Below the pieces are notes generated by a model. The model was not told the origin of the DNA, searched no databases, and worked only from the letters and a program-made list of their open reading frames with translations. A program made the translations under genes and the position numbers. This document shows positions 1 to 32,424 of a stretch of DNA of 32,424 nt, piece after piece. Position 1 is the first letter of the stretch, and each line of letters begins with the position of its first letter. Where the stretch lies: the NCBI GenBank assembly GCA_018829545.1, contig JAHJTX010000145.1, positions 1 through 32,424 on the forward strand, read 5' to 3'. This DNA is from Bacteroidota bacterium (lineage in GTDB: Bacteria > Bacteroidota > Ignavibacteria > Ignavibacteriales > Melioribacteraceae).

Positions 1-824
1 GCTTCTGCAGTTAAAACCGCCGCTCCGGTATAATGATACGAACCGGCAATAACAAAGACTTTGCCCGAAGAATACTTGTGAACATCCAATTCCTTTAATT
101 TTAGCACACCATAAACGTCTTCCGGCTCTATCAAATAATCATCAACTTCCAGGTAATCAAAATATTCAGCGCCGAGTCCTATTGTTCCAACAGCAACTTC
201 TCCCGAGTGGACGAATCCCATCCCATAGACGAGCTCCGTTTTTTGTTTTGCCAAAGTAATTGTGAGATCGGAGAAAAAAATTGTGCTGCCTGTTGATGTG
301 TTCATATCCAAACCGCTGGGAACATCAATCGCGATTTTAATTCCTTCCATATCATTCAGTTTATCGATTACTTTTTCAAATTTACCTTTAATTTCTCCCT
401 TGATGCCAGTACCCAAAATTGCGTCAATAATTACGCTGCAATTTTTCAACTTGTTCAAATCGGAAAGATTTTTATAGTACGAAAACGAAGAATCCTGATT
501 ATATTTTAACAGATTTACGAGGATATTGTGATTTGTAAGAGCATCGCCAGCCAACTCGCTTTTTGGACAAAGCGCAATTACTGAAACTGAAAACCCCATG
601 TTCATGAAATTGCGGGCAAGTGCAAATCCATCGCCCCCGTTGTTCCCTTTTCCGCAAACAATTCCAATTTTATCTAATGGATTTAAATCGGGATAATTAT
701 TCATTATAATTGCAAAAAGACTTCTGGCAGCGTTCTCCATTAAAAGAAGGCTCGGTATTCCTAATTTTTTAACGGCAAATTCATCAGCCTTTCTAATTTG
801 ATCAGTACTGTAAAGCGGTATCAT
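1..824 (-). CDS. nnr: Bifunctional NAD(P)H-hydrate epimerase / ADP-dependent dehydratase, 5' part (3' end outside window)
   Basis: Repairs hydrated NAD(P)H: the N-terminal YjeF domain epimerises NAD(P)HX and the C-terminal kinase-like domain dehydrates the S form. The reverse strand reads from an ATG at 824 (MIPLYSTDQIRKADEFAV) without a stop to the window edge, so about 274 residues are present. Visible are the YjeF nucleotide motif GKGNNGGDGFALAR, the loop GTGIKGE and IAIDVPSGLD. Near the edge the second domain begins with HKYSSGKVFVIAGSYHYTGA. The start is supported by GGAG about 7 nt upstream. The nhaD terminator lies immediately in front of this ribosome site, so transcription from upstream is probably limited. 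The missing part should hold most of the dehydratase domain. Confidence 0.93.
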   Translation of the reverse strand, partial: MIPLYSTDQIRKADEFAVKKLGIPSLLLMENAARSLFAIIMNNYPDLNPLDKIGIVCGKGNNGGDGFALARNFMNMGFSVSVIALCPKSELAGDALTNHNILVNLLKYNQDSSFSYYKNLSDLNKLKNCSVIIDAILGTGIKGEIKGKFEKVIDKLNDMEGIKIAIDVPSGLDMNTSTGSTIFFSDLTITLAKQKTELVYGMGFVHSGEVAVGTIGLGAEYFDYLEVDDYLIEPEDVYGVLKLKELDVHKYSSGKVFVIAGSYHYTGAAVLTAE

Positions 825-832
825 CTTCTCTC

Positions 833-861
833 CGAAAAAAATAAGGGGCATACACGCCCCT
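833..861 (-). terminator. Rho-independent terminator after nhaD
   Basis: On the minus strand AGGGGC and GCCCCT form a 6-bp GC-rich stem around a 6-nt loop, followed by TTATTTTTTT. It sits 15 nt past the nhaD stop and only about 9 nt before the nnr start codon, so it could also limit read-through into nnr. Confidence 0.8.
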
Positions 862-875
862 AATTGAAAATATTT

Positions 876-2303
876 TTAACCTTTTCCGTAATACCAAATC
901 AACCAAACAATAGTGAAAATAGGCAGAAGTATTGGTATGGCATATTTAAATAAATAAGCAAAAAAACTTGGCATTTTTATGCCTGAACTTTCGGCAATAG
1001 ATTTTACCATAAAATTAGGTCCGTTGCCAATGTAAGTCATAGCGCCGAAAAATACAGCCGCAACCGAAATTGACTGAAGATATAATGGGAAATCGATTGA
1101 CAACTGGTGAACTTGATCTTTGACATTAATATCGAGACCAAATTTACCCATTTGAGCGCTCAAGAAATTCAAATAAGTTGGAGCGTTATCTAAAAACGCT
1201 GAGAGAGAACCCGTTGCCCAGTAAAATATTCCGGCGTTTAATTGGTCGCCCATTAAATTTGCTTCGTGTGCAATCAATTGAAGAGCGGGAATCATCGTTG
1301 CAAAAATTCCAATGAAAAGATACGCCACTTCTTTAATCGGCTCGAAATTAAATTCATTAGCTACAAGATTTTCTTTATCAGCCATTTTATACGACAAATA
1401 GCAAACAGAAAACATTATTATTTCTCTAATTCCAAACGGCAGCGGTGCGAGACTTGGAACCCAGTTCATTACTGCAGGATCAATGAATACCGAGATTAAA
1501 ATTATCAGTAAGAATCCAACATTCTTTAGTCCGTGGAATTCTATTTTTCCGGTATAGGAATTTTCAACGTCTTCTCCGTCCTTATTCCTGGAATCGACAA
1601 AATAAAATACCGCTACAACTGCAAGAACTGTCGGAAGCCAAATGTACCAAATGTGTTGAACAAACCAGAAGAATTCAACTCCCCTTAAAAATCCTAAAAA
1701 CAAAGGAGGATCTCCGATTGGAGTCAGAGCGCCGCCAATATTGCTTACAACGAATATGAAAAATATTATTTGATATGGTTTGATGCGATGCTGATTTATT
1801 TTCATAAATGGACGAATCAGCAGCATGGAAGCTCCTGTAGTTCCGATGACATTTGCAATCACTGCGCCAATCAAAAGTATAGCTACATTCAGCAATGGCG
1901 TAGCTTTTTTATCAAACTTTATCAAAATTCCGCCGGAAGCAATAAACAGCGAAGCGAGTAATGCAATAAAACTTAAATACTCCGCAAAAGTATGCAACAG
2001 CGAACGGGGATCGTGCAGCACAATTAGATAGTAGAGTACGGTAATCGTTCCTAAAAGAGCGGAAATTTTGGGATAGTGCTTTTCCCAAAAATGATGATAA
2101 AATAATGGACCTGTTGCAATAGCAAGCAGCAGAAGTATGAAAGGCAGCACCATGTAAGCTGGGGGCAGCGGATGTTCTGCGCCCGTTTCAACTGCCTGTT
2201 CAATAACAGCATTTGCGCCGCTTATTCCTGAAGAAGCAAATACATTTAGCGAAGCTGACATGATGAACAAAACTACGATTAAGAGAAATACAATTTTTTT
2301 CAT
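876..2303 (-). CDS. nhaD: NhaD-family Na+/H+ antiporter
   Basis: Exchanges cytoplasmic Na+ (or Li+) for protons across the inner membrane. The protein is strongly hydrophobic with about 12 predicted membrane segments and carries the NhaD/ArsB-type signature GGALTPIGDPPLFLGFLRG plus a second conserved stretch around SAFLDNAPTYLNF. The frame is open up to 2378, but the ATG at 2303 (MKKIVFLLIVVLFIMSA) begins a convincing N-terminal hydrophobic/signal segment and has GGAAAG just upstream. The extra 25 codons upstream are repeat-like DNA, so 2303 is chosen; the mature product is about 475 aa, normal for NhaD. It stands alone between asnS and its own terminator. The two Na+-coupled symporters at 29183-32179 fit a cell using a sodium gradient. 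Ion specificity is not proved. Confidence 0.9.
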   Translation of the reverse strand: MKKIVFLLIVVLFIMSASLNVFASSGISGANAVIEQAVETGAEHPLPPAYMVLPFILLLLAIATGPLFYHHFWEKHYPKISALLGTITVLYYLIVLHDPRSLLHTFAEYLSFIALLASLFIASGGILIKFDKKATPLLNVAILLIGAVIANVIGTTGASMLLIRPFMKINQHRIKPYQIIFFIFVVSNIGGALTPIGDPPLFLGFLRGVEFFWFVQHIWYIWLPTVLAVVAVFYFVDSRNKDGEDVENSYTGKIEFHGLKNVGFLLIILISVFIDPAVMNWVPSLAPLPFGIREIIMFSVCYLSYKMADKENLVANEFNFEPIKEVAYLFIGIFATMIPALQLIAHEANLMGDQLNAGIFYWATGSLSAFLDNAPTYLNFLSAQMGKFGLDINVKDQVHQLSIDFPLYLQSISVAAVFFGAMTYIGNGPNFMVKSIAESSGIKMPSFFAYLFKYAIPILLPIFTIVWLIWYYGKG

Positions 2304-2375
2304 AAGCTTTCCGGTTGTTTGAAAAATTTTTAACGTCAATGGTATGACCCCAGAACAATCTCTAGACTCATCTTC

Positions 2376-2434
2376 CATAGCAAGCTACGGGAATTACTCC
2401 AACCTTCTTGTCCGCCGAAGCGTGCGAAGGCGGA
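2376..2434. repeat. Intergenic palindromic repeat pair
   Basis: Two small hairpins lie between asnS and nhaD: CCATAGC-AA-GCTACGG (2376-2389, one mismatched pair), and TCCGCC / GGCGGA (2411-2416 and 2429-2434), whose second arm abuts the asnS stop codon. This looks like a dispersed intergenic palindrome. There is no clear U-tract, so it is not a strong terminator. Confidence 0.5.
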
Positions 2435-3733
2435 TTAAGGTGTATTTCTGTAAATCATCCTTGGGAACGGTATAGCTTCTCTAAGATGATCGATACCGCA
2501 AATCCAAGAAACTGTTCGTTCCAGACCTAAACCAAATCCGGCGTGAGGCACAGAACCAAACCGCCGCAAATCCAAATACCATTCAAAAAACGATTGCGGT
2601 AGATTGTGCTCTTGAATTCGCTGGATCAGAAAATCAAGATTGTCTTCTCTCTGGCTTCCGCCGATTATTTCTCCGTAACCTTCCGGAGCCAAAACGTCGA
2701 CCGCAAGCGCAACTTTTTCATTCAGTGGATCACGTTTCATGTAAAACGCTTTTATTTCTGAAGGATATCTGTGAACCATAACTGGTCTATCGAATTGGTT
2801 CGAAATTGTTGTTTCATCCGTTGCGCCGAAATCGTTTCCCCATGCGAATTCAATATTATTCTCATGCAAAATTTTCACTGCATCATCGTAAGAAATTCTT
2901 GGGAAAGGACGCAATACTTTTTCAAGTTTTGATGTATCTCTTTCGAGAGTAGCTAATTCATCCTTCATATTTGTGAGCACAGTTTGAACAATGTACTCCA
3001 AAAATTCTTCCGCTAAATCCATGTCATCATCCAAATCATAAAACGCCATTTCGGGTTCCACCATCCAGAATTCAGTTAAGTGTCTGCGGGTTTTTGATTT
3101 TTCGGCTCTGAAAGTTGGACCAAAAGTATAAACCTTTCCAAATGCCATAGCGCCGGCTTCGGCGTATAATTGACCGGACTGCGTTAAGTAGGCTTTTCCC
3201 AAATCAAAGTAATCGAACTCAAATAAAGTTGACGTTCCTTCGCAAGCGTTGGGAGTAATTATCGGCGGATCGAAAAGGGTGAATCCCCTTTCGTCAAAGA
3301 AATCTCTTATCGCTTTAATTATTCTGTGACGGATTTTTAATATGGCGTGCTGCTTTTTTGAACGAAGCCATAGATGCCTATTATCAATTAAAAATTCAAT
3401 TCCGTGTTCTTTCGGCGTAATTGGATATTCAGAACAAACGGAAATTATTTTCACATCCACAGCATCAAGTTCAAAACCGCCAACAGCTCTTGGTTCTTCT
3501 TTAACTTTTCCCGTTACCTCGAAGGATGATTCCTGCGTTAATTCTTCGCAAGAATTAAAAACTTCTTCGCTTACATTTCCCTTAAAAACAACGCACTGTA
3601 AATAGCCGGATCCGTCTCGCAGAATTAGGAATTTAACTTTACCGCTTGATCTTTTATTAAAAAGCCAGCCTTTAAGCGTTACCTCTTCCCCGACATGTTT
3701 CCCTAAATCCGAAATATAAATTTTGGGTTTCAT
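2435..3733 (-). CDS. asnS: Asparaginyl-tRNA synthetase
   Basis: Class IIb aminoacyl-tRNA synthetase that charges tRNA-Asn in the cytoplasm. The 432 aa show the N-terminal OB-fold anticodon-binding domain (about residues 1-110, with [21 protein letters not shown]). The catalytic core follows with motif 1 around [15 protein letters not shown], the AsnRS-type [12 protein letters not shown], motif 2 [20 protein letters not shown] and motif 3 [15 protein letters not shown]. The [10 protein letters not shown] segment supports Asn rather than Asp specificity. Length is typical. Having AsnRS suggests direct Asn-tRNA formation rather than sole dependence on the GatCAB route. It lies 133 nt downstream of the CDF gene and is probably transcribed separately. 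Confidence 0.96.
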
Positions 3734-3866
3734 ATTACTCTTTTCATTTGTTAGAATTAAAGGTCAAATATACCTACGGTCAAAAATAAATGCAAAAAAT
3801 GATATTAAAAGAGCAAATGATTTTTAGTGAACTCGTCAATTATAGAATTCCTAAGACAATTCACAT

Positions 3867-4766
3867 TCAGCTTTCATAAAACGGCTCAATGTGTATTCCA
3901 GTGTGTGTTTGTGTGCCATATTTCTTGCGCAAAAGTTTTTCAATTTCGGATGCAATATTGTGTGAGTCTTCAACGGAAAGATATTTATCAACTTTTACGT
4001 GCGCTTCAATCGCAACGGAGTTTCCGATTTTTCTCGTTCTTAAATTGTGATATCCTTTTACGCCGGAAACACTTTCAATTATAGATGAAATTTCATCTTC
4101 CATTTTTTCGGGTAATGAATTTTCAAGCAATTCCTTAACGCTGGGAGTAGCCAAGCTCCATGCCACATTAACAATAAAAATGCTTACTATAATGCCAGCA
4201 ATTGGGTCTAATATTCTCCATTGATCACCTAAATAAATCGCACCTGAAATACCAATTGCTGCGCCTATCGATGAAAGCGCATCGGAACGATGGTGCCATG
4301 CATTTGCAATAACAGCCTGACTATTTATTTTTTTGCCCGTATTAATAGTGTACCAATACAAAGTCTCTTTGCTGATTATTGAAATAATTGCAGCTGCAAG
4401 TGCAACAAATCCAGGCTGCTCAATAATTTCACCATTTAACGCATCAACTACTTTTTCAAATCCTGTCCAAAAAATGCCGATGCCAACAATCATTAAAGCA
4501 AAACTAATCAGCATGGTAGCAAAGGTTTCAAACTTTCCATGTCCATATTGATGATTGCTGTCATTATCTTTACTCGATACTCTAACAAATACAAGCACAA
4601 TTATATCGGTAGCAAAATCAGATAAAGAATGAATTCCATCGGCAAGCATAGCTCCACTTTTTCCAATAATACCCGCTAATATTTTGCCTATTGTTAGTAT
4701 CAGATTAGTGAAGAATCCAACAATTGTTACTTTATTAATCTCATTCAATCGGTCGTTATTTTCCAT
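3867..4766 (-). CDS. Cation diffusion facilitator family transporter (FieF/MamM-like)
   Basis: Inner-membrane divalent metal/H+ antiporter (Zn2+, Fe2+, Mn2+ and similar). The 299 aa have the CDF layout: about six membrane segments in the first 200 residues, then a cytoplasmic ferredoxin-like domain. Metal-site motifs are seen as LADGIHSLSDFATD in helix 2 and HHRSDALSSIG in helix 5, that is HxxxD and HxxxD pairs, with the linker motif HQYGHGKFET after helix 3. The D(x3)D and H(x3)D pattern is that of FieF/YiiP-type carriers. Start is the ATG at 4766. Metal specificity cannot be read from sequence alone. No metal-responsive regulator is adjacent. Confidence 0.9.
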   Translation of the reverse strand: MENNDRLNEINKVTIVGFFTNLILTIGKILAGIIGKSGAMLADGIHSLSDFATDIIVLVFVRVSSKDNDSNHQYGHGKFETFATMLISFALMIVGIGIFWTGFEKVVDALNGEIIEQPGFVALAAAIISIISKETLYWYTINTGKKINSQAVIANAWHHRSDALSSIGAAIGISGAIYLGDQWRILDPIAGIIVSIFIVNVAWSLATPSVKELLENSLPEKMEDEISSIIESVSGVKGYHNLRTRKIGNSVAIEAHVKVDKYLSVEDSHNIASEIEKLLRKKYGTQTHTGIHIEPFYES

Positions 4767-5021
4767 AATGCAGCTTCTTTAAGTATGCCAAATATAATGA
4801 TTCAGAGGAAAAGATATTTTGAATAATCTGCTTGTTCCAATACAACTAATTTGTTCAGCTTCGCATCAAGAGAACCTGGATTTATTGACCAAAGTCTCAC
4901 ACAGCCCTTCTGGAATTTAAAAGGAGTGATGCATATCGCAGCACTTAGAATAAATAAGCTCTAATTGGAACTGTAAAAATGACAGTCCCAACCTCCCGAA
5001 CGTTAATGATTCTCAGCAATT

Positions 5022-5886
5022 TCATCGCAATAACAGCATCTTTTTTACAGCATTGAAATATTCCGTTTCGAGCCGGTAGAAATAAACACCGCTCGGCAGA
5101 CCGGCAGCATTGAATTCAATTTTATAATTACCGGGAGGTTTTGATTCGTTTACGAGTGTTTGGATTTTTTTGCCGAGTATATCGTAGACCGGCAGCGTGA
5201 TTAACCCTTCCCCAGCCCTCTCGTTGCTAAGGGGAGGATTAGCAATTGTATATTTTATTGTTGTAGTTGGATTAAACGGGTTTGGATAATTTTGATGTAA
5301 CTCAAATGATTCCGGATACTGTTCTTGTTTTTCTAATGTTGTTACTCGTCCTATCCTAAATACCTTAACCAAATCGAATCGTGCGCCCCCACATCCGCCC
5401 AGCCACTGCCGCCAGAAAGAACAAAGAATAAAGAATCCTGATCCTCCAAATTCAAGACAGTATCAATAAAATTAATATTTACCCAATTCGTATCTGGAAT
5501 GCTCGCAGAAATTCTATACAAAGGAGACCAGCTTATGTTTCCCCCAACATAAAGGTGGGTTTTTTCGCCCAGCAATCAATTTCATAAATATCACCATTTT
5601 GAGCTTTTGGAATATGTTGGAAACAAGAACGCCAAATGTCGCCACCAAATAGTTCTAAAGACCACACGCCACCCTCTTGCGGCGTATCATCCGATGGTGT
5701 ACCATCCCAGTTAATCCAACCTTGTGTGGAAAATTGACCATCTTCGGTTTCAAAACTTGTATTGATTATTTGACAGTAATTGGAATTTGATAAGCCGATG
5801 AGAAAAATAATTCCAAGGATTATCAAATAATTCTTGTTCAATGATTTAATAATCTTATGCATGATGAGAAAATTCCTCTTTAGCAT
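5022..5886 (-). pseudogene. Secreted protein with type IX sorting domain, broken by two homopolymer frameshifts
   Basis: Three overlapping reading frames (5533-5886, 5351-5575, 5022-5372) join into one protein if one A is added to the A6 run at about 5562-5567 and one G to the G5 run at about 5390-5394. The reconstructed product is about 288 aa. It has an N-terminal hydrophobic signal segment (YLIILGIIFLIGLSNSNYCQ) and a beta-rich domain with SFETEDGQFSTQGWINWDG, resembling carbohydrate-binding or jelly-roll modules. It ends in a type IX secretion sorting domain with QNYPNPFNPTTTIKYTI, YDILG, GVYFYRLETEYFNA and terminal KKMLLLR. The cargo would be exported by the Sec system and then T9SS. An insert with PPLSNERAGEG interrupts the sorting domain linker. 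True pseudogene and base-calling error in homopolymers are both possible; function unknown. Confidence 0.75.
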
Positions 5887-5996
5887 TTTACATCTTTTCT
5901 ATGTAAATATAATGACAGACAACTATATTCACTCCGCTTTCTAATAGGATTTATTCAACCTCCATTGCTTGGAGATTTGCTCGCTTATGGAGTTCC

Positions 5997-6392
5997 CTAT
6001 TTTTCAACAGCAGTTAAATTTAAATATTTTACGAAGGGATCAAAATCCTTATCGTTGTGAAGCAATATTAAGCTATTCTCAATACAAAATGTGGCAATGA
6101 TAGCATCTATTGTTTTTCGAACAGTGATTCCCATTTTTCTTAAATAACGATAGTTCTTTGCACTTTGAATTGCGATTTCTTTTCCACATATATTAAAGCA
6201 TGGAAAAGCTTTTAGAATTGTGCTTGCTCTTTCAAAATCGCTATTACTCCTAAATCCTTGTAGAACTTCCGTTAAAACATAATCTCCCAAAACAACAATT
6301 TCTTTACCGAGCAGTGAATCTAATTTTTCAACTTGCCAATTTGTCGTACCATTAAAATAGTCTATAAGAACCGTTGAATCTAAAAAAATCAT
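5997..6392 (-). CDS. vapC: VapC-type PIN-domain toxin ribonuclease
   Basis: Toxin of a type II toxin-antitoxin pair; PIN proteins are Mg2+-dependent RNases that typically cleave tRNA or rRNA. The 131 aa begin MIFLDSTVLIDYFNG with the first acidic residue. The conserved internal Glu lies in LTEVLQGF, and further acidic residues are in KTIDAIIATFC and HNDKDFDPF, so the PIN acidic set appears complete. The start codon overlaps the vapB stop by 4 nt (ATGA), showing translational coupling. It lies between two related sorting-domain genes, in an accessory patch. RNA target is unknown. Confidence 0.9.
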   Translation of the reverse strand: MIFLDSTVLIDYFNGTTNWQVEKLDSLLGKEIVVLGDYVLTEVLQGFRSNSDFERASTILKAFPCFNICGKEIAIQSAKNYRYLRKMGITVRKTIDAIIATFCIENSLILLHNDKDFDPFVKYLNLTAVEK

Positions 6393-6583
6393 TTGTCTGT
6401 TCTCATTTCATCAATATCCCCTTCCCAGCTTAATTTTCCTTTTAAAGATTTTAATTGCGCTTGTTTTTTAACTTTCAATAACATTTTAAGAGCTTCCTCA
6501 ACAACTTCCTTCTTTGTCTTCAAACCAGTCGTTTTTAAAGCCATATTCATTAATGCATCATCTATAACGATATTTGTTCTCAT
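6389..6583 (-). CDS. vapB: VapB-type antitoxin
   Basis: Antitoxin partner of the adjacent PIN toxin: it should bind and block VapC and, with it, repress its own promoter. The 64 aa start MRTNIVIDDALMNMALKTTG, a ribbon-helix-helix type DNA-binding segment of the DUF2191/VapB family (IVIDD, then TGLKTKKEVVEEALKMLL). The tail contains W and acidic residues (LSWEGDIDEMR), the usual toxin-wrapping region. The ATG at 6583 has AGGAG about 9 nt upstream. Fast and slow turnover of antitoxin and toxin is assumed from the family. Confidence 0.9.
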   Translation of the reverse strand: MRTNIVIDDALMNMALKTTGLKTKKEVVEEALKMLLKVKKQAQLKSLKGKLSWEGDIDEMRTDK

Positions 6584-6598
6584 TTAAACTATCTCCTA

Positions 6599-6627
6599 TG
6601 TGTAATATTTGTGCAAATATACACACA
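6599..6627 (-). promoter_or_regulatory. Probable VapBC operator palindrome
   Basis: A near-palindrome, TGTGTAATATTTG and CAAATATACACACA around a 2-nt centre, begins about 15 nt before the vapB start and just upstream of its ribosome site. The inner arms ATATTTG / CAAATAT match perfectly, and the outer arms match with a 1-nt offset. Position and shape fit autorepression by a VapB2C2 complex; binding is inferred. Confidence 0.55.
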
Positions 6628-6760
6628 TAATTACACCAAATCAATTTTAGCTCAATAATTAGAGGCGATACCGCACAACTGTCAATTAGATGAATAAAAA
6701 CAACCGCTAGTTGTGAACAATCTCCCCATAAATATGATGAAACGGTTTGCGGAGAATTTT

Positions 6761-7109
6761 TCACCTCAATAACACCATCTTTTTTGTAGCATTGAAATAT
6801 TCCGTCTGTATGCGATAGAAATAAACGCCGCTTGGCAAATCGTCAGCGTTGTATTCTATTTCGTAATTGCCGGGAGGTTTTGATTCGTTTACGAGTGTTT
6901 GGATTTCTCTGCCGAGGATGTCATAGACTTTCAGAGTCACCAACCCCGGCCCGGCCCTTGCTAAGGGGAGAGAGCGAGTGAGGGATCGCGATTGAATATT
7001 TTTCATCTGCGTAAGGTGAGTTATGTAATAAAGCTGCTACACCAGCTAATTCTAACGTAGATAACGATGGAAGTTCAGAATACGATGGCATTTCATTAAA
7101 AATATCATC
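6761..7109 (-). pseudogene. Remnant of a second type IX-sorted protein (C-terminal end only)
   Basis: The last 80 residues are a sorting domain tail (LVTLKVYDILGREIQTLVNE, then SGVYFYRIQTEYFNA, ending KKMVLLR), very close to the tail at 5022-5180. Upstream, the coding sense continues in another frame as DDIFNEMPSYSELPSLSTLE through to KYSIAIPHSLSPLSKGRAG. Removing one G from the G4 run at about 6953-6956 joins the two frames. No NPFNP motif precedes KYSIA, and the frame runs into the inverted-repeat element at 7110. The gene therefore has lost its 5' part and has a frameshift. Its cargo identity cannot be recovered. Confidence 0.65.
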
Positions 7110-7290
7110 AATGAGTCTACTGCAAAAAGGTTTTTATTCAATTTTGAGAAAGAATTGAAAACCGTTGAAACGGTTCGCTGATTCTCTAAGTTGTTATTAA
7201 CCCACGACTTAAGTTGTGGGTTAATTTTGACTCAGTTGTGGTCCTTTTAACCGTTTTAACGGTTTATTTGCTTTTTGGAGTAGACTCATT
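7110..7290. mobile_element. Miniature inverted-repeat (MITE-like) element, copy 1, 181 bp
   Basis: The ends AATGAGTCTACTGCAAAAAG (7110-7129) and CTTTTTGGAGTAGACTCATT (7271-7290) are inverted repeats with 19 of 20 positions matching. Inside are three hairpins: AACCGTTGAAACGGTT (7160-7175), AACCCACGACTT/AAGTTGTGGGTT (7199-7222, one mismatched pair) and AACCGTTTTAACGGTT (7249-7264). There is no transposase frame. No clear target duplication was seen. It shares the core CCGTTTTAACGG with the element at 15159-15285. Confidence 0.7.
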
Positions 7291-7416
7291 TATTGCAAAT
7301 AAAAATTCGAGCATGGCGGCATTCCTTCTTTGTCGAGAACAATTCGGCGAAATAGCTGTTGTTCCAATTAAATATCTTGCAGTACCATCTCTTGCGGCAT
7401 GGCATTGAGCAATTTT
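7291..7416 (-). other. Unidentified reading-frame remnant between the miniature element and archaemetzincin
   Basis: On the minus strand, straight after the archaemetzincin stop, the same frame stays open through the stretches CHAARDGTARYLIGTTAISP and NAAMLEFLFAINES, then enters the inverted-repeat element and stops. It has no start codon of its own. It may be the other side of a gene split by the element, or repeat DNA. I do not recognise the sequence. Confidence 0.3.
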
Positions 7417-7944
7417 TCAAGTCTCATTTTTAGATACTATCAAATTACACGAGGCGCAAAATGAGTTAGATTTTATGTCAATTTCGTCGGCAACGGTTGA
7501 ACTGGACATTACACAAGAAAAATTCGCGCAATGTCTCAGCCCGATTAAATGCCCAAACTCGTGAACAGCTTCTTTGATAATTCTTTCTTTTAAAATTTCT
7601 GTATTGGCGGGTAAACCGTAAAATTCGTTTCCTAATCTGTGAGTGGAAATAATTGCGGCGTTTCCGTTTACTTTTGCTAATCCAAACACATAAGTGAAAA
7701 TGGGAATATAAAGGTCAACGGAAGTGATAACCAGAGAGTAGTTCGCTTTGTCCAGCGCTTCAATATATTTTAATATTTTGGAGGCGTCATACTGCCCGCG
7801 TTCATGGTTATAATATTTGGAAATATCCTTTGATAATTGCTCAACGAAAACATCTGCCGCGATTATACTCGAAATTTTCTTTGCGAGATCCAGAAGCAGA
7901 TTGGGTAAATTAAATTCAACCGGGATAAGTTCAACGCTATGCAT
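7417..7944 (-). CDS. amzA: Archaemetzincin family zinc metallopeptidase
   Basis: Putative zinc-dependent peptidase of family M54. The 175 aa carry the diagnostic motif HEFGHLIGLRHCANFSCVM (three His zinc ligands, catalytic Glu, two Cys, Met) followed about 16 residues later by CASC, the second structural zinc pair. N-terminal HSVELIPVEFN and the central LVITSVDLYIPIFTYVFGLA are typical of the family. No signal peptide is seen, so it is probably cytoplasmic. The ATG at 7944 overlaps the end of the response regulator gene by 8 nt, placing it as the last gene of the redox/phosphorelay operon. Substrates of bacterial archaemetzincins are not well known; a role in turnover of the upstream proteins is only a guess. 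Confidence 0.88.
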   Translation of the reverse strand: MHSVELIPVEFNLPNLLLDLAKKISSIIAADVFVEQLSKDISKYYNHERGQYDASKILKYIEALDKANYSLVITSVDLYIPIFTYVFGLAKVNGNAAIISTHRLGNEFYGLPANTEILKERIIKEAVHEFGHLIGLRHCANFSCVMSSSTVADEIDIKSNSFCASCNLIVSKNET

Positions 7945-9298
7945 CTTCTGGACGGTTTATACCATAGGATTTCAGTTTCTTATAGATTGTTGCTCGGTCG
8001 AGGCAGAGAATTTTTGATGCGAGCGAAATATTCCACTTATTCGATTCCACAACATTTATAATATGCTTCTTTTCAACTTCGGCAAGAGAAAGGTTAGAAT
8101 TAAATTGAACTGTACCCATTTGGGAATTTAGAAGAAAATCTTCTTTCATTAATAAATGCTTTTTGGCAACCACCATCGCCCGTTCAATAGAATTTTCAAG
8201 TTCGCGAACATTTCCCATCCACTCGAACTGCAATAGCAAATCCATTGCAAGACTGTCAATGCCGTCAACCATTTTGTTCATTTTCTTTCGGTATTTAGAA
8301 ATAAAATGAATCACAAGATCGGGTATGTCTTCATTTCTTTCTCTCAATGGTTTTAATTGAATTACGTATACGTTTATTCTGTAAAAAAGGTCTTCACGGA
8401 ACAAGCCTTTTTTAACAGCTTCTTCAAGATTACTATTGGTTGCGCAAATTATTCTGAAATCAGATTTTATTGCATCATTTCCTCCCAGCCGCGAAAATTC
8501 TTTAGATTCAATAGCGCGAAGCAAATCGACTTGTGTTTTTGGTTGGATAGCGCCAATTTCATCGAGAAATAATGTGCCGCCGTTTGCAATTTCCAACTTT
8601 CCCTTTCTCTTGTAAAGAGCGCCGGTAAACGAGCCTTTTTCGTGTCCAAACAATTCGCTTTCTAATAGTGTTTCTGAAAATGCGCCGCAATTAACGGAAA
8701 CCATCGGTAAAAATTTTCTATCACTCTGGCAATGGATTGCTTGCGCAACCAATTCTTTGCCCGTTCCGCTTTCGCCTCTAATCATAACTGTAGTGCTTGT
8801 TGGAGCAACTATCGCAATTGATTTTTTAATCTCCTTAATATGAACACTTCCGCCAATTATATCCGGCGGAGGAACAAGTTCTTTTAAACTATCCTTAAGT
8901 TTTATATTCTCAGTTGTAAGTCGTTTTTGTTTTACCGCATTTTTTACAAGATGGCTAAGATAATCGGGATCGAACGGTTTTGTTATGTAATCAAATGCGC
9001 CTTCTTTTAACGCTTGCACGGCAGTTTCAACGGAAGCATAAGCAGTAATCATCATCACTATTGCGTCTTTGTCAATGTCGCGTATTCTTTTGTGGAGTTC
9101 CATTCCATCCATACCGGGCATTTTAATATCAAGGAAGTATATATCCCATCGCGTTGCGTTTATTTTATTAATTGCTTCAACAGCGTTTTTAGCGGTTTCG
9201 GTAAAATACCCGTCTTCTTCGAACCAGCCGAATAGCGATTCACGGACAATCTCGTCGTCATCAACAATTAATATTTTGATTTCATTATTATTCATCAT
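7937..9298 (-). CDS. Sigma-54-dependent response regulator (NtrC/ZraR type)
   Basis: Cytoplasmic transcription activator of sigma-54 promoters. Order: receiver domain (acidic DDDE near the start, phosphoacceptor Asp in YFLDIKMPGMDG, Lys in ITKPF), AAA+ domain with Walker A GESGTGKE, sigma-54 contact loop GSFTGA, Walker B GGTLFLDEIG and arginine-finger region LFREDLFYRINV. The C-terminal Fis-type helix-turn-helix includes WNISLASKILCLDRATIYKK. The contact loop has Ser in place of the usual Ala of GAFTGA, a conservative variant. The first ATG (9298) lies inside the 3' end of the kinase gene; GTG at 9304 is an alternative start. Overlap with both neighbours argues for one transcript and a dedicated kinase-regulator pair. 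Confidence 0.94.
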   Translation of the reverse strand: MMNNNEIKILIVDDDEIVRESLFGWFEEDGYFTETAKNAVEAINKINATRWDIYFLDIKMPGMDGMELHKRIRDIDKDAIVMMITAYASVETAVQALKEGAFDYITKPFDPDYLSHLVKNAVKQKRLTTENIKLKDSLKELVPPPDIIGGSVHIKEIKKSIAIVAPTSTTVMIRGESGTGKELVAQAIHCQSDRKFLPMVSVNCGAFSETLLESELFGHEKGSFTGALYKRKGKLEIANGGTLFLDEIGAIQPKTQVDLLRAIESKEFSRLGGNDAIKSDFRIICATNSNLEEAVKKGLFREDLFYRINVYVIQLKPLRERNEDIPDLVIHFISKYRKKMNKMVDGIDSLAMDLLLQFEWMGNVRELENSIERAMVVAKKHLLMKEDFLLNSQMGTVQFNSNLSLAEVEKKHIINVVESNKWNISLASKILCLDRATIYKKLKSYGINRPEDA

Positions 9299-10898
9299 TC
9301 TCACTCATTATTTTTTCTAGAGGCAGCTTTATCTTAAATGTAGTTCCCTTATTTATTTCGGAATCTACAATTATTTCTCCGTGATGCTTTTTTACTATTC
9401 CATAGACCGTTGCTAAGCCCAAACCCACACCTTTCACTTCTTTCTTAGTAGTAAAAAACGGTTCAAAAATGCTTTTTTTGATTTCGTCCGACATACCTCT
9501 GCCGTTATCTTGAACAATAATTTCCGCTTTTTTTTCGTTTGGGCGATAACGAGTTTCCACTTTCAGTATCCCTTCAGAATCCATAGCTTCGATAGCGTTT
9601 AAGTAAATTGCAAGCAGCGATTGTTTGATTAAATTCTGATCCAGATAAACTTCGGGCATCATCCTATCGAATACTTTTTGAACTCGGATATTATGTAAGT
9701 GGAGATGGTGATCAATGAGCTGGAGCGAAGAGTCAATTACATTGTTTAGGTCATTTTTGTGTATTTCAATATCGTGTTTGCGCGAAAAAAGGAGCAAGTT
9801 CTTAATTATGTTTCCGCATCTATCGCTTTCGGTTTCAATCATTTCTAAGTTCTTAAGAATTGTCTCAATATCCTTCTCTGTTGTATTTTCCTTCCTAAGT
9901 TTCCTTTGAATCAATTTGCTGTAGGTTAGTATTCCGGCCAAAGGATTGTTGATCTCATGCGCAACTGTTGCAGAGAGTTTACCGAGCGATGCCATTTTTT
10001 CTATTTGTAAGATTCGCTCTTGAGTTTTTTTCAATTCCTCTGTTTTTTCATGAACTCTATTTTCTAGTTCAATAGACCAATTCGTTATTTCATGTTTCGC
10101 TGCTTTCAAATCCTCAGTCATTTTATTGAATGAGTGCGATAACTGACCAATTTCATCGTTAGAGTACATTTTAATATTATAATCCAAATTTCCGGACGAA
10201 ATCGCCTTTGTGGCTTTGGTAAGTCTCTTAACAGGAATATGAACGAATACCCAAAGAAAGCCGCCGACCAGCAAAGCTAAAATCAATGTAATCGATATAT
10301 TGTTTGAAATCATTAGGGAAGTTTCTTCTTCCAATATTTGATCCGTTTCCTTTAATGATAAAATTACATCAAGCGTACCAAGAAGACTTTCATTTTTATC
10401 GTGGTAGTGACAATCGGAGTTATAGCAGCTCTCATTATTTTTTATTGCGCCGACAACACCCAGTAATCTGTATCCTTTCTGTGAATTATAAATTCTTTTT
10501 CTTTCCGATGTAATAGGTTCTTTAATTACATCGTCTTCGCTTTTATGGCACATAAAACATGCTTCGTTGTGCATGTCGACCGTTCTATTTATTTCTTCGG
10601 CGGCTGATGAAAAAATAATTTTACCTTTTTTATTGTAGATCCTTATCTTCTCAATGGCTCCTTGAGATGCGACGCTTTCAATTAGCTTATACGCTTCTTT
10701 CTTTGTATCGGAAATCATTGCCTGTGAGAGTACCCCTTGAATTAATGAACATGCTCGCATCCCCCAAGAAACCACCATCTCTTCGTAATTTTCGCGTTGA
10801 GTTTTTATTTGCAGATATGATTCGATGAATGTAAAGACAGACAAGACGAAGATTATTAGTATAAATAATCTAAAACTTATTAATTTTAGCGCCCGCAT
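9288..10898 (-). CDS. Membrane histidine kinase with periplasmic c-type haem motifs
   Basis: Sensor kinase of the pair with the downstream regulator. From ATG 10898 ([20 protein letters not shown]) the order is: membrane segment about residues 8-28; periplasmic domain with CFMCH (114-118, a CxxCH haem site) and CYNSDCH (158-164, a CX4CH site as in cytochrome c3 types); second membrane segment ([15 protein letters not shown]); HAMP; coiled coil; HisKA with phospho-acceptor in [13 protein letters not shown]; HATPase with N box [13 protein letters not shown] and GLGLATVYG. An upstream in-frame start at 10985 exists but would add a poor N-terminus. The haem motifs suggest sensing of redox state, O2/NO, or electrons from the upstream HybAB-like module; covalent haem is inferred from the motifs. 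Confidence 0.9.
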
Positions 10899-11049
10899 AG
10901 TGATCCATCCATTTCTTATAAGTCTTATTATCGCAACCGGCATAAAGAATGGCTGCAATAAAAAGTGAAGAGAATAGCACTGCATAAAATAAATTATTTA
11001 TTATACTTTAGCTATTCTCTTCTTAAAACTGTTGAAAAATTAGAGTACC

Positions 11050-11751
11050 TTATTTTGTTAAAAGAAACTCTTTAGCAAGTTCATCCCAATTTTCGGGCGA
11101 TATCTCTTTTGAGAATCCGTCTTTTAATTGACCTCCATCTTGCAGAGCAAACCCTAAATCACCCGTCGTTAAACGACTCAATTTATGCGAGACCTCTTCC
11201 ATCCATGCTTTTGCCAGATCGCCGGAAAGCAGATTTACCAAATTAGCTTTTAGCTTAGGAACTCTTACTTTGAACAGCCATGAATCACTTTCATCAGTTC
11301 TTCTGCTGAATAAATCAGGATTATCAACTGCATCCTGGTTAATCTCAACGACTTCACCATTAACAGGAGTAAGTAAATCAATTCGTTTGCCGTCAATCTC
11401 CATGCTCATTCCCATTTCCCCTTGAGCAATATTTTCACCAAGTCTGGGCAAATTTATTTTATTGGGAGTTCCAAGTAGTTTGCTGGCAAAATCGTCAATT
11501 CCAATACTTACAACGTTTCCGCTTTCAACCTTAACCCAGCAATGCCCTGGGTGATAAAAATAATTTTCCAAAATCTGGAACCAGTTGATAAGTGTGGATT
11601 CTATTGCAGCCGGAATTGAAACTCTAGCTGTTAATCTTGCCGGTTTTTCCAGATACCGGAAAAACATAACAAAGCTTATAAGAAACATAATTACCAGCAC
11701 ATATTCTATCCCTTTTGTTGAAAACAAATCATAAAAATAATTGCTTTCCAT
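11050..11751 (-). CDS. Membrane-anchored GcvH-like protein lacking the canonical lipoyl-lysine (copy 1)
   Basis: One N-terminal membrane segment (about residues 15-31) is followed by a GcvH-fold domain (about 66-150). That domain runs HPGHCWVKVESGNVVSIGID, then LPRLGENIAQGE, then LTPVNGEVVEIN and DSWLFKVRV, all matching glycine cleavage H protein. H proteins have ESVK eight residues before the conserved Pro; here that lysine position is Gly121, with a Lys only at the next position. Classical lipoylation is therefore doubtful. The start is the second ATG (11751): AAGGAG lies 6 nt before it, whereas it touches the first ATG at 11757. No other glycine cleavage genes are near. Its place directly after the HybB-like gene suggests a subunit or assembly role in that complex; exact role unknown. 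Confidence 0.8.
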   Translation of the reverse strand: MESNYFYDLFSTKGIEYVLVIMFLISFVMFFRYLEKPARLTARVSIPAAIESTLINWFQILENYFYHPGHCWVKVESGNVVSIGIDDFASKLLGTPNKINLPRLGENIAQGEMGMSMEIDGKRIDLLTPVNGEVVEINQDAVDNPDLFSRRTDESDSWLFKVRVPKLKANLVNLLSGDLAKAWMEEVSHKLSRLTTGDLGFALQDGGQLKDGFSKEISPENWDELAKEFLLTK

Positions 11752-11783
11752 TTTCATCTCCTTAAAATTTATTTGTCAATTAA

Positions 11784-13004
11784 CTAATGCTTTTCATTTT
11801 TCACCCATACAGGCGAATCACTTAAAATTGGCATACGGTGTATAATCCAGCGCAAAACTAAAATTTCCAGGAATATGATCGCCAATGTTATTTCAATTTC
11901 CATCCATGATGGGAAATACCTATCGGCTGCATACCACTTGAATGCAATTACAGACACATTCAGTCTATTCAGAATAATTCCCAGCATTGTAATAATGCCT
12001 CCAATTTTAACCCATAATTCATTTCTGTACCGGAATGCCTGCGTAAATATTACGCAAGGCAGCGCTACAAAACCGATCATTTCCACCAGCCATAAAACTC
12101 CCATTTGTGAATTTAAGTGCACCCAATGTTCGCCGTGAATAAATAATAGGAGCTTCAAGAAAAGGTAAACATAAAGTACAACAGCGCAGATTTTTGCCAA
12201 GCCGAATAAAATTGAGTTATGAGATTTGCTTACCTCATCGCTCATTCGGTTTTTAAATACTTTGTGGCTGATGCTTCCCTCAACAATCACCATGGAAAGT
12301 CCTGCAAAAATGCTTGACACAAAGAATAAAATTGGAATAAATTCTGAGTACCACAAAGGATGAATTTTATTTTTTGCCATTAGAAAAAGCGCGCCTAAAC
12401 CGGATTGGTGAAGCGTGGAAAGCGTAATGCCAAGTATCACGGCTCCTAATGTCAGTCCGTGTAAATATTTTCTTACCTTTCTCCATCCGAGCCATTCGGC
12501 AAACGCAGGGGAAATCTCCACCAATTCGGTTAGCATGTAAAGCATAAAATGCCAGGCAACCAAAAACATTACAGAGCTAACTCCGAATGAATTGCCAATT
12601 ATAGGATTTATCACATTCCAGGGTTTACCTAAATCAAGTAAGAGAGCGCCCGCATAAAAGACATAAGCCAAAAAACCATTTAATACGGTTACGCGGATTA
12701 TTGGTTTGTATTTTTTATCGCCGAGGATGTAGACAATAAAGCAAAGTGAATACGCTCCACCGGCAAAAGCGACTCCGGTAATTACGTCAAAGCCAATCCA
12801 AATTCCCCATGGATATTCCTGAGATAAATTTGTTACAGCGCCCAATCCTTTTACAAAGCGTAAAACAATCAATACCGCCCCAATTGCAATAATAATGAAT
12901 GCTATTACATTGAAATGAGTAATAATTTTGCTTTTCGGTTTAAGCTCACTCAAAATGAATTTGTAAGTGGATTTAATATTAATGCCCAGTTCATTGCTAC
13001 TCAT
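11784..13004 (-). CDS. HybB/NrfD-family membrane quinone-reactive subunit
   Basis: Polytopic inner-membrane subunit that in related complexes (HybB, NrfD, PsrC, HmcC) exchanges electrons with menaquinone. About 406 aa with about ten hydrophobic segments. Typical family stretches are YPWGIWIGFDVITGVAFAGG near the N-terminus, LLLDLGKPWNVINP and LSTLHQSGLGALFL. The ATG at 13004 is preceded by a near-perfect AGGAGG, so it is preferred to the in-frame start at 13022. It overlaps the 3' end of the HybA-like gene by 8 nt. No hydrogenase or cytochrome catalytic subunit is encoded in this window, so the electron partner is unknown. Confidence 0.9.
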   Translation of the reverse strand: MSSNELGINIKSTYKFILSELKPKSKIITHFNVIAFIIIAIGAVLIVLRFVKGLGAVTNLSQEYPWGIWIGFDVITGVAFAGGAYSLCFIVYILGDKKYKPIIRVTVLNGFLAYVFYAGALLLDLGKPWNVINPIIGNSFGVSSVMFLVAWHFMLYMLTELVEISPAFAEWLGWRKVRKYLHGLTLGAVILGITLSTLHQSGLGALFLMAKNKIHPLWYSEFIPILFFVSSIFAGLSMVIVEGSISHKVFKNRMSDEVSKSHNSILFGLAKICAVVLYVYLFLKLLLFIHGEHWVHLNSQMGVLWLVEMIGFVALPCVIFTQAFRYRNELWVKIGGIITMLGIILNRLNVSVIAFKWYAADRYFPSWMEIEITLAIIFLEILVLRWIIHRMPILSDSPVWVKNEKH

Positions 13005-13863
13005 TTTCAACCTCCTCTGCATTATTAACTTTTCCCTTCATCGCATTCCTCATTGCAAGCAGAAATGGCGGCCAAAGGATTATTACTAATGGCACACTAT
13101 AGAGAAATCCGGTAGTTAATTCGGGATACGCATCGTTGCCAAGATTTGTTCTAAAGTTAATTTCTTCAAACGGAACAGAAGAAAGGTAAAGCACACAAGT
13201 TCCTCCGGCTTCATGTTCACCGTAGATATGATTTACGTAATCGTCCGGTGATTCAGCAATTCTTCTTTTAGCTTCAGTCAGCAGTTCTGTGCGCTTTCCA
13301 AAAATAATTGCTTCACTTGGGCAGTTTTCAACGCATGCGGGCAGTCCTCCTTTTTGTTGTCTTTCAAAACACATTGTGCATTTAACAATTTTTGGATTTG
13401 CGCTATGGTACTCAAATTTTGGTACGTCAAACGGACACGATAACATACAAAAACGGCATCCCATGCATTTGTCTTCGCGCCAGATTACAGGACCTTCTTT
13501 AGTTTTAAGCATGGCTTTGGTTAAACAAGCCGAAGCACAAGCTGGTTGGCTGCAGTGCATACATTGTTTCTTTACGTAAATCTCATTCTCTTCATTTTCA
13601 TAAAGATTAATTAGTGTGAGTTGATCTGTTGAAGTATCTCTTTCCTTTTCTAAATCCGAATCATTCATTTCAAATTCCTGCATTCCGTTAGCTTCTAAGC
13701 AAACTTCCTCGCAAGTTCTGCACCCCGTGCAGAGCGTAGTATCAATAAGAATTGCATTAAACTCTTCTCCGGGCGATGATTTACTTTCGGCTCCTTTTGT
13801 GATAGTAGGAAGAGTAGACAATCCGATCGCTCCGAGTGTTTTTACGAATGTTCTTCGTTCCAT
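12997..13863 (-). CDS. Tat-exported HybA-like 4x[4Fe-4S] ferredoxin subunit
   Basis: Periplasmic electron-transfer subunit. The 288 aa start with a twin-arginine signal (MERRTFVKTLGAIGLSTLP). Four Cys clusters follow: CTGCRTCEEVC, CMHCSQPACASAC, CMGCRFCMLSC and CTMCFERQQKGGLPACVENC, enough for four [4Fe-4S] centres as in HybA/DmsB/NrfC. Near the C-terminus a hydrophobic stretch (VPLVIILWPPFLLAM) should anchor it in the membrane, as in HybA. It lies 51 nt after the first gene and overlaps the HybB-like gene. Known HybAB relay electrons from a periplasmic partner to menaquinone; direction and partner here are open. Confidence 0.92.
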   Translation of the reverse strand: MERRTFVKTLGAIGLSTLPTITKGAESKSSPGEEFNAILIDTTLCTGCRTCEEVCLEANGMQEFEMNDSDLEKERDTSTDQLTLINLYENEENEIYVKKQCMHCSQPACASACLTKAMLKTKEGPVIWREDKCMGCRFCMLSCPFDVPKFEYHSANPKIVKCTMCFERQQKGGLPACVENCPSEAIIFGKRTELLTEAKRRIAESPDDYVNHIYGEHEAGGTCVLYLSSVPFEEINFRTNLGNDAYPELTTGFLYSVPLVIILWPPFLLAMRNAMKGKVNNAEEVENE

Positions 13864-13914
13864 ATTCTTTTCCCTATAAACTTGATAATAATTCAGTTGG
13901 TTTTTCTGATCTAT

Positions 13915-14604
13915 TTATAATTGATTGTGATGGTTTTCGTTTACGTGTGGAAAAAACTTTTGTATAAATATTTTCCAGTTTTCTTCGGGCATACTTTTCA
14001 TGTATGAAGGTTCAATTTGCCCTCCGTCATTAAGGCAATGTTCGTGTTGTGCAAATGCCAGGAAGTCATCCATTAGAGCATTGTTCATCATTGAAGCCTG
14101 TTGAAAATTCATTAAATTTTTCTTTTCATTTTCTATGTTGGATGGTTTTATTTTCAGTATCCAAGATTTTTCTACATCATTTGAGGCTAAAGGCAATCCG
14201 GCATTGCATGCGGCGTTCACTTCAACAACTTCTCCCGTAACTGGCGATAGCTGAGAAATTTTGTGTCCGTTGATTTTAACATCCCAGATTTTTGAACCTT
14301 GAGTTATTGACGAGCCCACTCTTGGTAAACTCTGAATCCTTACATCAAAATTAAAGAGCTTAGAAATGAATTTGTCAAAGCCAAGGTATGCTTCGTATTC
14401 TTTTGCAGGCAAAACCCATGAATGACTTAAATGAAAGTATCGACTCTTTTCACCACCTACAGGAAGTAAGGCTTTTTCCGGAGAAAGAAAAATTGGATTT
14501 TGTTTTTGCCGAAAGGATATTTTCTCCTCTCTATCCTCCCTTTTAAGGAGCAGGTTAAGAATGACGAAAAATAATATTGTTATTATTACTAATGCAGCGA
14601 CCAT
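13915..14604 (-). CDS. Membrane-anchored GcvH-like protein lacking the canonical lipoyl-lysine (copy 2, first gene of operon)
   Basis: Same plan as the protein at 11050: one N-terminal membrane helix (MVAALVIITILFFVILNLLL) then a GcvH-like domain with LSHSWVLPAKEYEAYLGFDK, LPRVGSSITQGSKIW, LSPVTGEVVEVNA and KSWILKIKP. The position of the lipoyl-lysine, eight before the conserved Pro, is Gly113, with His114 next and Lys115 after it. The C-terminus (SMPEENWKIFIQKFFP) matches the tail of the other copy (SPENWDELAKEFLL), so the two are paralogues. ATG 14604 is chosen because GGGAG lies 8 nt upstream; an ATG at 14619 overlaps that site's leader. Role unknown; the pairing around HybA/HybB genes suggests a structural part of that complex. 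Confidence 0.78.
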   Translation of the reverse strand: MVAALVIITILFFVILNLLLKREDREEKISFRQKQNPIFLSPEKALLPVGGEKSRYFHLSHSWVLPAKEYEAYLGFDKFISKLFNFDVRIQSLPRVGSSITQGSKIWDVKINGHKISQLSPVTGEVVEVNAACNAGLPLASNDVEKSWILKIKPSNIENEKKNLMNFQQASMMNNALMDDFLAFAQHEHCLNDGGQIEPSYMKSMPEENWKIFIQKFFPHVNENHHNQL

Positions 14605-14638
14605 CGAATAATCTCCCATTATGTGTTTATGGTATTAT

Positions 14639-14654
14639 CCCAAATAATATGCCA
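14639..14654 (-). promoter_or_regulatory. Possible sigma-54 (-24/-12) promoter for the GcvH-like/HybAB operon
   Basis: On the minus strand TGGCAT-ATTAT-TTGGG resembles TGGCAC-N5-TTGCA, with GG in place of the -12 GC. It lies about 35 nt before the chosen first start codon. The operon itself encodes a sigma-54 activator, which makes autoregulation plausible. The imperfect -12 element keeps this tentative. Confidence 0.35.
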
Positions 14655-14699
14655 TAATAGATGAGTTCGAAAATGAGCTAAAAAGAAGCTTTTGAGGTA

Positions 14700-14738
14700 A
14701 AAAAAAGAAATGTTTAGCGGCGAGGGCGTGTCGCTAAA
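14700..14738 (-). terminator. Hairpin with T-tract upstream of the operon
   Basis: On the minus strand TTTAGCG and CGCTAAA (14713-14738) form a stem closing a GC-rich loop, followed after a few bases by TTTCTTTTTTTT. It looks like an intrinsic terminator for whatever once lay at 14763 and above. It would insulate the operon, or act as a leader attenuator. Confidence 0.55.
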
Positions 14739-14762
14739 TTCAACAAACGAAATTTATGTTGC

Positions 14763-14876
14763 TTAAAACGTTTTCTCAAAAGAAGTTACGAATGCAGCAA
14801 CATTCAACATGCTGCCGGTATAATCAACAGCGCCGATATTGGTATTGTCAATAAGAACGAGACAAAAATTTATTTT
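14763..14876 (-). other. Short coding-like relic
   Basis: A minus-strand frame between stops reads NFCLVLIDNTNIGAVDYTGS followed by MLNVAAFVTSFEKTF and a stop, 25 nt before the terminator-like hairpin. The composition looks protein-like, but there is no proper start or upstream continuation. It may be the 3' end of a decayed gene. Not recognised. Confidence 0.3.
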
Positions 14877-15158
14877 TCACAAAAACCGTATTTATAATAT
14901 CCGGCTTATTGATCCAGATATAATCCAGTCATTTAGTTTTCGGCAATCATAACAATCTGAACTACACAACCCTGATAAACCGGAAAAGCCAAAATCCAAA
15001 TTTCAAAACCTGTCCCGATTATTTTGCCGGGATAAATCACAATCTTCAATAAACAATCACAAATCCCACTAATCCGGAAAAACCAAGAAACAAAAAACAA
15101 ATAACAAATAACAAATAACAAATAACAAATAAATCACAATATTCAATCACCAATCCCC
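14877..15158. repeat. Intergenic low-complexity repeat DNA with a 7-bp tandem array
   Basis: AT-rich DNA of the dispersed type, with phrases such as AATCCGGAAAAACCAAG and AAACCGGAAAAGCCAAAATC. Positions 15097-15131 hold five head-to-tail copies of ACAAATA. A 62-codon minus frame (14933-15121) covers this DNA but is probably not a gene. No promoter or RNA gene was recognised. Confidence 0.5.
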
Positions 15159-15285
15159 CTAGTAGGTTGTCCGAGAACTGCGTAATTTCATTCTCCAACG
15201 GTTTTAACCGTTGGTTTATAAGCTAAAAACGCACTTTTTGTTATCCGTTTTAACGGATTTCCTAGTTCTCGGACAACCTCCTAGT
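15159..15285. mobile_element. Miniature inverted-repeat (MITE-like) element, copy 2, about 120 bp
   Basis: AGGTTGTCCGAGAACT (15164-15179) and AGTTCTCGGACAACCT (15264-15279) are perfect 16-bp inverted ends. CTAGT occurs on both flanks (15159-15163 and 15281-15285), which may be a target duplication. Inside are two hairpins: CCAACGGTT-TT-AACCGTTGG (15195-15214) and ATCCGTT-TT-AACGGAT (15243-15258). No transposase is encoded. It sits inside low-complexity DNA and shares CCGTTTTAACGG with copy 1. Confidence 0.7.
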
Positions 15286-15529
15286 GTTTTTAACATTGTT
15301 ATTTGCTATTTGGAATTTATTTGAATTTTGTTCTTTGCCATTTGTTATTTTCTGCCATAAAAAACAAGAAAACCAGAACTAAGTCACTACATTTTTCCCT
15401 TTGAAAAATAACTAAAGGAAAAAATGAATAATGAATTTCGAACAATGAAGTTGAAATACAGATTGCTTTCACTTCGATATTCATTATTCCTTGTTCAATA
15501 TTCGATATTCAATTATCGTTAACATGTTA
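15286..15529. repeat. Intergenic inverted-repeat DNA
   Basis: AT-rich spacer with GAATAATGAAT (15426-15436) and ATTCATTATTC (15479-15489) as inverted arms, plus TATTTG-rich DNA that mirrors the ACAAATA array on the other side of the miniature element. No gene seen. Confidence 0.45.
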
Positions 15530-15772
15530 TCAATAGTGATTCTCTAAGAGCCTAATAAATATCTTTTTCATCCTTTCTAATCCTTCCTCAATTATGTTTA
15601 CAGAGGTTGTAGAAAAAGAGAACCGCACATTATCAATAAAATATTTCCCAAAGCAAGAACCATAAACAGAAGCTATACCTTCTTTCAGAAGATTATAAAT
15701 GTAAAGTTTTCGCTCCTCGGTGCTAAGGTTGTCGGGAATAAAAGCGGAGAAGTCCGGAAAGAAATAAAACTG
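15530..15772 (-). pseudogene. 3' remnant of a class I aminotransferase gene
   Basis: Directly after the ppx stop, the same frame runs 80 codons to a TGA at 15530. It reads QFYFFPDFSAFIPDNLSTEE, then YNLLKEGIASVYGSCFGKYF, then NVRFSFSTTSVNIIEEGLER. This is the usual end of fold-type I aspartate/aromatic aminotransferases, whose RFSF contains the substrate-carboxylate-binding Arg. All earlier domains, including the PLP lysine, are missing and there is no start codon. A deletion or rearrangement probably joined ppx to the tail of this gene. Confidence 0.75.
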
Positions 15773-15775
15773 AGA

Positions 15776-17323
15776 TTATATTTTAAGTACTACTTTTCTA
15801 TTGAATACTTCTTCGAAAAGTTCTCTTCTGCGTTCGAAGCTCCATATTTCAATTTCCGGCACATCGCCTTGAAAAATCGGTTGAAGAATAACTTCATTTT
15901 CATTGAGTTCGATTTTAATATCAGTAATCCGGAATGAGTGGGTTCTATCAAATGCGTCCGAAATTCTCAAAATACTTGCCAATTTCCTAACCGTTTCCTT
16001 TGGATTTTTCGCAAGAATTTCAAATTCCGGATGCCGGGATTTTGGATGACTTTTTCTATGATAGCGCGCAATATTTGCTATAAGTGAAATCTCCAAATCA
16101 TTGAATCCGAGGAGTGAACAATTGCGGATTATGTAGTAACTGTGTTTATGATGTTTAGAGTGCGCAATGTGATATCCAATGTCGTGAAGCAATGATGCCG
16201 CCTCCAGAAATTCAAAACAGCTATCTTTTAATTGATGAATTTCTTTGAGTCCGTCAAATAATATTTTTGAAAGCGCGCTTACATGTTCGCAATGTTTTTG
16301 ATCGAACTGTGAAATTTCCGCAAGGTGCTTTACGCTCTGCATTCTAATATTGTGCAGACTCGACTTCAGAATTTCATCGTCATATTTCTCCAGTGAATCG
16401 AGTATAATTCCTTCCCTCAAAGCAAATTCCGATACGAGCATTTCTTTTAAACCGAGCGACTTAAAAATAGTATTAAGAAGAATAATACCGCCCGGAATTA
16501 CGTCAGCACGTTTGTCTTCAAGTCCTTTGATCTTTTGCCGCTGAAGAAGTGTTTCTTTTGAAAGTACGTTTTCCGTCACCTGCTGCACATCTGTATTTGT
16601 GAGAAGATAATTATTCATTACGTGGAAATCGGGTTCTTCTTTGGTCTTTAATGCGTAATCCATAATTGCAGTGGATTGAACTGTTCCGCTTGATCCGACA
16701 CAGACATCAAAACCAATTTTCGCAATACCGGCGACAACGGGATATATTTCTCCCTCCACCCAACGGGTGCATTCCTTTATCCGCTCTTTGTTCAAATCGA
16801 AATCGGGGAAAAACTTTTGAGAAAGTCTTACAGCTCCGACTTTTAAACTATTTGCATAAAGTACCTGTCCGTTTTGACCGAGTAAAAATTCTGTGCTGCC
16901 TCCACCAATATCTATGCAGAGAGTTTTTTTATTGTATACCGGAACCGCTTTGCAAACGCCCAAATAGATTAGCCTTGCCTCTTCTTCTCCGCTGATAACT
17001 TCAATTTCAACGCCCGCTTCGTGATAAACCTTTTTTATGAATTCCAATTGATTTGAAGATTCGCGAACTGCGCTAGTTGCCACCGCACGAACTATTGCTT
17101 TGTGCGAATCGGCAATCCCTTTGAATCTTTTCAATGTTTCCACACCGCGAATAATAGCGGCTTCAGAAATAAATTTTATATCTCCCTTACTTCCCTCGCT
17201 TAATCGGATTACCTCACGCGAGCGGTCAACGATCTCGAAATCGCCTTTTGCAGTAAATCCCACAATTACCATGTGAAAGGAATTTGTGCCAATATCGATT
17301 GCTGCAAGTTTTGAGTTAATCAT
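15776..17323 (-). CDS. ppx: Ppx/GppA family phosphatase with HD domain
   Basis: Exopolyphosphatase or (p)ppGpp 5'-phosphohydrolase of the sugar-kinase/actin fold. The 515 aa begin with the nucleotide loop AAIDIGTNSFHMVIVG, then catalytic-loop Glu in ISGEEEARLIYLG and the second phosphate loop IDIGGGSTEFLLG. The C-terminal third is an HD-like domain (LLHDIGYHIAHSKHHKHSYY), the longer bacterial architecture of E. coli PPX/GPPA. It probably affects polyphosphate or stringent signalling. It is alone in its transcription unit and is followed in frame by an aminotransferase remnant. Substrate choice between polyP and pppGpp cannot be decided here. Confidence 0.92.
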   Translation of the reverse strand: MINSKLAAIDIGTNSFHMVIVGFTAKGDFEIVDRSREVIRLSEGSKGDIKFISEAAIIRGVETLKRFKGIADSHKAIVRAVATSAVRESSNQLEFIKKVYHEAGVEIEVISGEEEARLIYLGVCKAVPVYNKKTLCIDIGGGSTEFLLGQNGQVLYANSLKVGAVRLSQKFFPDFDLNKERIKECTRWVEGEIYPVVAGIAKIGFDVCVGSSGTVQSTAIMDYALKTKEEPDFHVMNNYLLTNTDVQQVTENVLSKETLLQRQKIKGLEDKRADVIPGGIILLNTIFKSLGLKEMLVSEFALREGIILDSLEKYDDEILKSSLHNIRMQSVKHLAEISQFDQKHCEHVSALSKILFDGLKEIHQLKDSCFEFLEAASLLHDIGYHIAHSKHHKHSYYIIRNCSLLGFNDLEISLIANIARYHRKSHPKSRHPEFEILAKNPKETVRKLASILRISDAFDRTHSFRITDIKIELNENEVILQPIFQGDVPEIEIWSFERRRELFEEVFNRKVVLKI

Positions 17324-17448
17324 TACTGTTTCTCAAATTATTATCACAGGGTAAAACGTATGTAAATAATAATCTATTAATTTTACAATTGGGTGAACTA
17401 TTCAAGAATGCGCTAAGCTAACTAAAATGAATTCAATCAAATTATTGA

Positions 17449-17658
17449 TTATTGAGTTTTCGATTTATCGTCATCTTTAATTTCTTCAAATTCTGCGTCG
17501 ATGATATCTTTTGATTTTATATCATACTTTTTTGGATCGCGGTAAGCATGATTTACTTTCTCTTGATTTTTATTTCTGCCAACGAATAATGATTTTAAGA
17601 TTTTTATAAAAACATAAACCAAGTACGATATTAAAACAAATAACAAAAACCTTGTCAC
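17449..17658 (-). CDS. Small membrane protein, DUF4834-like
   Basis: A 69-aa protein with one N-terminal membrane helix (MTRFLLFVLISYLVYVFIKI) and a charged, lysine- and acid-rich tail containing KDIIDAEFEEIKDD. That tail resembles the small single-helix proteins found near nucleotide genes in Bacteroidota. The start appears to be a GTG located 2 nt after the deoxynucleoside kinase stop, implying co-translation. Function unknown. Confidence 0.65.
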   Translation of the reverse strand: MTRFLLFVLISYLVYVFIKILKSLFVGRNKNQEKVNHAYRDPKKYDIKSKDIIDAEFEEIKDDDKSKTQ

Positions 17659-17660
17659 AA

Positions 17661-18308
17661 TTATTTTACCCCCGGAACCGGATTAAAGTATTCAATAAAT
17701 CCTCTGTCCTCTCTAAAAATTTGATTGTACAGTTCTTCAAAATCATTATTATTATTAACGAAATCAATTTCGGTTGTGTTCACGATAAGAAGAGGCGTGT
17801 TGCTGTATTTGAAGAAAAAATTATTATAAGCCTCGCTCAACTCCGAAATATAAAGGCGTGTAATGTTCCTTTCGATTTTGCGGCTTCGCTTCTTTATATT
17901 CGTCATCAAACGGTCAATGCTGGACTGCAGGAAAACCACAAGATCGGGCTTTCTTAAATCTCTTTGAAGTAGCGGAAAAAGTGTTTCGTATAATTTTATT
18001 TCTTCGCTGGAAAGATTTAAATACGCAAATATCTGATCCTTCTCAAAAATGTAATCGGAAACGATGTACTCAGAAAAAAGATCTTCTTGATTTAACTTCT
18101 GCTGGTCTTTATAACGGTTAATTAGAAAAAACATTTGCGTTTGAAAAGCGAATGCATTTCTATCGTCATAAAATTTTTCGAGAAACGGATTTGTTTCGAA
18201 TTGCTCAAGCACAAGATTCGATTCGAGTCGTTCGGCTAGCTTTTTAGCCAAAGACGTTTTGCCTGCTCCTATTACTCCTTCAATTGCAATGTATCTGATT
18301 TCGCTCAC
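17661..18308 (-). CDS. Deoxynucleoside kinase (dCK/dGK type)
   Basis: Phosphorylates deoxynucleosides for salvage. The 215 aa contain the P-loop IEGVIGAGKTSLAKKLAERL at the start, the substrate-site glutamate region LVLEQFETNPFLEKFY, the DR-like segment VSDYIFEKDQIFAYLNLS, and a lid region rich in Arg (IKKRSRKIERNI). Length fits bacterial dNK/dGK. It follows folK by 24 nt and precedes the small membrane protein by 2 nt. Preferred base is not readable. Confidence 0.9.
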   Translation of the reverse strand: MSEIRYIAIEGVIGAGKTSLAKKLAERLESNLVLEQFETNPFLEKFYDDRNAFAFQTQMFFLINRYKDQQKLNQEDLFSEYIVSDYIFEKDQIFAYLNLSSEEIKLYETLFPLLQRDLRKPDLVVFLQSSIDRLMTNIKKRSRKIERNITRLYISELSEAYNNFFFKYSNTPLLIVNTTEIDFVNNNNDFEELYNQIFREDRGFIEYFNPVPGVK

Positions 18309-18332
18309 GTATAAATTCCGTTAAAAACTTTT

Positions 18333-18833
18333 CTACAATTTAAAACTATTTATAACAAATTTTTCGATTTTATTAAGAAAATTTGAAATCTTTTCCCCCG
18401 ATTCAGGATCGCACAAATCTTTGTCAAGGTCAATTAACGGCAGAAGCACAAAATCTCTTTCTTTAAAATGAGGATGAGGAATAACTAAATCAGATGTATT
18501 AAAAATCTTACTTCCGTAAAGAATAATATCAATATCAATTTCTCTCGGTCCCCACTTTTTTTCAGGAGTTCGCCCAACTTCAAGTTCGGTCTTTTTCAAA
18601 TATCTCAAAAGTTCAGTTTCATCAAGACTGCTGCGTATTTCAAGAGCGCAATTAAAAAAATTACTTTGATCTGCTGCGCCGAACGGTTTGGATTCGTACA
18701 TCTTGGAAACAGCAACCACAGTGCAGAATGTGTTCTTTTTCAACGCGTCAATTGCGGATTTTATATAACCGAGCCTATTCCCTTTATTAGAACCGAGGGC
18801 AATAAAAATTCTATTCTCCGGATTCTTTTTCAA
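18333..18833 (-). CDS. folK: 2-amino-4-hydroxy-6-hydroxymethyldihydropteridine pyrophosphokinase
   Basis: HPPK transfers pyrophosphate from ATP to hydroxymethyl-dihydropterin in folate synthesis. Visible motifs are IFIALGSNKGNRLGYIKSAI at the start, VSKMYESKPFGAADQSNFFN, then WGPREIDIDIILYG with the Mg-binding DxD and VIPHPHFKERDFVLLPL. There is no ATG at the N-terminus. Of the in-frame TTG codons, the one at 18833 has GAGG 6 nt upstream and gives MKKNPENRIFIALGSN, so it is preferred over TTG 18854. It overlaps folB and so is coupled to it. Confidence 0.92.
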   Translation of the reverse strand: MKKNPENRIFIALGSNKGNRLGYIKSAIDALKKNTFCTVVAVSKMYESKPFGAADQSNFFNCALEIRSSLDETELLRYLKKTELEVGRTPEKKWGPREIDIDIILYGSKIFNTSDLVIPHPHFKERDFVLLPLIDLDKDLCDPESGEKISNFLNKIEKFVINSFKL

Positions 18834-19179
18834 CTTCTGCCTCAACGCAATCAATCACTCCACCGACGGGAACATTGTTTTTCCGAACACGAACGCAAAT
18901 TTTTTTAATGCCCGAAAAATTTTCGAGGATCCCATCGGCAATGACGGTTGCAAGAGTTTCAATTAAATAATACTTTTTTGTGTGAACTATTTTGTTGATA
19001 AACTTATAAACTTCGTCATAATTGATTGTTAATTTGAGATCATCTTTTTCTGCTGCTTCAGAGAAATCCGTGTAAATATCTACATCAGCTTCAAATCTGC
19101 CGCCAATATTTTGTTCCTCCTGCAATGCGCCGTGGTAAGCATAGAACGAAGCATTTTTTATTCTAATTACATTTGTCAT
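18811..19179 (-). CDS. folB: Dihydroneopterin aldolase
   Basis: Converts dihydroneopterin to hydroxymethyl-dihydropterin plus glycolaldehyde, the step before FolK. The 122 aa have the family pattern: FYAYHGALQEEQNIGGRFEA (catalytic Tyr/His/Gly region, substrate-binding Glu), LTINYDEVYKFINKIV, LIETLATVIADGIL and the final strand KICVRVRKNNVPVGGVID with the catalytic Lys. The ATG at 19179 is 7 nt after the transporter stop; no strong ribosome site is visible, so it may rely on coupling. It overlaps folK by about 23 nt. Confidence 0.93.
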   Translation of the reverse strand: MTNVIRIKNASFYAYHGALQEEQNIGGRFEADVDIYTDFSEAAEKDDLKLTINYDEVYKFINKIVHTKKYYLIETLATVIADGILENFSGIKKICVRVRKNNVPVGGVIDCVEAEVEKESGE

Positions 19180-19186
19180 TGATGAA

Positions 19187-20092
19187 TTATTTTTTTTTAA
19201 TGAAATAATTAATTAGTCCTCTAACGTTTGCAAGCAGTATTCCTATCAACACCAGCGCACTGCCTATAAGATGCCGCTGAGTAAGATATTCATCAAGAAT
19301 TAAATATCCTAGAATTACTGCAACTATTGGCGTTATAAAAGAAGACAAAGATAAAATCACAACATTCATTCTTCGCATCAGCCAATAGTAAGTTGTAAAA
19401 GTAAGCAGCGTTCCGAAAAAAGCTAGATAAGTTACGGAGAAAATTGCTTTGGAATCAAAAACTAGTCGGGAAGTATCTTCGAACAATAATCCCGCTGGAA
19501 CCATAATTGCCCCGGCTATCATAACAGGCGCTAAATTCATCGAGAGAGGATTTAATTGTCTGCCGTATTTTTTCATCATTACTGCAATTACAGCCTGCAT
19601 CACAGCGCTGATTACAATTGCAATCATTCCCCAAAAATCGTTCGAAAAATCTATACTTAAGCCTTCTGAAAAAATAAGTATGATTCCCCCGAATCCAAGT
19701 CCAACACCGAGAATTTTATATGACCCAACTTTATCCTCCGGAATTGCAATTCTCGAAAATATAATTACAGCAAAAGGAAACACGCCGAATAAAATGGAAG
19801 CTAATCCGGATTGTATAAACTGCTCTGCCCAATACACTAGCCCGAAAGGAATTACAAACGAAAAAATGCCCATGATAATGTAAAGTTTAACTGCGACCGG
19901 ATCTTTCTGAATTCCAATTCCTTTTATCCGCATCATCGAATAAATGAAAAGTGAGGCGAGTGAAAAGCGAACGCCAGCCGAAAAGATTGGAGTAAGTGAA
20001 TCCAAACCGACCCGTATAGCCAGCCAGGTTGAACCCCACAATAAACATATGAGAGTGAATCCAGCGCCAATTTTTATGTTTTCATTGTTCAA
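19187..20092 (-). CDS. EamA/DMT-family permease (RhaT-like)
   Basis: Inner-membrane transporter of the drug/metabolite superfamily with ten membrane segments in two EamA repeats. The first repeat starts GAGFTLICLLWGSTWLAIRV and the second ends with LIGSALVLIGILLANVRG. The open frame reaches 20188, but that extension lies wholly inside the pgeF coding DNA. TTG at 20092 (MNNENIKIGAG) has AGAGG about 6 nt upstream and overlaps the pgeF stop, so it is preferred, giving about 300 aa. The substrate is unknown; amino-acid or metabolite export is common in the family. Confidence 0.85.
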   Translation of the reverse strand: MNNENIKIGAGFTLICLLWGSTWLAIRVGLDSLTPIFSAGVRFSLASLFIYSMMRIKGIGIQKDPVAVKLYIIMGIFSFVIPFGLVYWAEQFIQSGLASILFGVFPFAVIIFSRIAIPEDKVGSYKILGVGLGFGGIILIFSEGLSIDFSNDFWGMIAIVISAVMQAVIAVMMKKYGRQLNPLSMNLAPVMIAGAIMVPAGLLFEDTSRLVFDSKAIFSVTYLAFFGTLLTFTTYYWLMRRMNVVILSLSSFITPIVAVILGYLILDEYLTQRHLIGSALVLIGILLANVRGLINYFIKKK

Positions 20093-20829
20093 ATATTTCC
20101 TCTCATTGCAATAACTCCGAATGCTCTTCCAGATTTTTGTCCGTCTCTTCTGTATGAGTGAAATAGCTGATCGTTTTCGAATGAACACAAATTTGAAGCC
20201 TGAATATTTTTTAAGGGTATGTGATTCGACACTAATATATCATAATTAATTTGCGACACATTCAAAAGATATTTACCGTTTCTTTCAATCAAATATTTAC
20301 CGCTGAATAAACCTCCAAATTCAGCGCCAACTTCATAATTCTTTTGAGAAATTGAGGGAGCAATGTAGCAAATTAAATCGGCTGGTTTGCATCCGAATTC
20401 GGAGAATAATTTATGCAGAGTTTTATCAACTATTTTTAACTGAGTTCCCTTCCATCCGGAGTGGATAGCGGCAATAACTTTTTTTGATTTATCGAAAATG
20501 AATATCGGTGTGCAGTCAGCGGTTGACACTGCCAGTCCAACATTTTTCTTCGCTGTTATCAGTGCATCGCTTTCTTCAACGCAGCCGGCGTTTTCAACTG
20601 TGCAAACAATATCGGAATGAATCTGCTTTTGCCGCCTTACATTTTGCGGCAATAATTTCAATTCTTTGAAAAATGCTTCTTTATTTTCATCGACTACCTT
20701 TTTCTCATCTCCCACAGAATGAGACATATTAAAATAAAACGGCGCTTTTCTGTCAAACCCAATTTTGGCGCTTAAACCGAACACAATTTCGGGAAATTGA
20801 TTGAATAAACTACTTTGAAGATATACCAT
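20089..20829 (-). CDS. pgeF: YfiH/PgeF-type multicopper-fold protein (purine nucleoside phosphorylase / peptidoglycan editing factor)
   Basis: Member of the DUF152/LACC1 fold. Visible metal-site residues are the His in YFNMSHSVGD, the Cys in VGLAVSTADCTPIFIFD and the His in VIAAIHSGWKGTQ, together with the C-terminal SYRRDGQKSGRAFGVIAMR. The family has been shown to act on purine nucleosides (LACC1/YlmD) and, in E. coli, to prevent misincorporation in peptidoglycan. ATG 20829 is preferred to TTG 20838. It begins the run pgeF, EamA, folB, folK, deoxynucleoside kinase, which mixes nucleoside and folate functions. Confidence 0.88.
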   Translation of the reverse strand: MVYLQSSLFNQFPEIVFGLSAKIGFDRKAPFYFNMSHSVGDEKKVVDENKEAFFKELKLLPQNVRRQKQIHSDIVCTVENAGCVEESDALITAKKNVGLAVSTADCTPIFIFDKSKKVIAAIHSGWKGTQLKIVDKTLHKLFSEFGCKPADLICYIAPSISQKNYEVGAEFGGLFSGKYLIERNGKYLLNVSQINYDILVSNHIPLKNIQASNLCSFENDQLFHSYRRDGQKSGRAFGVIAMRGNI

Positions 20830-20838
20830 ACAATGCAA

Positions 20839-21178
20839 TATTATTATTTGATGCAGCTAGATTTTTATTTTTTATATCATCCAAAATTGATAAATCAATT
20901 TAGCGAATTAAATTCTCATCATCTTCCACCGAGATAATATTTTTATTGATAATTTCTGTTAGCGATTATTGTGGATTGAATTGTCATCTGGATTAAATGA
21001 TTTCTGATTAAACCCTCATGAACGTCAATGATAACAGACCTAATATCCATTTATAAATGGATATATATTTAATTTTTGTATTTAGGATTTCTGTAAAATA
21101 AAAAATTTGACTAAGTTAACCCATCCTAAAATTAGGATAAATAAATTATTTATCAATTTAAGACAGGAGTAGTATTTT
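20839..21178. other. Divergent intergenic region with palindromes
   Basis: AT-rich DNA between pgeF (minus) and the cytochrome c gene (plus), so it should hold both promoters. It contains no gene. The clearest structure is the palindrome at 21043-21064, followed by a smaller inverted pair ATCCTAAAATTAGGAT at about 21122-21138, then the ribosome site AGGAG about 9 nt before the cytochrome ATG. Confidence 0.55.
21043..21064 (+). promoter_or_regulatory. Perfect 22-bp palindrome upstream of the cytochrome c gene
   Basis: ATATCCATTTA and TAAATGGATAT form an exact dyad 115-136 nt before the start codon at 21179. Its size and symmetry fit a dimeric regulator's operator in the promoter region. No regulator gene is adjacent, so the binding protein is unknown. 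Confidence 0.45.
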
Positions 21179-22024
21179 ATGAAAACCCTTTTATATTCCC
21201 TTCTTCTTTCCATAATTTTCATTGTTGGGTGCAATAGTGATAAATCTACCGAGCCAAAATCAGCGTATGATGATGCAAGTATTTCAAAAGGTGGAATCAT
21301 GTTTGACAAATTTTGGAGTGTTGAAGCCGAATTTAATCAAACCGACGCCAATATTGCAAAATTTAGCCAATATGGTGACTTTTTTAGATGCAAACAATGC
21401 CACGGTTGGGATTTGCAAGGAAGAAATGGCGCATATATAAACAGAGGTCCAAAGACATCAAGACCAAACATATCAGATCACGATTTATATACTTATGCGC
21501 AAACAAAAACTGCAGATCAAATTTTTGACGCTATTAAAAGTTCGATTAATAGAAGAGACATCGCTTATGATTTAGCAACTTATAATCCAACAACAAATAG
21601 CACCGTTGGTGATCAAATGCCGAATTATTCTCAATTGCTTACGGATGCGCAAATCTGGGATTTGGTTAAATTCTTAAAAGAAGGCGCAATTGATGTAACA
21701 AAAATTTATGACGCTACCTATACGGGTACTTACCCAACAGGCTCATTCTCTTTTTCTAACGTTGGAAAAGACGGCAACAGTACAAATGGAAATTCTTTTT
21801 ACACTTCAAAATGTTTTGTATGCCATGGAACGGATGGCAAACTTATTAGTCTTGAGGCTGGAAAATCAGTAGGTAATTTTACTCGTACAAAAGCTTACGA
21901 AGTTCAACACAAAGTTAAATACGGTCAACTTGGATCTGCCATGGTTGGGCAATTTGACATCACTCTTAGTCAAATGAAAGACCTCTATAAAGCTTTAGCA
22001 GATACAACTGCATTCCCGAATTAA
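21179..22024 (+). CDS. Dihaem cytochrome c lipoprotein
   Basis: Membrane-attached periplasmic electron carrier. The 281 aa start with a lipoprotein signal (MKTLLYSLLLSIIFIVGC, Cys18 as lipid site). Two c-type haem motifs follow: CKQCH at 71-75 and CFVCH in the last third. Candidate distal methionines lie in GDQMPNYSQLLTDAQIWDLV and in the segment around SAMVGQFD. LVKFLKEG and DLYKAL helices end each half, giving two cytochrome-c-like domains. It is monocistronic, with its own ribosome site (AGGAG) and terminator. It could be a partner of the HybAB-like module 7 kb away, but nothing in the sequence shows that link. Confidence 0.9.
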   Translation: MKTLLYSLLLSIIFIVGCNSDKSTEPKSAYDDASISKGGIMFDKFWSVEAEFNQTDANIAKFSQYGDFFRCKQCHGWDLQGRNGAYINRGPKTSRPNISDHDLYTYAQTKTADQIFDAIKSSINRRDIAYDLATYNPTTNSTVGDQMPNYSQLLTDAQIWDLVKFLKEGAIDVTKIYDATYTGTYPTGSFSFSNVGKDGNSTNGNSFYTSKCFVCHGTDGKLISLEAGKSVGNFTRTKAYEVQHKVKYGQLGSAMVGQFDITLSQMKDLYKALADTTAFPN

Positions 22025-22047
22025 TTTTTACACTTCCGCAAATATAG

Positions 22048-22082
22048 AAGCAGCCTGTTCTTAAGACTGGTTGCTTTTTTTT
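22048..22082 (+). terminator. Rho-independent terminator of the cytochrome c gene
   Basis: AAGCAGCC and GGTTGCTT form an 8-bp stem with one G-U pair around a 13-nt loop, followed by TTTTTT. It lies 24 nt after the stop and faces the convergent methionine gamma-lyase gene. Confidence 0.85.
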
Positions 22083-22113
22083 GCCGTTTGTAGAAAGATT
22101 ATTGTAATGTCTG

Positions 22114-23445
22114 CTACTTATCAAACGAATTTAGGGAATCTTCAATATCCATCAGAATATCGTTTGTGCTTTCCAATCCAATTGCGAGCCGAACACCTCC
22201 GGCATCTAATCCTCTTTTCTCTAATTCATCCGGCGGAACCACAGAGTGAGTCATCGAAGCCGGGTGTTCAATTAATGTGCGGGTATGCCCAAGGCTTACT
22301 GCCAGCGTCATAGTATAAGCGTTATCAGCAACATAATTCATAAATTTGCTTCCGTTCAATTTACATTCTGCTGCGTCCTTTCCTTTGAGCGCGAAATAAA
22401 TTAAACTGCCGGGTGCAAAATTTCCGTTGAAATCAATCATCTGTTTTTTTGCGGTTTCATAATGCTTATAAGATTCCAATCCAGGATAATTTACAAAAGA
22501 AATTTTGGGGTGGTTCTCAAGAAATTGAGCAATTTTCATAGCCGAATCAATTTGCTGCCTTTGTCTTAAACCAAGAGTCGGCAATCCGTAAGTTAAAATT
22601 GCCCATGCGCTTTTTGTGTTTAACACAGCGCCGAAATCCTTTCTATAAAGAAGCAGTAAATCGCGATATTCCTTTCTCCCTATTACTACTCCGCCCATAT
22701 CCGTTCCAAAGCCGCCTATTCCTTTTGTGAGTGAATGAATTACAAAATCCGCCCCGAATTCCAGAGGTCTTTGGCAGAATGGCGTTGCAAAAGTATTATC
22801 AATCACAATTTGAATTTTGTTTTCATTGGTGCGGTTTTTATTAATTTCATCAACAACTTTTTTAAGTTCTTGAATATCGATTATATCCATATTCGGATTT
22901 GCGGGAGATTCAAAATAAACAACTTTCGTCTTTTCTGTTAAAACAGTGTGGATATTTTCGAGATTCGTCAAATCAACCGCATGAACTTTAATATCATACC
23001 TGGGATACCAATTATTGAATAAAGAAATTGTGCATCCGTACAGTGTGGCGTGGGTAATAATTTCATCTCCGGTCTTGCAAAGAATTCCCAACACAGCGGA
23101 AATTGCTCCCATTCCGGTTGCAAAAGTAACAGCCATCTCCCCATTTTCAACGAAGGCTAGATTCTCTTCCAGCAAATCTTTGTTGGGTTCGCCCAACCTG
23201 TCGTAAATAAAAATCGGACTCTCATCGCCGAACTCTTTAGAGTTTGCAAACTGCATAAATCCATGCGCGCCTCTTTCAACTGAATCGAGCCTAAAAGTTG
23301 TGGATGATGATATTGGAGCAGTTACATGATGGGCATAATCCCATTTGTTAGAAATGTTTTTTCCATAGATTACCTTCGTATCCATAGAATACTTCGAATT
23401 GTCAAAATCGGTATCCTTGCTTTTGTTATTATTCTTTGATGACAT
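22114..23445 (-). CDS. Cys/Met metabolism PLP enzyme, probably methionine gamma-lyase
   Basis: Fold-type I PLP enzyme of the trans-sulfuration family; gamma-lyases cleave methionine to methanethiol, 2-oxobutyrate and ammonia. The PLP lysine is in HSLTKGIGGFGTDMGG, the phosphate-binding loop is FATGMGAISAVLG, and Asp/Asn ligands lie in VIDNTFATPFCQRPLEFGAD. The segment ATLYGCT carries the Cys typical of methionine gamma-lyases (cystathionine enzymes usually have Gly, as in the next gene's VYGGV). At 443 aa it is somewhat long, with a low-complexity N-terminal extension (SSKNNNKSKDTDFDNSKYSM). ATG 23445 has GAGGAG 8 nt upstream. It follows the paralogue at 23529 by 83 nt. Activity on cystathionine or O-acetylhomoserine cannot be excluded. 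Confidence 0.8.
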   Translation of the reverse strand: MSSKNNNKSKDTDFDNSKYSMDTKVIYGKNISNKWDYAHHVTAPISSSTTFRLDSVERGAHGFMQFANSKEFGDESPIFIYDRLGEPNKDLLEENLAFVENGEMAVTFATGMGAISAVLGILCKTGDEIITHATLYGCTISLFNNWYPRYDIKVHAVDLTNLENIHTVLTEKTKVVYFESPANPNMDIIDIQELKKVVDEINKNRTNENKIQIVIDNTFATPFCQRPLEFGADFVIHSLTKGIGGFGTDMGGVVIGRKEYRDLLLLYRKDFGAVLNTKSAWAILTYGLPTLGLRQRQQIDSAMKIAQFLENHPKISFVNYPGLESYKHYETAKKQMIDFNGNFAPGSLIYFALKGKDAAECKLNGSKFMNYVADNAYTMTLAVSLGHTRTLIEHPASMTHSVVPPDELEKRGLDAGGVRLAIGLESTNDILMDIEDSLNSFDK

Positions 23446-23528
23446 AGCATTAACTCCTCTTCAATTTTACATCAGAAAATTAAGGAAATTGAGATTGCCA
23501 AACTAGATATTTGGCAGGGAAAGGTTAG

Positions 23529-24662
23529 TTATTTCATTGCGTTTTCGATGTCCAATATCAAATCTTCAACGTCTTCAATCCCTACTGAAAGCCTCACTAA
23601 ACTATCGGTAATTCCTAATCTTTCTCTTTCCACTTTTGGAACTGAAGCATGCGTCATGGTTGCAGGATGACAGACTAGACTTTCTACACCACCGAGACTT
23701 TCGGCAAGTGTAAAAATCTTTACATTTTTAAGAAAGTTTTTTGCTTTTTCTGCATCACCCAAATCCACAGAGATCATACCGCCGAAACCGCTCATCTGTT
23801 TTTTAGCCAATTCATGGTCAGGATGATCAGATAAACCCGGGTAGTAGATTTTTTGAATGTATTCTTTATCTCTGAAATACTCTGCGATTTTTATTGCATT
23901 TTCGTTATGCTGTTTCATTCTTACGGCAAGCGTTTTTGTTGCGCGTAGAGTAAGCCAGCAATCGAAGGGAGAAGGAATAGCTCCGGCGGCATTCTGTACG
24001 AATCTGATTCTTTTATGAATTGTATCACTGTTTGTAACAACCATTCCGCCTATTACATCGCTGTGACCGTTTAAATACTTGGTTGAGCTATGAACAACAA
24101 TATCAGCCCCGAGCAGCAATGGGTTTTGGAAATAAGGACTCATAAAAGTGTTATCTACAATTGAGATGAGATTTCTTTCTTTGCAAATTTTTGCCAACTC
24201 GCTTATGTCCGTAATTGTAAGCATTGGATTAGTGGGAGTTTCCGCATAAACAATTTTTGTGTTTGGTTTTACTGCGTCAACGACATTTTGAAGATTATTC
24301 ATATTTACCCACGAGAACTCGAGACTATAATCTGAAAGGAAATTCTCGAACAATCTGTAAACGCCTCCATAAACATTGTCCGAAACAACTATGTGGTCAC
24401 CGGCTTTTACAAGGCTCATCAATGCGTTTATTGCGGCAATTCCTGACGAAAATGCAATGCCGTATTTCCCTTTTTCAAGCGCCGCCACATTTGCTTCAAG
24501 TGATTGACGAGTTAAGTTACTCGTTCTGCCGTAAGCATAGCCCTTATTTTTCCCGAGTTCTTCTTGAGCATATGTAGTCGTCATGTGAATCGGAGTTATC
24601 ACGGCACCCGTTTCTAAATCCGGATGCTGACCGGCATGAATTGCATCAGTTGCAAAACCCAT
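23529..24662 (-). CDS. Cystathionine gamma-lyase / gamma-synthase
   Basis: PLP enzyme of Met/Cys interconversion, cytoplasmic. The 377 aa show YAYGRTSNLTRQSLEANVAA, the PLP-phosphate loop FSSGIAAINALMS, the PLP ligand Asp in IVDNTFMSPYFQNPLLLGAD and the Schiff-base lysine in SSTKYLNGHSDVIGG, with SLGGVESLVCHPATMTHAS near the end. Residues DNVYGGVYRLF fit the cystathionine group rather than methionine gamma-lyase. It lies 20 nt after fmt, in the def-fmt unit. Lyase versus synthase cannot be decided by eye. Confidence 0.88.
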   Translation of the reverse strand: MGFATDAIHAGQHPDLETGAVITPIHMTTTYAQEELGKNKGYAYGRTSNLTRQSLEANVAALEKGKYGIAFSSGIAAINALMSLVKAGDHIVVSDNVYGGVYRLFENFLSDYSLEFSWVNMNNLQNVVDAVKPNTKIVYAETPTNPMLTITDISELAKICKERNLISIVDNTFMSPYFQNPLLLGADIVVHSSTKYLNGHSDVIGGMVVTNSDTIHKRIRFVQNAAGAIPSPFDCWLTLRATKTLAVRMKQHNENAIKIAEYFRDKEYIQKIYYPGLSDHPDHELAKKQMSGFGGMISVDLGDAEKAKNFLKNVKIFTLAESLGGVESLVCHPATMTHASVPKVERERLGITDSLVRLSVGIEDVEDLILDIENAMK

Positions 24663-24682
24663 AATATTTTCCCGTTAATTAC

Positions 24683-25582
24683 TTACAGTTTATATCCGCG
24701 TAAAAACTCGGCAGAAGTCATTCGCTTTCTTCCTTCCGGCTGAATTTCTAATATTTCGATCGTTCCGTTTCCGGTTCCAAAATATAATTTTTCAGCATCA
24801 ACTTTGATTTCAGAAACCTTCAGTGAAATTTGGCTGCTCAATTTTGTTTTGTAAATTTTATACGATTTCTCTTTGTGCTCAAAATATGCTCCGGGAAAAG
24901 GTGATAAGCCTCTTACCTTATTATGAATTTCACTAGCAGAAATTTGCCAGTCTATTCTGCACATTTCCTTTTTAATTTTAGGAGCCGGTGAAGCTAAGCT
25001 ATCGTTTTGTTCAATAGTTTTAACCTCGCCGCTATCAATTAAATTTGTTGTTTCAAAAACAAGTTCAGCTCCCAGCGCGCTCATCTTATCGTGAAGAGTT
25101 CCAAAATCATCTTCTTCATTTATCAACAAAAATTTTGAGGCAATGATGTTTCCCGTATCAACTTTCTCTTTAAGGAAAAATGTTGTAACTCCGGTTTCTT
25201 TATCGCCGTTAAAAAGCGCCCATTGAATAGGAGCGGCGCCGCGGTATTTAGGAAGCAGGGATCCGTGAAGATTAAATGAACCGGATTTGGGTAATGTAAA
25301 AACTTCTGCGGGAAGAATTCTAAACGCAACTATTATAAATACATCTGCGTTGTAAGATCGCAATTGATCAATAAAGACAGAGTCTTTTAGGCTTTCCGGC
25401 TGAAGAACTTCGATGCCGTTTTCTACTGCGAAAGATTTTACCGGCGTAAAAGAAACTTGCCTTCCTCTTCCCCTTTCTTTATCGGGAGCGGTAACAACTG
25501 CTATTACATTGTGTCCGCTCTCATGTAATATTTTTAACGACGGCACGGCAAAATCGGGAGTGCCAAAAAAGATAATATTCAT
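24683..25582 (-). CDS. fmt: Methionyl-tRNA formyltransferase
   Basis: Formylates initiator Met-tRNA using 10-formyl-THF. The 299 aa start MNIIFFGTPDFAVPSLKIL, show the formyl-transfer core FNLHGSLLPKYRGAAPIQWA (Asn/His/Asp catalytic set with DTGNII downstream) and a C-terminal OB-like domain beginning around IHNKVRGLSPFPGAYFE. Only 1 nt separates it from the upstream def gene, the usual def-fmt pair. Confidence 0.96.
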   Translation of the reverse strand: MNIIFFGTPDFAVPSLKILHESGHNVIAVVTAPDKERGRGRQVSFTPVKSFAVENGIEVLQPESLKDSVFIDQLRSYNADVFIIVAFRILPAEVFTLPKSGSFNLHGSLLPKYRGAAPIQWALFNGDKETGVTTFFLKEKVDTGNIIASKFLLINEEDDFGTLHDKMSALGAELVFETTNLIDSGEVKTIEQNDSLASPAPKIKKEMCRIDWQISASEIHNKVRGLSPFPGAYFEHKEKSYKIYKTKLSSQISLKVSEIKVDAEKLYFGTGNGTIEILEIQPEGRKRMTSAEFLRGYKL

Positions 25583-25583
25583 T

Positions 25584-26129
25584 TTACTTTTCTGTGATTG
25601 GATAATTAATGTCTGCTTCTCTATTCATAATTTGAGCGAGTTCTTTTTGGAGCATTTTTTTTAATTTCTGATCTACTCTATCCGGAATCAATTTCCCAAG
25701 TAAATGATCGTATTCATGTTGAATAACTCTTGACAGCCAATCATCAACTTCGAGGATAACTTCTTTTTCGTCTGTATTAATATATTTAATTTGAATTGCA
25801 TCCGGTCTTTCTACATCGGCGCGTAAATTCGGAAGGCTTAAACATCCTTCTTCATAAATTACGTTTTCATCGGACTCTGAAGTGATTATTGGATTTATTA
25901 GAACAATTGGTTTACTGTCCTCGTATCCTTCAACGGGAGAAAGGTCAACTATAAAAAGAGATTTACTTATCCCAACTTGATTTGCGGCTAAACCGATTCC
26001 CCCTGCGTTTCTCATTGTATCAAACATATTTCTGATGATTAAAATTAATTCATCATCAACTCCATTAACATTCTTTGTCTTTTCATTTAGAATCTTATCA
26101 CCGTATACCGTAATCGGCAGAATAGCCAT
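25584..26129 (-). CDS. def: Peptide deformylase
   Basis: Fe2+/Zn2+ enzyme removing formyl from nascent N-termini. The 181 aa hold all three motifs: GIGLAANQVG, EEGCLSLP (metal Cys) and QHEYDHLLGKLIPDRV (HExxH-type His ligands and Glu). The start codon overlaps the stop of the upstream membrane protein gene by 1 nt. Normal length and complete active site. Confidence 0.96.
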   Translation of the reverse strand: MAILPITVYGDKILNEKTKNVNGVDDELILIIRNMFDTMRNAGGIGLAANQVGISKSLFIVDLSPVEGYEDSKPIVLINPIITSESDENVIYEEGCLSLPNLRADVERPDAIQIKYINTDEKEVILEVDDWLSRVIQHEYDHLLGKLIPDRVDQKLKKMLQKELAQIMNREADINYPITEK

Positions 26130-27034
26130 TATTTCTCCTTCTTCTGAATTTTTATTTCTGCATCAGCAATTTGGGCGCTAAGGTCTTTGTAAATATTTAC
26201 TTCCGTGGAGCAGAAAACCATCCTAATTGCGAGGCGAAAAATAATTAACATCTGCTGAAGAATAAAGGATAACGCCAAAAAATAGTGTGGTGTTCTCGGA
26301 ACAAAATTCTCAACAATATTATAAATAATTGCTCCGATTGCGCCTAAAATTGAGACTATCAGAAAAACAATAAAAACCAGCCTAAAGTTTCGAATGAAAA
26401 ATTTTACAGCGATTATAATTCCATTACGCACTTTTAATTTATCTTCGATTGCCAGGTATACTTTTGTATAATCTGAGATAATGGTTATCAGCCCGATAAT
26501 AAAAATTAGAAAAACATATCTAAGAGAACGAATTACAAAATCAGCAATTACATTATCCATATTAACAAATATCAGCGTGATCAAATCGCCGATGAGATCG
26601 TTTACTATAAATGCCGTTGCAAAAAATGCGGCGGAAATAAACAGAACTTTCGTGAATCTATACCAATACTTAACCCCGCTGTAGAAAAAGTCTGACATAT
26701 GATTTTTGTTGATATTGTTGAAGACCGAAATTAGTCCGCCAAGATAAAACGTTTGAATAAAAGCATACACGGCAACAACGCTGTAAAGAATGGCGGGATA
26801 GTGTTCAACACTTAACCGATATAAATGCCTGAATTGTATGTACCAAAAATAATCGAACCTAACAGCTAGTTCAGCGCTTAAAAGTGAGTGTGCAAGGTTA
26901 TCTGTAAATATAGTATAAAGCGGGAGGCTGATTATAAAAGCAAGCAGCGCATTCGTTGACCAAAGCAGCAATACATATTTTCTGTTATGAACGGTATCGC
27001 GAAACGACAATGTAATTATTTCTTTTATACTCAT
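26129..27034 (-). CDS. Six-helix membrane protein of unknown function
   Basis: The 301 aa have about six membrane segments, for example VLLLWSTNALLAFIISLPLY, AILYSVVAVYAFIQTFYLGG, VLFISAAFFATAFIVNDLIG and LVFIVFLIVSILGAIGAIIY, with a basic cytoplasmic tail (AEIKIQKKEK). Its start overlaps the stop of the upstream peptidase-like gene by 4 nt (ATGA) and it touches def, so it is in the same transcript. The layout resembles uncharacterised Bacteroidota membrane proteins; I see no transport or catalytic motif. Confidence 0.75.
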   Translation of the reverse strand: MSIKEIITLSFRDTVHNRKYVLLLWSTNALLAFIISLPLYTIFTDNLAHSLLSAELAVRFDYFWYIQFRHLYRLSVEHYPAILYSVVAVYAFIQTFYLGGLISVFNNINKNHMSDFFYSGVKYWYRFTKVLFISAAFFATAFIVNDLIGDLITLIFVNMDNVIADFVIRSLRYVFLIFIIGLITIISDYTKVYLAIEDKLKVRNGIIIAVKFFIRNFRLVFIVFLIVSILGAIGAIIYNIVENFVPRTPHYFLALSFILQQMLIIFRLAIRMVFCSTEVNIYKDLSAQIADAEIKIQKKEK

Positions 27035-28995
27035 TCAATGCTTCCCAAAACCATTAACGCATTTTGAAACCAAAAAAAGCATCTAATTGCTAAAGAAAGC
27101 GATCCCCAATACTGCTGATCAACAGTGTATGAATTATTTGAAAAATTTTGATCGAGCAGATTTTTACGCATTGGATCCACCACCGCCGCGATTACAGTCT
27201 CGGATGTGTTAAAAACAACGGTTTGATATTTTTGTTTGCCATCCCATATTTTAACTAAAGTATCCGTCTCCGTAATAAGAGCAATTTCGCACTTTGCCCT
27301 TCCTTCTCCAATTCGCTCAACATAAACGCTGTACGTAGTATCGTTAATTGTATCAATACTTTTCACGGCATAATCAAATGAATAAGCATTTTGATAATAA
27401 TTAGCGATAAAATATTCATGGTCGTATTCCGGAATTGATTTTATTTCATTGAAGAAATCATTTGCGGAAAATGTTCTGAACTTAAACGAGTGATAAATAG
27501 ATTTTGCGATGGAAGAAAACTTCTCCTCCCCTAAAATGTTTTCGAGCGATTGTAAAATTACAGCAGGTTTATAAATTGTATTATTTTCAAAATTTTGATA
27601 ATCATAATGAGAGGTTGAATTTTGAACAACCGAACCGAGCACAGGGACGGATAACATCTTTTCAACTTCATCAGCGCCCATCGGTATCTCATTTCTGACA
27701 AGAGTATACACAAGAGGCATCTCCTGGTAACTCAAAAAGTTGATCCCCAATACAGGATAATAGGTTGCAATCTTAAAACTTATTCTTGGCGCAGGATAAT
27801 ATTTATAATAAACCTTGCTGCCATAAAATCTACTCAATCCCCCGCTTATCCACGTTTCAGAAATTTTATCTGAATTAATTACGAATGAAAAATACTGTTC
27901 GGCAATCAATCCGGTTATATCAAGTTCAGGTTTACCCAATTCCTCAGGTGAAATTAAGTCTATATTAAATGCGCCGAAGTTGGATTTAGCAAAATTCTTG
28001 GAGTGACTAGTTCTGGGTAAATCAATTAATGACAAATTCGTAAAAGGAATTTCGCCGAACTCATTTGCAAAAAACGAAAGGGAATTTTTTACAGCCTTTT
28101 CGATTCGTTCAAAGTATTGATCGTGGGCAGATAGAAGGACTACTTCAACAAGAACATTTCTAAACTGATCTTTGAAATAGATATTTCTGTGAACCATTCC
28201 TTTATGCAAGGAGAAAGAAAAATCAGTAATATTAGCTGCAGTTACTTTTTCAACCTTTTGCGAGCTTTGCTTAATTGTTTCTTCAGTTGCACCGGAAGAC
28301 ACAAGGTTGAACTTATCCGGAAAAGAGAATTCAATTTCATAATCTGCGAATGAATTATAAACTCCGCCAAAACGAGAGTTAGGATTATGATGCCAAACAC
28401 CATCTTCATAAACCGCTAATGCTGGGAAGCATTCGTAAAATAAATAAAATGATTCATCAGCATTATATCCGAAGCCGGTTTGCGCTCTTGGAATTGTGCA
28501 GTTCAATTCCAATTCCACTTGAATAGTATCGCCCGAATAATACTTATGCTTGAGCAGAATAAATCCACTCTCCGATCTATTTTGTTCCGCAGAAAAATTT
28601 ACTTCCGCGCTTTCCTTATTAAGATAAGTCCTGGAAATGTTGACAGCCTGAACATATCTTTTTATATAAAAATTAATAAAGAGCGAATCTGAATTCAGAT
28701 TTTCTTTGAGTACCCACCTTATTTTTTGATTTATATCAATCCTTTTTTTTTCGGTATCGATATTTGAATGAATTTTGTAAGCGAGATTTGAGTTTGGGAT
28801 TTCTTGATTGGTGAGGTTACTCAGATTAGGATTAAGATTAGGATTAAGATTAGGATTAGGATTAGGATTAAGATTAGGACTATGATTAGGATTTTTGAAA
28901 GAGGTATTTTCTTCTTGATTATCACTCAGTGGATTTAGGAGATAATTCAATCCGGCTAGAATTACTAATAATAATATCAACAATAAATTTTTCAT
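27031..28995 (-). CDS. Exported M1-peptidase-like protein without the zinc site
   Basis: The 654 aa begin with a hydrophobic signal/anchor (MKNLLLILLLVILAGLNYLL), then an Asn-Pro/Asn-Leu repeat (about residues 35-58). An M1 N-terminal beta domain follows (AYKIHSNIDTEKKRIDINQK, GFGYNADESFYLFYECFPAL) and then a gluzincin-like region. Where M1 enzymes have HExxH, then about 18 residues on WLNEG, this protein has TGLIAEQYFSFVINSDKISE then WISGGLSRFYG. The His ligands and the catalytic and zinc Glu are all missing. It is probably a non-catalytic relative or a structural/chaperone-like periplasmic protein. It overlaps the membrane protein gene by 4 nt, so both may act together at the envelope; function unknown. 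Confidence 0.7.
   Translation of the reverse strand: MKNLLLILLLVILAGLNYLLNPLSDNQEENTSFKNPNHSPNLNPNPNPNLNPNLNPNLSNLTNQEIPNSNLAYKIHSNIDTEKKRIDINQKIRWVLKENLNSDSLFINFYIKRYVQAVNISRTYLNKESAEVNFSAEQNRSESGFILLKHKYYSGDTIQVELELNCTIPRAQTGFGYNADESFYLFYECFPALAVYEDGVWHHNPNSRFGGVYNSFADYEIEFSFPDKFNLVSSGATEETIKQSSQKVEKVTAANITDFSFSLHKGMVHRNIYFKDQFRNVLVEVVLLSAHDQYFERIEKAVKNSLSFFANEFGEIPFTNLSLIDLPRTSHSKNFAKSNFGAFNIDLISPEELGKPELDITGLIAEQYFSFVINSDKISETWISGGLSRFYGSKVYYKYYPAPRISFKIATYYPVLGINFLSYQEMPLVYTLVRNEIPMGADEVEKMLSVPVLGSVVQNSTSHYDYQNFENNTIYKPAVILQSLENILGEEKFSSIAKSIYHSFKFRTFSANDFFNEIKSIPEYDHEYFIANYYQNAYSFDYAVKSIDTINDTTYSVYVERIGEGRAKCEIALITETDTLVKIWDGKQKYQTVVFNTSETVIAAVVDPMRKNLLDQNFSNNSYTVDQQYWGSLSLAIRCFFWFQNALMVLGSIE
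28825..28893 (-). repeat. In-frame hexanucleotide tandem repeat
   Basis: About eleven degenerate copies of AATCCT/AATCTT on the coding strand encode alternating Asn-Pro and Asn-Leu just after the signal of the M1-like protein. Being in units of six, copy-number change keeps the frame and would only alter linker length. Confidence 0.8.
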
Positions 28996-29182
28996 GGCTG
29001 TAAGTTAATACTTGCAAAAATCTATTACAATTTCATTCAAATTTTATGTGCAAGGAAAAGATTCATAAAAATCTAAATCAAACAAAATCACTCATTATTA
29101 AATTTCCCTTGTAAAAAATACAATAAAATTTAATATTGATGCCTAATTTTAAGCGATCATTAAATATTCCATAAGGCGAAGC

Positions 29183-30550
29183 ATGCAGAGAGAGCAATGG
29201 GGTTCTAAACTTGGTTTTATACTTGCGGCGGCTGGTTCAGCAATTGGCTTAGGCAACATTTGGAAATTCCCTTACATAGCAGGTGAAAATGGCGGCGCAT
29301 CGTTCATCTTTGTCTATTTAATCTGTATTGCTATAATTGGTTTGCCCGTTCTAATAGCAGAAATTTTACTTGGCCGAACAACTCACAGGAATCCTGTTGG
29401 CGCTTTCAAAGCATTGAGTAAATCTAAGCTCTGGATAGGTGTTGGCGGAATGGGAGTGGTTAGTGGATTTCTTATCCTCTCATTTTATGCTGTTATTGCC
29501 GGATGGTCCTTAGGTTATATCTTTGAAGCAATAGCTGGAAATTTTACAATTTTTAATACAGGTGTTTTAGCGGCAGAGCATTTCAATACTCTTGTCTCTA
29601 ATCTCCCATGGATTATTGGATACTTTACGCTATTTATGCTTTTAACAATGTTGTTCGTTTATCTTGGGATTCAAAAAGGAATTGAGCGCGGTAGCAAAAT
29701 TATGATGCCAATTCTTTTTGTGCTCCTAATTGTTTTAATGATTCGTGGAATTACACTCGAAGGTTCTGAAGAAGGTATCGCTTTTCTTCTTCATCCTGAC
29801 TGGAGCAAAATTAATGCTCAAGCAATATTAGTAGCGTTAGGACACGCTTTCTTTACGCTAAGTCTTGGAATGGGCGCAATGCTTACTTATGGAAGTTATA
29901 TGTCTAAAAATGATAATATACCTTCAGCTGCTTTACAAATTATTATTTTAGATACAGTAATTGCTCTCATTGCCGGAGTCGCAATTTTCACTTCTGTATT
30001 TGCTGTTGGACTTGATCCTTCTGCTGGACCAGGATTAATTTTCCACACAATTCCTGCTGCCTTTGCAAAAATGCCAGGCGGATATTTTTTCTCAATTATA
30101 TTTTTTATCCTTCTTAGTATTGCTGCTCTTACATCTGCAATCTCTCTGCTTGAAGTCGTTGTTGCTTATTTTGTTGACGAACTTGGCTGGGATAGAAAAA
30201 TAGCCGTTATCATTTTAGGATTTGTCGTATTTCTTCTTGGATTACCAAGCGCCCTATCATTCAATGTTTTAGCCGATTATACAATCTTCGGCAAAAACTT
30301 TTTTGATATAGTAGATTTTCTTGCCTCTAATATTCTATTGCCCTTGGGTGGTTTACTAATTTCAATTTTTGTAGGATATATTTGGGGATTTGATAAAGTT
30401 CTAGTAAACCTAAAGGAAGGTTCACAGAACTTATTTGATAACTATCCATATATTATTTTAACATGGAAGTTTTTCTTAAAATATTTATCACCAATTTTAA
30501 TTTTTATCGTACTTCTTCATTCACTAGGCATTTTAGATATAATTTTTTAA
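29183..30550 (+). CDS. Neurotransmitter:sodium symporter (NSS/SNF) family transporter
   Basis: LeuT-like Na+-coupled amino-acid uptake carrier. The 455 aa start REQWGSKLGFILAAAGSAIG followed by LGNIWKFPYIAGENGGASFI, the TM1 hallmark with the unwound substrate/Na+ site. About 11-12 membrane segments follow, including the TM6 region AFFTLSLGMGAMLTYGSYMS and TM8 SIAALTSAISLLEVV. The bacterial 11-12 TM form with a short C-terminus is typical. A 187-nt AT-rich leader precedes it, with AAGG about 8 nt before the ATG; it is divergent from the M1-like gene. The specific amino acid is unknown. Confidence 0.92.
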   Translation: MQREQWGSKLGFILAAAGSAIGLGNIWKFPYIAGENGGASFIFVYLICIAIIGLPVLIAEILLGRTTHRNPVGAFKALSKSKLWIGVGGMGVVSGFLILSFYAVIAGWSLGYIFEAIAGNFTIFNTGVLAAEHFNTLVSNLPWIIGYFTLFMLLTMLFVYLGIQKGIERGSKIMMPILFVLLIVLMIRGITLEGSEEGIAFLLHPDWSKINAQAILVALGHAFFTLSLGMGAMLTYGSYMSKNDNIPSAALQIIILDTVIALIAGVAIFTSVFAVGLDPSAGPGLIFHTIPAAFAKMPGGYFFSIIFFILLSIAALTSAISLLEVVVAYFVDELGWDRKIAVIILGFVVFLLGLPSALSFNVLADYTIFGKNFFDIVDFLASNILLPLGGLLISIFVGYIWGFDKVLVNLKEGSQNLFDNYPYIILTWKFFLKYLSPILIFIVLLHSLGILDIIF

Positions 30551-30571
30551 CAATCAAATATATTTGGGCTT

Positions 30572-32179
30572 ATGAAAAAATCAATCGCCGGCATAATCTC
30601 TTTATCAATAATTTTTCTTGTTTTAATCTTTGGTGGAGTTCCCTTCTTTGATACTGTATGGTCTTTCCCAGGTAATTTCGATTTCTTTAAAACTTTTCCA
30701 ACTGAGGATATTCCACTTGGAATAATTCCTTTAATGATAATTGCATTAATTGGAACCGGAATATTTGCAAGTTTCAAATTAAATTTTCCACAGGTAAGAC
30801 ACTTCTGGCATGGAGTGAAAGTTACTATGGGAATTTACGACAACCCAAACGATGAGGGAGATTTAAATCACTTCAAAGCCTTATCCACAGCGCTCTCTGC
30901 GACTGTTGGAATTGGGAATATTGCCGGAGTAGCAACAGCCGTTTATTATGGCGGACCCGGAGCGCTCTTTTGGATGTGGGTAACCGCATTCTTTGGAACA
31001 ACGTTAAAATTTGCCGAGAGTACTCTTGGGCACAAGTACCGCGAAATCCTTCCGGATGGCTCAACAGCCGGCGGACCAATGTACACAATAGAAAAAGGAC
31101 TTGGGCCTAATTGGAGATGGATGGCTGTTGCTTTTGCCAGTTTTGCAATTATCTGCTCCTTTGCTACAGGTAATGCAATCCAGTCATTTACTGTTTCCGA
31201 TCAAATTTATTCTGAGGTAACTCAACTTTTTGGCTCAACTGGATTTTTTACTTTAAAACATGAAATTTTTTCCGGATTTGAAGTATCGCTTCAACAAGTG
31301 ATTAATGGATTGCTTCTCTCAGCAATTGTAGGCGCTGTAATTATTGGCGGAATTAAACGAATTGGAAATGTAACTGGTTTCTTAGCGCCATTTATGGCTG
31401 CATTTTATGTAATTGCCGGTCTCGTAATTCTATTCGCGTATATGGGTGAACTTCTTCCAAGTTTAGGATTAGTATTTGATATGGCTTTTAATCCTCCGGC
31501 AGAAATTGCCGGCGTTACAAGCGGGACGTTCCTTGTATTTATGAATACAATGCTTTGGGGAATTAAACGGGGGCTTTACTCTAACGAAGCCGGACAAGGA
31601 AGCGCTGCTATTGCTCACTCCACAGCAAAGACAAAATACTCAGTTCGCGAAGGCGCCGTTGCAATGTTAGGACCTTTTATTGATACAATAACAATTTGTT
31701 CTCTTACTGGATTAGTTATTATTGTTACCGGCGCTTGGCATCATACTCAATTTTATGTTGAGCGTATTGACCCAAATTTTGCCGGTGAACTTTACAATTC
31801 CTCCATTTTAACCTCATTTGCTTTTAAAGAGGGTTTAAGCTGGCTCTTTGATTACGGTGACAAAATAATAACAATCGGAGTTCTTTTATTTGCTATTTCA
31901 ACTATGATTAGCTGGTCATTTTACGGCGATAGAGCTACATATTATCTGTTTGGAAGGAAAATGATTCTCCCTTACAAATGGATGTTTATCCTTTTTGTAT
32001 TTATTGGCGCAATTGCTGAGTTAGAAGCAGTTTGGGCTTTTGGTGATGCTGCTCTTGGATTCATGACATTCCCAAATTTGATTTCAATAATTCTTCTTTC
32101 GGGAGTTTTAAGGAAAGATCTGAAGGCTTATTTTGCAATGAAGCATGTTCCATACAAGGATTTGGAAAAACAGAATTAA
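30572..32179 (+). CDS. Alanine/glycine:cation symporter (AGCS/DAACS) family transporter
   Basis: Na+-coupled alanine or glycine uptake. The 535 aa have about 11 membrane segments and the family signatures ALSATVGIGNIAGVATAVYY with GGPGALFWMWVTAFFGTTLK near the N-terminal third. The long central stretch NTMLWGIKRGLYSNEAGQGS followed by AAIAHSTAKT is the AGCS hallmark. An N-terminal hydrophobic segment precedes the first repeat. It starts 21 nt after the NSS gene and is probably co-transcribed, giving a two-transporter amino-acid uptake unit. Alanine as substrate is inferred from family membership. Confidence 0.93.
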   Translation: MKKSIAGIISLSIIFLVLIFGGVPFFDTVWSFPGNFDFFKTFPTEDIPLGIIPLMIIALIGTGIFASFKLNFPQVRHFWHGVKVTMGIYDNPNDEGDLNHFKALSTALSATVGIGNIAGVATAVYYGGPGALFWMWVTAFFGTTLKFAESTLGHKYREILPDGSTAGGPMYTIEKGLGPNWRWMAVAFASFAIICSFATGNAIQSFTVSDQIYSEVTQLFGSTGFFTLKHEIFSGFEVSLQQVINGLLLSAIVGAVIIGGIKRIGNVTGFLAPFMAAFYVIAGLVILFAYMGELLPSLGLVFDMAFNPPAEIAGVTSGTFLVFMNTMLWGIKRGLYSNEAGQGSAAIAHSTAKTKYSVREGAVAMLGPFIDTITICSLTGLVIIVTGAWHHTQFYVERIDPNFAGELYNSSILTSFAFKEGLSWLFDYGDKIITIGVLLFAISTMISWSFYGDRATYYLFGRKMILPYKWMFILFVFIGAIAELEAVWAFGDAALGFMTFPNLISIILLSGVLRKDLKAYFAMKHVPYKDLEKQN

Positions 32180-32230
32180 GTTTTTGTTAAAAAAAAATTA
32201 TTAGTCCTTTGAGTTCTTTGTGAATCTTTT

Positions 32231-32279
32231 CCTTGGTGTACTTCGTGGTTAGACTTTTTTACCACGAAGTTCTACAAGG
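32231..32279 (+). terminator. Inverted repeat after the symporter pair, terminator-like
   Basis: ACTTCGTGGT (32240-32249) and ACCACGAAGT (32261-32270) are a perfect 10-bp stem around a T-rich loop, with CCTTG/CAAGG pairing further out. There is no long U-tract after it, so it may be a dispersed palindromic repeat that ends transcription. Beyond it, to the window end, no gene is seen. Confidence 0.5.
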
Positions 32280-32424
32280 TTGACACTAAGTGCATAATTT
32301 CACAAATACAGTGACGTATAAAATAATGGCTAAATGTATTAGCTCTGTCAATAAGTTAACAAAAGTATAATAACTAATCTAGGGTATTTACTTCCTGCCA
32401 CTAATAGAATATGGCACAATTAAA

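Follow-up and report, generated by a model that had tools for sequence, protein, structure and literature searches.

GcvH-like Proteins Lacking the Lipoyl-Lysine in a Redox and Two-Component Operon of an Ignavibacteria Genome

Known H-proteins, Hmc/Hyb Complexes, and the Present Locus

The glycine cleavage H-protein GcvH (PF01597, TIGR00527, NF002270) is a soluble protein of about 130 residues. Divergent GcvH paralogues outside glycine cleavage include GcvH-L of streptococci and staphylococci, the chlamydial "not_gcvH" (TIGR03077), and GcvH_rel_desulf (NF045810). GcvH-L retains the lipoyl-lysine and is not a membrane protein. A lipoyl-like fold is also present, unmodified, in NqrA and RnfC. 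In the sHdr sulfur oxidation system a GcvH-like protein, LbpA, is tied to a redox system, and its lipoyl-lysine is strictly conserved (PMC6067878).

The window analyzed here, a 32,424-nucleotide stretch of an Ignavibacteria genome, encodes two GcvH-like proteins of 234–235 residues. They share with GcvH the fold, the H-x-W motif, and the Pro and Gly that follow the hairpin. Unlike GcvH they lack the lipoyl-lysine, carry an N-terminal membrane helix and a C-terminal DGG extension, and are encoded in a redox/two-component operon. Their scores of 62.4 and 43.4 bits lie below the curated GcvH equivalog cut-off of 115.85 bits, and matches to the profiles of divergent paralogues are weak and far under the cut-offs (48 versus 144 and 24 versus 150 bits). 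The link to a redox system is reminiscent of LbpA, as is an HdrA-like fusion found in the present family; however, the lipoyl-lysine is missing here, and there is no shdr gene cluster among the operon genes.

The Fe-S and membrane subunits encoded between the two copies have their best NCBIfam matches in HmcB/HmcC of the Hmc complex and HybA/HybB of hydrogenase 2. As in those systems, a tail-anchored Tat Fe-S protein and an NrfD-family subunit are both present, and a Tat signal plus C-terminal tail on the Fe-S subunit is the arrangement described for tail-anchored Fe-S/HybB pairs (PMC10924467). The present operon differs in adding two GcvH-like subunits, a putative heme kinase, a σ54 regulator, and an archaemetzincin, and it contains no gene for the multiheme cytochrome HmcA, for HmcD-F, or for a hydrogenase. 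Literature on GcvH with NrfD or HybA, on GcvH domains, on REC-GcvH, and on archaemetzincin operons, searched mostly outside the subscription journals, yielded no published description of the gene set or of its GcvH-like subunits.

Fold, Membrane Helix, and Hairpin Tip of the GcvH-like Proteins

Copy 1 (P0001, 235 residues) is encoded at positions 11050..11757 and copy 2 (P0002, 234 residues) at 13915..14619, both on the minus strand. For copy 2 an alternative start at the second ATG, 14604, fits the starts of homologues (MVA...) better than 14619 does. Both proteins match Pfam GCV_H above its cut-off of 22.2 bits (copy 1, E = 1.8e-17, 63.8 bits; copy 2, E = 1.7e-10, 41.3 bits), and they are 32% identical to each other over 171 residues (E = 9e-23). 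At E ≤ 0.001, every hit of a Foldseek search was an H-protein or a GcvH-like protein, among them 1onl_A (E = 3.3e-12, target TM score 0.89) and the lipoylated 3ab9 (target TM score 0.90). An earlier note on this DNA had claimed that both proteins keep the H-protein fold motifs and begin with a membrane helix. The profile matches, AlphaFold models, and fold search bear out the former, and the latter is seen in both models.

In copy 1 the membrane helix (residues 7–37) precedes the H-protein fold (66–173), which is followed by two helices (179–198 and 221–232) with the DGG motif at 207–209 between them. Copy 2 has the same plan, with a membrane helix at residues 3–39, the H-protein fold, and a C-terminal DGG extension. 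Lys and Arg residues flanking the helix number 4.42 after it and 0.34 before it, with the bias present in 52 of 53 sequences, suggesting that the GcvH-like domain lies on the cytoplasmic side of the membrane. Residues invariant across 36 aligned sequences are H, W, G, D, F, P, G, and W, together with the DGG residues.

In GcvH the lipoylated lysine, part of an E-S/A-V-K motif, stands eight residues before the conserved Pro (P-8). This position is Gly-123 in copy 1 (Pro-131) and Gly-118 in copy 2 (Pro-126). The nearest lysines are Lys-124 (P-7) in copy 1 and Lys-120 (P-6) and Lys-115 (P-11) in copy 2, where P-7 is His. The Gly at P-8 and the lysines shifted by one and two positions are thus as the earlier note described them; its Lys122 and Lys115, numbered from downstream ATGs, are Lys-124 and Lys-120 here, and the end it gives, 14604, corresponds to the second ATG of copy 2. 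In the AlphaFold models the hairpin tips are two-residue turns without lysine, Asp-122–Gly-123 and Asn-117–Gly-118. The near-tip lysines sit on the strands, with Lys-124 opening the return strand. Lysine occupies P-8 in all four canonical GcvH sequences compared, but in only 6 of 48 free-standing relatives, 1 of 17 relatives fused to a receiver domain, and 1 of 44 four-Cys relatives; in a second set of 61 relatives, which partly overlaps the first, the count was 5. A profile search found no lipoyl ligase among the operon genes. Because relatives show no conserved lysine at P-8, the tips are free of lysine, and the operon is without a lipoyl ligase, the proposal in the earlier note that both proteins are lipoyl-independent is supported.

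Organization and Recurrence of the Gene Module

All genes of the operon lie on the minus strand. The two GcvH-like genes bracket those for an HmcB/HybA-like multi-[4Fe-4S] protein (12997..13863), which has the twin-arginine motif MERRTFVK and a C-terminal transmembrane tail, and for an HmcC/HybB-like NrfD-family membrane subunit on the quinone side (11784..13022). Both score under the cut-offs of their best profiles (NF045715, 319 versus 420 bits; NF045714, 409 versus 550 bits). There follow a sensor histidine kinase with HAMP, HisKA, and HATPase_c domains (9288..10985), a σ54 response regulator with REC, σ54 AAA+, and HTH_8 domains (7937..9304), and an archaemetzincin (Peptidase_M54; 7417..7944), whose gene repeatedly closes the module in relatives as well. 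Kinase and regulator thus have the full domain complement of an NtrC-type two-component system. The sensor domain of the kinase, between two transmembrane helices, has one CxxCH motif (residue 143) and a weak Mcp40H-20 match, and is predicted to bind heme. Upstream of the 14619 start, at a distance of 19 bp, lies a σ54 -24/-12-like element, TGGCATATTATTTGGG (14639..14654, minus strand). Weak on its own, it has upstream counterparts in relatives; σ54-like elements lie 19–60 bp upstream in 12 of 37 operons (each p ≤ 0.05).

The module is also present in Ignavibacteriota, Acidobacteriota, KSB1, and a genome titled Deltaproteobacteria. For relatives with at least 5 kb of sequence on each side, genes within 6.5 kb of a free-standing copy were counted. 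A second GcvH-like gene was found in 34 of 34 neighborhoods, Fe-S, NrfD, and heme kinase genes in 31 each, the σ54 regulator in 29, and the archaemetzincin in 20, as against none of four canonical gcvH genes with such neighbors. The genome scan was queried with the four-Cys paralogue, through which many of these neighborhoods were found, and so the counts are biased for that paralogue and do not represent a random sample. Cytochromes c4 or c13 occur only in the modules of relatives. The Tat signal of the Fe-S protein is missing in most of these, so the membrane side may vary. In a tree the canonical GcvH sequences form one clade, with the deeper forks resolved in part. A tblastn search of plasmids matched only sites that are unannotated or carry a gcvH annotation, with query coverage below 80% at each.

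Relatives also have a sister module encoding a REC-GcvH-like protein (~266 residues) and a TM-REC-GcvH-like protein (~385 residues), both matching Pfam Response_reg and GCV_H; the phospho-Asp motif is kept in 16 of 17 receiver fusions. No REC domain is fused to a GcvH-like domain within the window. The receiver here is in the separate σ54 protein, and the tie between the GcvH-like domain and phosphosignaling therefore rests on the relatives. In Deltaproteobacteria a GcvH-like domain is also found at the C terminus of an HdrA/FlpD/ferredoxin/molybdopterin-binding protein (L130), and one relative has matches to NQRA_N and Biotin_lipoyl, both weak.

Proposed Role and Alternatives

The earlier note had suggested a scaffold or electron-complex subunit. 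The HmcB/HmcC-like pair between the copies is compatible with this, but the receiver fusions and the recurrent link to the heme kinase, σ54 regulator, and archaemetzincin shift the likely role toward signaling. Neither the link nor the fusions were part of that note. Building on the observed fold, the missing lysine, the gene order and its conservation, and the receiver fusions of the sister module, we think it rather probable that the GcvH-like pair are lipoyl-independent, membrane-tethered docking or signal-relay subunits of an electron-transfer module that is quinone-linked and regulated. The Fe-S and NrfD proteins would connect the quinone pool with electron carriers in the periplasm, the kinase would sense redox state through its periplasmic c-type heme, and its σ54 regulator would switch on the operon, a presumed autoregulation. 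The GcvH-like subunits would bridge the membrane complex to the kinase/receiver side, providing docking between complex and kinase. We also put forward, tentatively, a two-component system whose output is the respiratory complex rather than DNA. A heme-sensing kinase would phosphorylate receivers carrying the H-protein fold as output domain, and the lipoyl-free fold would dock on NrfD/Fe-S and directly switch the flow of electrons. In the variant encoded by the window, the domain would be tethered by its own membrane helix, with the receiver in the σ54 protein.

It is unlikely, in our estimate, that the copies serve the NrfD/Fe-S complex in a purely structural, accessory way, like the unmodified fold of NqrA or RnfC, with the two-component genes only regulating expression. 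The bracketing of the Fe-S and NrfD genes, the weak NQRA_N and Biotin_lipoyl matches, and the HdrA/FlpD fusions, in which the domain belongs to an electron-transfer protein that has neither receiver nor kinase, are all in keeping with such a role. However, the sister-module fusions place the domain directly behind a phospho-acceptor, and the kinase is linked as tightly as the Fe-S and NrfD genes. A shifted but real site, with Lys-124 or another near-tip lysine lipoylated or otherwise acylated, is considerably less probable. The homologue alignment revealed no conserved tip lysine, but lysine at P-7 is frequent (27 of 48 free-standing relatives) and present in all four copy-1 orthologues, 39 of the 48 have a lysine somewhere in P-9 to P-6, and the genome encodes two lipoyl/octanoyl transferases, elsewhere than in the operon. 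Against this, copy 2 has His at P-7, lysine there is rare in receiver fusions (1 of 17) and four-Cys members (1 of 44), Lys-124 is outside the turn in which, according to work on lipoyl domains, the lysine must exactly stand, the operon is without a ligase, and NGK or DGK hairpins often occur without modification. Homology to GcvH with loss of the attachment site might also point to degenerate, nonfunctional gcvH duplicates, an explanation made extremely improbable by the intact frames, the recurrence of the gene order across several phyla, the invariant residues, and a C-terminal extension that GcvH lacks.

In several phyla, a classical cofactor-carrier fold seems to have shed its cofactor and taken on a signaling or docking role in respiratory modules, and the receiver fusions suggest post-translational two-component control of an electron-transfer complex. 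The module also supplies a concrete genetic context for archaemetzincins and for NrfD/Fe-S pairs. Since the glycine cleavage H-protein family is the only one that these proteins match, they would be so annotated, misleading metabolic reconstruction. The operon copies are not the sole candidate H-protein for GcvP, as a canonical gcvH with the lysine kept lies elsewhere in the genome (G000:C49), among biotin carboxylase, efp, and guaA genes. It was expected to adjoin gcvP, which instead lies apart from it at C407.

Hairpin tip and lipoyl position of the GcvH-like proteins

The two GcvH-like proteins, copy 1 (11050-11757, minus strand, 235 aa) and copy 2 (13915-14619, minus strand, 234 aa), are homologous, with 32% identity. 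The H-protein fold assigned to both in the earlier note was borne out by Pfam GCV_H matches (E = 1.8e-17 and 1.7e-10). AlphaFold models of each had a mean pLDDT of 84, with most of the GcvH domain above 90. At E ≤ 0.001, a PDB fold search with the copy 1 model returned only H-proteins or GcvH-like proteins, headed by 1onl_A (E = 3.3e-12, target TM 0.89) and including the lipoylated E. coli H-protein 3ab9 (0.90). The earlier note had asked whether Lys122 or Lys115, numbered from downstream start codons and here Lys-124 of copy 1 and Lys-120 of copy 2, reaches the hairpin tip. In the models neither does. The copy 1 hairpin comprises strands 115-121 and 124-129, with its tip at Asp-122-Gly-123 and Lys-124 as the first residue of the return strand, and the copy 2 hairpin comprises strands 110-116 and 119-124, with its tip at Asn-117-Gly-118 and both Lys-115 and Lys-120 on strands outside it.

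The lipoyl-lysine position, eight residues before the conserved proline (Pro-131 in copy 1, Pro-126 in copy 2), is Gly in both copies; it is lysine in 4/4 canonical GcvH proteins as against 6/48 free-standing relatives in the same alignment, most of which have Asn or Gly. Lysine occurs there in 1/17 receiver fusions and in 1/44 members of a divergent four-Cys paralogue, where Trp prevails (37 rows); the conserved hairpin-tip lysine proposed as a counter-test in the earlier note was therefore not found. A second sample, which was drawn chiefly from Acidobacteriota and Deltaproteobacteria and shares some sequences with the first, gave 5/61. Modification of copy 1 might instead have shifted to the adjacent lysine, seven residues before the proline, which is present in 27/48 free-standing relatives, including all four copy 1 orthologues. 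However, this lysine is not fixed, is missing from copy 2 and is hardly ever found in the receiver-fusion and four-Cys subfamilies, and we consider such a shift very improbable. A lysine that is frequent yet unfixed beside a tight turn is the pattern expected of an ordinary hairpin.

Invariant residues are His-72, Trp-74, Gly-86, Asp-88, Phe-90, Pro-131, Gly-134 and Trp-160, together with a C-terminal DGG (207-209) that GcvH lacks. The membrane-receiver fusions retain the end of the C-terminal extension; DGG was not seen in those inspected. As candidate members of GcvH or of LbpA, the proteins fail on the defining feature tested in each case, the lipoyl-lysine. A search of the open-licence literature found no publication on them.

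Operon, topology and distribution

The minus-strand gene order is GcvH-like 2, Fe-S protein (HmcB/HybA-like; NF045715, 319 bits), NrfD protein (HmcC/HybB-like; NF045714, 409 bits), GcvH-like 1, a sensor kinase with CxxCH between two transmembrane helices, an NtrC-type sigma-54 regulator and archaemetzincin. Intergenic gaps are ≤64 bp and three junctions overlap. The archaemetzincin (7417-7944) is the only Peptidase_M54 match over cut-off in the genome. A MITE-like element of ∼120 bp (15165-15290; terminal inverted repeats GGTTGTCCGAGAACT...AGTTCTCGGACAACC) has five more near-full copies in the genome, at 89-97% identity. The canonical gcvH lies elsewhere in the genome, at C49, amid biotin carboxylase, efp and guaA genes, and gcvP at C407; two lipoyl/octanoyl transferases are encoded away from the operon. 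Beyond this gcvH and the two copies, no GCV_H protein was found in the genome.

Lys and Arg are commoner after the N-terminal helix than before it in 52/53 helix-bearing relatives (mean 4.42 versus 0.34), and the GcvH-like domain should therefore be cytoplasmic. The Fe-S protein of the window combines a twin-arginine motif with a hydrophobic tail at the C terminus, as do the HybA/HmcB-type Fe-S proteins that are inserted through Tat and anchored by their tails (PMC10924467). Given this pattern and the charge bias, the complex would have its Fe-S protein outside and its GcvH-like domains inside. Unlike the Fe-S protein of the window, the HmcB-like protein at L040:9158-9916 (a relative's locus) and those of most relatives with this gene set keep the C-terminal tail without a Tat signal, and may differ in the membrane side on which they lie.

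The same gene order recurs in dozens of Ignavibacteriota contigs, with variants in Acidobacteriota, a genome titled Deltaproteobacteria and candidate division KSB1. Among the 34 free-standing copies with sufficient flanking sequence, the neighborhood contains Fe-S, NrfD and heme kinase genes in 31 each, the sigma-54 regulator in 29 and archaemetzincin, a recurrent last gene, in 20; none of these neighbors canonical gcvH (0/4). Profile matches at E ≤ 1e-28 were obtained in 21/148 sampled genomes of the window's phylum, in 29/119 of an Acidobacteria-centred sample and in 35/118 of a sample centred on a Syntrophobacterales genome, where part of the matches, open frames of ∼150 aa, may be canonical GcvH. 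The second copy in many Ignavibacteriota is the divergent four-Cys paralogue, whose N terminus carries a C-x12-C-x5-C-x2-C motif, a possible metal or Fe-S site; two of three tested had no Pfam match whatever. In L040:11084-11836, L038:4205-4936 and others, this motif, itself without a Pfam match, reads CIWMxSxxVDYKLCDxNFDCENCxFD.

Of 37 operons, not all independent, 12 have a sigma-54 -24/-12-like element that precedes the first GcvH-like gene by 19-60 bp (p ≤ 0.05 each versus shuffles), among them those of the window (TGGCATATTATTTGGG) and of L040 (near-perfect, TGGCACTATGGTTGCT). The presence of these elements suggests that the regulator of the module may drive its own operon.

Domain fusions and proposed role

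A sister module occurs at six loci (L036, L038, L039, L045, L046 and L052) in the order Fe-S, NrfD, usually a 13-heme cytochrome, heme kinase, then REC-GcvH-like and membrane-REC-GcvH-like fusions (REC, receiver); with the cytochrome present, the fusions lie at L036:3609-5573, L038:13635-15656 and L046:6168-8154. The phospho-Asp motif (DLKMP or DIMMP) is kept in 16/17 receivers. Searches for relatives of the sigma-54 regulator near the four sister modules without an adjoining window-type module (L036, L045, L046, L052) found none. In the fusions, the GcvH-like domain thus occupies the usual place of a response regulator's output domain.

In Deltaproteobacteria, a 999-aa protein (L130:3532-6531) composed of HdrA-like, FlpD, ferredoxin and molybdopterin-binding parts also has a GcvH-like domain at its C terminus. 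Because of the receiver and HdrA-like contexts, we favor protein docking in redox systems over lipoate chemistry. The GcvH-like subunits are probably lipoyl-independent, membrane-tethered docking or relay subunits, which would link a heme-sensing two-component system to the NrfD/Fe-S electron-transfer complex; heme binding by the kinase, physical docking and control of electron flow are presumed in this role. That they are purely structural seems to us unlikely. Comparable open frames (about 977-1058 aa) carrying the GcvH-like domain occur in other genomes of the group to which the 999-aa protein belongs.
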